Source: Candidatus Peregrinibacteria bacterium GW2011_GWF2_39_17 (GTDB lineage: Bacteria; Patescibacteriota; Gracilibacteria; UBA1369; UBA12473). From it: 64,000 bases of DNA. Both the position numbers and the translations under genes were made by a program. The DNA is taken from contig LBWM01000001.1 in the NCBI GenBank assembly GCA_000993615.1, forward strand, positions 149,970 through 213,969, in the 5' to 3' direction. Positions within the stretch are counted from its first letter, which is position 1. The number at the start of each line of letters is the position of its first letter. Of the stretch, positions 1 through 64,000 are shown piece after piece. Under the pieces are notes generated by a model, which searched no databases, was not told the DNA's origin, and worked only from the letters and a program-made list of their open reading frames with translations.

Positions 1-134
1 TTTCAACTTTACTTTATCTGCAGTTTGCTAATCTTATTTTTAGTTTAATATTGGGACTTTTGAGCGCCCTGGTGTTGCTTTTGTTTATTCTTATTTTAAA
101 TAATGATCATTCTAATGAAATTAAAAATGATTAA
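1..134 (+). CDS. 3' end of a membrane protein gene (partial)
   Basis: The frame starting at base 3 is open from the window edge to a TAA at 132-134 and encodes 43 residues. About 25 of them form one hydrophobic, Leu/Ile-rich transmembrane helix, followed by a short polar tail ending in EIKND. The stop overlaps the preferred start of the next gene (ATG at 127) by 8 bp, a typical operon junction. The family cannot be named from this fragment; a polytopic glycan-export or glycosyltransferase protein would fit the context, but that is inference from position only. Confidence 0.6.
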   Translation, partial: STLLYLQFANLIFSLILGLLSALVLLLFILILNNDHSNEIKND

Positions 135-507
135 AAATTACGGGATTGAATTAAGCGTTATCGCAGTCGTCATAATTATCCTTTTTTTATTGTCTTGGGT
201 TTTTATACCAGACATGACTCCTTTAATTTTCCTAAAAGGATTAGCGGGAATCCCTTTGCTGAGTATTGTACCCGGGTGGATTTGGGCGAATCTTTTTTTA
301 GATAAAAAAGAAAAATTGACTATTCGTCTGGCTTATTCTTTTATGATTTCTATTGTAATTATCGGTTGGAGTGTTTACGCTCTTCGTGCTTTTTTCTTTT
401 CCTCAATAACTAATTGGCTTATTATTTTAGCCTTAATTTTAGTAATTGGGAGTGGGCTTATTGCTAACTTAATTAAATCTTATTTTATCCCAATACGTAG
501 TGAATAG
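127..507 (+). CDS. small integral membrane protein, DUF1616-like
   Basis: An in-frame ATG exists at 103, but the ATG at 127 is preferred because it gives the natural N-terminus MIKNYG and a short overlap with the upstream gene. The 126-residue product has four hydrophobic segments. The segment FLKGLAGIPLLSIVPGW, followed by a charged stretch and a further helix, resembles the N-terminal half of DUF1616 membrane proteins, which have a similar LPGY/VPGW turn. No enzymatic motif is visible. It lies at the head of the glycan cluster, 53 bases before the nucleotide-sugar dehydrogenase, so an envelope role is likely but unproven. Confidence 0.6.
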   Translation: MIKNYGIELSVIAVVIIILFLLSWVFIPDMTPLIFLKGLAGIPLLSIVPGWIWANLFLDKKEKLTIRLAYSFMISIVIIGWSVYALRAFFFSSITNWLIILALILVIGSGLIANLIKSYFIPIRSE

Positions 508-560
508 GGCATTTTAGCTCGATCATTACTTCTTACTCTTTACCATCCGAAATTTTTTTT

Positions 561-1856
561 ATGACAACTAAATCCTCTCAAACATTATGTGTTGTTGGGC
601 TAGGTTACGTCGGTTTACCTTTAGCTGTGGAGTTTGGAAAGACACAACACCCGACTTATGGTTACGATATTTCAAAAGAAAAAATAGCCTTATTAAAAAA
701 AGGATGTGACCCTAACAAGGAATTAAGCAAGCAGGAATTAAAAGAAACTAAGCTGATTTACAGCGCTGATCCCCAAATTATTTCTAAAGCGGATATTATT
801 ATTGCGGCTATCCCGACACCGATTGATTCGGCTAAAAATCCAGATCTGCGTCCAATTCAAGGTGCTTCTAAAACTATTGGGGAAAATTTAAAAAAGGGCG
901 CAATTATAGTGTTTGAATCTACGGTTTATCCGGGGCTTACAGAAGAAATTTGTGTGCCTATTCTTGAACAGTATTCTGGCCTTAAATTAGGGAAGGATTT
1001 TGAGATAGGCTATTCTCCAGAGCGCATTAATCCTGGCGATAAAGAGCATACTCTTAAAAAAACCATTAAAATAGTTTCCGGGCGTACGCCCCAGATACTT
1101 AAAATTTTAAGCGCTTTATATCGTGAAGTGGTAAAGGCCGGAGTTTATGAGGCGCCAAGTATTAAAGTCGCGGAGGCGGCAAAAGTTATTGAAAATATTC
1201 AGAGAGATCTTAATATCGGACTGGTAAATGAACTATCAATTATTTTTAGACGTTTAGGAATTGATGCGCTTGAAGTATTAAAAGCCGCGGAAACGAAATG
1301 GAATTTTCATTCTTATCGTCCGGGACTAGTAGGCGGTCATTGTATTGGTGTTGATCCATATTATCTTACTCATAAAGCGGAAAAGACAGGTTATCATCCG
1401 CAAATTATTTTAGCTGGCCGCCGCGTTAATGATGGTATGGCAGTTCAAGTTGTTGATGGCTTAATCAAAGAATTAATCAAAACCGGCCGCCCCCTTTTAA
1501 ATAATAAGATTTTAATTTTAGGCGTTACTTTTAAAGAAAATGTCGCTGATATGCGCAATTCAAAAGCTCAAGAAATTATTACTTTATTGAAAAATTACGG
1601 CCTATCAGTCGAGGCCTACGATCCACTTGTGGATGCCGTTTCGCTTGAAAAAATATTTGGGGTTAAACCAATTGGAAAGGTAAATTCAAATGTAAAATAT
1701 GACGCCTTTATTTTATTCTCTCCGCACGAAAAAATCTTACAAAATATTGCCGCTATTTTAAAAATGGGTAAGAATCCAGCGGTTTTTTACGATATAAAAT
1801 CAAAGCTTAAGGGAAATTTCATAGGTAAAAGTTCCATCCTATATCAAACTTTATAA
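561..1856 (+). CDS. UDP-N-acetyl-hexosamine (TviB/WbpA/WecC-type) dehydrogenase
   Basis: The product (431 aa) is a nucleotide-sugar dehydrogenase that would oxidise C6 of a UDP-HexNAc to the uronic acid with two NAD+. The Rossmann motif GLGYVG is at residues 13-18, the ESTVYPG signature of the family near 119-125, the Lys-containing EAAKVIENIQRD helix near 205-216, and the catalytic Cys261 in GGHCIGVDPYYL. The DPYYLTHKAE continuation is typical of the UDP-GlcNAc/GalNAc (TviB, WbpA) or UDP-ManNAc (WecC) branch rather than UDP-glucose dehydrogenase; which sugar cannot be decided here. Length is normal. The ATG follows a run of T with no Shine-Dalgarno. The next gene starts four bases after its stop. 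Confidence 0.9.
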   Translation: MTTKSSQTLCVVGLGYVGLPLAVEFGKTQHPTYGYDISKEKIALLKKGCDPNKELSKQELKETKLIYSADPQIISKADIIIAAIPTPIDSAKNPDLRPIQGASKTIGENLKKGAIIVFESTVYPGLTEEICVPILEQYSGLKLGKDFEIGYSPERINPGDKEHTLKKTIKIVSGRTPQILKILSALYREVVKAGVYEAPSIKVAEAAKVIENIQRDLNIGLVNELSIIFRRLGIDALEVLKAAETKWNFHSYRPGLVGGHCIGVDPYYLTHKAEKTGYHPQIILAGRRVNDGMAVQVVDGLIKELIKTGRPLLNNKILILGVTFKENVADMRNSKAQEIITLLKNYGLSVEAYDPLVDAVSLEKIFGVKPIGKVNSNVKYDAFILFSPHEKILQNIAAILKMGKNPAVFYDIKSKLKGNFIGKSSILYQTL

Positions 1857-1860
1857 TTCG

Positions 1861-2775
1861 ATGCTGCCTCTTTTTAGTGTCATTATGCCTGCCTGGAATC
1901 GTGCTTATTGCATAAAAAAAGCAATTCAAAGCGTCTTAAATCAAAAAGAACAAAATTTTGAAATCATTATTTTTGATGCTGGGAGTAGGGATGGAACCGC
2001 AGAAGCGGCCAGGTCTTTCAATGATCCTCGGATTAGGGTTGAAGCTTGGGCAATAAATAGGGGGGTAAACTTTGCGAGGAACCGGGCGATTGAGATGGCC
2101 AGGGGGAAATGGATGGTGCTATTGGATACTGATGATGAGCTAACCCCAGATGCTTTTGAGGTGGCAAAAAGTGATTTTAAAAAAATAGATAAGCAAGTAG
2201 GGTTAATATTTTATGGTACTAAGGACGTAAAAACCGGGAAAATGAAATCTTTTTTTGATAAAAAACGAGGAGAAATCTCTTATGAAGATTGGTTAGGAGA
2301 AAAAAATCTTAGAGGAGAATTTTTACCCATAGCACGAAGAGAGGTTTTTGCAAAAGAAATGTTTCCCGAAAATATTATCGGATTTGAAAAATATTTTTGG
2401 CTGATCGTTGCGCAGCACTATAAAGTAATTATTCACAATACCGCTATTCGATTATATGACCCCAGGGGGGAAAATAGAGCTTCAAAATATATTTTAAAAG
2501 AAGAATATGCCGCTCCACGAGCAAAATCCTATAAATTATTTCTAAAAAGATACGGGGAAGACATGAAAAGAGTAAATCCAAAACTTTATGCCCATTATTT
2601 AAGTGTTATGGGGCATTTGTTTTGTTTAGCCGGAATGAAGCAGGAAGGCAAAGCAGCAATACGAGAAGCAAGTCAGTATGATTTTGGGTTTAAAATAGGC
2701 GGAGTTTATCTAATGTCTTTTTTGGGTAAATGGCCATTTCGTCTCGCGAGTCGTATTGTGGCACGCTTTTCCTAA
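1861..2775 (+). CDS. family 2 glycosyltransferase
   Basis: The 304-aa product begins with the GT-A fold opening LFSVIMPAWNRAYCI and has an SVLNQ helix, the FDAGSRDGT element, and a DTDDE motif near residue 97 that would bind the metal and nucleotide sugar. These are the standard GT2 landmarks. The C-terminal third is less conserved and ends with an amphipathic segment that could touch the membrane. It sits between the HexNAc dehydrogenase and the heptose genes, so it probably adds one sugar of the surface glycan. Donor and acceptor cannot be told from sequence. Confidence 0.85.
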   Translation: MLPLFSVIMPAWNRAYCIKKAIQSVLNQKEQNFEIIIFDAGSRDGTAEAARSFNDPRIRVEAWAINRGVNFARNRAIEMARGKWMVLLDTDDELTPDAFEVAKSDFKKIDKQVGLIFYGTKDVKTGKMKSFFDKKRGEISYEDWLGEKNLRGEFLPIARREVFAKEMFPENIIGFEKYFWLIVAQHYKVIIHNTAIRLYDPRGENRASKYILKEEYAAPRAKSYKLFLKRYGEDMKRVNPKLYAHYLSVMGHLFCLAGMKQEGKAAIREASQYDFGFKIGGVYLMSFLGKWPFRLASRIVARFS

Positions 2776-2896
2776 TGGAAAGGGGAGTTTGAAGAAGGAT
2801 GTTTTTTTGTGGCGCACGGAAGGATTATCTACTATGATTTTTAGGATTTAAAATAGGAGTGATGTAAAATATTTTTAGCAATAAAAAATAAGAAGC

Positions 2897-3478
2897 ATGA
2901 ACTTATTTAAAAATTATCTCGATCAGTTAAAAAAGGGGCTCGATCAGATGGACATAAGCATCCTTGAAGAGATTGCCCATATTCTTTTCGAGGCTTTAAT
3001 TAAAGAGCGGCTTGTTTTTGTAATTGGGAATGGGGGGTCCGCCAGTACGGCTTCGCACCTGGCTTGCGATTTAGGGAAAAATACAATCCTTGACCTAAAA
3101 GGAGAAGAAAAAAGATTTCGTGTAATTTGTCCTTCGGATAACGTGGCCATGAGTACTGCTTACGCCAATGATATTGGATATGATGCTATTTTTGAGCAAC
3201 CCTTAAAAAATTTTTTACAAAAAAAAGATATTTTAATTGCTATTAGCGCTAGTGGCAATTCCCTTAATGTGCTTAATGCCGTAAAATATGCTAAAAAGAA
3301 AGGGGCAATCACTATTGGATTTGTCGGATTTTCCGGCGGAAAATTAAGGCAATTATGTGATTATGTAATGCATTTTCCTGAAAATCACTATGGGCGATCA
3401 GAAGACGCTCATTTGATTTTAAGCCACATGCTCCGTGAGGCTCTCCTGGAACTAAAAATATCAAAAACAGAAAATTAA
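2897..3478 (+). CDS. gmhA: D-sedoheptulose-7-phosphate isomerase (phosphoheptose isomerase)
   Basis: This 193-aa SIS-domain protein would convert sedoheptulose 7-phosphate to D-glycero-D-manno-heptose 7-phosphate, the first step of NDP-heptose synthesis. The phosphosugar-binding loops GNGGSAST (about 44-51) and ISASGNS are intact, as is the C-terminal EDAHLILSHML helix that contributes the catalytic His. Where E. coli GmhA has an active-site Glu after the first loop, this protein has Asp (ACDLG), a conservative change. It is followed after 15 bases by the heptose guanylyltransferase/phosphatase fusion and then the heptose kinase, which supports the assignment strongly. Confidence 0.88.
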   Translation: MNLFKNYLDQLKKGLDQMDISILEEIAHILFEALIKERLVFVIGNGGSASTASHLACDLGKNTILDLKGEEKRFRVICPSDNVAMSTAYANDIGYDAIFEQPLKNFLQKKDILIAISASGNSLNVLNAVKYAKKKGAITIGFVGFSGGKLRQLCDYVMHFPENHYGRSEDAHLILSHMLREALLELKISKTEN

Positions 3479-3493
3479 TTCCCACTAGAACTA

Positions 3494-4678
3494 ATGATTT
3501 TGCTTAAACAAGCCGTAATTTTAGTCGGAGGAAAAGGAACTCGTTTAAGGCCACTTACCAACGATTGTCCAAAGCCCCTGTTGCCTGTCGAGGGTAGGCC
3601 TTTTTTGGATTACCTTATTGTTCAATTAAAGGAACAGGGGATCGAAGAAATTATTTTATTGACTGGTTATTTAGGGGAGCAAATTAAAAAGCAGGTCGGG
3701 GACGGGTCGCGATATGGAGTCAAGATTCATTGCGCTCAAGGGAATGAGAATTTTGAAACCGGAAAACCATTAAAAATGATTGAGAAATTATTACGTAAAC
3801 ATTTTTTATTACTTTATGGCGATAATTATTGGGAGGCGTTTGATTTAAAAAAATTAATTGATTTTTACGATCAGCAAAAAACTAGGGCACTTGTTTGTAT
3901 TTTTGATAATCATCTGAATACCACCACCAATAATTGTTATGTAGAGGAGTCACTAGTTAAAAACTATGATCCTTCTCGGAAAAATCCAAAATCAAACGGC
4001 GTGGAAATAGGCTTTTTTATTTTAGAAAAATCGATTATTGAAGAAATGCCCAAAGATAATCTTTCTTTTGAAAAGGTGGTTATGCCTCAACTAATTAAGC
4101 AAAAACAGCTTGCTGCATTTATGACTTCTCATCGCTATTATAGTGTGGGTAATCACGATACCTATTACGATTTATGCCGCTATTTAAGAAGTAAAAAAAC
4201 GATTTTTCTCGATCGAGATGGAGTAATAAATAGAAAATCATTACCAGGAGAATATATTTTAACTCCAGAGCAGTTTGAATTTCTTCCTGGCAGCATTGAA
4301 GGTATTAAACAATTAAAGGCCAAGGGATATCACCTGATCGTAATCACAAATCAAGCAGGGATAGGGCAAGGACAATTGACAAAGAAAAATCTAGAAAAAA
4401 TTCATAGCAAAATGCTAAATGAGCTTAAGGAAAACGGAGCAAAAGTGGATCGCATTTACTATTGTCCGCATGATTGGGTAAATCCTTGTAGCTGTCGAAA
4501 ACCAGGAGGAGGGATGATGTACCAGGCGGCTTTAGACTTTGACCTCAGTTTAAGGCACACGACTTTTATTGGTGATGATCGTCGTGATATGATGTTGGGG
4601 CATAATATGGGATGCAAAACCCTTTTGTTTAAGGGAGGGGATCGTCTCGATGATTTTATTTCTAATAATAATTTATGA
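3494..4678 (+). CDS. fused heptose-1-phosphate guanylyltransferase and heptose-1,7-bisphosphate phosphatase
   Basis: This is a two-domain protein of 394 aa. Residues 1-230 are a sugar-phosphate nucleotidyltransferase, with LVGGKGTRLRPLT at 10-22, the KPLLPVEGRPF block and a YGDNYW metal site near 108. Residues 234-394 are a HAD phosphatase of the GmhB/HisB-N type, with DRDG at 240-243, a VITNQAG motif, and a zinc loop CPHDWVNPCSC. It therefore joins HddC-like and GmhB-like activities: removal of the 7-phosphate from heptose 1,7-bisphosphate, then GMP transfer. The last codon overlaps the hddA start as ATGA. The nucleotide (GTP rather than ATP) is inferred from the anomeric pathway implied by the neighbouring HddA-type kinase. 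Confidence 0.87.
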   Translation: MILLKQAVILVGGKGTRLRPLTNDCPKPLLPVEGRPFLDYLIVQLKEQGIEEIILLTGYLGEQIKKQVGDGSRYGVKIHCAQGNENFETGKPLKMIEKLLRKHFLLLYGDNYWEAFDLKKLIDFYDQQKTRALVCIFDNHLNTTTNNCYVEESLVKNYDPSRKNPKSNGVEIGFFILEKSIIEEMPKDNLSFEKVVMPQLIKQKQLAAFMTSHRYYSVGNHDTYYDLCRYLRSKKTIFLDRDGVINRKSLPGEYILTPEQFEFLPGSIEGIKQLKAKGYHLIVITNQAGIGQGQLTKKNLEKIHSKMLNELKENGAKVDRIYYCPHDWVNPCSCRKPGGGMMYQAALDFDLSLRHTTFIGDDRRDMMLGHNMGCKTLLFKGGDRLDDFISNNNL

Positions 4679-5664
4679 TTATTACACGAGTCCCTTTAAG
4701 AATGAGTTTTGTGGGAGGGGGGACAGATTTGAAAGTCTTTTATGAAAAAGATTATGGAGAAGTGTTAAGCACTACTATTAATCAATACATTTATATTACG
4801 GTAAAAAAACAGACAAAATTAGTTCCGGATAAATTTAGGATAGGTTATTCTAAAACCGAAAACGTGAATCAAGTTGCGGATATTGAGCATCCTATTGTTA
4901 GAGAAATTTTAGGCTTTCTTAAAATTAATTTTCCTTTAGAAATTAAGGTAATGGCTGATATCCCAGCGAGAACGGGATTAGGTTCATCAAGCAGTTTCAC
5001 GGTTGGATTGTTGCATGCTTTACATGCCTTGCGAGGGGAATCAATTTCCCCTTATCGGCTGGCGGAAGAAGCGGTTTATATTGAACTTAATTGCCTAAAA
5101 CGAGCAATTGGGAAACAGGATCATTATGCGGCTGCTTTTGGGGGGTTAAACAAAATTAAATTTATGCCTGATGAATCCGTGATTGTTAGTCCGATTTTAT
5201 GCCCTAGAACTATTAGGGAGAATTTTTTTAATCATCTAGCTCTATTTTATACCTTTAAAACACGCGATGCGGAGAGTATTTTAAAAGGGCAACAAAGGGA
5301 TACTGCGGGAAAATGGGAAATCCTTAAAGAAATAAGGGATAGTGTTCACAGGTTTGAGTCAATTTTAGAAGGGAATGGTAATTTTAAAGATTTAGGTAAA
5401 ATTCTAGAAGAATCCTGGCAAAAGAAAAAAACACTGCATGCGGAAATTTCTAATGAATCGATTGATAAATTCTATCAAAAAGCTAAAAAAATTGGTGCCC
5501 TGGGTGGAAAATTATTGGGAGCTGGAGGAGGAGGATTTTTATTGTTTGTTATCCCTCCCGCTAAGCAGGGAGTTCTTGAAAAAGAGCTAAAAGGTATGCT
5601 TAAAGTTGATGTTAAATATGAACCACAAGGGAGTACAATTATTTATTTTAACGAAAATGACTAA
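4675..5664 (+). CDS. hddA: D-glycero-alpha-D-manno-heptose-7-phosphate kinase
   Basis: This 329-aa GHMP-family kinase would make heptose 1,7-bisphosphate. It has the N-terminal GGGTD motif (14-18) found in HddA and related sugar-1-kinases, the GHMP ATP loop ARTGLGSSSS near residue 97, and the C-terminal GAGGGGF motif. Length is that of HddA. It overlaps the upstream fusion gene by 4 bp, and its stop shares one base with the next start, so gmhA, the fusion, hddA and the carbamoyltransferase are almost certainly co-transcribed. Together they cover all four steps from sedoheptulose 7-phosphate to GDP-D-glycero-alpha-D-manno-heptose. Confidence 0.87.
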   Translation: MIITRVPLRMSFVGGGTDLKVFYEKDYGEVLSTTINQYIYITVKKQTKLVPDKFRIGYSKTENVNQVADIEHPIVREILGFLKINFPLEIKVMADIPARTGLGSSSSFTVGLLHALHALRGESISPYRLAEEAVYIELNCLKRAIGKQDHYAAAFGGLNKIKFMPDESVIVSPILCPRTIRENFFNHLALFYTFKTRDAESILKGQQRDTAGKWEILKEIRDSVHRFESILEGNGNFKDLGKILEESWQKKKTLHAEISNESIDKFYQKAKKIGALGGKLLGAGGGGFLLFVIPPAKQGVLEKELKGMLKVDVKYEPQGSTIIYFNEND

Positions 5665-7424
5665 TGAAAATTATTGGATTAAATGTCGGGCATAATGCAA
5701 CTGCTTGTTTATTTCAAGCCGGGGAACTAACACACTGCGTCAGTGAAGAAAGATTTACGAGAATAAAAAATTTTCTTGGCATCCCAATAAAATCAATTGA
5801 ATGGATATTGAAAGATGCCAATCTTAAAGCAAGTGAAATTGATCGGGTTTGTTTTTTGGGAGCGCATGCTCCTCTTTCCGCTTCTTTGCCAGAATCAAAT
5901 TTTTATGCTCCCAAAAAAAATAAATTAGGAATTATTTCTTTAGGTAGATCATTCGCACAACGGATTAGTTATATTTCTCCCGAGATTGAAAAACAAATTG
6001 CTGAAAAATATCGATCTCTAATGTGCCAAAGATTTGATTATTATTTTAAGCATTTGCTTACCATTTTATTTGATCAATTTGATTTTAGAAGAGATCAAAT
6101 AATGACTGTTGAACATCATCGAGCGCATGCCTTATGTGCTACATTGCTTGTCCCTTGGGATGAAGAAGTTTTAGTTTTTTCCTGTGATGGCGAAGGCGAT
6201 AACCTCAGTGCCACGGTTAGCATTTTACATCGAGGGAAAATACAAAGAATTGCTCAAACCTCCGCTGAAGATTCCCTAGGTATTCTTTATCTAAAAGTAA
6301 CGGAATATTTAGGCATGAAGGGTAATGAGCATGAATTTAAGGTAATGGGGATGGCCCCGTATGCTAAAAGTGATAAGGCTGAGGAGGTTTATTTAATTTT
6401 AAAGGAGTTGCTTTGGTTTTCCCCAGAAGATCCTCTTGCGTTTAAGGCGCGCTATCGAATGCCAACCATTGAAAAGAGATTAAAAAATTTACTTTATCGC
6501 AAAAGATTTGATGCTATTTCTGGAGGGATTCAGCGACTTACGGAAGAGCTTATTTGTGAATGGGTTAAAAGAGCGATAGTTAAAACTAGTATTGGAAATA
6601 TCGCTTTAACTGGTGGTGTTTTTATGAATGTCAAAGTTAATCAACTTTTGGGAGAGTTGACAGAGGTAAAGAAAATTTATGTTGTCCCAAGCTGCGGTGA
6701 TGAATCAGGAGCGATTGGCGCTGCCGTAGAAGGCCATTTACGCTTTGCCGAAAAACATGCTTTTTTATTAAAACCGCTAAAATCACTTTATTTGGGGACT
6801 CAAGTTGATAATAATTTAGATGAACTTTTAAAGGAAGAAGGACTTAAGAAACGTTATCATATCGAATATTGTCAGGATATTGAAAGTCGAGTAGCAGATC
6901 TTTTGGCTAAAGGACAGGTCGTTGCTCGTTTGAATGGAAAAATGGAATGGGGTGCGCGGGCTTTGGGCAGTCGGTCAATTTTAGCTAATCCAAATAATTT
7001 TAATATCATCCGCATTATTAATGAAAAGATTAAAAATCGTGATTTTTGGATGCCTTTTGCCGCTAGTATCTTAAAAGAGCGAGCGAAAGATTACATTGTG
7101 AATCCTAAAAATATTGATGCTCCCTATATGGCGATTACTTTTCATACCACGGAAATGGCCCAAGTTCATTTACCAGCCGCTATTCACCCTTATGATTTTA
7201 CGGTACGTCCTCAATTGGTAGATCGAGCGTGGAACCCTTCTTATCATAAATTGATTAGCGAATTTGAAAAAAGGACTGGCATCGGAGCCGTCTTAAATAC
7301 ATCATTTAATTTACATGGCGAACCAAACGTGCAAAATTTAAAGGATGCGATTCATACACTAGATCATTCGGGACTAGATTATTTAGCAGTCGATGATTAT
7401 TTGTTGACAAAGAGGAGGGCTTAA
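5664..7424 (+). CDS. carbamoyltransferase, NodU/CmcH family
   Basis: The 586-aa product starts with IIGLNVGHNATAC and shows SEERFTRIKN, the HHRAHA metal site, the SCDGEGD segment, a HEFKVMGMAPY motif and LTGGVFMNVK, all hallmarks of the ASKHA-type O-carbamoyltransferases. The C-terminal YrdC-like part includes GARALGSRSI and VLNTSFNLHGEP. It would transfer a carbamoyl group from carbamoyl phosphate to a hydroxyl of a sugar. It is translationally coupled to hddA, so a heptose or heptose-containing glycan is the likely acceptor; this is inference from position. Full length, no missing motif seen. Confidence 0.88.
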   Translation: MKIIGLNVGHNATACLFQAGELTHCVSEERFTRIKNFLGIPIKSIEWILKDANLKASEIDRVCFLGAHAPLSASLPESNFYAPKKNKLGIISLGRSFAQRISYISPEIEKQIAEKYRSLMCQRFDYYFKHLLTILFDQFDFRRDQIMTVEHHRAHALCATLLVPWDEEVLVFSCDGEGDNLSATVSILHRGKIQRIAQTSAEDSLGILYLKVTEYLGMKGNEHEFKVMGMAPYAKSDKAEEVYLILKELLWFSPEDPLAFKARYRMPTIEKRLKNLLYRKRFDAISGGIQRLTEELICEWVKRAIVKTSIGNIALTGGVFMNVKVNQLLGELTEVKKIYVVPSCGDESGAIGAAVEGHLRFAEKHAFLLKPLKSLYLGTQVDNNLDELLKEEGLKKRYHIEYCQDIESRVADLLAKGQVVARLNGKMEWGARALGSRSILANPNNFNIIRIINEKIKNRDFWMPFAASILKERAKDYIVNPKNIDAPYMAITFHTTEMAQVHLPAAIHPYDFTVRPQLVDRAWNPSYHKLISEFEKRTGIGAVLNTSFNLHGEPNVQNLKDAIHTLDHSGLDYLAVDDYLLTKRRA

Positions 7425-7468
7425 AAAAATACCAGCTCCAAATAAGCTGTATAAGTTATTACGTTTTT

Positions 7469-8902
7469 TCAGGGAGATGGTTGTAAAAAGTGGCGAACAA
7501 ATTCTTTTTCTTTTACTCCAATAACGCCTAAAAATAAACAGAAGAAACTGTAAATTAGCACTCCTAATAAAATCATAATTATAAAATGGACAGGAGGTAA
7601 AATAAGAATAATTATAGCCATAATACCAGTAATTAAAATTGGTTTAATTATACTAAAAACAAAGGGGAATAAAGACACAACGCGATTTACAAAAAAGCAA
7701 GATAACCCAAAAACAACTATTTCGGTCATTAGGGTTGTAAGAGCTGCGCCAACGATTCCATATCTTGGGATGAAATAAAAATTGGTGGCAATATTAAAGA
7801 ATAATCCAAATCCTGTAGTTAAAAGATTGAGGTGTTGTCGGTTCGAAGAGTTTAGGAAGGTCGATAAGCCGGAATTTAAAAAAGCAAACAAAAGCACCCA
7901 TGCCAAAATTTGGAGAGCAGGAATGGCTGGAATATAGCTAATCCCAAATGCGAAAGGGACTACGGATGGGGCAATGAGTGTTATCCCCATGCTTAAGGGT
8001 AAGCCTACGATCATTAAAAAACGGAGAGATTCGGTGAAAACAAGGCTTAATTGCGACGATGATTTAGTATAATATTCAGACATGATGGGATAAATAGCTG
8101 TCATCATCAAGCCGGCAATAAAGTAGAGAACCAAAATAGGCTGATAAGCAGCGTTGTACCAACCGACAGCAGCATCTCCAAGAAATTGTGAAATCATGAG
8201 AGTATCAAAATGAAGATAAATCAGGCCAAAAAAATTAAATAAAGCAAAAGGAATTGCTGTTTTTAAAATTAAAAAAAAAGTATTTTTTTGAAAATGGGGC
8301 ATTTTTGGATAGGGCAGATAACGCAGAGCTAGAAATAGGGTAGTGAAGAAGCTGAACCCGTATACACCAATAATAATTTTAAAAATCAGAGAAACGGTGG
8401 CCCCTTTCCAGGTAAAAATTGTAACAATAATTAGCAAAAGAAGTTTTTCGAAAAAGCGAGGTATGGCGATATACGCCATTTTTTCAAAGGCCTGGAAAAA
8501 AGAACGGAAAAGGGTGTTTAGATTATCCAAAACCATCATTACGCCCGCTAATCCAATTAGAATAAAAATATCTTGATTGTATTTTAAGATCCATAGAATC
8601 CCAGTCATAAGAATAAAAGCAATAAAAATTAGGGGGATTTTCCAAAGCAGGGCATACCAGAAATAAATTGAATAATGAGATTTATTTCGAGCTATTTCAC
8701 GAGTTGTATAAGCCATAATTCCCGCATCAATTATGACGTTAAAAATCGTCACAAAAGCCACAGCAAAAGAGTATTGGCCAAAACGGACATCTCCTAGGGA
8801 ATTAACCAATACTAAAAACAGAAGAAGGGAAACGCTTTTAGTCCCCAGTTCAGAGCCATAAAGATAGAGTAAATTACGGAAGACAGTGTGATGACGATTC
8901 AT
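7469..8902 (-). CDS. oligosaccharide flippase (Wzx-like, MOP superfamily)
   Basis: This 477-aa polytopic protein has about 12-14 hydrophobic segments and begins with RNLLYLYGSELGTK, the short amphipathic start typical of RfbX/Wzx polysaccharide exporters. It would flip undecaprenyl-linked repeat units to the outer face of the membrane. It is convergent with the carbamoyltransferase gene (44 bases between stops) and lies 33 bases downstream of the UDP-xylose synthase gene on the same strand, so those two are probably an operon. Substrate is unknown. Confidence 0.85.
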   Translation of the reverse strand: MNRHHTVFRNLLYLYGSELGTKSVSLLLFLVLVNSLGDVRFGQYSFAVAFVTIFNVIIDAGIMAYTTREIARNKSHYSIYFWYALLWKIPLIFIAFILMTGILWILKYNQDIFILIGLAGVMMVLDNLNTLFRSFFQAFEKMAYIAIPRFFEKLLLLIIVTIFTWKGATVSLIFKIIIGVYGFSFFTTLFLALRYLPYPKMPHFQKNTFFLILKTAIPFALFNFFGLIYLHFDTLMISQFLGDAAVGWYNAAYQPILVLYFIAGLMMTAIYPIMSEYYTKSSSQLSLVFTESLRFLMIVGLPLSMGITLIAPSVVPFAFGISYIPAIPALQILAWVLLFAFLNSGLSTFLNSSNRQHLNLLTTGFGLFFNIATNFYFIPRYGIVGAALTTLMTEIVVFGLSCFFVNRVVSLFPFVFSIIKPILITGIMAIIILILPPVHFIIMILLGVLIYSFFCLFLGVIGVKEKEFVRHFLQPSP

Positions 8903-8935
8903 AATTATTTTGGAAGTTGTATTTTAAGGTCTAGT

Positions 8936-9865
8936 CTAATTTTCAGATAGAAAATCTATCGTCTTTCGAAGGCCTCCTTCCAACGTTTTGACCGGTTTAA
9001 ATTTGATAAGCTGTCTTGCTTTAGTGATATCCGGACATCGTCTAATCGGGTCATCCTTAGGAAGAGGTAGATAGGTTATTTTACTAGTTGAATTCGTTAA
9101 TCGAATAATTGTTTTAGCAAGGAAGTGCATAGTTATTTCTTGAGGATTTCCTAGGTTAATCGGGGACTGAATTTTAGGCGCTTCCATAAGTCCAATAATA
9201 CCCTTGATCATATCGTCAACATAGCAAAACGATCTTGTCTGTTGTCCATTACCATAGACTGTTAGTGGTTCGTTCTTGATAGCTTGTCTAATAAAATTAG
9301 GTATCACGCGTCCATCTTTTTTCCTCATCCGTGGGCCGTAGGTGTTAAATATTCTAGCAATGCGTACATCAAGATGGCGCTTAAGTCCCCAATTTATAAT
9401 TAGACTTTCCGCAAATCTTTTGCCTTCATCGTAGCAACTTCTTGGTCCAATAGGGTTTACTTTACCCCAATAACTTTCTGTTTGGGGATGGACATCTGGG
9501 TCACCATAAATTTCAGAAGTAGAGGAGAATAAAAACCGAGCTTTTTTTTCTTGTCCTAACTTAAGCATATTCCATGTCCCCATTGAGCTTACCAATAATG
9601 TTTCCAGGGGTAGTTTTTGGTAATCTCTCGGAGAGGCTGGGCACGCTAAATGGTAAAGATAACCAAAATTACCCTTTATCTTTAAAGGTTTCTGAATATC
9701 ATGCTTTATAAATTCAAAATTTTTATTTTTGCAAAACGAGGCCATGTTTTTTTCAAGACCAGTACATAAATTATCAACACCAATGACATAATGATTTTGA
9801 CTTAAAAGAGCCTCACATAAATGACTACCGAGGAAGCCGGCTGCCCCAGTTACAAGTATATTCAT
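8936..9865 (-). CDS. UDP-glucuronate decarboxylase (UDP-xylose synthase), extended SDR
   Basis: The 309-aa product has the NAD-binding GAAGFLG at the N-terminus, then HLACPASP, the SEIYGDP catalytic block, and YDEGKRFAE with the YxxxK pair. The ACPASP and SCYDEGKR signatures distinguish UDP-xylose synthase from UDP-glucose 4-epimerase. It would convert UDP-glucuronate to UDP-xylose. No classical UDP-glucose dehydrogenase is present in this window, so UDP-glucuronate must come from elsewhere or the substrate is different. It is divergent from the small membrane protein gene at 10015. Confidence 0.88.
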   Translation of the reverse strand: MNILVTGAAGFLGSHLCEALLSQNHYVIGVDNLCTGLEKNMASFCKNKNFEFIKHDIQKPLKIKGNFGYLYHLACPASPRDYQKLPLETLLVSSMGTWNMLKLGQEKKARFLFSSTSEIYGDPDVHPQTESYWGKVNPIGPRSCYDEGKRFAESLIINWGLKRHLDVRIARIFNTYGPRMRKKDGRVIPNFIRQAIKNEPLTVYGNGQQTRSFCYVDDMIKGIIGLMEAPKIQSPINLGNPQEITMHFLAKTIIRLTNSTSKITYLPLPKDDPIRRCPDITKARQLIKFKPVKTLEGGLRKTIDFLSEN

Positions 9866-10014
9866 GTTAAAAAATATAGTTTATTGTTAGAATGATTTTA
9901 TCATTACTTATTTTATTCTTAAACAGGATTCTTGAATTCCCCTATCTCGTAATGAAACACTATCACGCATTAAGGTTATTATGATATTATTTTTGTAATT
10001 CTTTTGAATTACTT

Positions 10015-10347
10015 ATGACTAAATGGAAAAACATTTTAACGCTTCCTGTAATTGTATTATTTTTAATTGTAATTTTAGTGATGCAATTTATTTTTTTAGA
10101 AAATTACACCTTAACTATTTTGGAATTAGTTGTTAGCTTATTTATTATTGGTATTATTTTGTATTATATTCTTCGCTATAAATTATTACTTAAATTAGAA
10201 TTTTATCTTGGAATCCCGGCGTTGTTTACTATTTTATTTCTTTTTTATCATATTTCCATTCCTTTGGAATTTTTTGTTTTTATAATCCTGGTAATCGCTA
10301 TTTTAATTTCTTTACAAAAACTTCTACATGAAAAAAACAATAGTTAA
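10015..10347 (+). CDS. small four-helix membrane protein, unknown
   Basis: A 110-aa protein made almost wholly of four hydrophobic helices, with a short charged loop YKLLLKLE between helices two and three and a tail of LLHEKNNS. No family was recognised. Its stop lies 20 bases inside the next gene, whose start ATG is read in another frame, so the two are probably translationally coupled. It could be a membrane partner for the anchored lectin-like protein downstream, but nothing in the sequence shows a specific role. Confidence 0.55.
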   Translation: MTKWKNILTLPVIVLFLIVILVMQFIFLENYTLTILELVVSLFIIGIILYYILRYKLLLKLEFYLGIPALFTILFLFYHISIPLEFFVFIILVIAILISLQKLLHEKNNS

Positions 10348-10849
10348 ATTTACACCTCTAATTTCTTTGCTAATTTTATTAGTATTTGTTCTATATAAAA
10401 TAATATTTTCATCTTTCGAATATCCTCGTCAGTGTGGAGCGGTAAATCCTAATAAAATGTCTTCACGCGTTCCAATTTATCCTTATGCCACTAGCTTAAC
10501 CCCAGATAACGCAAAAAGTCGTTCTGCAGAATATATAGTTGATAAAAATCTCGCTACTTTTGCTTATCCTAATCAGACAAAAATGGGTTATTTAGTTGAT
10601 TTAATCAATTTATACCCTATTCGTATGGTGGAAGCCGTATGGAAGGATTATGGGATACAAGATATTTATATCACGCAATGGGTAATAGATGGGTGTAATG
10701 AGCATGGACAATGGGTAATCCTGGGGCAAGGAGGTTTCCCGAATAGCCAAATCACCACCTTAAAATTTGACCCAATTTTACTTTCTCAAATTCGAGTCAG
10801 AGCAACAGGTCCCAATAATGCGGTTTTATACGAACTTCAATTTGAATAA
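10328..10849 (+). CDS. membrane-anchored discoidin-like (F5/8 type C) domain protein
   Basis: The 173-aa product has an N-terminal hydrophobic anchor (residues 8-27), then an extracytoplasmic domain. The sequence SAEYIVDKNLATFAYPNQ, a later GYLVDLINLYPI and the closing IRVRATGPNN have the pattern of discoidin/F5-8-C domains, where an Asp-x-Asn-xx-Thr element precedes the first core strand and a Leu-Ser-x-Ile-Arg-Val strand closes the fold. Such domains often bind carbohydrate. It overlaps the upstream small membrane gene and its 3' end overlaps the convergent membrane gene by 13 bp. It may bind the surface glycan; that is inference. Confidence 0.6.
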   Translation: MKKTIVKFTPLISLLILLVFVLYKIIFSSFEYPRQCGAVNPNKMSSRVPIYPYATSLTPDNAKSRSAEYIVDKNLATFAYPNQTKMGYLVDLINLYPIRMVEAVWKDYGIQDIYITQWVIDGCNEHGQWVILGQGGFPNSQITTLKFDPILLSQIRVRATGPNNAVLYELQFE

Positions 10850-12585
10850 AAGCTGTGTATAATTCTTTTTTTCCAAAGAAAAATATTTTTCAAAACAGGA
10901 AATTGTCTAAAATTAGCTAATTTAGGGTGTAAACTTGACACTAACTTATCCAGGAAAAAGAAAAAAATCATTATGCTTCCTAGCCAAAAATTTACTCTAC
11001 CTAAGAGCGAATGTCTTTCAATTTCAGCCCCGATATCGCCAAAAATAGCAACGAAAAATTGAGAGAAACTGATAATCATCAGTAAGATTATTGTTGTACT
11101 AAGCACCAAGTTTCTTAATGAAAAATCGTCTTTTTGCTGAATATATTTTTGAACAAAGTTTAAATAAAATAGGGATATGATTAAAAATCCGAATAAAAAC
11201 AGTAGACGCAATTTAAATAGCCACCCTACTAGAATCTGATTAGATATATTTTGCATTTTAATTTCTAAAGGCGAAAATCGATATCCATATGATCCAAGGG
11301 GATTTATAAGATAAGGTAATTCTTTTTTTAGTCTTTCGAAAACGAAAAATGGATGCTTCAATAGAAATAATTTATATTCGTTTAAGGCATCATTTTTTAT
11401 CCATTTTTGATAATCTTGATTTTTTTGAAAATTTTCCCAGGTAATTTCCGCTGATGGGTTTTCTAGATCAAGCAAAAAAGGTTCAATCGGCATACCGCGA
11501 TCAATGAAAAATTGTTTATATTCCGTGTTTTCCTGAAAAATTGAAAATAACCCATGAGTAATGGGTACTAAGGAACGCGGACTTTTTTTTAAATCAAATG
11601 AATGTAGAAAATATATGCCCCCAAAAATAATAGCAATAATTGCTGGAAATAAAAAATGAACTATTTTTATTTTTTTTGTTATTTTTCGTAAAAAAAATAA
11701 AATCAAGGCTATGCCTATAAAATAAAAAACGAAAATTTGATCAATTATCATATTGGCATCTCTTGTAAAAGAAAATAAGGTGCCTATTAAAAAAACAGCA
11801 ATTAAACTTAAAATATGGTCTTTGTAATTCAAGGGAATATTAAAATTTAAGGGATTTAAATATCTCTTTGTAAGATTGATTATCAATCCCAAAATGACTG
11901 CATATGTCGATAAATTAAGGCTTTCAGTTAAAATATTATAATCCCAAGGCCAGATTAAATTTGTAAAAGGGAAAAGGATAAATATTAAAACCACTAAAGA
12001 TTTTAAAAATTTTGAATTTAATAAGCTGGCTAATACCACCCCTAAAAAAGTCCAGGCAAGTACGGAAAAAATTGTCTGGAAAAAGACAATCACAGAAAGA
12101 TCACTATAAAAAATAGCAAGCAAAAAGGGGAATGAAGGGGTATTAGAAAGGTGCACTAGATTCATTGATTGGACTTTAAGGCTAATGTTTAAATAACTTT
12201 GACTATCCATAAAGAGAATGGGGTTTTTGGTAATAGAAACTAGTGCCAGGAGCATTAATCCTATGCCCAATAACCCCATGAAATAGTTTTTATTTAATAG
12301 GTTTTTCTGCTCGGCTTCCTTGTATATGAATAAAAAGCCCAAACTCAATAAATAGCTTACTAAAAAAATTAAGATCGCGGAGCAAAAAATATTTGGAGTA
12401 TAATATAAATTTATTTCATGTATATAATTATATTTAGCTTCATGCCCACCTATTGTATAAGATAGTTTTGATAAACTTGGGGAATGATTATTAAAAAAAA
12501 TGAATAAAGGCGTAAAACTTATTATAAAACCAAGTAAAAGGCTTGTTTTAATTAATCTGAGTGATTCTTTATTTAGTAATGACAT
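10837..12585 (-). CDS. polytopic membrane protein, PMT/Wzy-like glycosyltransferase candidate
   Basis: A 582-aa protein with about 11-12 hydrophobic helices. An SITKNPILFMDSQSYL segment in the first external loop, with an Asp-Ser-x-x-Tyr pattern, resembles the acidic loop of GT-C lipid-sugar-dependent transferases and O-antigen polymerases. A large external domain (about 330-430) separates the last helices. The gene stands alone on this strand between two plus-strand groups. It is either a GT-C transferase using a polyprenyl sugar or a Wzy-like polymerase; sequence alone does not decide. Confidence 0.55.
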   Translation of the reverse strand: MSLLNKESLRLIKTSLLLGFIISFTPLFIFFNNHSPSLSKLSYTIGGHEAKYNYIHEINLYYTPNIFCSAILIFLVSYLLSLGFLFIYKEAEQKNLLNKNYFMGLLGIGLMLLALVSITKNPILFMDSQSYLNISLKVQSMNLVHLSNTPSFPFLLAIFYSDLSVIVFFQTIFSVLAWTFLGVVLASLLNSKFLKSLVVLIFILFPFTNLIWPWDYNILTESLNLSTYAVILGLIINLTKRYLNPLNFNIPLNYKDHILSLIAVFLIGTLFSFTRDANMIIDQIFVFYFIGIALILFFLRKITKKIKIVHFLFPAIIAIIFGGIYFLHSFDLKKSPRSLVPITHGLFSIFQENTEYKQFFIDRGMPIEPFLLDLENPSAEITWENFQKNQDYQKWIKNDALNEYKLFLLKHPFFVFERLKKELPYLINPLGSYGYRFSPLEIKMQNISNQILVGWLFKLRLLFLFGFLIISLFYLNFVQKYIQQKDDFSLRNLVLSTTIILLMIISFSQFFVAIFGDIGAEIERHSLLGRVNFWLGSIMIFFFFLDKLVSSLHPKLANFRQFPVLKNIFLWKKRIIHSFYSN

Positions 12586-12816
12586 AAATTTAAAATTTCA
12601 ATAGTGCCCATTAAATATTGTTTTCATTTTTACCATATTTATCCCTCTAGGGCTATAAAATTTCCTTCCTTAGAGCCCTTTAAAAATAATTTTTTCATCA
12701 CTGGCGTCGTTAGGCTGGCCTACTTTGCCATCATAATTAGCTATATATAAGATTGCTTTTATTTAAAAAAAAATCTATGTTTTTAGGGTATTAATAGAAT
12801 TTAATTCTTTTGTTTT

Positions 12817-13854
12817 ATGGCTTTTTTCCTTATTACTGGTGGATCTGGATTTTTAGGAATTAATCTTATTCGTTATCTGCTAGATAGGGGGCATCAGATT
12901 CGCTCATTAGACAGGGTATCTTTTGATTATCCGGAAAAATCTAGAATAGAGGCGATTTTAGGAGATATAAGAAATGAAGCTATTGTAAATAATGCCCTAA
13001 AAGGGATTGACATTGTAGTGCATTGCGCCGCTGCACTCCCTCTTTATAAAAAAGAAGAAATATTAAGTACAGACATTGAGGGTACTAAAATAATTTTAGA
13101 CAGCGCTTTGAAAAATCGGGTTAAAAGGGTGATCCATATTTCTTCAACTGCGGTGTATGGGATTCCGGATCATCATCCGCTATTTGAAAATGATGAATTA
13201 ATTGGTGTGGGGCCATATGGAAAGGCCAAGATTGAAGCTGAAAAAGCTTGCTTATTATATAGAGAAAAAGGACTTTGTGTCCCCATTATTAGGCCAAAAT
13301 CTTTTATTGGGCCTGAACGACTAGGTGTTTTTGCCTTGCTTTATGATTGGGCTAAGGATGGTAAAAATTTCCCTATGGTAGGCGGCGGCAAAAATCGTTA
13401 TCAACTTTTAGATGTTGCTGACTTAAATGAGGCGATTTATCTTTGCGCGACTAAGCCAGAGTCTGTGGTTAATGACACTTTTAATATTGGAGCTAAAGTG
13501 TTTACAACTATGAAGGAAGACTTTCAAGCGGTTTTAGATAAAGCAGGGCACCATAAAAAAATTCTTACCTTTCCCGCTTTTCCGATGATTTGGACTTTAC
13601 GGTTTTTAGAAATTTTACACCTTTCTCCTCTTTATAAGTGGGTATATGAAACTGCAAGCAAAGATTCATTTGTTGCTATTGAAAAAGCGGAAAAAATATT
13701 AGGATTTCATCCTCGTTATTCAAATAAGGAAGCGCTCCTGCGCAATTATCAATGGTATCTCGAAAATTTTGATAAATTTGAAGGCCAGTCTGGGGTTTCT
13801 CACCGGGTGCCGTGGAAACAGGGAATTTTGAAATTATTTAAATACTTTTTTTAA
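12817..13854 (+). CDS. NAD-dependent epimerase/dehydratase (extended SDR)
   Basis: This 345-aa product has the NAD motif GGSGFLG near residue 8, the HCAAALPLY strand, STAVYGIP, and a catalytic YGKAKIEAE with the YxxxK pair. It belongs to the extended SDR family acting on sugar nucleotides or 3-beta-hydroxy groups; the specific reaction is not evident. The 231-base region upstream is AT-rich and separates it from a divergent membrane gene, so a promoter is expected there. The T-rich leader has no Shine-Dalgarno. The following membrane gene starts eight bases after the stop. Confidence 0.8.
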   Translation: MAFFLITGGSGFLGINLIRYLLDRGHQIRSLDRVSFDYPEKSRIEAILGDIRNEAIVNNALKGIDIVVHCAAALPLYKKEEILSTDIEGTKIILDSALKNRVKRVIHISSTAVYGIPDHHPLFENDELIGVGPYGKAKIEAEKACLLYREKGLCVPIIRPKSFIGPERLGVFALLYDWAKDGKNFPMVGGGKNRYQLLDVADLNEAIYLCATKPESVVNDTFNIGAKVFTTMKEDFQAVLDKAGHHKKILTFPAFPMIWTLRFLEILHLSPLYKWVYETASKDSFVAIEKAEKILGFHPRYSNKEALLRNYQWYLENFDKFEGQSGVSHRVPWKQGILKLFKYFF

Positions 13855-13861
13855 ATTGTCG

Positions 13862-15283
13862 ATGGCAAAGCTCCCAAGTCCTATCCAGTTATTTAAAAAA
13901 GAATACAAAATAATAGGTTTCTTAATAAGTCTTATTGTTTTATCGCGGTTATTTTTTTATCGTTTTATTCCACTTGCCGATCCTTTTCAGTTTCAGCATC
14001 ACTTAGATCGCGTTTGGCTCAAAAATAATTTATGGGAAAGTATTTATAATTTACATGCTCAACCGCCCCTATTTAATTTTATTCTAGGTTTTATTTTAAA
14101 AATAGCTCCATCGGGACAGGAACAAATAATTTTTTCAGGATTTTTTTTAGTAATTGCCCTTGCGATTGGCGGTGCTACTTATTTATTGCTACGACTTTTT
14201 TCTTTGTCCCCTAGAATTTGTTTTACAGTGACTTTATTTTATTTACTTTTTCCGCAGGAAAGATGGCTCGTTTATAATATTTATTTAGTGGTATTATTAT
14301 TGATTATTTCCGTGCTTTTTCTATCTCAATTTTTTTCTGAAAAAAAAATAACCTATTTTATATTATTTTTTATATCAACGAGTAGCATCGTTCTTCTGAG
14401 GAGCTTTTTTAATCTTTTTTTATGGTTTGTCCCAATCTCAATACTAATTATTTGGCTAATTTATAAAGATAAAAAGCTTAAAAATAATATTAAACGCTAT
14501 GTTTTTGTCGTTATTTTATTTTTTCTTATTACGGCAATGCCTTATGTGAAAAATTACGGCCGTTTTGGCTTTTTAGGGAGTAGCTCGTGGGCTGGCCTGA
14601 ATTTAACCCATCTTACGCATTATGTTTCTTCACAGAATCTACAAAAGGAATTAGAAGCAGGCAATATTACGGCGATTCAATTAATCCCTGATTTTTCACC
14701 TCCGCAAATTTATTATGATTATTTTAAAATTAAACCATATACCGGGGTAATGGTCTTAGATGCTTTATTAAAAAGCAATGGCATACCGAATTATAATAAT
14801 ATTATTTATATCCGGGCATCTGAAGAGTATAAGCGTAACTTTTTAGTTCTTATTAGCGAATATCCAGGCGCTTACGCTTTGGCTGTTCTTAATGAAATTT
14901 ATATTTTCATGGGATTCACCCCTTATAAGTTTTTCAGTACCTATCCTAATTGGCATGTTAATCAAATAACTCCAAATATTTTTGTAAATACGACTTTGGC
15001 AAAAATTGATACCTTCGTGATCCCCCCCCTCTTTTTGGTGGTTTTTAGCGGTGCTTTAATCTGGTTTATTAGGGCACTAAAATCTCTTTTTAGAGGGGGT
15101 AATATTCTTAAAAGTGGAATAATTATTTTTATAATTTTCAATATTAGCTATGTTTTTTTAATTGCCAATTTTTGCGAACTAGGGGAAGCTAATTTTATGC
15201 GCAGCCCAATCGATGTTTTTATCATGCTTGGCTTTATTCTATTCCTGAAATCATTTTTTAAAAAAAATAATTTTTATTTTTAA
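13862..15283 (+). CDS. polytopic membrane protein, GT39/PMT-like
   Basis: The ATG at 13862 is chosen over the in-frame TTG two codons earlier. The 473-aa product has about 10 hydrophobic helices. The first external loop, with ADPFQFQHHLD and then NLHAQPPLFNF, matches the pattern of ArnT/PMT family proteins, in which an Asp and a HxPPL-type motif follow the first helix. It would transfer a sugar from a polyprenyl phosphate carrier on the outer side of the membrane. A small multidrug-resistance-like gene follows after two bases and may be the flippase that supplies that carrier, as in Arn-type systems. Confidence 0.65.
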   Translation: MAKLPSPIQLFKKEYKIIGFLISLIVLSRLFFYRFIPLADPFQFQHHLDRVWLKNNLWESIYNLHAQPPLFNFILGFILKIAPSGQEQIIFSGFFLVIALAIGGATYLLLRLFSLSPRICFTVTLFYLLFPQERWLVYNIYLVVLLLIISVLFLSQFFSEKKITYFILFFISTSSIVLLRSFFNLFLWFVPISILIIWLIYKDKKLKNNIKRYVFVVILFFLITAMPYVKNYGRFGFLGSSSWAGLNLTHLTHYVSSQNLQKELEAGNITAIQLIPDFSPPQIYYDYFKIKPYTGVMVLDALLKSNGIPNYNNIIYIRASEEYKRNFLVLISEYPGAYALAVLNEIYIFMGFTPYKFFSTYPNWHVNQITPNIFVNTTLAKIDTFVIPPLFLVVFSGALIWFIRALKSLFRGGNILKSGIIIFIIFNISYVFLIANFCELGEANFMRSPIDVFIMLGFILFLKSFFKKNNFYF

Positions 15284-15285
15284 AT

Positions 15286-15654
15286 ATGGCTTTCATTTAT
15301 TTAATTATTGCCTTCACCCTTAATGCTTTAGCCAATATTTTTTTGAAAATAGGTGCTCAACAGGGGATTCAACTCAAAGGATTAGGAGTAATTTCACTGC
15401 TGACACATAACGCAATTCCCTTGGCTGGAATTATTTTATTTGGGGTGAATGTCATGTTCTATTTTTTAGCGCTTCGGTCACTTCCAATCTCCACCACTTA
15501 TCCGGTTATGACTATAATGAGCTTTTTTCTTATTAATGGCTTCGCTTATTTTTATTTGAATGAATCCATTAATGTGGCTCAGCTTTTTGGTTATGCCTTG
15601 ATTATTGCAGGATTAATTCTGATTTTTTATTTTAAATCATCGGTTCCATCCTAA
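15286..15654 (+). CDS. small EamA/SMR-like membrane transporter (ArnE/F-like)
   Basis: A 122-aa protein with four transmembrane helices. The opening FTLNALANIFLKIGAQQG and the TTYPVMTIMSFFLINGFAYF segment are those of small-multidrug-resistance-like proteins such as ArnE/ArnF, which flip lipid-linked aminoarabinose. Its tight linkage to a PMT-like transferase (two bases) makes a lipid-sugar flippase the best guess. Substrate is unknown. A conserved Glu of drug-exporting SMR proteins is not visible in helix one, which also argues for the lipid-sugar branch. Confidence 0.7.
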   Translation: MAFIYLIIAFTLNALANIFLKIGAQQGIQLKGLGVISLLTHNAIPLAGIILFGVNVMFYFLALRSLPISTTYPVMTIMSFFLINGFAYFYLNESINVAQLFGYALIIAGLILIFYFKSSVPS

Positions 15655-15670
15655 GATTTTTTATTTCCCT

Positions 15671-16939
15671 GTGTTAGAATATTCAAAAGTAGAAAACTTT
15701 GTTTTTTTCGGGAAATTCTGGCAAAATGCCAGCATGGCTCTGAATAATAAAAAGGTTTATTTTTACACGGGAAATTTTACCCATAATTTTTACAAAGAAA
15801 TTTATCGTCATGCCCCAGACGGATTTTCATTTATCCCTTCATCTAAGGATTTGGTAAGTACAGGAATAAAAAAGGATATCATTAAAAGTAGTCAATGGTG
15901 GGGTAATGTCATCAATAAAGCGGTATTTCATGCCGCTAAGCTTATGGCGTTGTCTCGTATTCCCAATCTTAAAATTATCAAAATTCCCAAAGAGGCGGAT
16001 CTTGTTCATAGTGCTCAGGCCATGCTTCTCAATCATCGTCCATGGGTAGTAGATTTCGAGGATATTTCTGTTTTTGGCTGGTACAGTCCAAAGCTCCTGG
16101 GATGTTCGTGGTCAAAGAAAATTATGCAGCATTGCTTTGAGTCTGATGCTTGCCGATTAATTTTGCCATGGACTTTAGCGGCAAAGAAAAGCCTTCTTAA
16201 TGCACTTGATTGCGAAAAATTTAAAAATAAAATTGAAATTGCTTATCCTGTAAAGGAGCCGAATATTCCCTTTAAACCTAAAGAAAAAAAACCGGGTGAA
16301 CCTATAAATTTACTGCAAATTGGGACGGCTTTTTATACAAAAGGCTGTCATGAAACACTTCTCGCTTTTGAAAAAATTCAAAATAAATACAATGTTCACC
16401 TCACGGTTATTTCGATTTTTCCAGAAGATATTAAAAACAAATTTGGTTCAAATCCCAAAATTACTTTATTAAGTCGTGTTTCGAATGAACGTATAAAACA
16501 GGCTTACGAGGAGGCTGATATTTTTGTGTATCCTGTGCATAACGATACTTTTGGTTTTGTTATTTTGGAAGCTTATGGATATGGGCTCCCGTGTATTTCA
16601 ACGCATCAATTTGCTATTCCGGAAATAGTAATAGATAATGAAACAGGGCTGCTTATCCCTCCTTATGTTTCCAGGTTTAATGACCGGTTTCTTCCTCAAT
16701 ATCCTCTTTTGTCAGGGTTAATTAACGAGGAAAATCATCCTTTGTCTCAAATGTTGAAAAATCCACCGGATGATTATGTAAACCATTTAATTAAAGCAAT
16801 GGTTACTCTTATTGAAAATTCTTCATTGCGAAACAAAATGAGTGAAAAAGCCTATCAAATGGTAAGCGTAGGTCGTTTTTCTAGTCAAGCACGAAAAAAA
16901 CGCATGAAAGAATTGTATCAGCGTGCCCTTGCTTTTTAA
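15671..16939 (+). CDS. family 4 glycosyltransferase
   Basis: A GT-B fold glycosyltransferase. The GTG at 15671 gives 422 aa; the ATG at 15734 would start at ALNNKKVYFYTG, the usual opening strand of GT4 proteins, and is a real alternative. The C-terminal half has LLQIGTAFYTKG, the SRVSNERIKQAYEEADIF segment and PVHNDTFGFVILEAYGYG, the E-x7-E retaining GT4 motif. It would add a hexose from a nucleotide donor at the cytoplasmic face. It lies in the same direction as the preceding membrane proteins, probably one operon. Confidence 0.82.
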   Translation: MLEYSKVENFVFFGKFWQNASMALNNKKVYFYTGNFTHNFYKEIYRHAPDGFSFIPSSKDLVSTGIKKDIIKSSQWWGNVINKAVFHAAKLMALSRIPNLKIIKIPKEADLVHSAQAMLLNHRPWVVDFEDISVFGWYSPKLLGCSWSKKIMQHCFESDACRLILPWTLAAKKSLLNALDCEKFKNKIEIAYPVKEPNIPFKPKEKKPGEPINLLQIGTAFYTKGCHETLLAFEKIQNKYNVHLTVISIFPEDIKNKFGSNPKITLLSRVSNERIKQAYEEADIFVYPVHNDTFGFVILEAYGYGLPCISTHQFAIPEIVIDNETGLLIPPYVSRFNDRFLPQYPLLSGLINEENHPLSQMLKNPPDDYVNHLIKAMVTLIENSSLRNKMSEKAYQMVSVGRFSSQARKKRMKELYQRALAF

Positions 16940-16983
16940 AAATTCATCAGGTAAATTTTTTCTAATTTATTAAACCTTAATTA

Positions 16984-17994
16984 ATGCGTGTTTTTATAAC
17001 TGGAGCTGCGGGGTATATCGGTTCTATGGTTACTGATTTTCTTTTAAAAAAAGGGCATGATGTTTTTGCCTATGATTCTTTAGTTTTTGGTGGCGAACAT
17101 CTTCAGGATTTTTTCGTTAGTGAGCATTTTAGTTTTGAGCGTGGTGATATTCGAGATATAAAAAAAATTACTCGTATTTTTTATGAGTGGAAACCACAAG
17201 TGGTTGTTCATCTTGCTGCTATTGTTGGTGCGCCTGAATGTGATGAAAATGTAGCTTTAACTGAACTAGTTAATTATGACGCAACTTGTAAAATTATCGA
17301 TTTATCTATTGAAAAAGGGATTAAGCAATTTATATTTTCTTCGACTTGTAGTAATTATGGGATAGCCGACACTTCTAAATTGGCCAATGAGGAAGATAAT
17401 GTTAGTCCGATTTCTTCTTATGCGGACACAAAAATACGAGTTGAAAAATATTTAAAAAGCAAAACAGGTCAAAACAATTTTGCTCCAGTTATTTTACGGT
17501 TAGCTACGGTTTATGGAATATCGCGACGAATGAGGTTTGATTTACTCCTGAATGAATTTGTTAGAGATGCATTAATCAACGGGAAATTAGAAGTTTTTAT
17601 GGGTAATGCTTGGCGCCCTATTGTTCATGTTATCGATGTCGTACGTGTTATCGCTACTATTTTGGAAAAAGATCCTAAAAGTTTAGGTGGCGAAATTATT
17701 AATGTCGGAAATAACGATTTTAATATTCAAAAAATGGATTTAGCCAAGGCTATCGGTGAAAAATTGGAAAATATAAAAATAATTATTGCGAGTGAAACGC
17801 AGGATCCTAGAAATTATCGAGTCGCTTTTAGTAAAATGGAAAAATTATTAGGTGTCAAAGCTATGCGTACACCAGAACAAGGAATTCAAGAAATTTTAAA
17901 AGCAGCTCAAAGTAATATTTTTAAGGATATGTATAATCCTATCTATAAAAATAAAGGGCATGATATTAATATCATAGGTTCTATTTTTAACTAA
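16984..17994 (+). CDS. NAD-dependent nucleotide-sugar epimerase/dehydratase (extended SDR)
   Basis: The 336-aa product has the NAD motif GAAGYIG (residues 7-13), HLAAIVGAP, SSTCSNYG and the catalytic SSYADTKIRVEK with YxxxK. The CSNYGI wording and an E-C-D segment near residue 86 match a branch of SDRs often annotated as NDP-sugar epimerases in LPS or antibiotic sugar clusters. The specific product is unknown. It is nine bases upstream of the GDP-fucose-synthase-like gene and part of the 16984-22650 run of same-strand genes. Confidence 0.8.
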   Translation: MRVFITGAAGYIGSMVTDFLLKKGHDVFAYDSLVFGGEHLQDFFVSEHFSFERGDIRDIKKITRIFYEWKPQVVVHLAAIVGAPECDENVALTELVNYDATCKIIDLSIEKGIKQFIFSSTCSNYGIADTSKLANEEDNVSPISSYADTKIRVEKYLKSKTGQNNFAPVILRLATVYGISRRMRFDLLLNEFVRDALINGKLEVFMGNAWRPIVHVIDVVRVIATILEKDPKSLGGEIINVGNNDFNIQKMDLAKAIGEKLENIKIIIASETQDPRNYRVAFSKMEKLLGVKAMRTPEQGIQEILKAAQSNIFKDMYNPIYKNKGHDINIIGSIFN

Positions 17995-18003
17995 TGGAAA
18001 ACC

Positions 18004-18951
18004 ATGATTTCTTTTTTAAAAGAGAAGAAAATTCTTGTTACTGGCGGGAAAGGGTTTATCGGGTCACACGTTACCGATATTCTTCAATCTGAATTTGGAG
18101 TAAGTAAAGAGAATTTAGTAATTCCTGCCTCGGAAGATTATGATTTAAGAATTTTAGATAATTGTTTTAAAATAACTAAGGGAATCGATGTGGTTTTACA
18201 TTTGGCAGCTAAAGTTGGGGGCGTAGGTTATAGTAGTAAATTTCCTGCCACACAATATTACGATAATATTTTGATGGATCTTCAAATAGTCGAAGCAGCC
18301 CGACAAAATAATGTTAAAAAATTTGTACTGGTGAGTAGCTCATGTGCTTATCCTAAAGATTGTGAATATCCTTTAAGGGAAGATTATCTATTTGATGGTT
18401 TGCCTCAAGAAACAAATCGCGCTTATGGTATAGCGAAAAGAATTGAAGTAGTCCAAGCTGAGGCTTATCAGCAACAGTATGGAATGAATATAGTGGTGGT
18501 AATTCCTAATAATGCCTATGGGCCACGTGACCATTTTTCTCCGGAATATTCACATGTTATCCCTTCGTTGATAAAAAAATGTCTTGAGTCCGGGGATAAT
18601 AATGAGGTAGTGCTTTGGGGAGATGGAACGCCGACAAGAGATTTTCTCTATGTTAAGGATTTTGCGCGTGGTGTCATTTTGGCTGCGCTAAAATTAAAGG
18701 GCAATGAACCTGTAAATCTTGGATCTGGAGTTGAAACGTCAATTAAGGAATTAGCCCAACTTATTGCTGAACTAACAGGTTTTAATGGGCATTTTGTTTA
18801 TGATACATCTAAGCCCAATGGGCAACCTCGTCGATCAGTGGATATTTCACGTGCCAAAAATCTTTTAGGATTTGTTCCCGCGTATTCCCTAAAGGAGGGA
18901 TTAAAAGAAACTATTGCCTGGTATAAAGAAAATTTTTCACTAATTACTTAA
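18004..18951 (+). CDS. GDP-L-fucose synthase-like SDR (GDP-4-keto-6-deoxymannose epimerase/reductase)
   Basis: This 315-aa protein has GGKGFIGSH near the N-terminus, HLAAKVGGVGYS, the SSSCAYP motif and catalytic YGIAKR. The AKVGG and SSSCAYP-K signatures are those of GDP-fucose synthase (Fcl/WcaG) and close relatives. Its would-be substrate, GDP-4-keto-6-deoxymannose, is made by the Gmd encoded three genes downstream, which fits well. A related epimerase for a different sugar is possible. The gene starts nine bases after the previous stop. Confidence 0.78.
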   Translation: MISFLKEKKILVTGGKGFIGSHVTDILQSEFGVSKENLVIPASEDYDLRILDNCFKITKGIDVVLHLAAKVGGVGYSSKFPATQYYDNILMDLQIVEAARQNNVKKFVLVSSSCAYPKDCEYPLREDYLFDGLPQETNRAYGIAKRIEVVQAEAYQQQYGMNIVVVIPNNAYGPRDHFSPEYSHVIPSLIKKCLESGDNNEVVLWGDGTPTRDFLYVKDFARGVILAALKLKGNEPVNLGSGVETSIKELAQLIAELTGFNGHFVYDTSKPNGQPRRSVDISRAKNLLGFVPAYSLKEGLKETIAWYKENFSLIT

Positions 18952-18957
18952 TTTTTT

Positions 18958-20052
18958 ATGCAAATTATCCCTCAATATGAACCTGATTATGGCGAAGAAG
19001 AAAAAAAAGCAGTTATAAATTATTTAGACTCAGGCGCCTGGTTAACGGAATTTAAGCAAACACGGACATTTGAGGAGATGATTAAACAATTAACAGGGAG
19101 TGCCTATTGTTGGATTATGATGAATGGGACAGTTTCCTTAACGGCTGCACTTTATGCGCTTGGTTTTAATAAGCCAGAAGATGAAATTATTGTCCCTAAT
19201 TTTACAATGGTTGCTTCTCCTAACTCGGTTTTACTTGCAGGGGCTAAGCCTGTTTTGGTGGATATTGATGAAACAACACTTTGCATTACTCCAGAAACAA
19301 TTGAGCCGTATCTTACTGCTCGCACCAAAGCGGTTATGCATGTTTCCCTTAATGGACGGTCAGGAAATATGCAGGATATGGTTGATTTTTGCGAAAAAAA
19401 AGGACTTATTTTAATTGAAGATGCGGCGCAAGCGTTTGGGTCATTTTGGGAAGGAAAACATTTAGGAACATTTGGCACTATTGGCAGTTTCTCTTTTAGT
19501 ATGCCTAAAATTATAACTACTGGTCAGGGTGGGGCATTGATCAGTGATGACGCAGTTTTAATGGATAAAGTAAAAAAAATTAGAGATTTTGGTCGTTCGC
19601 GCGGCGGCATAGATGAATATGAAATGATCGGATTCAATTTTAAATTTAGTGATTTACAAGCTGTTATTGGGATTGAACAAATGAAGAAAATGCCTATTAG
19701 GATTAAACGGAAAAGAGAAATATTTAAACGTTATCAAGAAAATCTTGCGAATGTTTCATCTGTTCAATGGATTGAAACTAATTTAAGTGATACCACACCC
19801 TGGTTTATTGATATTTTAGTGCCTGATCGAAAAGAGTTAGCTGATTTTCTCAAGGAAGAAGGGATAGAAACTCGATTTTTTTATCCAGCGCTTCATACGC
19901 AGGCTCCTTATAATGAACAATATTTTGAGAATCAAAGATTTTTAATCAGTTCGAAAATAGCTGCTCGCGGACTTTGGTTACCATCTTCTTTGAAATTAAG
20001 TTTTGAGAAAATTGATCAAATTTGTGAGGCGATTAGGAAATTTTATTTGTAG
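18958..20052 (+). CDS. PLP sugar aminotransferase (DegT/DnrJ/EryC1/StrS; perosamine synthetase-like)
   Basis: The 364-aa product is a fold-type I PLP enzyme of the sugar aminotransferase family. It shows the VPNFTMVASPNSVLLAG segment, the DAAQAFG aspartate region that binds the pyridine nitrogen, and the Schiff-base Lys in SMPKIITTGQGG (near residue 183). The MPKxITTGQGG signature is typical of GDP-perosamine synthetase (Per/RfbE). Between a Fcl-like SDR and an acyltransferase plus Gmd, conversion of GDP-4-keto-6-deoxymannose to GDP-perosamine is the best inference. The start ATG follows a T-rich leader without a Shine-Dalgarno. Confidence 0.83.
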   Translation: MQIIPQYEPDYGEEEKKAVINYLDSGAWLTEFKQTRTFEEMIKQLTGSAYCWIMMNGTVSLTAALYALGFNKPEDEIIVPNFTMVASPNSVLLAGAKPVLVDIDETTLCITPETIEPYLTARTKAVMHVSLNGRSGNMQDMVDFCEKKGLILIEDAAQAFGSFWEGKHLGTFGTIGSFSFSMPKIITTGQGGALISDDAVLMDKVKKIRDFGRSRGGIDEYEMIGFNFKFSDLQAVIGIEQMKKMPIRIKRKREIFKRYQENLANVSSVQWIETNLSDTTPWFIDILVPDRKELADFLKEEGIETRFFYPALHTQAPYNEQYFENQRFLISSKIAARGLWLPSSLKLSFEKIDQICEAIRKFYL

Positions 20053-20055
20053 TAT

Positions 20056-20649
20056 ATGATGGCTTTTTTTATTAATTTTTTGGTTAATACTTTAGGAGGA
20101 TGGTTTGCTCGTTATTTTTTTGTGGGTAGAAAAGCCATTATTGGAAAAAAGACACGATTAAATTTATTTTCTTATGCTCACAATGATTCAAATGATCCTC
20201 AAAAAATTACAGTAGGCGATCATTGCTTAATGTTTGGACAACTTATTACCGAAAAAAATGGTACGATTAAAATCGGGAATTATGTTGAAATTGAACCAAG
20301 AAGTATTCTTCGAGCTATGGAGCGGATTGAAATCGGGGATTATTGCAAAATTGCCGAAATGGTATATATTCATGATAATAATAGTCATCCCGTTGACCAT
20401 ATTGAACGCAGGAAAGAATTAATCCAGGCAATTAAGGGAAATAAATTGGAAAGAAATAATGTGGTACATGCACCGGTTATTATTGAAGATGATGTTTTTA
20501 TCGGCCGACGTGTTATGATTTATAAAGGGGTTACAATTGGCAGAGGAGCTATTATTGCCGCTGGGTCAGTCGTAACGAAAAATGTTCCCCCTTATTCTTT
20601 GGCCGCAGGAAATCCAGCAAAAATTGTTAAATCTTATAATCAAAATTAG
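20056..20649 (+). CDS. hexapeptide-repeat acyltransferase
   Basis: A 197-aa left-handed beta-helix protein with repeated [IV]-G-x4 hexads: [42 protein letters not shown] and [12 protein letters not shown]. The last segment, up to the [10 protein letters not shown] coenzyme A end-cap, is standard for O- or N-acyltransferases. A loop with [10 protein letters not shown] carries candidate catalytic His residues. Because it directly follows the aminotransferase gene, N-acetylation of the amino sugar (as in PerB) is plausible, but O-acetylation cannot be excluded. The N-terminus has a short hydrophobic stretch. Confidence 0.8.
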
Positions 20650-21750
20650 ATGCCAACTAAAAATGGTCGAAAGATAGCTCTTATTACTGGAGTTACAGGG
20701 CAAGACGGATCATATTTGGCAGAACTATTACTAGAAAAAGGGTATCAGGTAAATGCTATTATCCGTCGATCAAGTACATTTAATACTAGCCGTATTGAGC
20801 ATATTTATGAGGATGAACATGAAGTTGAAGATTACCGATTTCGTTTACACTATGGTGACTTAAGTGATTCAAGTAATTTAATGAAATTATTTTCTAGCAT
20901 TAGGCCGGATGAAGTCTATAATTTAGCAGCGCAAAGTCATGTTAGGGTAAGTTTTGATATCCCTGATTACACAGCTGACGTTGATGCCATTGGGACTTTG
21001 CGAATGTTAGATGTCATTAAGTCATTGGGGTTGCCATGTAAATTTTACCAAGCATCTTCTAGTGAAATGTTTGGTTCTACTATGCCACCTCAATCAGAAT
21101 TATCTTTTTTTCATCCAAGAAGCCCTTATGCTGTAGCCAAAGTTTTTGCTCATCATACAACTATTAATTATCGTGAAAGTTATGGATTATTTGCAGTATC
21201 CGGGATTTTATTTAATCATGAATCTCCTCGTCGGGGAGAAACCTTTATTACCAGAAAAATAACGCGAGGTATAGCTCGTATTTTAGCCAAAAAACAAGAA
21301 AAAATTTATGTAGGTAACTTAGAGGCTAAGCGTGACTGGGGCTATGCTCCGGAATATGTTGAAGCCATGTGGTTGATGCTGCAACAAGACAAGCCAGATG
21401 ATTTTGTTATTGCTACGGGAGAAACTCATAGTGTGCGAGAATTTATCGAGAAGGCTTTTTCTTTAGTGCAATTAAGTTGGGAAGATTATATTGAAATCGA
21501 TTCACGATATTTTCGACCAGCAGAAGTAGATTGTCTTTGTGGAGATTATTCTAAGGCTAAAAAGAAATTAAACTGGGAACCGCAAATTAAATTTGAGGAT
21601 TTAATTAAGATTATGCTTATCGCTGATTTAGAAAATCAAGAAATTAATCCCTTAGATTTTGGCTTAACAATTAAAAATTACAGTAAAAGGATTCCAGGAG
21701 TTTTAAATCGAGAAGGGGAAATTACTAATATTAAACATTTTGCCCATTAA
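20650..21750 (+). CDS. gmd: GDP-mannose 4,6-dehydratase
   Basis: The 366-aa product opens with [16 protein letters not shown], the diagnostic Gmd motif, then [27 protein letters not shown], the ASSSEMFG catalytic block, YAVAKVFAH and [11 protein letters not shown]. It converts GDP-D-mannose to GDP-4-keto-6-deoxymannose. Length and motifs are full. The start follows the acyltransferase stop with no gap. It feeds the Fcl-like and perosamine-type enzymes just upstream. The ESPRRGE loop is usually followed by a FVTRK segment; here FITRK, a conservative change. Confidence 0.95.
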
Positions 21751-21786
21751 AACTAAATAGGCAGCGTAAGCTTTTAAAAAATATAT

Positions 21787-22650
21787 ATGCGAGAACTGTT
21801 TCAAGTTTTGCGGCTAAAGCAATGGATTAAAAATTTTCTTATTTTTGTCCCACTTATTTTCTCGAAAAATTTTTTTGTACCTGAAAAATTTATACTTACT
21901 ATTTATGGGATTGCGATTTTTTGTTTATTTGCCAGCTCCGCGTATGTTCTTAATGATTTAATTGATTACAAAAAAGACAAGCATCACCCTGTAAAAAAAA
22001 GTCGCCCTTTGGCAAGTGGCGCCTTAAAAATTAAAAATGCAGTGGTATTATTAATTCTGTTAATAACTATTTCATTAGGGTTAGCTTATCATTTAAATCC
22101 CTATTTCGCAGCCAGTGGAATTTCATATTTAGCGCTCAATTTAGCTTATTCCCTTTTCTTAAAAAATATTGTCATTATAGACGTAATGGTTCTGGCCTCT
22201 TTTTATGTCATACGTATTGTAAGTGGAGGGGTCTTAATTGATGTTCCGTTAACTCCTTGGTTTGTCATTATGACTATGCTTCTAGCTTTATTTTTGGGTT
22301 TTGGGAAAAGGAGGCATGAATTGACGCAGTTGGGCGACAATGCTGGATTTCATCGTATCAGTCTTAAAGAATACAGCACTTATTTTTTAGATCAGATGAT
22401 TAGCGTCGTGACCAGTTCAATTATTATTGTTTATATCTTTTATACGCTAGATGAAACAACCAAACTGCATTTTAATACCTCCTTGTTTCCCTTAACCATC
22501 CCCTTTGTAATTTATGGAATTTTTCGCTATACATATTTAATTTTTCAAAAGGAAAAAGGGGGATGTCCCACGAATACTATTTGGTCAGATATTCCTTTGT
22601 TAATAGATGTGGCTTTATGGGTAAGCGCTATTTTGTATATCATTCAATAG
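21787..22650 (+). CDS. UbiA-family prenyltransferase (decaprenyl-phosphate phosphoribosyltransferase-like)
   Basis: A 287-aa membrane protein with about eight helices. The RLKQWIKNFLIFVPL opening and the NDLIDYKKDKHHPVKKSRP motif (Asp-rich NDxxDxxxD plus the K-x-RP turn) are those of the UbiA subgroup that includes UbiA/DppR, the enzyme putting 5-phosphoribose on decaprenyl phosphate in actinobacteria. It would make a polyprenyl-phospho-pentose or a similar lipid carrier. The DprE1/DprE2 epimerase partners were not seen in this window, so the final donor is unknown. Confidence 0.8.
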   Translation: MRELFQVLRLKQWIKNFLIFVPLIFSKNFFVPEKFILTIYGIAIFCLFASSAYVLNDLIDYKKDKHHPVKKSRPLASGALKIKNAVVLLILLITISLGLAYHLNPYFAASGISYLALNLAYSLFLKNIVIIDVMVLASFYVIRIVSGGVLIDVPLTPWFVIMTMLLALFLGFGKRRHELTQLGDNAGFHRISLKEYSTYFLDQMISVVTSSIIIVYIFYTLDETTKLHFNTSLFPLTIPFVIYGIFRYTYLIFQKEKGGCPTNTIWSDIPLLIDVALWVSAILYIIQ

Positions 22651-22663
22651 AAACGATAAATCT

Positions 22664-23608
22664 ATGCACTTAAAAACTAAACAATTATGTGTTTTTTTGA
22701 TTATATTAGGGGTAGTTTTTTCATTTTTCTTAATAAGATTTCAAGATATTATAAACGAATTTTACGCCACTCACACGGTTAATATTGAAGAGCTTAGGCG
22801 TATATCTAATTATGATGGTTTAGTGTGCAGTATAGCAAATTTGACTGGTACGTATTGCACCGGTGAACCCAATAGCATTGGGGGAATGCTTTTAGTTAAG
22901 CCTATTTTTGAATTGCCTTATCCCATTTCTCTTTTTGGATACCAGTTTATTTTAATTTTATTAGCTTCTATTGCTTTATTTTTAATCTATCTTTTTACGG
23001 ATTCTTTGTTGGCAGTTATGATTTCTCTTTTTTATTTCCCTTTAATGTCGCATTTTGAAGCCATTAGTGTTGCCCCATCCATTATTTTATTGGTTGGGAG
23101 TTTACTGTGTTTTAGAAAAAAATATTATATACCAGCTCAGATATTAGCCGTATTTTTAGCTTTATTTCGTCCAGAAACCATCATTCTATCGATAGCGTAT
23201 GCCTGGCACATTCGTAAGCTCTATTCGCTAATTTTTATCTTTGCCTATTTTGCTCTTTGGGCAGGATCAATGACTTTTTTGTATGGTGATCCTTTGGCTC
23301 AATTAACCTATAATTTGGATAATAAAGGTGAAGCTACCAGTTTTATTATGATTATTAATTTTACACTATTGACGATAGGATATTTAGCGGCATTATTAAT
23401 TTTCCTGAGAAGCCGAAAAGAAAAAATAATAAATACTTATTTTATAATTTCCTTAGGCTTATCAGTAGCCTATACTTATTTTGCAGCCATAGGCAGTGTT
23501 GCCTTTAGTTGTTGTTTTATAAGAATTTTTGGAACAACACTTTTCCCTATAGTTCTTTTCGCTTTCAAAGATTTTTTTAGTAAAGTAACTGAAAAAAGTG
23601 TTCCCTAA
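22664..23608 (+). CDS. polytopic membrane protein of unknown function
   Basis: A 314-aa protein with about nine hydrophobic helices and one external loop (about 30-75) rich in polar residues, containing an INEFYATHTVNIEE stretch and a pair of Cys (VCSIANLTGTYCTG). This overall plan resembles GT-C-like or polymerase proteins of glycan clusters, but no motif allows naming. It starts 14 bases after the prenyltransferase and its end overlaps the convergent membrane gene by 4 bp. Confidence 0.55.
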   Translation: MHLKTKQLCVFLIILGVVFSFFLIRFQDIINEFYATHTVNIEELRRISNYDGLVCSIANLTGTYCTGEPNSIGGMLLVKPIFELPYPISLFGYQFILILLASIALFLIYLFTDSLLAVMISLFYFPLMSHFEAISVAPSIILLVGSLLCFRKKYYIPAQILAVFLALFRPETIILSIAYAWHIRKLYSLIFIFAYFALWAGSMTFLYGDPLAQLTYNLDNKGEATSFIMIINFTLLTIGYLAALLIFLRSRKEKIINTYFIISLGLSVAYTYFAAIGSVAFSCCFIRIFGTTLFPIVLFAFKDFFSKVTEKSVP

Positions 23609-25203
23609 TTAGAAAAAATATATCGATAAATCTGCGTTTCCTCATTATCATAAATTTGTTCAAAATAGGAGTTGTCTTTAAATTTTGTTTCTCCCGCGAA
23701 AGTAAAAGTTTCATCTCGAGGATTTATTCTGGCTTCATAAAGAATTTTCCCTTCACTTTGATCAAAATAGGAAACAGTCATTCTTGTTCTGGGAGAAATA
23801 ATAATAAAAAGGTCGTCAGCCTTAAAAAAAGATTTCATTTCATTTAAAAAATCAATAGAAGATAGCGTTAGAATCGGTTCAGATAATGTTTTTAAAATGC
23901 GATACATTTTAGGGGTTGTAGCGTAAAAATAACATGCATGGGCAGCATAATCAGCAGATTCATTATCGCTAGCAAAATTTTGATAATAATAAGCAGTCAA
24001 GCTGTTAACATAAAAATTAGAAGAGAAAATTGTGCCCGCATCGGAAACAATTAAGCGTGTGGGCATATCATAATTAGTTTGTAGCCATTCAAAAGCCTGC
24101 ATTTCACTGGTGATAGCCGGGGGGATAGGAGCTATTTCAACAGCGTATGTTTTGCCTGTGCGATAGCCTAGAAACAAGATGTAAATAATAAAACATAGCG
24201 AAAAAACAGTTTTTAAAAATAAGGATTTTATTCGTGAGTTTACGAATAAATAACCAACAGTAAAAATCATTAAAATACTCAAAAAAGAGAAGAAAAGAAT
24301 ACGCAAATGAGCATATCCTCCTATAAGAAAGTAAATAAAAAATATAGTACCTAACAAAGCACAAGTAGTCGTTAATAAGGGCTTAAAACGGTGTTCTTTA
24401 GGTAAGAAAAAAATAGGTAGTCCTAACAAGGCTGGTAAGTAATATTTAAAAATGCCCCAAATTCCTGGCCAATAATTAGCGCTATTATCTTCTTTTAAAT
24501 TAGCTGCATATTTAAAAAAAGGAGAAAGATCTTGGAATGACTCGTAGGATAGTAAAAAATAAAATCCGGCAATGAGTAAGGTAAATAATAAAATCGTCTT
24601 ATGGCGAGGTTTATTTTGGAAAAAATAATAAAAAGCCACAAAAATTAATATTGGAAAGAGTCCCCACCAAAACAAAAAAATCTCTAAAAGACCTAGGATA
24701 ATTAGGTGTTTATAGTTTATTGGCTTATTGGTAAGAGTTAAAATTAATAATAATAAAATAATATTACTAAAAAATGATGGTGTTACGTAAGTCTGTCCCG
24801 GGTAAAAAACTGGTGTCGGAATAAAAGCAATCAGGGCGGCTAAAATTATCCCAGCAGATTCGCTAAATTTTTTCCCAAGATGATATCCTAAGAAAATCAA
24901 CAAAAATAACAGAGTGGCATGGCAAAAGCGGGTTAAAACTTCAAGAGGAACCCCTGTAATTTTATAAACAATTCCTAGCCAGTAAGAATAAAGCAGCGCA
25001 CTGCCCTGGAAAGGAGCAATAAAAGCTAGTTTGTTTTCAAAAATAATCATGCGCCGAGCAATGCCCATATAAACATATTCATCAGTGCCATTTGGTAACC
25101 AAAAGTATTGCAAATTATTTAAAAGTACACTCATTATTCCCAGCAAACTCACCAAAATATAAGGTAAGAATTTTTTAGGATTAGTGCCTAAGAGATTCTT
25201 CAT
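23605..25203 (-). CDS. polytopic membrane protein, GT39/PMT-like
   Basis: The 532-aa product has about 10-12 helices in its first 345 residues, then an extracytoplasmic C-terminal domain of about 170 residues. The first external loop, with a PNGTDEYVYMGIARRM segment (Asp-Glu-x-x-Tyr), is characteristic of GT-C glycosyltransferases that use lipid-linked sugars. The C-terminal part includes RLIVSDAGTIFSS, a typical soluble domain in PMT-like proteins. It is transcribed away from asnB, with which it shares a 149-base divergent intergenic region. Confidence 0.62.
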   Translation of the reverse strand: MKNLLGTNPKKFLPYILVSLLGIMSVLLNNLQYFWLPNGTDEYVYMGIARRMIIFENKLAFIAPFQGSALLYSYWLGIVYKITGVPLEVLTRFCHATLLFLLIFLGYHLGKKFSESAGIILAALIAFIPTPVFYPGQTYVTPSFFSNIILLLLILTLTNKPINYKHLIILGLLEIFLFWWGLFPILIFVAFYYFFQNKPRHKTILLFTLLIAGFYFLLSYESFQDLSPFFKYAANLKEDNSANYWPGIWGIFKYYLPALLGLPIFFLPKEHRFKPLLTTTCALLGTIFFIYFLIGGYAHLRILFFSFLSILMIFTVGYLFVNSRIKSLFLKTVFSLCFIIYILFLGYRTGKTYAVEIAPIPPAITSEMQAFEWLQTNYDMPTRLIVSDAGTIFSSNFYVNSLTAYYYQNFASDNESADYAAHACYFYATTPKMYRILKTLSEPILTLSSIDFLNEMKSFFKADDLFIIISPRTRMTVSYFDQSEGKILYEARINPRDETFTFAGETKFKDNSYFEQIYDNEETQIYRYIFSN

Positions 25204-25338
25204 AAAATAAAAAAAATAAGGAATTATTCACATCATAACGCAAAGTTAAGCCGGAGTCATGAAAAAATAATGATCCGCGGATAAGGTGCGGTTCAAATTT
25301 TAAGGATGGACAGTGTATAGATTTTAAAACCGGAGCAG

Positions 25339-25344
25339 TATAAT
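25339..25344 (+). promoter_or_regulatory. -10 element of asnB promoter, leaderless start
   Basis: A perfect TATAAT lies at 25339-25344 and the asnB ATG is at 25353, so transcription would begin at or one to two bases before the start codon. No Shine-Dalgarno is present. The upstream region has no good -35 at 16-18 bases. This suggests leaderless initiation of asnB, an inference from spacing only. Confidence 0.5.
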
Positions 25345-25352
25345 ATGGTCGC

Positions 25353-27254
25353 ATGTGTGGATTTACCGGGAGAATTAATTTTAATCTCCAACAAAACATT
25401 AACGAAGCCTTACTTAGGAAGGCTAATCAGGCTATAAGTCATCGCGGGCCGGATGATGATGGAATTTATTTAAAGCAAAACGTGGGGTTAGCCCATCGCC
25501 GTTTGTCGATTATTGATCTTTCGCCATCTGGCCATCAACCAATGAGTAATAAAGAGAAAAGTGTTTGGCTCATTTTTAATGGAGAGATTTACAATTTTCT
25601 AGATTTACGTACTGATTTACAAAAAAAAGGGTATTCATTTGTATCCAAGACAGATACGGAGGTTATTATTTATCTTTATGAAGCCTACGGTGAGGAATGT
25701 TTTAAATTACTAAGAGGTATGTTTTCTTTAGCTCTGTGGGATGATCGTAAAAAAAAGCTATTATTGGCTCGTGATCGTTCCGGTAAAAAGCCTCTTAAAT
25801 ATTATGTAGGAAAAGATTTTATTGTTTTTGGTTCGGAGTTAAAAAGTTTTCTTAATTATCCGGATGTCCCCAGAAGGGTTGACCTTGAGGCTATTAACCA
25901 TTATTTAACTCTGCAATACGTTCCTAGCCCTAAAACTGGTTTTAAGGATATCAAAAAACTTCCTCCCGCGCATTATTTATCCCTTGATCTTAGTAAGGGA
26001 AACCCAGAAATAAAAATTCAAGCTTATTGGGAAATGACTTATCAATATCCCTTAAAATTGTCTATCCCCGAATGGAAAGAAAAAATTCTCCACATCTTAG
26101 AAGAAAGTGTTCGATTGCGCATGATTGCGGATGTTCCGTTAGGCGCTTTTTTATCAGGAGGATTAGATTCAAGTGCAATTGTGGCCATGATGGCTAAGCA
26201 TTCTCCCCAACCTATTAAGACGTTTTCAATTGGGTTTCATGAAAAAGATTACAACGAATTACCTTACGCTCAAAAAGTAGCTGATCAATTTTCCACAGAT
26301 CACACTGAATTTATTGTAAAGCCAGATGCGCTTAAAATTCTCCCTAAGTTGGTGACAGCCTATGAAGAACCTTATGCTGATTCTTCTGCTATTCCAACTT
26401 GGTATCTTTCGGAACTTACTCGTCAGCAAGTAACTGTAGCCTTGAATGGTGATGGCGGAGACGAAAATTTTGCCGGATATGGCATGTTCCCAATTCATCA
26501 ATTTGCGGAAAATTATTATGGGCGAATTCCTTCCTGGATTAGAAATAAAATTATTATTTCAGGAATTAAAACTTTTCATAATTTACGGAAAAATAATTTT
26601 AGTGAGCGTTGTCTTAGATTCGCAACCAGCTTTGAAAAGCAGCCCAATGATCTACGTTATCTTTACTATATTTCCTATTTTACCCCAGAACAGAAACAGG
26701 ATCTTTATAAGAGTGTAATGAAACAGGAGTTGGCGACAAGCCAAAGCACGGAAAATCTTTTTCTGAAATTATGTGAACAATCCCATTCGCAAAATGTTGT
26801 TGATCGTGCCCTATATTTTAATTTCCGATCTTATCTACCGGATGATTTATTAGTAAAAGTTGATATAGCAACCATGGCATTTGGGCTAGAGGGCAGATCC
26901 CCTCTTTTAGATCACCATTTTTTGGAATTAAGTGCGCAAATCCCTTGGGATCTCAAAATAAAAAAGGGAGAAACTAAGTATATTTTCAAAAAAGCTTTAG
27001 AGGGAATTTTATCCCCAGAAATTATTTATCGTAAAAAGAAGGGTTTTGGAGTGCCTCTTGAGCATTGGTTTAGAAATGAATTCAGGGATTATGCCAAGGA
27101 AGTTCTTTTAAACGATCATGCTAAGATTCATCAGTGGCTAAGAAGGGAAGCGATTGCTTCTCTTCTGGAAGAACATTTAGTGACTCAAATTAATCATGCC
27201 AATAAATTATGGGCATTACTTACCTTGGAATTATGGATGCAAAATTATCTTTAG
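25353..27254 (+). CDS. asnB: asparagine synthetase B (glutamine-hydrolysing)
   Basis: The 633-aa product starts with Met-Cys, leaving Cys2 as the glutaminase nucleophile. The N-terminal class II amidotransferase half shows SHRGPDDDG (29-37) and FNGEIYN. The C-terminal half has the ATP pyrophosphatase loop SGGLDSS (268-274) and the GDGGDENFAGY segment. In glycan clusters such proteins sometimes amidate uronic-acid sugars (WbpS-like) rather than aspartate. Given the HexNAc dehydrogenase at the island's left end, that is a real alternative. The 3' end overlaps the next gene. Confidence 0.87.
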   Translation: MCGFTGRINFNLQQNINEALLRKANQAISHRGPDDDGIYLKQNVGLAHRRLSIIDLSPSGHQPMSNKEKSVWLIFNGEIYNFLDLRTDLQKKGYSFVSKTDTEVIIYLYEAYGEECFKLLRGMFSLALWDDRKKKLLLARDRSGKKPLKYYVGKDFIVFGSELKSFLNYPDVPRRVDLEAINHYLTLQYVPSPKTGFKDIKKLPPAHYLSLDLSKGNPEIKIQAYWEMTYQYPLKLSIPEWKEKILHILEESVRLRMIADVPLGAFLSGGLDSSAIVAMMAKHSPQPIKTFSIGFHEKDYNELPYAQKVADQFSTDHTEFIVKPDALKILPKLVTAYEEPYADSSAIPTWYLSELTRQQVTVALNGDGGDENFAGYGMFPIHQFAENYYGRIPSWIRNKIIISGIKTFHNLRKNNFSERCLRFATSFEKQPNDLRYLYYISYFTPEQKQDLYKSVMKQELATSQSTENLFLKLCEQSHSQNVVDRALYFNFRSYLPDDLLVKVDIATMAFGLEGRSPLLDHHFLELSAQIPWDLKIKKGETKYIFKKALEGILSPEIIYRKKKGFGVPLEHWFRNEFRDYAKEVLLNDHAKIHQWLRREAIASLLEEHLVTQINHANKLWALLTLELWMQNYL

Positions 27255-28369
27255 AATCATCTTCGGAAAAACAAAAAACTATTATTCATCTTGTTTATGT
27301 TTTAGATAGAGGGGGGACAGAAAAAATGCTTTCTCGCCTCCTCCCTCATCTAAAAAAGGATTATCAAAATGTGGTTATTGGGATGAAAGGAGATGGGCCG
27401 ATAGGGCAAGAATTGCAAAAAAAAGAAATTTCAGTTTTTTATCTGGATCATGGCAAGATTTGGCATTCCCCAAGGACATATTGGCGTTTTCGTAAATTAA
27501 TTAAACAATATAAACCAGCTATTTTGTCCACGTATTTACCGATTCCTGATATTTTTGGAAGAATCGCGGGGCGATTATTAAAAATCCCTAAAATTATTTG
27601 CAATCTCAGGTCTACTAATAATCATGGTGTCTATGCCAAGGTCGTGCTTATTGATTATTTAACCAGTTTTTTGGTCGATCAGTATACCATAAATTCCGTA
27701 GCCATTTCTGATTATTATTGTGCTCGATATCCCTTTAAAAAATCTAGATTTAGAGTTATTGCTAATTTTATGAATTTAGATTCTTTTGAAAAGAAATATG
27801 AGCCCTTGGTTATAAAAAAACAGCTTACAATTCCAGATAATCATCTGGTTATCGGGTATGTAGCTAATTTCCATCCGTATAAAGGTCATATTTACTTATT
27901 AAAGGCATTTGAGGAAGCCTATCGGTATCATAAAAACATAAGCTTAATTTTCATAGGTGATGGTAGCCAAAAAGAAGCCTTAAAAAAGGAAATAAAACAA
28001 TATCAATCCCAAAAGCAGATTTATTTTTGTGATTTTTGTGAAAATATTCCGGAAATGCTTTCGGTAATGGATATTTTTGCGATGCCCAGTTTTTTTGAGG
28101 GGCAAAGTAATGCCTTATTAGAGGCCATGGCTAGCGGATTAGCAATAATAGCTAGTGATATCCCCGAAAATAGAATTCTTATCGAGCATGAGGGAAATGG
28201 ATTATTAGTGCCGGTAAAAAATAATATTTATTTGGCCAAAGCCCTAAAGAGGCTTATTGAAAATCCGAAACTAAGAGAAAAATTAGGAAAATCAGCAAAA
28301 TTAAAAATTCAACAAGAATTTAAACCTCAAAAAATCCTAGATCAATATCATGAAATTTACCGCAAGTAG
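27233..28369 (+). CDS. family 4 glycosyltransferase
   Basis: The ATG at 27233, eight codons after an earlier in-frame ATG, gives a compact N-terminus and 378 aa; the gene overlaps asnB by 22 bp in another frame. The GT-B hallmarks are LVYVLDRGGTEKMLSRL with the glycine loop, GYVANFHPYKGHIYLL, IFIGDGSQKEALKKEI and the retaining motif PSFFEGQSNALLEAMASG. It would add a sugar to the lipid-linked glycan in the cytoplasm. Donor unknown. Coupling to asnB suggests they act on the same structure. Confidence 0.85.
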   Translation: MDAKLSLESSSEKQKTIIHLVYVLDRGGTEKMLSRLLPHLKKDYQNVVIGMKGDGPIGQELQKKEISVFYLDHGKIWHSPRTYWRFRKLIKQYKPAILSTYLPIPDIFGRIAGRLLKIPKIICNLRSTNNHGVYAKVVLIDYLTSFLVDQYTINSVAISDYYCARYPFKKSRFRVIANFMNLDSFEKKYEPLVIKKQLTIPDNHLVIGYVANFHPYKGHIYLLKAFEEAYRYHKNISLIFIGDGSQKEALKKEIKQYQSQKQIYFCDFCENIPEMLSVMDIFAMPSFFEGQSNALLEAMASGLAIIASDIPENRILIEHEGNGLLVPVKNNIYLAKALKRLIENPKLREKLGKSAKLKIQQEFKPQKILDQYHEIYRK

Positions 28370-28429
28370 TCTTATTCGCAGGGAATACTTAGTTACACCT
28401 TAAAATGGACTTTCAAGGAGTGCCCTCTA

Positions 28430-28771
28430 CTAACGATCTTTTTCGACTTTTAAGTTTTTTAGCGCTAATTCTCTGACTAATTGTTCTATCCGGTGTTCTA
28501 GCCTTCTTACTACAAGATAATTGTGAAGAAGGATGCAAAAAATAACCACAACCGCAATAACGATTACAAAATCCATTAACCTCGAAAACCCTAAATTTTT
28601 GATGTAGGGACTGACACTTTGAGGAAAAAATGAAACAAATAAAAATCCAGTCCACAGAATAAACCAAAATAAGAATTCTTTAATTGTAAAAATTCTTCGG
28701 CGATATTGGTAATAGCTAAAATAAAGTGAAACAAGTCCGAATGTGATTGCAATAATTTGAATACCAATCAT
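28430..28771 (-). CDS. DUF2304 membrane protein
   Basis: A 113-aa protein with three hydrophobic helices and a charged, helical C-terminal tail (RRLEHRIEQLVRELAL) that could form a coiled coil. The order and lengths match DUF2304. In many bacteria DUF2304 genes lie directly after a dolichol-phosphate-mannose-synthase-like GT2, as here: its start overlaps the GT2 stop by 4 bp. It probably assists or anchors that enzyme, in the way DPM2/DPM3 assist DPM1, but this is inference. Confidence 0.8.
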   Translation of the reverse strand: MIGIQIIAITFGLVSLYFSYYQYRRRIFTIKEFLFWFILWTGFLFVSFFPQSVSPYIKNLGFSRLMDFVIVIAVVVIFCILLHNYLVVRRLEHRIEQLVRELALKNLKVEKDR

Positions 28772-29427
28772 AGTTTAATTCGCCATAAAAATATTTGAGC
28801 TAAAAGATAGAGCCCATCTACTACAGTCATACCCTTAAAGTCATCATGGTAAATAGTTTCGATAAAAATTTGTTTAAATTTTAGATGAAATTTCCCGGTT
28901 CGTATAGTCATTTCTGCATCCGCATGATAACCATTTGATTGCCAGTGTAAGTATTTATAACAATCAGCCCGAAAAGACCGGTATCCAGATTGAATATCTT
29001 TAATCTTAATTTTAAAAAGAAAACGAGCCGCCCATTCCAATAATTGATTTCCCCATCGACGAAAAAGGGGCATTGTTTGCCCTCCTTTGCGGGCTCCAAT
29101 CACAATATCATAACCTTCTTCGATAAGGGGTTGGATGAAACGAGGAAGATCTTTAGGAAGATGCTGTCCATCACTATCCATAAAAATAATAATCTCCGCT
29201 TTTCGTTCTAAAGCTGCCTCGGTACCGGTTTTGAGAGCCGCAGCTTTTTTAAGATTGATTAAATGTTTTAAAACAATAGCGCCTGCTTGAGCTGCTTTTT
29301 CAGCAGTTTTATCACTGGAATGATCATCCACCACAATGATTTCGTCCACATAAGCTTTTGCTTCATTAATTAATTTCCCAATATAATTTTCTTCGTTGTA
29401 GGCAGGTAAAACTAAGATCGTTTTCAT
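28768..29427 (-). CDS. family 2 glycosyltransferase, polyprenyl-phosphate-sugar synthase type
   Basis: This 219-aa protein starts with TILVLPAYNEENYIG and has VVDDHSSDKT, FMDSDGQHLP (metal-binding DxD) and the QSGYRSFRADCY segment, the layout of DPM1-like enzymes that make polyprenyl-phosphate-hexose. The GT2 domain is complete and has no C-terminal transmembrane helices, which fits the need for the DUF2304 partner encoded immediately downstream. The product would feed the PMT-like transferases of this island on the outer membrane face. Confidence 0.85.
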   Translation of the reverse strand: MKTILVLPAYNEENYIGKLINEAKAYVDEIIVVDDHSSDKTAEKAAQAGAIVLKHLINLKKAAALKTGTEAALERKAEIIIFMDSDGQHLPKDLPRFIQPLIEEGYDIVIGARKGGQTMPLFRRWGNQLLEWAARFLFKIKIKDIQSGYRSFRADCYKYLHWQSNGYHADAEMTIRTGKFHLKFKQIFIETIYHDDFKGMTVVDGLYLLAQIFLWRIKL

Positions 29428-29459
29428 TTTTAATAATTAGAATTTATTTTCGCAAATCA

Positions 29460-29490
29460 TTGTATCCAAATTATTAAAATTACGATACAA
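29460..29490. repeat. 7-bp inverted repeat upstream of the GT2 gene
   Basis: TTGTATC at 29460-29466 and its exact reverse complement GATACAA at 29484-29490 are separated by 17 AT-rich bases, 33 bases upstream of the GT2 start on the minus strand. It could be an operator or just part of a promoter; no T-run follows, so a terminator is unlikely. Confidence 0.35.
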
Positions 29491-29545
29491 AAATGCTAGT
29501 AAAAATATCCAAACGTCTGATAAATCAAGAGGAAAATCTCTGTTT

Positions 29546-30493
29546 CTAGGTGATTTTTTTATACCATGCTAAAGTCTGACTTAGCCCTTCTGATAATTTG
29601 TAATGAGGCCTAAATTTTAATAGTTTTTGCATTTTAGATACGTCCGGGAAGCGATGTTTAATATCGTTGCGATTAGATTCGATAAATTGAGGCTTAAGGA
29701 TTCCTTGCTTGTCAGCTAACTCAATAATTTCTTCGGCTAAATCTAAGATAGTTACTGGTCTACCAGTGCCGATATTAATGACTTCTCCGGCCGTAAGAGG
29801 GGCATCAATGGTTAAAAGGGCTGCTTCAATATTATCTTCAATATAGACAAAATCGCGAGTCTGTGTGCCGTCACCAAAGATCGTCGGTGCGATATTTTCT
29901 AAAACTTGATTTATAAAAATTCCAACCACGAAACCGTAATCACTACTTTCTTGATTTGGGCCATAAACATTAAAAAAACGCAGTGAAGTAGTGTTGAGAT
30001 TATACATTTTAAAGTAAGCTTCCATTAATTTTTCGCCTGCTAATTTAACAACTGCATAAGGCAATTTGGCGTTAACATGCCCATCTTCTACTTCGGGAAT
30101 TTCTACTGGCTCCCCATATACTTCCGAGCTTGAAGCAAAAATCACTTTTTTAATTTGATGGAGGTGCGAAAGTTCTAAGATATGGCGAATGCCTTCCAAG
30201 TCATTTAAAACCGCTAACGGATTCTCTAAGGTTCTTTTTACTCCCACTACCGCGGCATAATGAAAAACAATATCAATTTTATTTTTCTCAAAAACAATTT
30301 TTAGTTGATTATAATCGTTGCAATCTCCCTTAATAAAATTTATGTGGGGTTGAATTTTTTGTAAATTATTAAGAGAACCAGTGCTCAAATTGTCAAAACA
30401 AATTACCTTGAAATTTTTTCCCAGAAGACGTTGGCAGAGGTGACTACCAATAAATCCAGCACCGCCGGTTACAAGTACAGTTTGTCGAATCAT
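29546..30493 (-). CDS. UDP-glucose 4-epimerase-like SDR
   Basis: The start at 30493 (MIRQTVLVTGG) is preferred over an in-frame ATG 32 codons earlier that would run into the upstream gene; it gives 315 aa. The NAD motif GGAGFIGSH, HYAAVVGVKRTLENP, the ASSSEVYGEP block and the YAVVKLAGE catalytic YxxxK are present. This is the GalE/WbpP-like group of C4 epimerases, or a dTDP/UDP sugar dehydratase relative. It follows the GT4 gene on the same strand after ten bases. Substrate not decidable. Confidence 0.82.
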   Translation of the reverse strand: MIRQTVLVTGGAGFIGSHLCQRLLGKNFKVICFDNLSTGSLNNLQKIQPHINFIKGDCNDYNQLKIVFEKNKIDIVFHYAAVVGVKRTLENPLAVLNDLEGIRHILELSHLHQIKKVIFASSSEVYGEPVEIPEVEDGHVNAKLPYAVVKLAGEKLMEAYFKMYNLNTTSLRFFNVYGPNQESSDYGFVVGIFINQVLENIAPTIFGDGTQTRDFVYIEDNIEAALLTIDAPLTAGEVINIGTGRPVTILDLAEEIIELADKQGILKPQFIESNRNDIKHRFPDVSKMQKLLKFRPHYKLSEGLSQTLAWYKKIT

Positions 30494-30503
30494 GTTTCTA
30501 TAA

Positions 30504-31667
30504 TTACACAACTTCTCGGAAGAGATCAATGTAAGATTGCACAATTCGCTTCCAGGTGAAATTAGCTTCAAGATGCTTTCTGGCCGCACTACCTAATTCG
30601 TTAGCATAAAGCCGGTCTGTAAGCGTTTTTTGAAGATAAGCCTTAAGTGTTTTTAAATCTTTGGGTTGAAATAAAAGGCCTGTTTTCTTATGAAGAATAA
30701 TTTCACTTGTGCCTCCAACATCGCTGGCCACAATGGGTAAACCGATGGCGGCAGCTTCAAGGACAGATCGTGGTAGCCCCTCGGAATGGGAAGGGTTTAC
30801 AAAAGCATCAGCAATTTGCAAGCACTCTTCAACTTCCGCGGCCTGCAAAAGACCTAAAAATCTTACCTTTTTTCCCAAATGAAGATTAGTTTGTAATTTT
30901 CTTAAATCAGTCGAATATTGGCCATCTCCCACAATTACCAATTTCAAATTAGGTTGCTCGTTAATTAGTGAAGGAATAATTGCCAGAACATCTTGTAATC
31001 CTTTGGCATAAATTAAGCGCCCGACAAAAAGCAAAATATAATCCTTTGAGCTAAATCCCCATTTCTCTTTTAATTTCCTTTTTTCTTCATTAGAGAGGGA
31101 ACTGATGAGCTTAACCCCATTGGGAATACGAGATATATGTTTTGCGCCTATGTGTTTCAAAAAGTCACAAGCCGCCTTAGAAACGCCGATATTTTGGCGG
31201 GCTACTCGTACAATAAAAAATCCTAAAGTGTGATCAATAAGACGACTAGCGATATCAACAAAACGACTTTGGACCACGCTGTGACAGGATCCTCGTTCAG
31301 TATGAATTAGGGGAATTCGTTTTATAAAGGCTAAAAAAGCGCCCAGAAAAGAGGTTGGGAAAAAACGAGTTTGAGTACTAATAATGTCGTATTTTTCTCG
31401 CCATAAATCCCAGATTATGCGCAGAAAAGTGATTGTTGGTTTAGGAATAGGATAAGTTTTATTTAGGGCATACCAAGAAGGGAGCCGCAAAATTCGTACC
31501 CCATCGATGAATTCTTCCAGAGAAGATTGATATACGTTACAGGTAACGATTGTTACCTGGTATTTTTTTTTAACTAAGCGGTTTACTAGACCGTGAATGC
31601 TTTCGACATAACCACCCCGAAAGGGGAAATAATAACCTGCAAAAATTAGAATTTTAAGGGGTTTCAT
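30504..31667 (-). CDS. family 4 glycosyltransferase
   Basis: A 387-aa GT-B enzyme. It opens with ILIFAGYYFPFRGGYVESI, where the G-G-x-E-x-x loop is the acceptor-side glycine motif. The donor-binding half contains LLFVGRLIYAKGLQDVL, VIVGDGQYSTDLRKL and NPSHSEGLPRSVLEAAAIG, with the two conserved Glu of GT4. It is the first gene of a leftward operon with the downstream epimerase. A strong terminator (31683-31732) separates it from ahcY. Confidence 0.85.
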   Translation of the reverse strand: MKPLKILIFAGYYFPFRGGYVESIHGLVNRLVKKKYQVTIVTCNVYQSSLEEFIDGVRILRLPSWYALNKTYPIPKPTITFLRIIWDLWREKYDIISTQTRFFPTSFLGAFLAFIKRIPLIHTERGSCHSVVQSRFVDIASRLIDHTLGFFIVRVARQNIGVSKAACDFLKHIGAKHISRIPNGVKLISSLSNEEKRKLKEKWGFSSKDYILLFVGRLIYAKGLQDVLAIIPSLINEQPNLKLVIVGDGQYSTDLRKLQTNLHLGKKVRFLGLLQAAEVEECLQIADAFVNPSHSEGLPRSVLEAAAIGLPIVASDVGGTSEIILHKKTGLLFQPKDLKTLKAYLQKTLTDRLYANELGSAARKHLEANFTWKRIVQSYIDLFREVV

Positions 31668-31682
31668 GGTTTAATAATTCCT

Positions 31683-31732
31683 AAAAAATTTACCCGCCCG
31701 CCCTTACCGTTCTTCTACGGCGGGGAGGTAAA
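31683..31732 (-). terminator. rho-independent terminator of ahcY
   Basis: On the minus strand a GC-rich hairpin, with outer arms TTTACC/GGTAAA (31727-31732 and 31689-31694) and inner GC arms, is followed by a run of six T (31683-31688). It starts seven bases after the ahcY stop, so it should end the ahcY transcript. Confidence 0.75.
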
Positions 31733-31738
31733 ATATTT

Positions 31739-33049
31739 TTAATATCGATAGTATGTCGGTTTATAAGGGCCGTTAGTTGATATTCCCAAATAAGCCGCTT
31801 GTTTAGCAGTTAAAGTGTCAAGGCGCACCCCAATTTTTCCTAGATGCAGCCGAGCCACCTCTTCATCTAATTTTTTTGGCAGCATATACACCCCAACGGG
31901 ATATTTTTCGGATTGAGTAAAAAGCTCCATCTGAGCCAATACTTGATTGGTGAAGGAATTACTCATTACAAACGAAGGATGACCCGTGGCGCAGCCTAAG
32001 TTGACTAAACGACCCTCTGCTAAAAGATAAATCGTTTTGCCATTCGGAAAAATATATCGATCCACTTGGGGTTTAATATTTTCTCGCTTAAAGCGGCCTG
32101 CTTTCACTTCTTTGTTGAGCCAAGCGACATCGATTTCTGAGTCGAAATGGCCGATATTGCACACAATTGTTTGATCGGGCATTGCCTTAAAATGCTCTTT
32201 TTGGATCACGTCACAGCAACCAGTTGCCGTCACAAAAATAGAACCTTCCGTGGCCGCCTCATCCATGGGTTTTACTTCATAGCCTTCCATGGCAGCTTGT
32301 AAAGCAATAATGGGATCAATTTCAGTAATAATGACCCGGGCTCCAAATCCGCGCATGGACTGAGCGCAGCCTTTTCCCACATCGCCATATCCAGCAATCA
32401 CCACCACTTTCCCGGCAATCATTACGTCCATGGCTCTTTTTAGACCATCGGCGAGGGATTCACGGCAGCCATACAAATTATCGAATTTGCTCTTGGTGAC
32501 CGAATCATTGACATTAATGGCCGGCACTTTGAGTTTGTCCTCTTTATGCATTTGGTAAAGACGGTGCACGCCGGTCGTGGTTTCTTCTGTAATCCCTTTT
32601 ACCTCTTTAAGTAGGTGTGGGAATTTTTGATGCATCATTAAAGTCAAATCGCCACCATCGTCCAAAATCATGTTGGGGCCTAAGGTTTTGGCTTTGTCGA
32701 AAAAAAGAGTTTGTTCAATACACCAGTTGTATTCTTTTTCCGTTTCACCTTTCCAGGCAAAAACAGGGATGCCAGTTTTGGCGATAGCTGCTGCGGCTTG
32801 ATCCTGGGTCGAAAAAATATTACAACTCGACCATCTGACTTTAGCGCCCAAATAAATTAGGGTTTCGATTAAAACCGCGGTTTGAATCGTCATGTGAATG
32901 CAGCCTGCAATTCTGGCTCCTTTGAGGGGTTTTTTTGCCCCAAAACGTTTACGTAAAGCCATTAGCCCGGGCATTTCCTGCTCGGCAATAGTGATCTCTT
33001 TTCGTCCCAAAGAGGCTAAGGAAATATCCGCAACTTTGTAATCATTCAT
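31739..33049 (-). CDS. ahcY: adenosylhomocysteinase (S-adenosylhomocysteine hydrolase)
   Basis: The 436-aa product splits SAH into adenosine and homocysteine, keeping SAM-dependent methylation running. It has the [13 protein letters not shown] substrate region, the NAD-binding [34 protein letters not shown] and the C-terminal KPTYYRY that closes the NAD site. Length fits the bacterial class without the 40-residue insertion. It has its own terminator. No methionine-cycle gene is adjacent. No SAH riboswitch was seen in the 100 bases upstream. Confidence 0.96.
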
Positions 33050-33152
33050 AGAAAAATAGCTAAAAATTAAGCCTGACTAAAGTAACATAATTAAAAAAAG
33101 ATGACCATAATAGAGGATGCCTATGAGAAGCGATTTTTAATAAATCCTAATT

Positions 33153-34370
33153 TTAAAGTCCGGATTGATCTTTTCTTAGGCCTTTATCTTTTACTTGTCT
33201 TATTTGCGTTAAATTTTGAGTATAAAAATCAGTATTGGGGAAAACTTCATCATAATCAAGTTGACGCTGGGATCCTGGCGAAATACTGTCCGCAATCCAC
33301 ACTCCATTTTGATCAAAGGAATATGCCACCACATTGTGTCCAATATTTTCTTCTACACCATCGCCATTGGTATCAAGGTAATAAGGAATATATAAAATCA
33401 TTGGTTCTCCCATGGCTAATTTCTTAAAAAAAAATTCCGCACTAGCATTATAGGTAAAAACAATATCCGTGTTATAAGCAGCACAAAAAGCATCAAATTC
33501 ATCATCTGTCCAGATGTAGGATCCATCCCAATTAATGGTGGTTTGTACTTCGGCAATATCAAGGACAATTCCGTATTTCCATTCGGTTAAATTTTTCGTA
33601 GCAAAAGCATAACAGCCGTACGGATAACCGGTTTGGGCATGATGCGTAAAAGTCATGTCCGAGGGGTATGCTGGCTGAATCCCGGTAGCTAGAATATCAC
33701 TGTAAGAATGAGGGCGTTTAGAGGTTAATTCCCAGATTTCGAAAGGTTGTCCTTCGGCATTTTTCATGGCTCGATACAGGATTTCCGCCATTTGAGCACG
33801 ACTAATTAATTCGTGTGGAGAAGCATAGCGATCAAAGATATCAATTATTTGGCGTTCTTCAGCCATCATCACATAAGAAGCAAACCATTGTTCTGAATCA
33901 TTAGGATCTATATCTAAAAAAGAGCTAGTTTTCAGGCTTAGCGTCCAATCCATGGCCATGGCTAAAATTTTTAAAGCTTCGGATCTGGTAATGGAATCAC
34001 TGGGGTGAAAATTTCCATCCGTATAACCTTGCACCCAGCCAAGCTCTTTGGCATAACAAACATATTTTGCATACCAATCGTCAGCCACATCAGGAAAGCA
34101 GTAATGGTACCTAGTTTCATCTGGAGTTTGTTGCAAAACTCCTTCCACGATCATTTTAGTAAATTCCGCTCTGTTTATTAGCCATAAAGGCTGGAAATTA
34201 CCATCTGGATAACCTTGAATCACCCCTTTATCTACTAAATAGCTTAAAGCAGTATTTACAGGGTGAGAATCATAAACATCAGGAAAAACTGAACCAGCAA
34301 ATACGGGAAAAGTAAAAATTATCCAGGTAATTATTCCAATAAAAAGAAAATAAATTTTTTTCATAAACAT
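33153..34370 (-). CDS. SLH-domain protein with C-terminal C39-like cysteine peptidase domain
   Basis: A 405-aa secreted protein. A signal peptide (MKKIYFLFIGIITWIIF region) ends near residue 25. Three S-layer homology repeats follow: FPDVYDSHPVNTALSYL with GYPDGNFQP, FPDVADDWYAKYV with GYTDGNFHP, and a third with DIDPNDSEQWFASYV. From about residue 235 comes a Peptidase_C39_2-like domain with candidate catalytic Cys in YPYGCYAFATKN, His in GHNVVAYSFDQNG and Asp in WIADS. The SLH repeats should anchor it to secondary cell-wall polymer. It lies 22 bases downstream of its paralogue. Its fold family is clear; the protein it cleaves, if any, is unknown. Confidence 0.8.
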   Translation of the reverse strand: MFMKKIYFLFIGIITWIIFTFPVFAGSVFPDVYDSHPVNTALSYLVDKGVIQGYPDGNFQPLWLINRAEFTKMIVEGVLQQTPDETRYHYCFPDVADDWYAKYVCYAKELGWVQGYTDGNFHPSDSITRSEALKILAMAMDWTLSLKTSSFLDIDPNDSEQWFASYVMMAEERQIIDIFDRYASPHELISRAQMAEILYRAMKNAEGQPFEIWELTSKRPHSYSDILATGIQPAYPSDMTFTHHAQTGYPYGCYAFATKNLTEWKYGIVLDIAEVQTTINWDGSYIWTDDEFDAFCAAYNTDIVFTYNASAEFFFKKLAMGEPMILYIPYYLDTNGDGVEENIGHNVVAYSFDQNGVWIADSISPGSQRQLDYDEVFPNTDFYTQNLTQIRQVKDKGLRKDQSGL

Positions 34371-34392
34371 TTTTAGAAGTAAAAATAATGGA

Positions 34393-35064
34393 TTAAAGTC
34401 CGGTTTGTTTTTTTAAAGTTCCTCCTCCTTTAACCGCTCTAAACTCGGTTACCCTTTTTAGGGAAGAAGCTGATCCCCAGAATACATCCTGATACCCCAA
34501 ATGTCGTTGTTCTCCAGGGCACACATTGTCTGCAATCCAAAATCCATTCTGGTCAAATGAATACACTACCACATCATGACCAACATTTTCTTCAATTCCA
34601 TCGCCATTGGTGTCCCACAAAAATGGAATGTTAAGAATTAATAATTCGCCCATGGCTAATTTATTAAAAACATATTCCGCCGTAGGCTTTGAGGTGTCAA
34701 TTATGTCCATATAATAGACCGAAGCAAAGCTTTTAGCTTGTTCATCTGACCATTGGTATTGCCCTTTTTCCCAACCCAACCAGGATTCTATTTCTTTAGG
34801 GTTTAAAATTAGCCCGTATTTCCATTCCAAAAGATCCTGAAGGGCATAAAAAAAAGCATCCGAATAATCAAGCACAGTTGTATCGTGAGCATAATGTGGT
34901 ACTTCCATGTCCGGTGGGTAGGCGGGCTGAATGCCAGTGGCTAGAACATCGAGATAAGTTTTGGGGCTTAAATCTAGGGCAGCACATGCTAAATTAGGCC
35001 TTGGCGAAATGAGGACGATAGAAATAAAAAACAGAATAAGGATAAATTTTTTTAAATTCTTCAT
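34393..35064 (-). CDS. secreted C39-like protein lacking the catalytic cysteine
   Basis: The 223-aa product (start at 35064) has a signal peptide and a C39-like domain paralogous to the C-terminal half of the SLH protein just downstream: both share ATGIQPAYPxDM, the EWKYG motif, GH(N/D)VV(A/V)YSFDQNG and WIAD. The position of the putative catalytic Cys (GCYAFATK in the paralogue) is occupied by Ala (DAFFYALQ), so it is probably not a protease. An ATG at 35082 exists, but it lies inside the -10 element, so 35064 is preferred. Confidence 0.75.
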   Translation of the reverse strand: MKNLKKFILILFFISIVLISPRPNLACAALDLSPKTYLDVLATGIQPAYPPDMEVPHYAHDTTVLDYSDAFFYALQDLLEWKYGLILNPKEIESWLGWEKGQYQWSDEQAKSFASVYYMDIIDTSKPTAEYVFNKLAMGELLILNIPFLWDTNGDGIEENVGHDVVVYSFDQNGFWIADNVCPGEQRHLGYQDVFWGSASSLKRVTEFRAVKGGGTLKKQTGL

Positions 35065-35072
35065 TATTTTTA

Positions 35073-35081
35073 ATAATAGCA
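35073..35081 (-). promoter_or_regulatory. extended -10 promoter element, leaderless
   Basis: On the minus strand TGCTATTAT (TG-n-TATTAT) occupies 35081-35073. Transcription would begin about seven bases on, near 35066, almost at the ATG at 35064. This argues for the 35064 start and for leaderless translation. Inference from spacing. Confidence 0.5.
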
Positions 35082-35186
35082 CAAAATGATGGTAAAAAAA
35101 ACATTTTAGGATTGCTTAAAAAGTTTCTTTCGCTTGCTAATGGCTTAAATTAAAGCTAATTTATGATCTTTATTAATTTATAGTGT

Positions 35187-36293
35187 ATGGGAAATCCAAC
35201 GCCGGATAATGAAGGAGAATTAATTACTACCGTGCAGGTTGTTGATACTTGGCGCGACGGGATGCAAGGAATAGGAAAAACGATGCTTCCTAGTCAACAA
35301 GAAGCGTGTGATGCCATTATGGCAGAAGAAACGACTCGCCACATTGCGAATGTGCAAGAAATTTTAGGCCACCATGTGCAAGTGGATTGCATCAGCTGCG
35401 TCAGCCCAAAACTTCCACTGCCAACCATGAGGAATTCGACAGAATGGTTAGCGAGATTTTTAGATGATTTACCAGGAGCGCATAGCCCCGCCTTGCAATT
35501 ACAAGCGCTTATCATGAAAGCTGATGATCAAATTTTGGGTCGATTAAGGCCATTAGTGGAAAGGGGGTTAATCACTCAACTAGCGTATGTGCACTCTCCG
35601 GATCCGGTGTTTTTGATTAGAAACAACAATTGTATTCCACAGACCCTACAAGGATGTAAGCCAAAAGAAATAACTGAAGAAGAAATTAGGCAGTATAAAA
35701 ATGAAATTTTAGAAATTTCCAGAAATCGATTTCGTTTAATTCAATCCTGGGCACAAAGCGAGGGACGTCATTTACCCGTGCATGTTTATTTATCTAATGC
35801 CACCTCGGTAACGCCCGAAGAAGTGGCTCTGGAAATGGATCAAGTGCGATTGAGTGAAAACAGTCGATTTATTGTGAGTGATACTAAGGCAGAGGGCACA
35901 CCGGAAACCTTGAAATCCCTAATGGAAATGGTGGTGGATCGAGCCAGAGAAGTCCTGGGGATTCATTTACATGTTAAGAAACACTTAGGCATCAAAGAAG
36001 TGGAAAAGCAAATTCGGGCCGCTTTAGTACCTATACTAGGAAAGGTACATGAATTATTTGTGGAAGCAGGTCAAGAGGGCTTGGGCGGTTGCCCCTTCAG
36101 TGGAGTAGAGCCCAGTGCAAATTTAGATATGATGGCGTTATTTAGAGTGTTGAGGCAAATGGAAAAAGAAGGAAAAATTAAGCTAGGATTTAATTTAACT
36201 GGCAGTGAAAGTGAATGGGAAAAATTAAACGAAGCACCCAGACGCTGCAAAGAAAGGCTTGAAAAATTGAAATCAGCTCTTGCTACGGCTTAA
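35187..36293 (+). CDS. HMG-CoA-lyase-like DRE-TIM metallolyase
   Basis: A 368-aa TIM-barrel protein of the DRE-TIM group. The N-terminal VVDTWRDGMQ (R23, D24) matches the PRDGLQ motif of HMG-CoA lyase. Later SDTKAEGTPETLKSLM mirrors the GDTIGVGTP block, H260-L-H262 gives the HxH metal ligands, and GLGGCPFSG carries the Cys (C302) equivalent to the HMG-CoA lyase C266 lid residue, followed ten residues later by Asn312. The protein is longer and divergent, and the helical segment 160-190 is unusual. No acyl-CoA genes adjoin it. It is divergently transcribed from the C39 pair and convergent with the his operon. Substrate unknown. Confidence 0.75.
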   Translation: MGNPTPDNEGELITTVQVVDTWRDGMQGIGKTMLPSQQEACDAIMAEETTRHIANVQEILGHHVQVDCISCVSPKLPLPTMRNSTEWLARFLDDLPGAHSPALQLQALIMKADDQILGRLRPLVERGLITQLAYVHSPDPVFLIRNNNCIPQTLQGCKPKEITEEEIRQYKNEILEISRNRFRLIQSWAQSEGRHLPVHVYLSNATSVTPEEVALEMDQVRLSENSRFIVSDTKAEGTPETLKSLMEMVVDRAREVLGIHLHVKKHLGIKEVEKQIRAALVPILGKVHELFVEAGQEGLGGCPFSGVEPSANLDMMALFRVLRQMEKEGKIKLGFNLTGSESEWEKLNEAPRRCKERLEKLKSALATA

Positions 36294-36387
36294 TCATACT
36301 TCGTCCTTGGTGAGCGGCTTTGTAGTATAAGCGTTAGTCGCTTGGTTCCGGGGTTTTAATATTTTTGATAAGATTTATTCATGTCAA

Positions 36388-36443
36388 ATATGCTATAAGG
36401 AGATTGTTGGTGGTCAGCCCCCGGGTGGGAGGGGGAGTATTCA
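36388..36443 (+). repeat. copy 1 of a GC-rich intergenic repeat (ATATGCTATA + G/C/G arms)
   Basis: Core ATATGCTATA at 36388-36397, then after about 20 bases a GGTGG arm, CCCCC at 36418-36422, GGGTGGG and GGGGG at 36431-36435. It lies between the convergent ends of the lyase-like gene and hisIE. The core reads on the plus strand, opposite to the his genes. Confidence 0.6.
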
Positions 36444-36455
36444 TTATTTCTAGTT

Positions 36456-37082
36456 TTAACTCGATCTTCCCTTTAAAACCGTAATTACTTCTTGAAATTT
36501 CACTCCTTTTTTTACTAAAAGCACCATCAAATGATATAGCAAATCCGCGCTTTCTTCGGCTAATCTTTGCTTGGTTTCTTTAGTCGCAGCCTTAATCACT
36601 TCTCCGCTTTCCTCCGAAATTTTAGTGCAAATTTTATAAATTCCTTCCTCGAAAAGACTAGTTGTATAAGAACCCTTAGGCATTTTTAGTTTGCGATCAT
36701 TGATTAGGTTAAAAAGTTTTTGCAAAAAATCCCCATTTTCTTTTGCAGGATTTTCATTTTGAAAGAACCTTTTAGTTACCGAGTCCCTAAAACAAGAATA
36801 TTCCCCTGTATGACAAGTCGGCCCTGCTGGCTGCGCTAAAATAAGAATCGCATCCTGATCACAATCCAGGTGAATTTCCATGACGCGTAAAACATTTTGA
36901 CTCGTTTCTCCTTTCATCCACAATCTTTTCTTACTTCGTGAATAAAACCACACTTGACCTGTCTGCTGGGTTTGCTCGTACGCTTCTTCGTTCATATAGC
37001 CCAGCATGAGAATTTCCAAACTGTTTATATTTTGGATAATAGCCGGGATCAATGGAGATTTCTTAAAGTTAGGCTTTAGCAT
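36456..37082 (-). CDS. hisIE: phosphoribosyl-AMP cyclohydrolase / phosphoribosyl-ATP pyrophosphatase
   Basis: A 208-aa bifunctional enzyme for steps two and three of histidine synthesis. The HisI half (1-118) shows LGYMNEEAY, the zinc- and metal-binding HLDCDQDA and GPTCHTGEYSCF cysteines. The HisE half (about 125-208) shows SYTTSLFEEG, KISEESGEVIKA and EESADLLYHL, an all-alpha MazG-like NTP pyrophosphatase fold. It ends the his operon, 11 bases after hisA::hisF. All expected metal ligands are present. Confidence 0.95.
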   Translation of the reverse strand: MLKPNFKKSPLIPAIIQNINSLEILMLGYMNEEAYEQTQQTGQVWFYSRSKKRLWMKGETSQNVLRVMEIHLDCDQDAILILAQPAGPTCHTGEYSCFRDSVTKRFFQNENPAKENGDFLQKLFNLINDRKLKMPKGSYTTSLFEEGIYKICTKISEESGEVIKAATKETKQRLAEESADLLYHLMVLLVKKGVKFQEVITVLKGRSS

Positions 37083-37093
37083 AAAAATTAAGA

Positions 37094-38542
37094 TTAAAGA
37101 CGCACATTCACTCTACGCTCATCTAAATAATGTTTCACATCCGCGACGTGGAATTTTCCAGAATGGAACACCGAAGCCGCTAAAACCGCATCCGCTCCGC
37201 CTTTTACGATGCCTTCATAAAAGTGTTCCAATTCACCTGCTCCGCTGGACGCAATTAGGGGAATCGTCAAAATATCGCTTGCGGCTCGCAATAATTCCAA
37301 ATCATACCCTTTTTCTTTTCCATCTTCATCAATGGAGTTGAGTAAAATTTCGCCAGCCCCTCTTGCCTGCATTTCTTTTAAAAATTCCCAAAGGTCTCGT
37401 CCCGTGTTTTCTCTGCCCCCTTTAATGATGACTTCCCATTTTAACTGTCCGAGTACGCGTTTAGGAGAAACAGAAATCACGATCGCTTGTGATCCAAAAT
37501 AACGAGACGCTTCAGAAATTAGTTCAGGGTTTAACACCGCTGCTGATTCGATGGAAATCTTATCCGCTCCGGCCCCTAACGCAGCTTGAATATCTTCCAT
37601 GGATTTAATTCCTCCCCCAATCGTAAAGGGGATAGAAATCGTTTGAGCCACGTGACGCGCTAAATCAGCGACCATGGCTCGTTTATCGGACGTAGCCGTG
37701 ATGTCCAGGAAAACCAATTCATCCGCTCCCTCTGCGTCATAACGTCGAGCCAACTCTACAGGATCACCCGCATCACAGAGATCCGTAAATTGAATGCCTT
37801 TGACCACACGTCCCTGATTAACATCAAGACAGGGAATGATGCGTTTAGCTAGATTTGACCCTTCGTAAAAAGCTTTCCCCATAACTGCAGAATGAACTCC
37901 AGCAGACTCGAGTTTTTTGCGGTCAGCGAAGGAACCCACTCCTCCGGCCGCAATCCAATCTATTTGCGGAAATTCCATAGCCAATTTTTTGTAAAGCGAA
38001 ACATCAGGTCCCTGCATCATGCCATCACATTCAATGGCTGTGCAAAGTATAGTATGTACGCCTATTTTCTGCATCTTACGTGTAAACTCAGGAGGAGTAA
38101 TTTTAATTCCTTCTTGCCACCCTGAAATCCAAATTGCTTGATCATCCCGGATATCCATGGAAACCACAATACGATTAGTTCCAAAACGGTGAATCGCTTC
38201 TTGAATCACTTCCGGAGCTTTGAGGGCTACGCTCCCCAAAATAACCCGTGCAACTCCCATCTGTAAAAAAATCGAAATGTCTTCTAAGCGACGGATTCCT
38301 CCTCCTACTTGAATGTTAAGTGTGGTTTGAGAAAGAATTTCTCGAATCGTTTGTTGATTTTTGCTTTTGCCTTCCCTGGCGCCATCTAAGTCGATGATGT
38401 GAAGCCATTCATAACCCATTTTTTGTAAACGCTTCGCCATGTCGATAGGCGTTTGGGGGTAGAAAGTCGCTTGGCCAAAGTCGCCCTTTTTTAGACGAAC
38501 GCAGCGACCTTCCATTAGATCAATAGCAGGAATAATGTTCAT
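37094..38542 (-). CDS. HisA::HisF fusion (ProFAR isomerase + imidazole glycerol phosphate synthase cyclase)
   Basis: A 482-aa protein made of two consecutive (beta/alpha)8 barrels. Residues 1-230 are HisA: IPAIDLMEGRCVRL with Asp8, GGGIR, and Asp130 in SMDIRDD. Residues 232-482 are HisF: RIIPCLDVNQGRVVKG with Asp240 (equivalent to Thermotoga maritima HisF Asp11), GGGIKSMED and NSIDEDG. The equivalent of HisF Asp130, an acid/base residue, is Ser359 (VISVSPKR), and Asn103 is Glu332. So the cyclase half is changed at a key position although the HisH glutaminase is intact and adjacent. The stop of hisH overlaps its start by 4 bp. Confidence 0.93.
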   Translation of the reverse strand: MNIIPAIDLMEGRCVRLKKGDFGQATFYPQTPIDMAKRLQKMGYEWLHIIDLDGAREGKSKNQQTIREILSQTTLNIQVGGGIRRLEDISIFLQMGVARVILGSVALKAPEVIQEAIHRFGTNRIVVSMDIRDDQAIWISGWQEGIKITPPEFTRKMQKIGVHTILCTAIECDGMMQGPDVSLYKKLAMEFPQIDWIAAGGVGSFADRKKLESAGVHSAVMGKAFYEGSNLAKRIIPCLDVNQGRVVKGIQFTDLCDAGDPVELARRYDAEGADELVFLDITATSDKRAMVADLARHVAQTISIPFTIGGGIKSMEDIQAALGAGADKISIESAAVLNPELISEASRYFGSQAIVISVSPKRVLGQLKWEVIIKGGRENTGRDLWEFLKEMQARGAGEILLNSIDEDGKEKGYDLELLRAASDILTIPLIASSGAGELEHFYEGIVKGGADAVLAASVFHSGKFHVADVKHYLDERRVNVRL

Positions 38543-39126
38543 AGTTGTAGAAAATTATTAAGAAGACGTAAGCCCACCTCACCCGATTTTTCAGGATGGA
38601 ATTGGACACCAAAAAAATTGTTTTTCTGAATTGCCGAAGAAAACGGAGTGTCATAAAACGTAATTCCACAGGTCTCTTCTATGATTGGCGCTGCAAAGGA
38701 ATGCACGAAGTAAAAATAGGATTCATCAGGGATTCCTTCAAATAGGGGATTTTTGCCTAAATACTTAACCGCATTCCATCCCATATGAGGGATCTTGAGA
38801 GGTTCGGACGTGAGGCGTTTGGTGCAGCCTTGTACTAACCCCAATCCTTCTGTTTCATTCTCTTCTGAACGCTCAAAAAGAAGTTGAAGGCCTAGGCAAA
38901 TTCCCAAAAAAGGGACGGTTAAATATTGCAAAGGATTAATAAATTCGCGTTCAATCAACGCCTTCATGGCTTGCCCCGCGGCGCCTTGGCCAGGGAAAAT
39001 AACTTTGTCGAATTGAAATAAATTTTCTGGAGATCGAATGATCTGAGGAGATTGGCCAATCCGCAATAAAGCATTCTTAACACTCATCACATTACCTCCG
39101 CCATAGTCAATGAGGGCAATCTTCAT
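38539..39126 (-). CDS. hisH: imidazole glycerol phosphate synthase glutaminase subunit
   Basis: A 195-aa class I glutamine amidotransferase. DYGGGNVMSVKNAL opens the protein, GICLGLQLLF carries the nucleophile Cys, and FHPEKSG gives His and Glu of the triad. It supplies ammonia to the HisF barrel. Start and stop each overlap neighbours by 4 bp (hisB and hisA::hisF), a translationally coupled block. Confidence 0.96.
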   Translation of the reverse strand: MKIALIDYGGGNVMSVKNALLRIGQSPQIIRSPENLFQFDKVIFPGQGAAGQAMKALIEREFINPLQYLTVPFLGICLGLQLLFERSEENETEGLGLVQGCTKRLTSEPLKIPHMGWNAVKYLGKNPLFEGIPDESYFYFVHSFAAPIIEETCGITFYDTPFSSAIQKNNFFGVQFHPEKSGEVGLRLLNNFLQL

Positions 39127-39725
39127 AATGAATTTTTAGTGGTTGGAAGTTGATTCCGAAGGCGAAGATCTTTTTCGCAGGCCAGACGGAGAGCCTTTGC
39201 ATACGCCTTAAACGCCGCTTCAATGCGATGATGTTCGTTATTCCCTGGATTAAGAAATTGAAGGTGTAAATTCATTCCCACGTTTTGGGCCATGGCTTCA
39301 AAAAAATGGCGTACCATTTCAGTGGAAAAATCATTCACTTTTTCACGAATAGGACAATAGTCCGTAGCAAAGGCATAGCGTCCTGAAAGATCCACAGCCG
39401 CCAGGCAAAGCACCTCATCCATGGGTAAAATGTGGAACCCATAGCGCCGAATTCCTTTTTTATTTCCCAATGCCTGTTTGAGAGCTTGCCCGAGTACAAT
39501 ACCCACATCCTCAATGAGGTGGTGGTCATCCATTTGAACATCGCCTGTAGCCTTGATCGTCAGGTCAATGAGGCTGTGCTTGGAAAATAATTCAAGCATG
39601 TGATTTAAAAAACCAAGAGGAGTTTGAATTTTATATTTTCCAATCCCATCAAGATTTAGAGATAAATTAATTTGTGTTTCTGTTGTAATACGTTGTAACG
39701 AAGTGGTGCGAGGAGTGATTTTCAT
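39123..39725 (-). CDS. hisB: imidazoleglycerol-phosphate dehydratase
   Basis: A 200-aa monofunctional dehydratase (step six or seven). The two metal-binding repeats are seen: LNHML, DDHHLIEDVG and NEHHRIEAAFKAYAKAL. The usual F-x-D-H-M-L in motif one is FLNHML here, Asp to Asn. The phosphatase that is fused in enterobacterial HisB is encoded separately 124 bases upstream. Length is normal for the monofunctional type. Confidence 0.96.
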   Translation of the reverse strand: MKITPRTTSLQRITTETQINLSLNLDGIGKYKIQTPLGFLNHMLELFSKHSLIDLTIKATGDVQMDDHHLIEDVGIVLGQALKQALGNKKGIRRYGFHILPMDEVLCLAAVDLSGRYAFATDYCPIREKVNDFSTEMVRHFFEAMAQNVGMNLHLQFLNPGNNEHHRIEAAFKAYAKALRLACEKDLRLRNQLPTTKNSL

Positions 39726-39787
39726 AAATTGAAGGTTAAGAAGTGATACGGGTAGAGTTAATTATTCATTTTTTGTTCACGATTCCA

Positions 39788-39843
39788 TCATGGTGAATAT
39801 GCTATGCTCCTCATGTGGACGGTGGCCCCCGGGAGGGCGGGTA
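39788..39843 (+). repeat. copy 2 of the GC-rich intergenic repeat
   Basis: CATGGTGA leads into ATATGCTATG (39797-39806), then GGTGG, CCCCC, GGGAGGGCGGG around 39821-39841. It lies in the gap between hisN and hisB and reads on the plus strand, against the operon. Confidence 0.6.
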
Positions 39844-39849
39844 CTGAAT

Positions 39850-40347
39850 TTAAGAAGAAATAAAGGACTTTAAAGATTCCAAATCAATGCCTTTATTGGT
39901 TTTTACTTTAAAAAAGCGAATATCTAGGTTTTGCGCAAATTGGCCATCAGTTTCTCGATCCCCTAGCATAAAAGAAGTTTCTCGATCAAGGTCAACAGTC
40001 GTTAGAAAATAATCTACTAAGCCAGTTTTTGGTTTTCGGCAATCGCAACCCCCTTCTTGTAAATGAGGACAGACAAAAACTCGTTCAAAATTAATTCCAT
40101 TTTCTTTAAAAATTTTTAGCATTTCCTCTTGTGGCTCAACAAAAGTAGCGGTGGGAAAGCAAGTTAAGCCCACTCCATTTTGATTGGTCACCATAACTAG
40201 TTTATATTTTTGATCGCGCAGCAGTTTTAACGATTCAATAACTCCGGGTAAAATCTTAAGTAAATCTAACCGATCCACCTGAAAAGTATCTTGTGGCTCT
40301 TCAATAAGAGCTCCGTCGCGGTCAATAAAGGCAATTTTAGTTTTCAT
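39850..40347 (-). CDS. histidinol-phosphatase, HAD (HisB-N type)
   Basis: A 165-aa HAD-superfamily phosphatase. IDRDGALIEEP holds the nucleophile and acid Asp, VTNQNGVG is motif II, and CPHLQEGGCDC is the Cys/His zinc loop of HisB-N/GmhB enzymes; GDRETDG gives motif IV. In a his operon histidinol phosphatase is the natural role. A GmhB activity is possible by homology, but a separate GmhB domain exists at 4194-4678. It starts 11 bases after hisC ends. Confidence 0.88.
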   Translation of the reverse strand: MKTKIAFIDRDGALIEEPQDTFQVDRLDLLKILPGVIESLKLLRDQKYKLVMVTNQNGVGLTCFPTATFVEPQEEMLKIFKENGINFERVFVCPHLQEGGCDCRKPKTGLVDYFLTTVDLDRETSFMLGDRETDGQFAQNLDIRFFKVKTNKGIDLESLKSFISS

Positions 40348-40358
40348 AGATTTTCTTA

Positions 40359-41408
40359 TTATAGAAATAATTGTTGATAAGTTTTAATAAATTGTTCCAT
40401 TTGGGAAACGGTTCCAATACTAAAACGAATCGTCCCTTCAATATTATGGCCACTTCGCGGCCTTGTTAAGATGCCATTAGAGTAAAGCTGTTCGTAAGTT
40501 TTATTTACATCATTGGGCCGAAATAAAATAAAATTGCCTTGGCTTGGGAAAAAATTAATTTTATTTTTGGAAAAAAATTGTTCAACCATGGGTTTGGCTT
40601 CGTTCATTACTTCATCAGCATAGCGATTAATCTCATCAATCTCTTCAAGCGCTGCTTGCGCTCCGCAGGCTCCAGCCTTATTTACATCATAAGGGCCGCG
40701 TACTTTAAGCATTTCCTCAATATTTGAAGCCGTGGCTACGACGTATCCAATCCGCAAAGAAGGAATACCGAATGCTTTTGAAAACGTACGCGTAATCATT
40801 AAATTTGGATAATCTTTCAAAAGGGGGATGGCGGTTGTTTTTGAAAACTCAAAATAAGCTTCATCTACATACACGACAGTGGAAGGGGCTTGTTTAAGAA
40901 TTATTTCAATTTGCTCTAAGGCGATCGGGGTTCCTGTTGGGTTATTGGGATTGCAAAGCACGAGGAGTTTAATGTTCCCTGTAGAAAGAAGGCTTTGAAT
41001 TTCCTCAAAGGGAAAGGTAAGGGTTTCGGAGTAAAAAGGGCGCAAAATTTTATTTTCCCTGAGCGCGGCACATTGCTCATACATCGCAAAACTGGGAGTG
41101 GGAATAATGACATTATCGCCTTTTTGCGTAAAGGTGCGAAAAATGAGGTCCATCCCTTGGTCAGAACCATTGGTGATTATGATTTGCTCCGGAGCAACGC
41201 TAGCGTAATTCGCAATTTGTTCGTTGAGGTTTTCGTATTCAGGATAAAGTTCCAGGTGGAAGGCTTTTAGGGCGTTTAGAACTTTTGGAGGAGGAGAAAT
41301 TGTGCGTTCATTGAAATCAAGTCTTAGCCCTGGGAAAGTGCTGCGATTATCTAAGGGGGGGCAATAGGCTTTCATTTTTTGAATATAGGAATTAGCTAGG
41401 TTATTCAT
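40359..41408 (-). CDS. hisC: histidinol-phosphate aminotransferase
   Basis: The 349-aa fold-type I PLP enzyme has the LDFNERTISPPP substrate segment, NGSDQGMDL, CNPNNPTGT, YVDEAYFEFS and the Schiff-base SKAFGIPSLRIGY. It converts imidazole acetol phosphate to histidinol phosphate. The 24-base block of repeat copy 3 lies directly upstream of its start, at the place where a leader and ribosome binding site would be. Confidence 0.95.
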   Translation of the reverse strand: MNNLANSYIQKMKAYCPPLDNRSTFPGLRLDFNERTISPPPKVLNALKAFHLELYPEYENLNEQIANYASVAPEQIIITNGSDQGMDLIFRTFTQKGDNVIIPTPSFAMYEQCAALRENKILRPFYSETLTFPFEEIQSLLSTGNIKLLVLCNPNNPTGTPIALEQIEIILKQAPSTVVYVDEAYFEFSKTTAIPLLKDYPNLMITRTFSKAFGIPSLRIGYVVATASNIEEMLKVRGPYDVNKAGACGAQAALEEIDEINRYADEVMNEAKPMVEQFFSKNKINFFPSQGNFILFRPNDVNKTYEQLYSNGILTRPRSGHNIEGTIRFSIGTVSQMEQFIKTYQQLFL

Positions 41409-41411
41409 AAA

Positions 41412-41490
41412 TTTTTAATAAATTTGAAAGGTTTTGGTCATGGAGGATATGCTATAAAGGGGGTGGATGGAGGCCCCCCGGGAGGGAGGG
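41412..41490 (+). repeat. copy 3 of the GC-rich intergenic repeat
   Basis: A 24-base block at 41412-41435 is identical to one in copy 4 at 56384-56407. It is followed by ATATGCTATA (41447-41456), then GGGGGTGG, CCCCCC and GGGAGGGAGGG up to about 41490. It fills the gap between hisD and hisC and reads against them. Confidence 0.7.
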
Positions 41491-41497
41491 AAAACGA

Positions 41498-42787
41498 TTA
41501 ATGCTGAGAAAAACGAATCGATACCGCTCGTGCATGCGCCCCCAGCCCTTCATAATTCGCCAATTGTTCGACAGTCTCTTTGAGAGCTTTAAGTCCGATT
41601 TGATTCACTCGTTGAATTTGCATCATTTTCCCAAACGCTTCCGTGGAGAGAGGAGGGAACATTTTCGCATAACCCGCCGTCGGAAGGGTGTGATTGCTTC
41701 CCGTGGCATAATCTCCCAAAGGTTCTGTGGAATATTTCCCGAGGAAAACAGATCCTGCGTTTTGGATACGCTTTAAAACGCTTCCTTCTCCATTTTTGAG
41801 CACAATTTCAAGGTGTTCAGGCGCGTATTCATTCACCAATTGAGTCGCCTCTTTTAAAGTGCGCACAACCACCACAAAACTTCTTGCGAAAGATTGTTGA
41901 ATAATCGTTTTTCGAGGAAGGGTTTTTATTTGGCGGAGAACCGCCTGTATGACGTTTTTGCCGAATTTAAAAGAAGGAGTAACTAGTAGTGCTTGAGAAT
42001 TTTCTCCATGTTCCATTTGCGACAAAAGATCAGCGGCAATCCAGTTTGGGTTTACAGATTCATCGGCAATCACGGCCACTTCAGAAGGTCCCGCCGGTTG
42101 ATCGATGGCCACTTGTCCAAAAACCATCATTTTTGCGGTCGTGACGTATTGATTTCCCGGGCCAAAAATTTTGTAGACCTGGGGGATCGTTTCCGTTCCA
42201 TACGCCATGGCTGCAATAGCTTGAGCGCCGCCCACTTTATAAATCATAGAAACTGCGCATAGATCCGCCGCCACTAAAACCCCGGGGTTGCATTGTCCTG
42301 CACGATTTGGAGGAGTGCAGAGAATGATTTGACGGCATCCTGCCACGCGAGCCGGAATAGCGTTCATCAAGACCGTCGAAGGATAAGAAGCGGTTCCTCC
42401 TGGGATATAAAGTCCCACTTTTTCAATGGGTCGAAATTCTCGCCAAACAGTCACTCCGCGGATCGTTTGGATCTCTTTACTTTTGCGTTCGATGTGGGTT
42501 TTATGGAATTTTTCAATGGCCTTCGCTGCCTTTTTTAGAGCCCGGATGACTTCCGGAGAAATTTCGCGGTACGCAGCACGAACTTCAGCCGGAGAGACTT
42601 TGAATGAATTCACCTCAGCGCCATCGTATTTTTTGGTGAATTCTTTTAAGGCCGCATCGCCTCGTTTTTGCACCGCATTCACGACGGGTTGCACGATGTT
42701 TAGAACATCGGATTCTTGACTACGTTTTCGGGCGATTTTTTGAAGAATAACCGGAAGTGAGAATTGAGCAGTGGTAAGGATTTTCAT
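41498..42787 (-). CDS. hisD: histidinol dehydrogenase
   Basis: The 429-aa product oxidises histidinol to histidine with two NAD+. It has the EFRPIEKVGLYIPGGTASYP segment, IFGPGNQYVTTAK, the IDQPAGPSEVAVIAD block, QMEHGENSQ with the zinc-binding Gln and His, and a C-terminal YEGLGAHARA. Length and motifs are complete. It begins four bases after hisG ends. Confidence 0.96.
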   Translation of the reverse strand: MKILTTAQFSLPVILQKIARKRSQESDVLNIVQPVVNAVQKRGDAALKEFTKKYDGAEVNSFKVSPAEVRAAYREISPEVIRALKKAAKAIEKFHKTHIERKSKEIQTIRGVTVWREFRPIEKVGLYIPGGTASYPSTVLMNAIPARVAGCRQIILCTPPNRAGQCNPGVLVAADLCAVSMIYKVGGAQAIAAMAYGTETIPQVYKIFGPGNQYVTTAKMMVFGQVAIDQPAGPSEVAVIADESVNPNWIAADLLSQMEHGENSQALLVTPSFKFGKNVIQAVLRQIKTLPRKTIIQQSFARSFVVVVRTLKEATQLVNEYAPEHLEIVLKNGEGSVLKRIQNAGSVFLGKYSTEPLGDYATGSNHTLPTAGYAKMFPPLSTEAFGKMMQIQRVNQIGLKALKETVEQLANYEGLGAHARAVSIRFSQH

Positions 42788-42791
42788 GGAC

Positions 42792-43397
42792 TTAGAGTAA
42801 AGATAGAAAAGAATCTTTTTGCAGTTTAGGGAAAGGGCTTTCCACTAAAATCGCCTCCGACTGAAGCAGCGACGTCAGTGGGACGAGTCCTTGTTCTCTC
42901 AACGTCGTGCCCGTTTGGGTTAAATCACAAATCGCATCCGCTAGATTTAAGCTAGGCGCAATTTCCACGGATCCTCGTAAGGTAATCACCGTGGCGCTGA
43001 TTTTATTTTGTCTAAGATAGCGCGTGAGCGTTTGAGGATAGGAAGTGGCAATACGCCCCCCTTCCAGATCGTTAGGCGTTTTAATGTTAGAGAGCTTAGG
43101 AATGGCAATCACCAGAAAACATGTGCCAAATCCTAATTTTTGGACAACCTTTAATTCGTTCTCTTTTTCAGCTAAAATATTTTCTCCCACGATGCCGAAA
43201 TCAGCAACACCTCGGCCAACATACTCTGGAATATCCTCATTACGTAAAAACAGGATCGTTAAATCAAAATTCGTGCAGGAGATAAAGAGGCTCTTTTCGC
43301 GCACCGTGAATTTCAATCGAAGGGATCGAAGAAATTTAAGGCTGTCATCTTTGAGGCGACCTTTACTTTGAATCGCAATTTTTAAATTATTTTTCAT
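42792..43397 (-). CDS. hisG: ATP phosphoribosyltransferase, short form
   Basis: A 201-aa catalytic subunit of the short-form (HisG-S) type: IAIQSKGRLKDDSL, DFGIVGENIL and GSVEIAPSLNLADAICDLTQTG, the PRPP-binding loop. It lacks the C-terminal ACT-like regulatory domain of long HisG, so by family rule it should need HisZ, a HisRS-like regulatory subunit. No separate hisZ was seen here. The overlap of four bases with the full-length hisS gene suggests that the synthetase protein may serve, or that HisZ is encoded elsewhere. Confidence 0.93.
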   Translation of the reverse strand: MKNNLKIAIQSKGRLKDDSLKFLRSLRLKFTVREKSLFISCTNFDLTILFLRNEDIPEYVGRGVADFGIVGENILAEKENELKVVQKLGFGTCFLVIAIPKLSNIKTPNDLEGGRIATSYPQTLTRYLRQNKISATVITLRGSVEIAPSLNLADAICDLTQTGTTLREQGLVPLTSLLQSEAILVESPFPKLQKDSFLSLL

Positions 43398-44683
43398 GAG
43401 AAAACGTAGCCATTAAAATAAGACGTGAGTTGGGTTTGAGGAATGGTTTTTTGTTTTCCTGTTTTGAGAATCTTAATGGTGACTTCTTCTTTTTTTATCT
43501 CATCCGGTCCACAAATCACCACAAAGGGAATTTCTTTTTTGTCGGCATATTTAATTTGTTTGCTTAATTTTTCGGGCTCGAAATAAATTTCGGCATTGAT
43601 GGCTTCTTTTTGGAGATTAGTGAGAATTTTGAAAGCGTTGGGAAGAGTGGCTTCATCAAAGTAAGTCACTAAAACTTGAGCATTTAAACGAATCTCATTT
43701 AATAAGTTGAGTTGTTCCATGGCCACCATGATGCGATCAAAACCAAAGGCCACACCCACGCCACTGAATTTTTCCTTACAAAAAAGTCCACACAGGTCGT
43801 CATACCGACCTCCTGCACACACGGCCCCAATAGCTACGTCAGGCAAAAATACTTCATACGTAATCCCCGTATAGTAATCCAACCCTCGGGATAAGCTCAT
43901 GTCAAATTCAAGAAATTTTTCATCCAGGCCAAATTCTTGGCAAAGTCTAAAAAAATCTTCAATTTCTTGAGTAGAATAGCTCTTAAGAGAAGCAATTTTT
44001 TGAGTGATACTCCCTTTAAAAAAGAGGACTTTAAGCAAAGGGGGAATGGTTTTTAGGGGTAAAATTTCTTTAAGGCCAGCCGTTACGCCTTCTTCTCCGA
44101 TTCTATCTATTTTGTCGAGCATCCGAATCACCTCAATTTGTTTTTCTGGAGGCACATTAAAGCGCCCTAAAATGCTGTTCATGAGGCGGCGGCTGTTGAA
44201 TTTAATCACAAAACGTTCAAAGCCTAGCGTTTGAAAAACATCCGCCATGACTCGCGCAATCTCCGCCTCTGCCACCAAGCTCTGAGTACCAATGACATCG
44301 ATGTCACATTGATAAAACTCGCGATAACGCCCCTTCGCGGGTTTATCGGCACGCCACACGCGTGAGATTTGATATCGCTTAAAGGGCATGGGTAAATTCT
44401 GATAATTGGAAGCCACAAGACGGGCAAAGGGGACCGTTTGATCGTAACGCAAAGCGATTTCTCGGCCGCCGTTGTCTTTGAATTGATAAACGAGTTTATT
44501 GTCTTCGCCGTATTTCCCTAGCAACGTTTTGGCGTATTCAATGACTGGGGTTTCGATGGTGTCGTAGCCAAATCGTTCAAAGACTGTTTTGATTTTTTGC
44601 ATGACCGTTTGGCGTTTTGCCATATCTTTGGGTAGAAAGTCGCGGGTGCCTTTGAGAATTTCAGGAGTGATGTAGGATGACAT
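43394..44683 (-). CDS. hisS: histidyl-tRNA synthetase
   Basis: The 429-aa class II synthetase has motif 2 RYQISRVWRADKPAKGRYREFYQCD, the histidine-specific block LSRGLDYYTGITYEV, motif 3 GVGVAFGFDRI and a C-terminal anticodon-binding domain (about 335-429). Presence of the anticodon domain and of the conserved Arg/Tyr residues argues for a true HisRS rather than HisZ, which normally lacks that domain. It is the first gene of the his operon and overlaps hisG by four bases. A dual role as HisZ is possible and only testable. Confidence 0.9.
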   Translation of the reverse strand: MSSYITPEILKGTRDFLPKDMAKRQTVMQKIKTVFERFGYDTIETPVIEYAKTLLGKYGEDNKLVYQFKDNGGREIALRYDQTVPFARLVASNYQNLPMPFKRYQISRVWRADKPAKGRYREFYQCDIDVIGTQSLVAEAEIARVMADVFQTLGFERFVIKFNSRRLMNSILGRFNVPPEKQIEVIRMLDKIDRIGEEGVTAGLKEILPLKTIPPLLKVLFFKGSITQKIASLKSYSTQEIEDFFRLCQEFGLDEKFLEFDMSLSRGLDYYTGITYEVFLPDVAIGAVCAGGRYDDLCGLFCKEKFSGVGVAFGFDRIMVAMEQLNLLNEIRLNAQVLVTYFDEATLPNAFKILTNLQKEAINAEIYFEPEKLSKQIKYADKKEIPFVVICGPDEIKKEEVTIKILKTGKQKTIPQTQLTSYFNGYVFS

Positions 44684-44710
44684 AGAATTCAGAAGTTATT
44701 AGGCGATATA

Positions 44711-44740
44711 ATAATGTGATAATACGTTGATACAAAATGC
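44711..44740 (-). promoter_or_regulatory. his operon promoter with operator
   Basis: On the minus strand TTGTAT (44735-44730) and TATTAT (44713-44708) are separated by 16 bases. The spacer and flank carry an imperfect inverted repeat AATGTG-ATAA-TACGTT (44713-44728) which matches the perfect copy in front of the TrpR-like gene. The transcript would begin near 44701, about 18 bases before hisS. Confidence 0.65.
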
Positions 44741-44743
44741 AAG

Positions 44744-44772
44744 TATAAAAAATCTCGCTGATTGGCGCGAGA
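44744..44772 (-). terminator. rho-independent terminator of the TrpR-like gene
   Basis: On the minus strand TCTCGC (44772-44767), an eight-base loop and GCGAGA (44758-44753) form a stem followed by a T-run (44752-44747). It lies between the TrpR-like stop and the his promoter, so the two transcription units are separate. Confidence 0.7.
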
Positions 44773-44795
44773 GGGGAGGCTATCGAGATGCTTTT

Positions 44796-45083
44796 TTAGC
44801 GACTCAGGCGTTTGAGCATCAGGGCATAGCCTCCCATGCCGTAATGCAGCCAATGAGCCACTCGGGTTACAGTAGCGGTGCTAGCGCCTGTTTTTTCGCT
44901 GATAAGGCGGTATGGAATATTTTTATTGACCTGCTTCGCTACTTCCCAGCGCTCACTCATGGCTTTAAGTTCAGAAAGGGTACATAGATCACGGAAAAAG
45001 CGCTCACATTCTTCTGTGGTTTTAAGCTTGAGGATGGCTTGATAGAGGTTGCGAATTTGAAGAGGCAGGATTTCTTTTTGCAT
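44796..45083 (-). CDS. TrpR/YerC-family regulator, probable histidine repressor
   Basis: A 95-aa all-helical protein with the TrpR-like fold: CERFFRDLCTLSELKAMSERWEVAKQVN then a helix-turn-helix IPYRLISEKTGASTATVTRVAHWL. This is the YerC/YecD branch, some of which were proposed by comparative genomics to regulate histidine genes. It directly precedes the his operon with its own terminator and promoter, and both promoters share the palindromic operator, so autoregulation and control of hisSGDCNBH(AF)IE are likely. The corepressor is not shown by sequence; histidine is inferred. Confidence 0.85.
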   Translation of the reverse strand: MQKEILPLQIRNLYQAILKLKTTEECERFFRDLCTLSELKAMSERWEVAKQVNKNIPYRLISEKTGASTATVTRVAHWLHYGMGGYALMLKRLSR

Positions 45084-45091
45084 GGGGAATA

Positions 45092-45119
45092 TATATAATG
45101 TGATAACACATTAATACAA
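45092..45119 (-). promoter_or_regulatory. promoter and perfect operator of the TrpR-like regulator
   Basis: TTGTAT (45119-45114) and TATATA (45097-45092) are 16 bases apart. Exactly between them is the perfect palindrome AATGTGATAACACATT (45097-45112; arms AATGTG/CACATT). A bound repressor would block polymerase. Transcription would begin near 45085, one or two bases before the ATG at 45083, so a leaderless mRNA is likely. Confidence 0.68.
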
Positions 45120-45172
45120 AAGACTATATTTTGTCAAGAAAAATAATTGCTTTTGCTACTGTCTTAGGAAAA

Positions 45173-45739
45173 TTAGGTGGTGGTTGTGGCCGGTTCTACC
45201 GTTTTTTCTACGTCAAAAGTGGAAACTACGGCTTGAGCTTCTGCGACACATTGATCGGGATCCTTAGTTGGCATGCGTACTTCAAAAATATAGGGAAAAT
45301 CCTCAACCTCATAACCCACCACGTGCAACAACTGGATTCCAATGGGGTTAAAAACATCTAAAGTGCGAGCTGAATAACGAGTTGTGACGAGCGAACCTTC
45401 GATAACCTGGTTTCCCTCACTTCTGCCCAAACCAGTTGTTCCAGGTAAAATTACGCATTGTCCTTCCGGGTAGTTTTTATTAACCAAGGCAAGCCTATTA
45501 GGAGCATCTGTAATATCCCATTCCTGTAAGTCCCATTTACTAAGTTCGTAATTAAAGGTAAAATATTTACTCTTTAAATCAAAAGTTTTCATGGTAATGA
45601 CCTCAAAATTAGGGTCTGTTGGATCCTTAGAGGTTTGATAATTTTTAGTTTTTCCGATACACCCGATACTGGAAATTATTAAAAAAAGCTCTAAAAGTAT
45701 GACCAAAAAGTAATTAACTTTAAACATTTTTTTAAGCAT
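45173..45739 (-). CDS. putative lipoprotein
   Basis: A 188-aa protein with a signal peptide and lipobox ISSIGC, cleaving before Cys27. The mature part, from about residue 50, has KYFTFNYELSKWDLQEW and a Thr-rich end (TVEPATTTT), a layout seen in small PsbP-like or unknown lipoproteins. No family is recognised. No operon partner is obvious; the neighbours are a methyltransferase gene (39 bases downstream) and the regulator upstream. Confidence 0.65.
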   Translation of the reverse strand: MLKKMFKVNYFLVILLELFLIISSIGCIGKTKNYQTSKDPTDPNFEVITMKTFDLKSKYFTFNYELSKWDLQEWDITDAPNRLALVNKNYPEGQCVILPGTTGLGRSEGNQVIEGSLVTTRYSARTLDVFNPIGIQLLHVVGYEVEDFPYIFEVRMPTKDPDQCVAEAQAVVSTFDVEKTVEPATTTT

Positions 45740-45778
45740 GGGAATTGGAATTTTTAAATTATAAAAAATAATAATTAA

Positions 45779-46669
45779 CTAGAGGGAGGCTTTTAAGGTT
45801 TTGGGCTTTTCTAATACAAAATACAAAGTTGATAGAAACATTTCACGCAAAAACGGCAGTTTAGCTAATATTTTAAATATTTTTTTATTAAATGTTGAAT
45901 AATAATTCGCTTCTACTTTTATCAATTTCTGCTTTTCAAGTTTTTTTAGTATTTTTTCAAATTTCCTGACCGAAATTCTGTTTAAATAGGAAATCCGCTC
46001 AAGTCCTTTTTTGTCTTTTGAAATGCGAAAATTAATCCTTTTTTCTCCATTTTGAAATTTCTTCACGGCTTGTTTATAAAGAGCGATTCTGAAATTTTCT
46101 GTTGTGAATAAATGCAGCCAAGGGATAGGCAAGACATCCCATAAATGATGTCCAAAAAAATAGTAGTATCCTTCAAAATTAATATAAATTTTACCGCCTG
46201 GTCTTAACACCCTTAATGCTTCTTGTAATGTCTTTTCGGTATCTGGTATATGCTCAATCGCATCATTGAAGATAACCATATCGAAATAATCATTGGGAAG
46301 GTGGCTTTTCATGGCATCATCCACTAGAAAATGACATTTTTTTTCTATTTTTTTTTCTAAAGCTAGGTTTTTTGCCTGGGCTATAAAGCCTTCACTAATA
46401 TCAATTCCATAAACTTCCCTAGCCCCATTGATGGCCAAAAAAATACTTTTCCCACCACCACCACAAGCAAAGTCAACAATCTTTTTACCTTTTATTTTCC
46501 TTTGAAAATCACCAAAGCGATTATATTTTTCAAAAACATTAGGAGCGTTTAGTAGTTCAAAATTTGCATAACTCAAATCGGAATCAGTATCTTTTTCATT
46601 AAAAGGATGCGGTTTTAGAGGGAAAAAAGAATTAAGCTTAAGGAATAATTTTATAAGGATTTTTTGCAT
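45779..46669 (-). CDS. class I SAM-dependent methyltransferase
   Basis: The 296-aa product has the Rossmann SAM motif KIVDFACGGGGKSIFLA (near 63-79), EVYGIDISEGF, the DMVIFNDAIEHIPD motif and VLRPGGKIYIN. These are motifs I-VI of a Methyltransf_11/25 protein. In a small block with a GT2 and a nucleotidyltransferase, methylation of a glycan or lipid is likely, and its SAH product would be cleared by AhcY. The C-terminal 80 residues include basic helices that could touch membrane. Substrate unknown. Confidence 0.82.
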   Translation of the reverse strand: MQKILIKLFLKLNSFFPLKPHPFNEKDTDSDLSYANFELLNAPNVFEKYNRFGDFQRKIKGKKIVDFACGGGGKSIFLAINGAREVYGIDISEGFIAQAKNLALEKKIEKKCHFLVDDAMKSHLPNDYFDMVIFNDAIEHIPDTEKTLQEALRVLRPGGKIYINFEGYYYFFGHHLWDVLPIPWLHLFTTENFRIALYKQAVKKFQNGEKRINFRISKDKKGLERISYLNRISVRKFEKILKKLEKQKLIKVEANYYSTFNKKIFKILAKLPFLREMFLSTLYFVLEKPKTLKASL

Positions 46670-46683
46670 GTTTTTAAATTTCG

Positions 46684-47550
46684 CTATTTTAAATTTGTGG
46701 ATTTTTTAGGGATTAGAGGTTTACCACGCCATTTCCAGAAATATTTAAGAGCACTAAAAATATGAATCCAAAAAATGCGTCTTAAAAAAAGCAGCAAGAG
46801 ATTACCATCGGAAAGCCTTTTGTGATAGTGCACAGCTTCAACTTTAGGATAATAAATCACCTTATATCCGGCGTAATGTAAAGTGCGACACAAATCATAA
46901 TCTTCCATAAACAGAAAAAACCGCGAATCAAATCCTCCCATCTGAAGATATATTGTTCGCTTCATAATAAAATATGCTCCGGTGATTAGGTCTACTTCTT
47001 GCACCTCGGCATGATTAAAATCTTCCATCAAATAAAGATGGAATTTTTTTTTAAAAGGAGTAATTTTTTTTAAAAATGTCCTTTTGATCACTAAATCCCA
47101 AAAGCTCATATTTCGCCGACAAGAAGGTTGAATAGTTCCATTATAATAGCGCAAGCGAGGAGCCACGATTCCCGCCTTGGGATGCTTTTTTAAATAATCA
47201 ACAAGTTCTTGCATTGTATTATCGTGAACCACAATATCCGTATTGGAAATAATCACGTATTGGCCTTTGGCATGCTTTACTCCCAAATTATTACCTTGTC
47301 CGTATCCTAGGTTTTTTGAGGATTCGATTAATCGAATCCTCTTGTCCTTATGAAGATTACGAAGGTAAGGCAAGCTTTCGTCTGTGGAGTTATTATCCAC
47401 CACAATAATTTCATATTTAAAATTGGTTTTGCTTTTTTCAATGGCCTCCACACACATCTTAGGGAAATATTTGTGATTGTAATTCACTACAATAACGGAG
47501 ACGAGTGGAGTATTTTCCCTTTTTGCAGAAGGATAAATAGCGGTTTTCAT
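46684..47550 (-). CDS. family 2 glycosyltransferase, rhamnosyltransferase-like
   Basis: The 288-aa GT2 has VSVIVVNYNHKYFPKMC, EIIVVDNNSTDES, NLGYGQGNNLGVKHAKG, ISNTDIVVHD and GGFDSRFFLFMEDYDLC with EDYDLC and the following HYHK, which is the WbbL/RfbN rhamnosyltransferase-like pattern. It lies between the methyltransferase and the NTP transferase on the same strand. Sugar donor uncertain (dTDP-rhamnose genes are not seen here). Confidence 0.85.
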   Translation of the reverse strand: MKTAIYPSAKRENTPLVSVIVVNYNHKYFPKMCVEAIEKSKTNFKYEIIVVDNNSTDESLPYLRNLHKDKRIRLIESSKNLGYGQGNNLGVKHAKGQYVIISNTDIVVHDNTMQELVDYLKKHPKAGIVAPRLRYYNGTIQPSCRRNMSFWDLVIKRTFLKKITPFKKKFHLYLMEDFNHAEVQEVDLITGAYFIMKRTIYLQMGGFDSRFFLFMEDYDLCRTLHYAGYKVIYYPKVEAVHYHKRLSDGNLLLLFLRRIFWIHIFSALKYFWKWRGKPLIPKKSTNLK

Positions 47551-47559
47551 TAGTGTAAA

Positions 47560-48906
47560 TTATTTTAATTTAGAATGAAGAACTTGGCGTGAAGCTAGTT
47601 TTTTTTTACGATTTTCTTTAATATCAAGACTTATTTTCCCTGAAACAAAGCTATTTTCAGGAATATTTTGATTAATAGTGAGCCCGGCTCCAATTAATGA
47701 ATTACTGCCGATTTTAATCCCGGGCATAAAAGAAGTATTTACCCCTACCCGAATGTTATTACCGGTAATAATTCCCAGTTTATTTTTTTGAGAATTGATT
47801 TTTTCGCCTTTTATTTCTACCGCGATATTACCTTCATCAAACCTTAAATTTCCGGTTATGGAACCTGCTCCAAAAGAAACATTATTCCCAATGAGGCTAT
47901 CGCCAATATAGTTGGAATGGGTCCAAACTTCATCACCCAAAAAAGACCGCGCTACTTCGGTATTATAGCCGATTACGCAATTTTTCCCGAGATAGGATTC
48001 GCGAACCAAAGCATTAGTCGCGACCACTGAATCCTTGCCAAGATAAGCAGGGCCTACAATGGTGGCATTTTCGAAAATCCTAACTCCGTCCTCAATAATT
48101 ACTTCTCCTTTTATGGTAACGCTTTTTGCTATTTTGGTGTTGGATGAAAGACGTTTTTTGGGCGAAAGCTGATCCAAAGTTTTTTGAAAAAAGTAAGCCG
48201 CAACTTCAAAAATATGCCACGGATATTTGATGGCTTGCCAATATCCATCGTAAGGAATCGCTTTTATTTTTATTCCGTCCTTAATCATTTGATCCAGGGC
48301 AACTTCGTAGTGATCGTCACGACTGCTTTTGGTATTTTTAAGATAAGAATAAAGTGCTTTGGTGTTTTTATGAAGATGCACTACGAGATTTATCAAGTTG
48401 CTTGGCTCTTTGCCTGCCCCTGGTTTTTCGATAATTTGGGTAATTTCCCCTTTGGAATTGGTTTTTAGGTAGCCTCCTGGAAAATAAGATGAGACTTTTT
48501 TCCCAAGTAGATAACTGTCGAAATTATTATTTCGAGAAGCCTCAAGGATAATTTGGTAAGCTTTACTATCTACCACGTCATTAGTGCTAATGATCATAAT
48601 TGATTCATTGGCCTTGAGTTTTGATTTAGCTGCTAGAACAGCTCCAGTCATACCCTGATCCAAATTTTTCTGCAAAGCTACCGCAAAGGCAGAATTTTTA
48701 TGCTGCTTTTTAAGAATGGAAAGGAGATTTTTAATGGCTAATAAATTATGTTTTCCGGCCACCACTATAAATTCTTTAAAACCAGCTTTTAAAATAGCCT
48801 CAATTTGATGTTCGATTAGATATTTTCCGCAAAAACGGAGAAAATTTTTGTCTTCAATGGGTTTAACGCGTTGACTGCGGCCTGCGGCCAGCAAAATAAC
48901 TTTCAT
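47560..48906 (-). CDS. GlmU-like nucleotidyltransferase with left-handed beta-helix domain
   Basis: The start at 48906 (MKVILLAAGRSQR) is preferred to an ATG eight codons upstream; it gives 448 aa. Residues 1-215 are a sugar-1-phosphate nucleotidyltransferase, opening with VILLAAGRSQRVKPIEDK; the usual L/VxxGxGTR(M/L)xP is altered (GRSQRVKP). Residues 230-430 form hexapeptide repeats such as VIIEDGVRIFENATIVGPAYLGK and GIKIGSNSLIGAGLTI. It resembles GlmU-type or related glucose/GlcNAc-1-phosphate uridylyltransferases with an acyltransferase-like helix. Specific sugar not decided. Confidence 0.78.
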   Translation of the reverse strand: MKVILLAAGRSQRVKPIEDKNFLRFCGKYLIEHQIEAILKAGFKEFIVVAGKHNLLAIKNLLSILKKQHKNSAFAVALQKNLDQGMTGAVLAAKSKLKANESIMIISTNDVVDSKAYQIILEASRNNNFDSYLLGKKVSSYFPGGYLKTNSKGEITQIIEKPGAGKEPSNLINLVVHLHKNTKALYSYLKNTKSSRDDHYEVALDQMIKDGIKIKAIPYDGYWQAIKYPWHIFEVAAYFFQKTLDQLSPKKRLSSNTKIAKSVTIKGEVIIEDGVRIFENATIVGPAYLGKDSVVATNALVRESYLGKNCVIGYNTEVARSFLGDEVWTHSNYIGDSLIGNNVSFGAGSITGNLRFDEGNIAVEIKGEKINSQKNKLGIITGNNIRVGVNTSFMPGIKIGSNSLIGAGLTINQNIPENSFVSGKISLDIKENRKKKLASRQVLHSKLK

Positions 48907-48976
48907 GAATTGAGGATAATTTGTAGCCATTTTAAAGGAAAAATCGTTTTTAGGCCATAGTTCAGGATTTCGACAT

Positions 48977-49006
48977 TTGCTAAAGCTTTTCTTTTTGCTC
49001 TATAAT
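48977..49006 (+). promoter_or_regulatory. promoter of bcp
   Basis: TTGCTA (48977-48982) and a perfect TATAAT (49001-49006) are spaced by 18 bases, on the plus strand ahead of bcp, in the divergent gap. The leader would be about 20 bases and has no Shine-Dalgarno. Confidence 0.6.
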
Positions 49007-49032
49007 TAAAAATTACTACTAAAACTATTTTT

Positions 49033-49512
49033 ATGAATACTAAGTTAAAAGAAGGGCAAAAAGCCCCTCATTTTTCACTTCTCGACGCTTCTTTGCAGCT
49101 TTTTTCATTGGCTGATTTTCAAGGCAAGTGGGTGGTTCTCTATTTTTACCCGAAAGACAATACACCGGGCTGCACAACGGAAGCTTTGGCTTTTACACGT
49201 CTTGAATCCGAATTTCAGAAGGCGAATGCCGTTGTTTTAGGAGTGAGTAAGGATTCGTGTGCCTCCCATCAAAAATTCATTGATCAACAAAAATTGACGG
49301 TGGCGCTTCTTTCTGATTCTGAAAGTGTGGTCCAAAAACAATACGGAGTGTGGTGCCCGAAAAAATTTATGGGACGAGAGTTTTTAGGAACCGTACGTTC
49401 GACGTTTTTAATTGATCCAAACGGGGTTATTCGCAAAATTTGGGATGAAGTGAATGCCAAAGGACATGCCGAAGAGGTGCTATCCACCTTAAAATTATTG
49501 ACTACCGAATAA
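49033..49512 (+). CDS. bcp: thioredoxin-dependent peroxiredoxin, Bcp/PrxQ
   Basis: The 159-aa product has the peroxidatic Cys47 in YPKDNTPGCTTEALAF, GVSKDSCASHQKF and the FLIDPNGVIRKIW strand. It reduces hydroperoxides with thioredoxin-like electron donors. In alpha-type Bcp a resolving Cys lies five residues after the first (TPGCT..AC); here that residue is not Cys (TTEALA), so it is of the type without it, or uses Cys76 or the later Cys in GVWCPKK. It stands alone between divergent and convergent neighbours. Confidence 0.92.
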   Translation: MNTKLKEGQKAPHFSLLDASLQLFSLADFQGKWVVLYFYPKDNTPGCTTEALAFTRLESEFQKANAVVLGVSKDSCASHQKFIDQQKLTVALLSDSESVVQKQYGVWCPKKFMGREFLGTVRSTFLIDPNGVIRKIWDEVNAKGHAEEVLSTLKLLTTE

Positions 49513-49552
49513 AAAAGCCCTTATGAGTCTTCCTGAGCCCCTCTGCCTATGC

Positions 49553-50677
49553 CTAGGTTATCAACTCTACTATTTTCCCCGTTTCCACCGCCTGCCTAAG
49601 TTCCAGCGCGATTCTTTCTCCGTAACTCAGGCTTTCGCCATGCAGATAGCCGGAATAAGGAGTAAATCTGGTACCTGGTGAACCTGGGATACGCATGGAG
49701 ACATCAAAAATCACGAATTCTTCCTTGCCTTCGTCAGCGGCCACGGCACCTTGTAAGGCAAACGGGCCAATGATGCCCGGAGCGACCTCCTGCTTCATGG
49801 TTTTTACGAATTTTTCACCGATTTCATAGGCCTTTTCCAATAAAGATTCCTTCATGGTCACGGCATAATGCCCGGTTTCGATCATCTTGGGCTTAAAACC
49901 CATTCTATGTAATGCCCTCTGTTCATTAAAAGGAAGCCGCAAAAATCCATCAAGATCGGTTTGTCGACGAGTGTCCGTGCCCATGAGTTCAAGCTCATTA
50001 TTCAAAACAGAATAGAAAAAATTTAAATTGAGGTGCGCGCCGATGATGTATTCCTCGATCGTGGCCTTATCCAAATCTTCTTTTCTAATTTGCCCTGATG
50101 AGATCTTTTTGGCTGATTCGCTTTCAAAAGACTCTTTATTGTGGGCAAAAAAGAAAGCTCGTTCATAGCTGCGCTCAGCTTCATTAACCTTCACAAGCAC
50201 CAAGCGATCGATTTGATCCTGTGAAGCAAATAATTTCGGCATTCTAATCCCGGCTTTTTGGAGAAGATGATACTGATTAAGCGGTTGATCTCTTTCTTCC
50301 AACTTTACACCTTGTCTAAGCCCGAAAATAGGTACTTTAAATTCATTTTCAACCCTGGAAAAATCCTTAAAATAGACCCAAAAATAGCGATTTTGAATAA
50401 AAATAGCATTGCGTTTGCGAAGTTCCTCCTGAATTTCAGGCTTCAGAACATCATCAAATTGATCCATCAAAATTACTTCATCGATGCAACCACGCCCATC
50501 TTCACGGGTCTTATAATAATCCGTATATGTTTTTTCGCGGCCTTTTTTAGCCACCACCAGAGTTTGAAATCCGTATTTTTTCGCTCCATGACAAACATCC
50601 AGCGCGCTATGCCCGCCGAGCGAGGCGATGGTGAGATTTTTTAGGTTATAGGTAGTTAGGATTGAGGTAATGTCCAT
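49553..50677 (-). CDS. PurP-family protein, divergent paralogue
   Basis: A 374-aa ATP-grasp protein of the PurP (FAICAR synthetase, formate-dependent) family: IASLGGHSALDVCHGAKKYGF, IFGLRQ, the KAGIRMP segment, EEYIIGAHLNLNFFYS and ELELMGTDTRRQTD, and FDVSMRIPGSPG at the end. Against the second copy it lacks the VPHGSF loop (FIQNRYFWVYF) and the Gly-rich GAGGGFGYF loop (replaced by an EAERSYERAFF stretch). It may have a different substrate or regulatory role. It is convergent with bcp and has an extended -10 promoter just upstream. Confidence 0.8.
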   Translation of the reverse strand: MDITSILTTYNLKNLTIASLGGHSALDVCHGAKKYGFQTLVVAKKGREKTYTDYYKTREDGRGCIDEVILMDQFDDVLKPEIQEELRKRNAIFIQNRYFWVYFKDFSRVENEFKVPIFGLRQGVKLEERDQPLNQYHLLQKAGIRMPKLFASQDQIDRLVLVKVNEAERSYERAFFFAHNKESFESESAKKISSGQIRKEDLDKATIEEYIIGAHLNLNFFYSVLNNELELMGTDTRRQTDLDGFLRLPFNEQRALHRMGFKPKMIETGHYAVTMKESLLEKAYEIGEKFVKTMKQEVAPGIIGPFALQGAVAADEGKEEFVIFDVSMRIPGSPGTRFTPYSGYLHGESLSYGERIALELRQAVETGKIVELIT

Positions 50678-50683
50678 AGGGAT

Positions 50684-50708
50684 TTGCTATTTTATTTAAG
50701 TATAGCAA
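50684..50708 (-). promoter_or_regulatory. inverted repeat with extended -10 ahead of purP paralogue
   Basis: TTGCTAT (50684-50690) and ATAGCAA (50702-50708) are perfect 7-base arms around 11 bases. The minus strand also carries TGCTATACT (50707-50699), an extended -10, giving a leader of about 15 bases before the ATG at 50677. Promoter and possible operator coincide. Confidence 0.45.
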
Positions 50709-50746
50709 AAAGAAATCAGGACTAAAACAGGGATTATGGAAAAATT

Positions 50747-51994
50747 TTAGTCTTGTTTATTATTTACCCCCTTATCAGGATTCAGCCTTATTGGTATTGG
50801 TGGTCGTTGCTCCATTTCACTTAACTTATCCTGAATATCTTCCCCATCCCTTAGAGCTTCAAGGAGTAAAGTAGCTCCCTCCCAATCAGGGGTGATTGTT
50901 ATCATATTTAGATCAAGGTCAGGATGATCTGGTTGGTCAATTTTCGATTCATCACTAGCAATTACCGCAGGCTGGGAAGCATCAGGTAATTTTTTACTTT
51001 TACGTTTTTTTAGTTGCGCTTTTAGATGAGCGATAGTTTCTTCAGCCTCTTCAATTTGCTGAGTTAACTGCACAACTTCAGAAGCAGTAAATTTTTCTCG
51101 ATTTTCTAGTTCCCTTCTAAGTCTGTCTAGGGCAACATTTCGTTCATCTGTTAGGGTGAAAACCTCCGCTTCTAATAAGGCAATTTTTTTTTGGTCTCTC
51201 TCTCGGGTTCCGTCTATGTGTGTTTGCATTGCTGCTTTTTCGTCTTCTATTCGGGAAGAATAAAGAGCGCCGGATGAGGATTCGGTCATTAATTGAGATT
51301 TCATTTCGCTTAGTTCCAATCTGGCCACTCCTAATAATTTCCTAAGTCCGTTAATTTCTTTTTGCGAAGCTCCTAATTCCGCCCTTGTTTTAAAAAGAGC
51401 TTTTAGCGTTTCCTCATAATTTCTTCCTGCTCTTATTCGTTCGGTTCTTGCTTCTCCAAGTTCTCTTTGGGTTACCTCTTTACTTCTTTTTAAAGATGTA
51501 ATTTCTTCCTTGGCTTGAATAGCATGCTTTCTCCATTTTCTAAATTTTTGAGCTAAAAGAGCTAAAATGGCAACGAAAGAAAGTCCGCTTATTCCTTCCG
51601 CAGCAGTACGTCCTGAAATAGGCAAAGAGTCTTGTTCATCCAAGCCCTGTTGTCCTTCGTAGGTTTTGCTCGCCACCTTTTTATCCCCAATTTTCGGCCC
51701 AATTTCTGCTGATAAAGTTAATTGTTCGCAAGTGTTTGGCATTCTGGCTGCTTTGATAGCTCTTTTTAAGCCATCTTGAGTTAAAGGCCTACCATTTAAA
51801 ATTAATTCATGTCTTGTTGCCCCCTCTCCATCTGGATCTGGATTTTCAACAACAATCACACCGTCAACATTTTTTAATTCAGCACCAAGCCCCATTCCAA
51901 GAATTCCTAAAGATAAATCATTGAGGGTATGGCCATTAATCCCAACAACAATATCAATTGAATTGGGTTGATCCGAATGTAAAGGACTTTCCAT
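50747..51994 (-). CDS. hypothetical membrane-anchored coiled-coil protein
   Basis: A 415-aa protein of unknown family. Residues 1-120 form a compact domain with a NGHTLNDLSLGILG segment and NGRPLTQDGLKRA, and no export signal. A single hydrophobic helix (GISGLSFVAILALLAQKF, about 134-151) precedes a long charged coiled coil (about 155-330) with heptad Leu/Glu/Lys/Arg, then an acidic, Pro-rich tail. This plan suggests a membrane-tethered structural or cell-shape protein. It lies 28 bases after the next hypothetical gene on the same strand. Confidence 0.55.
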   Translation of the reverse strand: MESPLHSDQPNSIDIVVGINGHTLNDLSLGILGMGLGAELKNVDGVIVVENPDPDGEGATRHELILNGRPLTQDGLKRAIKAARMPNTCEQLTLSAEIGPKIGDKKVASKTYEGQQGLDEQDSLPISGRTAAEGISGLSFVAILALLAQKFRKWRKHAIQAKEEITSLKRSKEVTQRELGEARTERIRAGRNYEETLKALFKTRAELGASQKEINGLRKLLGVARLELSEMKSQLMTESSSGALYSSRIEDEKAAMQTHIDGTRERDQKKIALLEAEVFTLTDERNVALDRLRRELENREKFTASEVVQLTQQIEEAEETIAHLKAQLKKRKSKKLPDASQPAVIASDESKIDQPDHPDLDLNMITITPDWEGATLLLEALRDGEDIQDKLSEMEQRPPIPIRLNPDKGVNNKQD

Positions 51995-52022
51995 TTTTTA
52001 AAATTAGTAAATTAAATTATTT

Positions 52023-52751
52023 TTATTCGTCAAAATCTTCGATTTCATTTCCTGGCGTAAATTCAAATAATTCACTGGCCGGAGTCATTATTGCTGGCGT
52101 TGGGGTTGTTGGCTGCTCTATCTTAATATTTTTTCGTTCTGCCAGGGCATCAGTTTCGATTTTTGTTCTTTTCCCCTCAATTTGATTCAATCCGCTTTCA
52201 TAATCAACAGTATCATTCGTATTGAAGGTAAAAAGAACTTTTTCTTGTCCGTTATCTTTGCGGATGAATTTAATTGTTTGTGAGTTTTCTGTCCCTGAAA
52301 AATCAACCTCCAAACGATCCGCTTTGGCTAAAACGTCATTAACATCAACTGTTTTATTTTTTTCTAAAATAGCGCAAATTGTTCTAGTGACGTGGTAATC
52401 TAAAAGCGCTTCGTCTCCGGGTTGATCATAAGCTCCAGATTCTTTGTATAAGCTTCTAATAGCCTTATAAAGGGTATCAATGTATTCTATTTGGTCAATT
52501 TTATCAGGAAGCCATTCCTTAAATTCTTGCGTGGTTTTCTTTGTGCCTCCTTTTTTAAAGGTTACATCGTGAACTTCTGGAGTTTTCGACTGTTTATTTA
52601 ATTTTCGCTCTATGCGCTTTGCTTTGGAAAAATAAGCTAGCATCTGGTTTTTATGTGTGGCTTTTAGGTAATAACCTTCATTCATTTTTTCCCCCTTAAT
52701 TTTAAAGGGATTTTCTTTTGGACTAAATTTTTCTTTAGGAGCTTCGGCCAT
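52023..52751 (-). CDS. hypothetical soluble protein, unknown
   Basis: A 242-aa, charged protein without signal or transmembrane segment. The N-terminal 60 residues are Lys-rich (KEKFSPKENPFKIKGEKM), followed by a helical centre with YIDTLYKAIRSLYKES and a beta-like stretch (FIRKDNGQEKVLFTFN). The tail is Pro/Thr-rich and acidic. It is probably transcribed together with the coiled-coil gene downstream. No function is suggested. Confidence 0.5.
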   Translation of the reverse strand: MAEAPKEKFSPKENPFKIKGEKMNEGYYLKATHKNQMLAYFSKAKRIERKLNKQSKTPEVHDVTFKKGGTKKTTQEFKEWLPDKIDQIEYIDTLYKAIRSLYKESGAYDQPGDEALLDYHVTRTICAILEKNKTVDVNDVLAKADRLEVDFSGTENSQTIKFIRKDNGQEKVLFTFNTNDTVDYESGLNQIEGKRTKIETDALAERKNIKIEQPTTPTPAIMTPASELFEFTPGNEIEDFDE

Positions 52752-52771
52752 AGATTTATATTTAAAAAAAA

Positions 52772-52790
52772 CTATTATTAAATAATAGCA
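52772..52790 (-). promoter_or_regulatory. palindrome with extended -10 upstream of the hypothetical gene
   Basis: CTATTATT-A-AATAATAG (52772-52788) is a perfect palindrome; on the minus strand it overlaps TGCTATTAT (52790-52782), an extended -10. Same TGCTAT element as in the promoters at 35073 and 50699. Confidence 0.45.
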
Positions 52791-52840
52791 TATTTAAAGG
52801 AATTAATCAATTTAATTCCCTGTAAAATAATATTTATCTT

Positions 52841-53863
52841 TTATCCAAGTATTTTGTCCATGGCTCCGGACTGAATTGCCTCCTTGATTTCGCGTGCTAA
52901 ACGCCGTCCGGTGGACATGGGCTCATTGTAGCGGAGCCAGGTATAAGGCGATCCGTTAATGTACGGATTTGTTCCGGCCACGATTCGCGCTGAAATTTCA
53001 AAAACAAAAAAATTAAGATTCGTATCCATGATTCCTTCAAGGCAAAATGGGCCAAATAATCCATCGCCCACCAGCTCTTTGGAAGTGCGAACTACATTTT
53101 CCCCCAGCTCATACAAACTAGGCAATAGAGACTCCCTCACTACCATGGGAATATTTCCGGCAATTGTATAACTAGTTTGAATATCCGCTGCTAATTGATC
53201 GCGCGCCGCAATACGGCCAATGGAATCCGCATTGGATTCATAGCGCTTATCAAAGCTCATAATTTCCAACTCGTTTTTGAGTCTGGAATAAAAATAATGG
53301 ACATAAATCGGAACGCCCACGATGTATTCTTGAATTACATAATTTTCTTCCTTGGGGTATTTTTTAATGCGTTCATAAAATTCTTCTGGGCTTTTCGCAA
53401 TAAAATAGCCGAATCCTCCGCCAGCTCCATGAAATTTGATGATTACAGGGCGATTAATGGCTTCGGGATTTTTAAAAATTGCCGGCAATTTTAAGCCAGA
53501 TTTTTCGAGCCAAATGCGTTCTTTGTTGCGATCCGATTCCCATTCCAAAATGCCTTTGGTACCATAGTGCATTACGTTCAATTTTTTCATTTGCTCGTGC
53601 CCCAAATAGCTTACAAAGGAACCATGGGGGATCACAATGGCGTTGCGACGTATCAGCTCATCTTCAATTTGGAGAAAATTTCGATAATCATCCACCTCAA
53701 TAAATTCATTAGCAACTCCATAATATTCATAAATTTTTCGAGCATTTGGGGTAACCACGCAAAGACTTTTAAGGCCTTCTTCTTGGGCGCCTTTTAGGAT
53801 TTGCAAGGCTGTATGGCTGCCAATGGTGGCGATGCGGTAATCATTAGTATTGGTGGAGGGCAT
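52841..53863 (-). CDS. purP: PurP, formate-dependent FAICAR synthetase (archaeal type)
   Basis: The 340-aa product is a full PurP: RIATIGSHTALQILKGA, VIPHGSFVSYLG, GTKGILEWESDR, the Gly-rich KFHGAGGGFGYF loop, EEYIVGVPIYVHYFYS, FDKRYESNADSIGRI and VFEISARIVAGTNP. In archaea it makes FAICAR from AICAR, formate and ATP. Finding it with purH (57291), which does the same step with 10-formyl-THF, in one bacterial region is unusual. Full motifs suggest it is active. No operon link to purH. Confidence 0.9.
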   Translation of the reverse strand: MPSTNTNDYRIATIGSHTALQILKGAQEEGLKSLCVVTPNARKIYEYYGVANEFIEVDDYRNFLQIEDELIRRNAIVIPHGSFVSYLGHEQMKKLNVMHYGTKGILEWESDRNKERIWLEKSGLKLPAIFKNPEAINRPVIIKFHGAGGGFGYFIAKSPEEFYERIKKYPKEENYVIQEYIVGVPIYVHYFYSRLKNELEIMSFDKRYESNADSIGRIAARDQLAADIQTSYTIAGNIPMVVRESLLPSLYELGENVVRTSKELVGDGLFGPFCLEGIMDTNLNFFVFEISARIVAGTNPYINGSPYTWLRYNEPMSTGRRLAREIKEAIQSGAMDKILG

Positions 53864-53915
53864 GAGTATGAATTACTACCGGATAAGTCAAAAAATACCT
53901 TTAAAATACTTTGGA

Positions 53916-54848
53916 TTAAATTACCACAGACTTAGGGGCGGCGTCTAGGAAATTCATCCCTCTTAGGGCTTTGATTCGTTCTTCGATCGGGGGATGAGTG
54001 GAAAACCATTTTGACCAGGCACCAGCCTTAAATGGATTGCAGATATAGAGATGAGCAGTACCCTTGCTGGCCGTGGTCAGGGTTTGAGAATCGCCGGAAA
54101 TTTTTTCCAAGGCCTGAGCCAACCCTTCTGGATAACGCGTTAATAGTGCTGCGGAAGCATCGGCTAAGGATTCTCGACGTCTGGAAATGGCCAATTTAAT
54201 TAAAGTAGCAAACAGGGGGCCAAAAATTATTAAAATTACGGCCAAAATAAGTACAACTAAACGAGCTTTATCTGAATTTTTATTATTACTTCCACCACCT
54301 CCAAAAAAATGAATCCGCCAGACTAGGTCAGTCATAATCATCACCATTCCGGCCAAAGCGGTCACTACCATCATTAAGCGGGTGTCGTAATTGCCAAGGT
54401 GGGAGAGTTCGTGAGCTAAAACCCCCTCAAGTTCCGCTTTTTCCAGACGATCCAAAAGCCCACGGGTCACCGCAATCGCTCCATGCTCCGGATCTCGGCC
54501 TGTGGCAAAAGCATTCATGGCCGGTGATTCGATGATGTAAATTTTCGGAGCAGGCACTCCAGATGCAATTGAAAGATTTTCCACTACATTGTACAAAGTT
54601 GGGTTATCGCGTCGCTCAACTTTTTTAGCGCCACTAATGGTTAAAGCAATTTTATTTCCAGCGAAATAAGAAATTAATGACCAAATTATGGCGATTATCC
54701 CGGCAATGGCCAGACCAGGAATTCCGCCCCCCGGGTTATAAGCTTCGGATAAAATAAATCCCATCGCCATTACGAAAATCACAAAAAAGGCGAGCATAAG
54801 CCAAGATTTAATTTTGTTGTGCGTAATTTCGGTATAGGCTAAAGTCAT
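53916..54848 (-). CDS. htpX: zinc metalloprotease HtpX (M48B)
   Basis: The ATG at 54848 is preferred: the upstream ATG would overlap lemA, and MTLAYTEITHNKIKS is the usual start. The 310-aa product has two N-terminal helices, VLAHELSHLGNYDT with the HExxH zinc motif, further helices (about 185-225) and a third zinc ligand region ESLADASAALLT. It is a membrane-bound protease of envelope quality control. It is 25 bases after lemA, a conserved pairing in many bacteria. Confidence 0.92.
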   Translation of the reverse strand: MTLAYTEITHNKIKSWLMLAFFVIFVMAMGFILSEAYNPGGGIPGLAIAGIIAIIWSLISYFAGNKIALTISGAKKVERRDNPTLYNVVENLSIASGVPAPKIYIIESPAMNAFATGRDPEHGAIAVTRGLLDRLEKAELEGVLAHELSHLGNYDTRLMMVVTALAGMVMIMTDLVWRIHFFGGGGSNNKNSDKARLVVLILAVILIIFGPLFATLIKLAISRRRESLADASAALLTRYPEGLAQALEKISGDSQTLTTASKGTAHLYICNPFKAGAWSKWFSTHPPIEERIKALRGMNFLDAAPKSVVI

Positions 54849-54873
54849 AAAAAATAAAGGACAGTTTAGGTTT

Positions 54874-55467
54874 TTATTTAGAGGTCTCCTTAGGAGAATT
54901 TTTGGCATTACTAAAATCCACTTTGACTACTTCGCGCTCCGCTTCATTTTCAATTTCAAAAAATGTTTCTTCTTTAAATCCGAATATCCTAGCCATAAGA
55001 TTACTTGGGAAAACTTGAATTTTGGTATTTAGGACGCGAACATTTCCGTTATAAAAACGGCGTGAAGCCTGAATTTTATCTTCAGTATCCGTTAGTTCGT
55101 TTTGCAAGTCGAGAAAATTTTGATTGGCTTTAAGATCAGGATAATTTTCTGCAACAGCGAAAAGTGATTTAAGAGCTCCACTTAGCATATTTTCATTTTT
55201 GGCCTGCTGTTCGGGACTTCCTTTGCCTTGAATGGCTGCGGTACGAGTTTTAGTTACGTTTTCCAAAACCTCACGCTCGTGCGTCATGTAGCCCTTTACA
55301 GATTCAATTAAATTAGGGATCAGGTTGTAGCGGCGCTTGAGTTGTACCTCGATATCAGACCAAGCTTCTTTAACGCGAACCCGAGCACGCACCAATCCAT
55401 TATAAAGACCAATTAAGGCTAAAAACAGAACACCGACAACAATTAAGGCAATGGTAAGAGGCTGCAT
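54874..55467 (-). CDS. lemA: LemA family protein
   Basis: A 197-aa protein with one N-terminal transmembrane helix, then the LemA helical bundle: RVKEAWSDIEVQLKRRYNLIPNL, ENYPDLKANQNFLDLQ, ELTDTEDKIQASRRFYNG and FPSNLMARIFGF. LemA and HtpX often form an operon. Function is envelope-related, not well defined. Length is normal. Confidence 0.93.
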   Translation of the reverse strand: MQPLTIALIVVGVLFLALIGLYNGLVRARVRVKEAWSDIEVQLKRRYNLIPNLIESVKGYMTHEREVLENVTKTRTAAIQGKGSPEQQAKNENMLSGALKSLFAVAENYPDLKANQNFLDLQNELTDTEDKIQASRRFYNGNVRVLNTKIQVFPSNLMARIFGFKEETFFEIENEAEREVVKVDFSNAKNSPKETSK

Positions 55468-55527
55468 GAAGAAATGATTAATTAAAGAATAAGACCAATT
55501 TAATCTTAGGCTCTTTCAAAAGGAGAG

Positions 55528-56298
55528 TCAATTTTGGAGGGAAATGATTAGACTACCGCTCAAAACTACTATACCTAGGTAAATTGCAAAAACTCGCAGA
55601 CTATGTGTTTTTAAAAATCTCATTAAAAAAGCTATGGTTAAATAGCCGACTACAGCCGAGACACTAAAGCCCACGAGAACAACATCCCAGCCTGGCAATA
55701 ATTCTTGCTCACGATATACCTTAAATGCGGTCAATAGTATGGCGCCACCAATAGCCGGAATACCCAATAAAAAGGAGAATTTTGCAGCCTCCTCCCTTTT
55801 AATTCCTTGCATTAAACCCATGCCAATCACTGATCCTGATCGCGAAATTCCAGGGATTAGGGCTACGGCCTGTGCTAAGCCCATTATAAAAGTATTTTTC
55901 AGATTAAAGGGAATGGGTTTTTTATCAGAATGCAAATATTCCGCAATTAGGAAAAAAAGCGCTAATATCCCTAACATCGAAAGAACTAGCTTAGGATCGC
56001 GAAATATTTCATCAAGCCAATTCTCGAGAGTGAAACCAGCTATTACAGCCGGAATAGTGGCCACCAAAATGTAGGCGCCCAGTTTCCAATTCTTTAGTAA
56101 TCCCCAAAGATCCTTCCAAAAATAAGTCATAATGGCGACTAGGCTTCCGGCATGCAACGCCACATCAAAACTTTTTAATTCGTCGACTTTTAGCTTTAAA
56201 ATTGATTCCAAGAGCACTAAATGTCCAGATGAAGAAATGGGTAAAAATTCAGTAAATCCCTGAAGGAGGCCAAGGAGAAAAGATTGGAAAAGGGTCAT
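55528..56298 (-). CDS. uppP: undecaprenyl-diphosphatase UppP (BacA)
   Basis: The 256-aa polytopic membrane protein (about eight helices) recycles undecaprenyl carrier lipid. LLQGFTEFLPISSSGHLVLLE and PGISRSGSVIGMGL are its two conserved active-site segments. It supports glycan and peptidoglycan synthesis; the polysaccharide island depends on this carrier. Upstream lies repeat copy 4 with a pair of alternative hairpins. Confidence 0.95.
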   Translation of the reverse strand: MTLFQSFLLGLLQGFTEFLPISSSGHLVLLESILKLKVDELKSFDVALHAGSLVAIMTYFWKDLWGLLKNWKLGAYILVATIPAVIAGFTLENWLDEIFRDPKLVLSMLGILALFFLIAEYLHSDKKPIPFNLKNTFIMGLAQAVALIPGISRSGSVIGMGLMQGIKREEAAKFSFLLGIPAIGGAILLTAFKVYREQELLPGWDVVLVGFSVSAVVGYLTIAFLMRFLKTHSLRVFAIYLGIVVLSGSLIISLQN

Positions 56299-56328
56299 GG
56301 GGCTATTTATTAACTAAAATAATTTATT

Positions 56329-56407
56329 CCCCACCCTTGGGTGGGGCGCATCCCACCCAGAATATAGCATATTTACCATTACGAAAACCTTTCAAATTTA
56401 TTAAAAA
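56329..56407 (-). repeat. copy 4 of the GC-rich intergenic repeat (uppP leader)
   Basis: The 24-base block (56384-56407, shared with copy 3) is followed on the minus strand by ATATGCTATA (56372-56363), then GGGTGGG, CCCCACCC-type arms and GGGTGGGG. CCCCACCC-TT-GGGTGGGG (56329-56346) is a perfect 8-bp hairpin. GGGTGGG (56339-56345) can instead pair with CCCACCC (56352-56358). TGCTATATT reads as an extended -10 toward uppP. Confidence 0.65.
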
Positions 56408-56459
56408 ATTCTAAATTTTTAGCAAATTTTTATCATCAAAATGTTCAATGCATTTCTCG

Positions 56460-57167
56460 TCATTTCCAAGATCTTAATACAGCACGGCGTCGTTTTGTGA
56501 AATTTTCGAAATCATTGGAATTAGGACGCCCAGTAGTCATTTTTGGACTGGCTACTCTATCCAGAAGATTACCGGCTGTACTTAGTACTTTTTTCCTTGA
56601 TCGGCCATGTCTATCTGGCCAAGTTGTCACATTACCATTTTTATCGATGACTTTAACCTCAGCGCTGTTTGGAGCTACTTGAATTGCGGCAGTATTGTAA
56701 CGTTTACTTGTGCTACTCCATGTGCCATAACAGGTGGTTGTACCTGTTTCTGGTAATGTAATACAACTACACGCAAGCTGCGGCTGATAAGCTCCCCCCG
56801 TATATGGGTAACAAACACTGTGAGAATAGGTTATTGGATTATTATTTGTATCCCAGACACTCCGAAGACCCCCATTTGCAAAAGAAACAGGAGGCTGAGA
56901 AATATCAGATTTACTCCTTGGTAATTTAATATTATTACATGATTTACCTAGCATCTCATCAGCGTAATCAGGCGTAGCTGGAGCTGTAGTAGTTGCCTCA
57001 CAAATCCTGGCTAAGCGATTAACCTCGGCTCTTACGTCGCCCACGGATAGACTCTCTATTTTTTCATCGGGATTTAAGACGCGAGGAGTACAAGCAACTC
57101 CACTTAGGGCTAAAATGGTAGCAATGGCAGGGATTGAAAAATTAATTTCCGACTGGGGATTTTTCAT
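56460..57167 (-). CDS. putative Cys-rich lipoprotein, unknown
   Basis: A 235-aa protein with a signal peptide and lipobox LSGVAC (Cys26). The mature part is rich in Thr/Ser/Pro and holds several Cys (SCNN, SVCYPYTGG, LACSCITLP, TTCYG), suggesting disulfides outside the cell. The C-terminus is basic (KRRRAVLRSWK). No family recognised. It lies between uppP and purH on the same strand, with the purH terminator upstream of it. Confidence 0.55.
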   Translation of the reverse strand: MKNPQSEINFSIPAIATILALSGVACTPRVLNPDEKIESLSVGDVRAEVNRLARICEATTTAPATPDYADEMLGKSCNNIKLPRSKSDISQPPVSFANGGLRSVWDTNNNPITYSHSVCYPYTGGAYQPQLACSCITLPETGTTTCYGTWSSTSKRYNTAAIQVAPNSAEVKVIDKNGNVTTWPDRHGRSRKKVLSTAGNLLDRVASPKMTTGRPNSNDFENFTKRRRAVLRSWK

Positions 57168-57200
57168 ATAAGTAAGGTTAATTTATGCTAATTTTCTTTT

Positions 57201-57239
57201 AAAAAAATTACTTCAAAATTTTAAATTCCATTTTGAAGT
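57201..57239 (-). terminator. rho-independent terminator of purH
   Basis: On the minus strand ACTTCAAAA, a 12-base loop and TTTTGAAGT (9-bp perfect arms, 57239-57210) are followed after AA by a run of seven T (57207-57201). The purH stop is about 50 bases before. A/U-rich stem but clear T-run. Confidence 0.7.
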
Positions 57240-57290
57240 GCACCGATAATAAGGAAAAATCGTATCACATTTTTGGTACTAGTCAATTTT

Positions 57291-58862
57291 TTAGTGTTTA
57301 AACGACCTTACTCCGGTAAATACCATACTAATTCCGAGTTCATTGGCTTTATCAATCACTTCGCTGTCGCGCATGGAGCCGCCGGGTTGAATAATAGCAG
57401 ACACCCCGGCCTCATGAGCTTCCTCTACTCCATCTGAGAATGGGAAAAAAGCATCTGAAGCCATTACGGAGCCTTTTAAGCGCTCGCCGCCTTTGTGGCG
57501 AGCAATAAATACAGAGTCCACGCGAGACATTTGACCGGCTCCTATAGCCACTGTTTGCTCTATTTTAGTCTTTGGGTTGTAAGTAGCAAAAACCACGGCA
57601 TTTGATTTAACATGCTTAACCACTTTGCGCGCAAAAAGCATGGCCACAATTTCATTCGGCGTGGGAGTCACAGTAGTCACAACCTTAAGGTCATGGTTCG
57701 TAACCACATATTGGTCAGCATCTTGGACTAAAACCCCGCCTGAAACGGTTTTAATATCTCTGTCGTTAGGATTTAAGCGCAAATCCCCTATAGCTAAAAG
57801 ACGCATGTTTTTTTTGGTTTCCAGGGCTTTAAGCGCTTTTTCCTCAAAAGAAGGAGCTGCAATAATTTCTACAAACAATTTATTGCTTACAATATGTTTG
57901 GCAATCGCTTCGGTACAAGGACGATTCATCCCAATAATGCACCCAAAAGCGGATTTAGGATCCACGTTATAGGCAATTTCAAAAGCAGTGTTAATTTCTT
58001 CGGCTGAGGCCACTCCGCACGGGTTAGTATGTTTAATAATGGTAACTGTTGGTCTGGAAAAATCACTTACAATTTTAATAGCCGCGTCTACATCCAAAAT
58101 ATTATTAAAAGAAAGTTCCTTATTGGCTTGAAGGAGCTTGGCATTAGTCACATTGGGATAATGATTGGCTGGATCGCGGAAAAAGGCGGCTTTTTGGTGT
58201 GGATTTTCGCCATATCTAAGCTTATGTGACTTCTCGTAGTGTAGATTAAGTAATTCCACGGCACCACCTTTATTTTTGAGATAACTAGCAATTGTTTCGT
58301 CATAGTGGGTGGTTTTTTCAAAAGCTTTAATTGCTAATTTGCGGCGTGTTTCCAAGCAAATCCCGTCTTCATTTTTAAGCTCATCTAAAATCAAAGAATA
58401 GTCTTTTATTGCGGTTATTACGGTCACATGTTTGAAATTCTTGGCTGCAGCCCTTAGCAAGGCCACACCCCCAATATCAATTTCCTCAATCGCTTCTTCT
58501 TCGGTTACTCCTTCTCGATTAATGGTTTGCTGAAAAGGATAGAGATTAACCACTACCATGTCGATGGGTTGAATATGGTGTTTTTCGGCGTCAGCTAGGT
58601 GATTTTTTTTGGAACGATCCATTAAAATTCCGCCGTGGATTTTGGGTTGCAAAGTTTTAACCCGACCATCCATAATCTCCGGGAAACCGGTATAATCACT
58701 AATTTCAATATTTTTAATCCTGGCCTCCCTTAGTATTTTGGCTGTGCCTCCAGTAGATAAAATTTCAACCCCATAATTTTCAAGCGATTTAGCAAATTCC
58801 ACCAAATTAGTTTTATCAGAAACACTGATTAAGGCGCGCTTTGGTTTTTGGATATTGGGCAT
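57291..58862 (-). CDS. purH: bifunctional AICAR formyltransferase / IMP cyclohydrolase
   Basis: The 523-aa product has the IMP cyclohydrolase N-terminus (ALISVSDKTNLVEFAKSL, STGGTAK, PEIMDGRVKTLQPKIHGG) and the AICAR transformylase C-terminus with KHTNPCGVA (Lys-His active-site pair), GQMSRVDSV and SDAFFPFSDGVEEA. It would use 10-formyl-tetrahydrofolate for the step that PurP does with formate, so the window encodes both routes. Length is normal. The yidD stop lies 16 bases upstream, so they are probably co-transcribed. Confidence 0.96.
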   Translation of the reverse strand: MPNIQKPKRALISVSDKTNLVEFAKSLENYGVEILSTGGTAKILREARIKNIEISDYTGFPEIMDGRVKTLQPKIHGGILMDRSKKNHLADAEKHHIQPIDMVVVNLYPFQQTINREGVTEEEAIEEIDIGGVALLRAAAKNFKHVTVITAIKDYSLILDELKNEDGICLETRRKLAIKAFEKTTHYDETIASYLKNKGGAVELLNLHYEKSHKLRYGENPHQKAAFFRDPANHYPNVTNAKLLQANKELSFNNILDVDAAIKIVSDFSRPTVTIIKHTNPCGVASAEEINTAFEIAYNVDPKSAFGCIIGMNRPCTEAIAKHIVSNKLFVEIIAAPSFEEKALKALETKKNMRLLAIGDLRLNPNDRDIKTVSGGVLVQDADQYVVTNHDLKVVTTVTPTPNEIVAMLFARKVVKHVKSNAVVFATYNPKTKIEQTVAIGAGQMSRVDSVFIARHKGGERLKGSVMASDAFFPFSDGVEEAHEAGVSAIIQPGGSMRDSEVIDKANELGISMVFTGVRSFKH

Positions 58863-58877
58863 AGAAATAAGGGGGAA

Positions 58878-59183
58878 TTATTTAGTTCTAAGTGTTTCAG
58901 GGCGGTTTTTAACTAGATCAATACCACCTTTGCTGCAAGGATTACAACGCAAAATTCGCCAGACAGCCATTCGGCCTCCTTTCCAAAGCCCATAACATAA
59001 AATGGCCTGGTGGGCATATTCAGAACAACTGGGCATAAAACGGCAGAATCCGCCAGGAAAGCGATATCTAAAAATACCGTGATCCGGCGAAATGGTTTTT
59101 TGATAAAATCGAATAAAAAGCAGTACCAATTCTTGGGGAATGTGTAAGGCGGACATTACCATCGATTTTAGGAATTCCCACAT
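58878..59183 (-). CDS. yidD: membrane protein insertion efficiency factor YidD
   Basis: A 101-aa protein with LVLLFIRFYQKTISPD, FCRFMPSCSEYA, the GLWKGGRMAVWRILRCNPCSKGGID block and conserved Cys typical of YidD (DUF37). It is membrane-associated and assists YidC-dependent insertion. A later in-frame Met (MVMSAL) could be the start. An extended -10 TGCTAAAAT (59203-59195, minus strand) precedes it. Confidence 0.92.
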   Translation of the reverse strand: MWEFLKSMVMSALHIPQELVLLFIRFYQKTISPDHGIFRYRFPGGFCRFMPSCSEYAHQAILCYGLWKGGRMAVWRILRCNPCSKGGIDLVKNRPETLRTK

Positions 59184-59194
59184 AACAAATTTAA

Positions 59195-59203
59195 ATTTTA
59201 GCA
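59195..59203 (-). promoter_or_regulatory. extended -10 element ahead of yidD-purH
   Basis: TGCTAAAAT on the minus strand (TG-n-TAAAAT), with a weak -35 TTTAAA near 59223-59218 (17-base spacing). Leader about five bases to the ATG at 59183. It belongs to the TGCTA-type set. Confidence 0.4.
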
Positions 59204-59242
59204 GGGCTTGACTCTACTTTAAAATAAGAGAAAGCGCATATT

Positions 59243-60220
59243 TTATAATCCAAAAAGAATTTTAGGATTTATTTTAACTCCATCACACCTTAATTCTACG
59301 TGTAAATGAATGCCAGTTCTTCCATATACTCGTCCCGTATTTCCCATGCCTGAAATTACTTGTCCGGCATCAACATACTGCCCTTCGGTAACATATAACT
59401 CATTACTATGCCCATAAAGAGTGGTACAGCCATTATCATGCTGAATAATAATTTCGTTACCATAGCCTCCATTCCAACCATGAGCAGCTTTAATAACCGT
59501 ACCAGCAGCCGCGGCCATAATGGGGGTATTTAATTTGTTAGCAATGTCAATGGCGTAATGGCCAGCATGGTGCCATTGAGTAATAGTGCCAGAAGTTGGC
59601 TTCATCCAACCTGCTCCTCCGGGACTTGGAGCCACAGAAATAGGAGGAGGAACAACAGTTTTACCACCTGACCCGCCGCTATTAGCGGCAATTATAGGTG
59701 TTATATAAGGCTGACCATCGGCAATGAGTATCTCTTGCCCTATTTCAATTATTCCGTTTTCAGGGAGATTGTTCCAGGCTATGGCCTTTGTACTATCTTC
59801 GTTACCTTTATATTTTTTAACCAAACTAGCCAGAGTATCACCTTTAGCTACTTTTATTTTATAACCACTTGCGACCGGAATAGTGAGTTGTTGTCCAACT
59901 TTTAAAGAATTAATATTTCTAATTTTACCTTGATTTGCCCAGTAAATTGTATTTTGATTCAGGTCGTAAATATAAGCGATTTTGGATAATGTTTCGCCCG
60001 CTTGAACTTCATGAACTATTTCTTCTTTACGATTAAGGTAGCGAGGTGAATCAGTTACAATGGGGCTAACTTTTACTAAATAGCCACCATCATCAACCAA
60101 GGTAACTTCCTCTGGGTTAAGATCTGTACCTAAAGCTTCAACATAAGCACCGCCAGCATCTCGATATGATCCGGATAAATTTAGAGAATTAACCAAAAGT
60201 AACATAAAGCTTACCCCCAT
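59243..60220 (-). CDS. LysM / M23 peptidase, cell-wall endopeptidase
   Basis: From the first ATG (60220) the 325-aa product has a hydrophobic anchor (FMLLLVNSLNL), two LysM modules (AGETLSKIAYIYDLN, KGDTLASLVKKYKG), a Gly/Pro linker and a LytM-type M23 domain with GHYAIDIA and HLHVELR zinc and catalytic motifs. It should cut peptidoglycan cross-bridges or stems. The reading frame stays open upstream to 60454 without ATG/GTG/TTG, coding a basic stretch with natural composition; before that a TAG at 60455-60457 separates an in-frame ATG (60478). The true start is therefore unresolved. Confidence 0.82.
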   Translation of the reverse strand: MGVSFMLLLVNSLNLSGSYRDAGGAYVEALGTDLNPEEVTLVDDGGYLVKVSPIVTDSPRYLNRKEEIVHEVQAGETLSKIAYIYDLNQNTIYWANQGKIRNINSLKVGQQLTIPVASGYKIKVAKGDTLASLVKKYKGNEDSTKAIAWNNLPENGIIEIGQEILIADGQPYITPIIAANSGGSGGKTVVPPPISVAPSPGGAGWMKPTSGTITQWHHAGHYAIDIANKLNTPIMAAAAGTVIKAAHGWNGGYGNEIIIQHDNGCTTLYGHSNELYVTEGQYVDAGQVISGMGNTGRVYGRTGIHLHVELRCDGVKINPKILFGL

Positions 60221-60454
60221 GATACGCTGGAAAAGTCGCTGCGCTGGAGAATAGCCGTGAAGGGGATTAGTAAAACGTTTTCCGGCATTGGCAGCAAAAG
60301 CTCGTAGCCTTGCTCTGCCTTGTCGGAAACTGGCGAACTGTGATTTAACCTTACCGAAAAGTTTATGATGACGATCCTTGCGGGCGTCGTAATTGATGGA
60401 ACTAATGGGATATCGGGTTAAAAAGATAAAAGCACTTTTTAGTAACCAACCTCT
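60221..60454 (-). other. 5' open extension of the LysM/M23 gene without a start codon
   Basis: Seventy-eight codons in frame with the M23 gene. The coded stretch is Arg/Lys/His-rich (for example DARKDRHHKLFGK) and then runs into the hydrophobic anchor, the plan of a cytoplasmic N-terminus before a signal anchor. No ATG, GTG, TTG or CTG occurs; only ATT (60406) or ATC (60427, 60397) could serve. A Shine-Dalgarno-like GAGAGG is at about 60450. Confidence 0.5.
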
Positions 60455-60478
60455 CTAATAATCACGATATTTGACCAT

Positions 60479-60506
60479 ATAGTAGGGATTTTTAATGAAA
60501 AGTCAA
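60479..60506 (-). promoter_or_regulatory. promoter of the LysM/M23 gene
   Basis: TTGACT (60506-60501) and TACTAT (60484-60479) with 16-base spacing on the minus strand. Transcription would begin near 60472, inside the in-frame ATG-to-TAG mini-frame (60478-60455) and ahead of the open extension. Confidence 0.6.
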
Positions 60507-60514
60507 TAGTTCTA

Positions 60515-60549
60515 TTAATTTAACAGATAAGGTTAACCTGTTAAATTAA
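60515..60549. repeat. 12-bp-arm perfect inverted repeat between divergent promoters
   Basis: TTAATTTAACAG (60515-60526) and CTGTTAAATTAA (60538-60549) are perfect inverted arms around 11 bases; inside sits a second palindrome AGGTTAACCT (60530-60539). It lies eight bases from the -35 of the M23 promoter and upstream of lepA; no T-run follows. A regulator-binding site is likely. Confidence 0.6.
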
Positions 60550-60659
60550 CCTGGCCATTTTTTTCGCGAGAGCGAGAGATAAAACGAGAACGAAAATATG
60601 CGATTATCTTGTCGATTAAGTTTTAATTGTGTATTAAAAATAGGCTTAATTACTTTTTT

Positions 60660-62480
60660 ATGAATGTGCCTATCTCCTCTATTCGCAATTTTTGTATCAT
60701 TGCTCATATTGATCACGGAAAATCAACTTTGGCTGATCGTTTATTGGAAATCACCCATACGGTTGAAAAACGCGATATGAAACATGCTCAACTGCTTGAT
60801 ACCATGGAACTTGAGCAAGAGCGGGGTATTACCATTAAACTTCAACCAGTCAGAATGTCCTGGACAAAGGACGGACACCCTTATCAACTTAATCTTATTG
60901 ATACCCCTGGACATGTTGATTTTACGTATGAAGTGTCACGTAGCCTAGCTGCTTGCGAAGGTGCAATTTTGGTAGTAGACGCTACTCAAGGTATTCAAGC
61001 CCAAACTTTGGCTAATTCCTATCTTGCCCTGGAGCATGATCTCACCATTATTCCGGTTTTAAATAAGATAGACCTGCCAGCGGCTGATGTTGAAAAACGC
61101 ACTCAGGAATTAATGAATGCTTTTGGTTTTACGGAAAATGAAATTTTACATATTTCCGCTAAAGATGGAACAAATGTTGACCAACTTTTAGCTCGCATTA
61201 TTGAGCTTGTCCCTGCTCCTAAAAGCCATAATAAGGATGAAGGAACCAAAGCTCTTATTTTTGATTCTTTATACGATTCTTATCGAGGTGTTGTTGCTTA
61301 TGTCCGAGTTATGGATGGAGAATTAAAAAGAGGTGATAAGATTCGCTTTTTAAACACTAAAACAGAAGTGGAAATTTTAGAAGTGGGTTATTTGCAACTT
61401 AAATTAATTCCTAGCCTCTCTTTAGCTAGAGGAGAAATCGGTTATGTGGTCACGGGTTTAAAAGATGTACATGAGGCAAGAGTTGGCGATACGATCTGGT
61501 CTCCCGGTAATACTGGTCTTAAATCTACAGATATTAAGCCCTTACCTGGTTACAAAAAAGTAATGCCTTTTGTGTTTGCCAGTATTTATTGTAGTGACAA
61601 TGCGGATTTCCCACTTCTAAGAGATGCCTTGGAAAAACTTAGCCTAAATGATTCTGCCTTATCTTATGAACCAGAGCAATCCACTGCCCTTGGACATGGA
61701 TTTCGTTGCGGGTTTTTGGGTCTTTTGCACCTGGATATTGTTCAAGAGCGTTTGGAACGTGAATATAATCTGGATTTAGTGGTCACGGCTCCTAGTGTAT
61801 CTTACATTATTATCAAAAATGATAGCACTGAGGAATTTATTTCCAATCCGGTATTCTTACCTGAAGCCGGGTATTACCAAATTATTAAGGAGCCTTGGGT
61901 TTTGATCGAAATTCTAGTCCCTAAGGAATATTTGGGAGGGGTTATGAAGCTTATTGATGAATGTCGGGGAGTTTCCAAAGCGATGAAATATCTTGATGAA
62001 AATCGCGCGATGTTAACTTATGAAGTGCCTTTAGCGGAAATTGTAGTTGATTTTTTTGATCAATTAAAAAGTATTACTTCGGGATATGCTTCAATGAGTT
62101 ATGAATTTTTGGAATATCGTCCCGGTAATTTAATAAAATTGGATATGCTGGTTGCCGGAGAAAGGATTGAAGCGCTTTCTTCAATTGTTCATCGAAATTC
62201 AGCCTTTTCGCGCGGCTCTGTTGTCGCAAAAAAGCTGAAAGAAATTCTCCCGCGAGAAAATTTTGAAATCGCAATTCAGGCCGCGATTGGCGGCAAAATA
62301 ATTGCTAGAGAAACTTTGGGAGCTATGCGCAAAGACGTAACGGCCAAGCTGTATGGTGGTGATATTACCAGGAAACGTAAACTTTTAGAAAAGCAGAAAA
62401 AAGGGAAAAAGCGCATGAAAATGATGGGTAAAGTGGCGATACCCCAGGATGCATTTTTGGCAGTACTAAAAAGGAGCTAA
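60660..62480 (+). CDS. lepA: elongation factor 4 (LepA)
   Basis: The ATG at 60660 (MNVPISSIRNFCIIAHIDHGKST) is preferred to a TTG at 60627. The 606-aa translational GTPase has AHIDHGKST, DTPGHVDF, NKID G-motifs, domain II, FGFRCGFLGLLH (LepA-specific) and the C-terminal basic tail KRKLLEKQKKGKKRMKMMGK. It back-translocates or resolves stalled ribosomes. The start follows a T-rich leader; TTGTCG-17-TATTAA (60609-60637) is a candidate promoter. The gene end overlaps the convergent hypothetical gene by 4 bp. Confidence 0.97.
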   Translation: MNVPISSIRNFCIIAHIDHGKSTLADRLLEITHTVEKRDMKHAQLLDTMELEQERGITIKLQPVRMSWTKDGHPYQLNLIDTPGHVDFTYEVSRSLAACEGAILVVDATQGIQAQTLANSYLALEHDLTIIPVLNKIDLPAADVEKRTQELMNAFGFTENEILHISAKDGTNVDQLLARIIELVPAPKSHNKDEGTKALIFDSLYDSYRGVVAYVRVMDGELKRGDKIRFLNTKTEVEILEVGYLQLKLIPSLSLARGEIGYVVTGLKDVHEARVGDTIWSPGNTGLKSTDIKPLPGYKKVMPFVFASIYCSDNADFPLLRDALEKLSLNDSALSYEPEQSTALGHGFRCGFLGLLHLDIVQERLEREYNLDLVVTAPSVSYIIIKNDSTEEFISNPVFLPEAGYYQIIKEPWVLIEILVPKEYLGGVMKLIDECRGVSKAMKYLDENRAMLTYEVPLAEIVVDFFDQLKSITSGYASMSYEFLEYRPGNLIKLDMLVAGERIEALSSIVHRNSAFSRGSVVAKKLKEILPRENFEIAIQAAIGGKIIARETLGAMRKDVTAKLYGGDITRKRKLLEKQKKGKKRMKMMGKVAIPQDAFLAVLKRS

Positions 62481-63988
62481 GTTATAGAGCTAGGGAAAGG
62501 GGGGCTATTGGAAGTATCATAAATTCCAAAAGTATTTTTGAGCCAATTTTTAGCCCGAGTCTCAACTTCTATGGTTTTATTTTCGGCATGGTAGCGGCGC
62601 GTTGTCGCCAATTTCATTTTACCATGTCGATCGCGTCGGTAAATATTGCAGTGGTTGTAAGAATTGCCTCCATTTTCTCCGGTTAAAAAATCGATGCGCG
62701 TATCCAGATAAGATTCTTTTCCTGCTAGTACTTCACCTTGATCGTCTTTGGGTAAATCCCACAAATATTGCTGCGCCACAATTTCTTTTTTAGTAGGCTG
62801 GGCATATTTAACGTAACGTAATTTTTTCCCTTGCGCAAAAGCCGGATCATATTCACTCCAAACATAACGATCACCATTTGGTAGAATTTCTTCAAAGCCT
62901 TTTACAACTCCCTGGGTTTCCTGGTCAGGGATCGTGCTAGTTATTTCCCATACCTTTTTCTCGCTTACTAGAATAGCCGGGGATATAATGGGATTTCTAC
63001 TTTCGTTAATTTTTTTTTGTTGCTGATTTTCAGCCGATATTGCCTTTACTTCTTCTGTTCCCTCAACCGTTTCCCCTAAATTTCTTAAAATTTCCTGTGC
63101 CTTATTTCTAAGATAAGGAGATTGAGCAAGCTTTTTACCCATTTTTTTGTTTTTTATTAAATCCACTCGTCTTTCTGTAACTCGGGGAAATCTACTTAAT
63201 TGATATCTGTCCTTCTCTCTTCTTTGGCCAGTCTTTTTAGTAGAAAGATTTTTTAATAAAACAATTAATTGGCCTTTAGTTTTGGGGTCTTTTTTAATGT
63301 TTTCAAATATGTCCTGATTAACCAAAGCAGATTTTCCTTTTTCATCTAATTTCTTGGCGCTCAAAATTTCTATTAGGTTAACCAAGGCAATTTCATCAAC
63401 CGGGCGATTGTTGTATCCCCCTGTGCCTTCTTCATTAAATTCACCCAAAGAACCACCATACGAAAGCCCTTGAATCAAATCTTTGACCACATCAAGATAA
63501 TTAACATCCTCAAAATTACCATTCTTTTTGCGCTTAAATCCGAATTTTTCCGCGATATTATCGCGTCTTCGTTGTTCATATTGTTCATGATCGTCCGGGG
63601 TCGGCATCCTAATTTGTAACTCTACGGTTTGGGCGTCTTTAGGATTAACTTGCCAGGTAAGACGCAAAGTTAAAGCGCGGTGAAAGGAGCTGGTCATGCC
63701 ATGTTTTCCTCCACTCCCGTTTCCGCCGTTTTGAGAGTGTTTTTCTAAAAATTTTTCTACTGATAACTGGGAATCACCTTTTTCTAGCGGAATTAAATTA
63801 GAAATATCTGGCTTTTGTTCCTTATCAGAATGCACGGTGTTTGTCCCAATAGCTGGCATCATAAAAGCTAAAACTTCTTGAACTTTTGCAAGAAATTGGT
63901 CAACAGTCAAACAATCTTCTTCTTTAAGAGTAACCGCTAATCGCACCGTATCGCGGAGAAAATCCGGAGAAGGGACATCTTTAGCCAT
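62477..63988 (-). CDS. hypothetical protein, unknown, 503 aa
   Basis: No signal peptide or transmembrane helix. The N-terminal 100 residues include Gly/Asn-rich SQNGGNGSGGKHG. A central VELQIRMPTPDDHEQYEQ stretch recalls the V-E-x-Q-I-R-T element of RelA/SpoT synthetase domains, but flanking motifs are absent, so this is not a call. Then a helical, Lys-rich region and a C-terminal domain with WEITSTIPDQ, DRYVWSEYDPAF and a YRRDRHGKMKLATTRRYH stretch. It may be a lineage-specific regulator. The reading frame starts at 63988, inside the window. Confidence 0.5.
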   Translation of the reverse strand: MAKDVPSPDFLRDTVRLAVTLKEEDCLTVDQFLAKVQEVLAFMMPAIGTNTVHSDKEQKPDISNLIPLEKGDSQLSVEKFLEKHSQNGGNGSGGKHGMTSSFHRALTLRLTWQVNPKDAQTVELQIRMPTPDDHEQYEQRRRDNIAEKFGFKRKKNGNFEDVNYLDVVKDLIQGLSYGGSLGEFNEEGTGGYNNRPVDEIALVNLIEILSAKKLDEKGKSALVNQDIFENIKKDPKTKGQLIVLLKNLSTKKTGQRREKDRYQLSRFPRVTERRVDLIKNKKMGKKLAQSPYLRNKAQEILRNLGETVEGTEEVKAISAENQQQKKINESRNPIISPAILVSEKKVWEITSTIPDQETQGVVKGFEEILPNGDRYVWSEYDPAFAQGKKLRYVKYAQPTKKEIVAQQYLWDLPKDDQGEVLAGKESYLDTRIDFLTGENGGNSYNHCNIYRRDRHGKMKLATTRRYHAENKTIEVETRAKNWLKNTFGIYDTSNSPPFPSSIT

Positions 63989-64000
63989 GGTTTTAATAGC

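Follow-up and report, generated by a model that had tools for sequence, protein, structure and literature searches.

HisR (YerC) regulons are known in Firmicutes, Proteobacteria, Actinobacteria, and Synergistetes, and HisR autoregulation, operons that begin with hisR, and binding that depends on histidine have all been described, histidine having been demonstrated as the co-repressor for the HisR of R. gnavus (PMC9413887). A related arrangement is the trpRBA operon of Chlamydia, in which a TrpR-family repressor gene stands first and controls the major promoter, and in which an attenuator and an alternative, operator-bearing promoter were reported between the repressor and the biosynthetic genes (PMC3937554; PMC7755916). 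The classical his and trp leader-peptide attenuators, represented for histidine by His_leader (RF00514), place His codons beside mutually exclusive hairpins and a terminator ahead of the his genes.

Here, we analyzed a stretch of 64,000 nucleotides (the window) from the uncultured Candidatus Peregrinibacteria bacterium GW2011_GWF2_39_17, in which a hisR gene precedes a his operon (table 1). The locus shares with the described HisR regulons a TrpR-family HisR and a palindrome of about 20 bp before the his genes and often before hisR; it differs in its operator, which is TGTTTTAACnnGTTAAAACA rather than cacTTTAnnnnnnTAAAgtg or TGTAnTArnnnnyTnTTACA, and in its host, because the phyla listed for the known regulons do not include the present candidate phyla; moreover, no attenuator behind hisR is described in the accessible part of that study (PMC9413887). 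The likeness to Chlamydia trpRBA lies in the repressor-first order, the attenuator, and the additional promoter; unlike the window, the Chlamydia operon concerns tryptophan, its proposed leader peptide has an ORF of its own, and the protein that binds its second operator is the iron regulator YtgR (PMC3937554; PMC7755916). In the open-access literature, we found no paper on candidate-phyla his operons or their attenuation, and no description of a repressor gene that serves as its own attenuation leader.

Table 1. Features of the hisR-his Region (Positions in the Window)
Feature	Position	Strand	Basis or comment
Predicted operator O1 before hisR, 16-mer AATGTGATAACACATT	45097..45112	.	Best 20-bp order-motif match at 45099-45118
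Predicted operator O2 before hisS, AATGTGATAATACGTT	44713..44728	.	Best 20-bp order-motif match at 44715-44734
Likely -35 of hisR, TTGACA	45132..45137	-	Read off the sequence; relatives share the layout
Likely -10 of hisR, TAATGT, overlapping O1	45108..45113	-	Inferred; compare L005, L022
Originally predicted hisS promoter TTGTAT-16-TATTAT, plausible	44708..44735	-	Read off the sequence
hisR, 95-aa HisR/YerC-type TrpR-family regulator	44796..45083	-	TIGR02531, 98.7 bits; PF01371, 91.2 bits
hisR codons H-W-L-H (His77, His80), sole His codons of the window hisR	44844..44855	-	Beside the 5' RNA arm
RNA stem 5' arm inside hisR, GGGAGGCTAT, codons around Gly-Gly-Tyr	44826..44835	-	Pairing tests, p 0.010
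RNA stem 3' arm, past the hisR stop codon, ATAGCCTCCC	44774..44783	-	Pairing tests
Intrinsic terminator after hisR	44747..44772	-	Stem 44772-44753 plus T-run; TCTCGC-loop-GCGAGA-TTTTTT
hisS, 3' of hisR	43394..44683	-	TIGR00442
hisG, hisD, hisC, HAD phosphatase, hisB, hisH, hisA-hisF fusion, hisIE	36456..43397	-	Family matches

The hisR Gene and the his Operon

The score of the window protein on TIGR02531 lies far above the curated cut-off of 42.2 bits, which places it in the HisR/YerC-YecD family; the closest solved structures are 3frw, 3g1c, and 3kor. The window belongs to a candidate-phyla (Patescibacteria) lineage, the named relatives matched by its HisR being Peregrinibacteria, Peribacteria, and Gracilibacteria; in-frame TGA was seen in some members of the class. 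Identity as a true TrpR was rejected, both by the TrpR model (28.4 against a cut-off of 67.25) and by the existence of a separate TrpR-family paralog before trpE. This second paralog (L033, G000:C6:30108-30356 on the minus strand), which is preceded by a GTACTAGTAC-type site and whose counterparts in relatives (L030-L032) are located before trpE, is apparently the true TrpR, and the two TrpR-family regulators of the genome appear to be kept apart by operator.

In the window, hisR is followed by a complete operon in the order hisS-G-D-C-(HAD)-B-H-AF-IE, and a his operon also adjoins hisR in about 10 relatives of the same order. HisA and HisF form one fused protein of 482 aa in the window (37094-38542, minus strand) with two PF00977 stretches; a continuous HisA-HisF match was likewise observed in six relatives (G001, G020, G022, G040, G042, and G058), and the two are separate neighboring genes in G039. 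On the 5' side of hisR lies an ORF of 188 aa (45173-45739, minus strand) with a lipoprotein-like start, for which no Pfam or NCBIfam match was found.

Operators and Promoters

The palindrome pair proposed in the original prediction was recovered as described, with the arms of O1 matching at 6/6 positions and those of O2 at 4/6, and with two mismatches between the two sites; the 16-base spacing of TTGTAT/TATATA and TTGTAT/TATTAT was likewise confirmed. When the 1.31-Mb genome was searched for the 16-mer, O1 and O2 were the sole places found with two mismatches or fewer. The strict order-type pattern YGTNTTAWYACRTTA occurred without mismatch, genome-wide, at the hisR and hisS promoters only; its 1-mismatch matches did not exceed the frequency of a reversed-pattern control, and no further HisR targets in the genome are claimed.

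When the regions before hisR in the order were searched for motifs, the 20-bp palindrome TGTTTTAACnnGTTAAAACA was recovered from about 20 of 27 genomes, mostly within about 40 bp of the start codon. This operator type is present in relatives with the same gene pair, and the absence that would have counted against the original prediction was not observed. The same matrix also recovered sites in other candidate phyla (24.8 in a member of Magasanikbacteria and 24.4 in one of Doudnabacteria) and in a Mycobacteriales MAG (26.4). A conserved palindromic operator of about 20 bp is thus found at the his and/or hisR promoters, with a consensus unlike the published HisR ones. The sites can often be read as 8-bp steps (YGTnTTAA), a layout that recalls the tandem arrangement of the E. 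coli trp operator. In one family (f33; L077, L085-L090), hisR carries a Firmicutes-like CTTTAnnnnnnTAAAG palindrome replacing the TGTTTTAAC type, and these loci combine an HHH tail of HisR with a strong tail-leader stem.

In the relatives, the operator overlaps the -10 of a TTGACA promoter or comes directly after it, and TTGTAT is therefore doubtful as the -35 of hisR; it agrees with TTGACA at just 3/6 positions, and a perfect TTGACA (45137-45132) stands 18 nt before TAATGT (45113-45108). Thus, the original placement of the operator between -35 and -10 probably does not hold for hisR, where O1 overlaps the likely -10, but is possible for hisS. The order-motif matrix scored O1 at 19.1 and O2 at 12.9, and a tighter control of hisR than of hisS, as had been proposed, would fit these scores. 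Taken together, the family match, the his operon, the presence of an operator at each of the two promoters, and the recurrence of this operator type in relatives support the predicted self-regulated system of the HisR type.

It is very improbable that HisR regulates another amino acid or anything else besides histidine, or that the sites arose by chance. Binding and effector in the window are predictions, HisR paralogs of other function are known, and in several relatives hisR stands before genes with no clear histidine link; against this reading are the full his operon 3' of hisR in the window and several relatives, the His codon pattern of hisR described below, the presence of just two strict sites in the genome, and the conservation of the motif across phyla.

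The Terminator between hisR and the his Genes

The regulator's own terminator, as originally predicted, is present, but its role as an insulator is questioned by most relatives with the gene pair, in which no promoter lies behind it. In all six inspected hisR-his relatives whose hisR carries the operator (G001, G005, G020, G040, G042, and G058), hisR is followed by a terminator with no second operator behind it, no promoter was recognized in the sequence between the terminator and the his genes, and the distance from the T-run to the next gene is typically just 20-30 nt. Therefore, in most hisR-his relatives the his genes need readthrough, barring a promoter hidden in hisR. In G016, G022, and G039, the his genes have their own operator and the tail-leader stem described below is absent. 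Across the named genome set, a terminator lies directly 3' of hisR in most HHG-type candidate-phyla loci, compared with about 2 of about 40 others.

These observations bear on plain HisR autoregulation, by which hisR would be a closed unit with an ordinary terminator, hisS would have its own HisR-controlled promoter, the tail hairpin would aid termination or the mRNA 3' end, and the His-rich motif would serve the protein. The window taken alone agrees with this, because hisS has its own operator and the terminator is predicted to form in all ribosome states; the six relatives lacking a second operator past the terminator do not, and with the evidence below we regard plain autoregulation as unlikely.

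Behind the hisR-terminator unit, where no his operon adjoins, radical-SAM-like genes were often observed, as judged by their sequences (L055, L054, L046, L101, L090, L080, and L084). Genes resembling a HisG paralog, an aminotransferase, a D-Ala-D-Ala dipeptidase, an M14 protein, or an acyltransferase, likewise judged by their sequences, occupied the same position in L057, L081, L052, L095, L088, L047, and L091.

Predicted Pairing of the hisR Tail with the Leader

In most hisR-his relatives, the 3' codons of hisR around G-x-G-G-Y, within the last approximately 20 codons, are able to pair with the leader past the stop codon. Since arms and spacers were too divergent for alignment-based covariation, swap and synonymous-codon tests were chosen. 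Duplexes with swapped or shuffled tails and leaders were weaker than the native pairs. In the synonymous randomization, the last 20 hisR codons were recoded and pairing was scored with the next 60 nt; recoding weakened the pairing (combined p 4e-20 for 33 His-cluster loci, 0.54 for an upstream control segment, and 0.010 for the window, most p-values being computed ignoring the relatedness of the loci). Independent pairs taken from a tree pointed in the right direction, approximately 3 to 0, which are too few pairs for significance. The synonymous-codon tests show that selection acts on the pairing of the hisR tail with the leader.

Thermodynamic folding, on mostly metagenome-assembled sequence, placed the stem on the 5' arm of the terminator in many relatives. 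Among several candidate phyla, about 15 genomes (L040, L054, L058, L085, L089, L091, L094, L095, L097, L116, L124, L126, L137, L145, and L184) had a predicted terminator probability of 0.00-0.36 when the ribosome stood at the first His codon and the tail was free, versus 0.6-1.0 when it stood at the stop codon; in L110, this probability rose from 0.4 to 0.97 across the same states. Such an antiterminator was absent from about 10 other stem-bearing loci. In the class set, native tails excluded the terminator better than their synonymous versions (combined p 4.7e-9), and this excess is not what plain autoregulation would lead one to expect. The window itself showed a terminator probability of 1.00 in every ribosome state, and its stem and terminator do not overlap; no antiterminator is thus predicted there. 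Folding with the ribosome at different positions revealed no classical 2:3 antiterminator, and Rfam covariance models gave no match at the locus to His_leader RF00514, T-box RF00230, or other Rfam families.

The tail-leader stem could instead belong to another RNA-based control, such as RNase III processing or a protein-binding RNA, that tunes hisR against his mRNA. A number of stems are long and can coexist with the terminator (L035, L046, L053, L093, and the window), and the position of the HH pair, considered below, misfits a simple stalling model; yet attenuation sensed by translation specifically predicts both the overlap with the terminator arm that is seen in many genomes and a HisR core from which His is excluded, and we consider such other control improbable.

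Histidine Codons in hisR

In the relatives, His clusters lie beside the switch in several forms, including HWLHHG, the tails RFHHHN, HHHH, and AHHHTNT, and LNAHRHHR. A 68-residue HisR core is free of His in 57/60 His-cluster proteins versus 27/58 other HisRs (p 2e-9, without phylogenetic correction), and the three exceptions with a core His are from Acidobacteria or Chloroflexi without the terminator. The window HisR also has a His-free core, with the motif HWLHYG. Where the core is free of His, a ribosome meets the first His codon of the message at the switch, as a histidine attenuator would require. Plain autoregulation leaves the His-free core and the terminal cluster unexplained.

Relatives thus carry candidate regulatory His codons at the switch, the geometry of the HH pair being unexplained: if the ribosome stalled on the HH pair of an HWLHHG-type attenuator, it would mask the arm, and the simple model fits the first His only. 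In addition, HWLxHG is common in HisR proteins with no terminator behind their genes, as plain autoregulation would allow; since it is present in terminator-less Actinobacteria, the motif partly reflects protein conservation. In one locus whose HisR has no cluster (L100, in G233), a separate small ORF, MKIWIYLNQWHHHSFGASRECFFEH, was observed after the hisR stop codon and just before a terminator-like site; it is possibly a classical his leader ORF.

A Repressor Gene as a Putative Attenuation Leader

The explanation that we prefer, and hold to be probable as a whole, is HisR repression combined with an attenuator in the hisR tail of the relatives, of which the window is a variant. It joins computed elements (the family, the operators, the conserved layout, the selection on tail-leader pairing, and the predicted switches in relatives) to steps that we infer, namely DNA binding, histidine as the effector, ribosome stalling, and antitermination. 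HisR, probably histidine-bound, would repress its own promoter via O1. In most hisR-his relatives, the hisR promoter would be the only one, and the his operon would be reached through the terminator behind hisR. The 3' end of hisR would pair with the leader past the stop codon and in many genomes would capture the 5' arm of the terminator, acting as an antiterminator. A ribosome that completes hisR would cover the tail arm and let the terminator form, whereas one held up by starvation at the first His codon beside the arm would leave the arm free, and transcription would go on. In this way, one gene would serve both as the repressor gene and as the leader of the his attenuator. Compared with the his and trp leader-peptide attenuators, the leader here would be the 3' end of a repressor gene, the antiterminator arm would lie within that coding sequence, and readthrough is often predicted for the untranslated RNA.

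In the window genome, HisR would also repress a second promoter before hisS via O2, and the locus would have shifted from attenuation to pure repression. It differs from the relatives in the change from HHG to HYG, in a stem that lies off the terminator, and in the extra operator and promoter for hisS; the second operator is absent in G001, a relative from the same family. On this reading, the window would be a degraded variant, with attenuation superseded by a second promoter under HisR control; alternatively, its stem may never have switched.

We propose, with somewhat less assurance than the explanation as a whole, that hisR of several candidate phyla is at once repressor and attenuator leader, with His only beside the 3'-end arm, so that one gene of about 95 codons would sense histidine by way of its protein and charged tRNA-His by way of its translation, and that the window represents a loss step in which a second operator replaced attenuation. 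HisR repression is already known; the attenuator layer within hisR would be the new element. If true, HisR regulation would be extended to candidate-phyla bacteria, silent changes in hisR codons would alter his expression, and the hisR-terminator unit would offer a handle on unknown operons, such as those with radical-SAM genes, where no his operon adjoins. Above the known repression, it would add an attenuator with the regulator gene itself as leader, a compact arrangement for small genomes.
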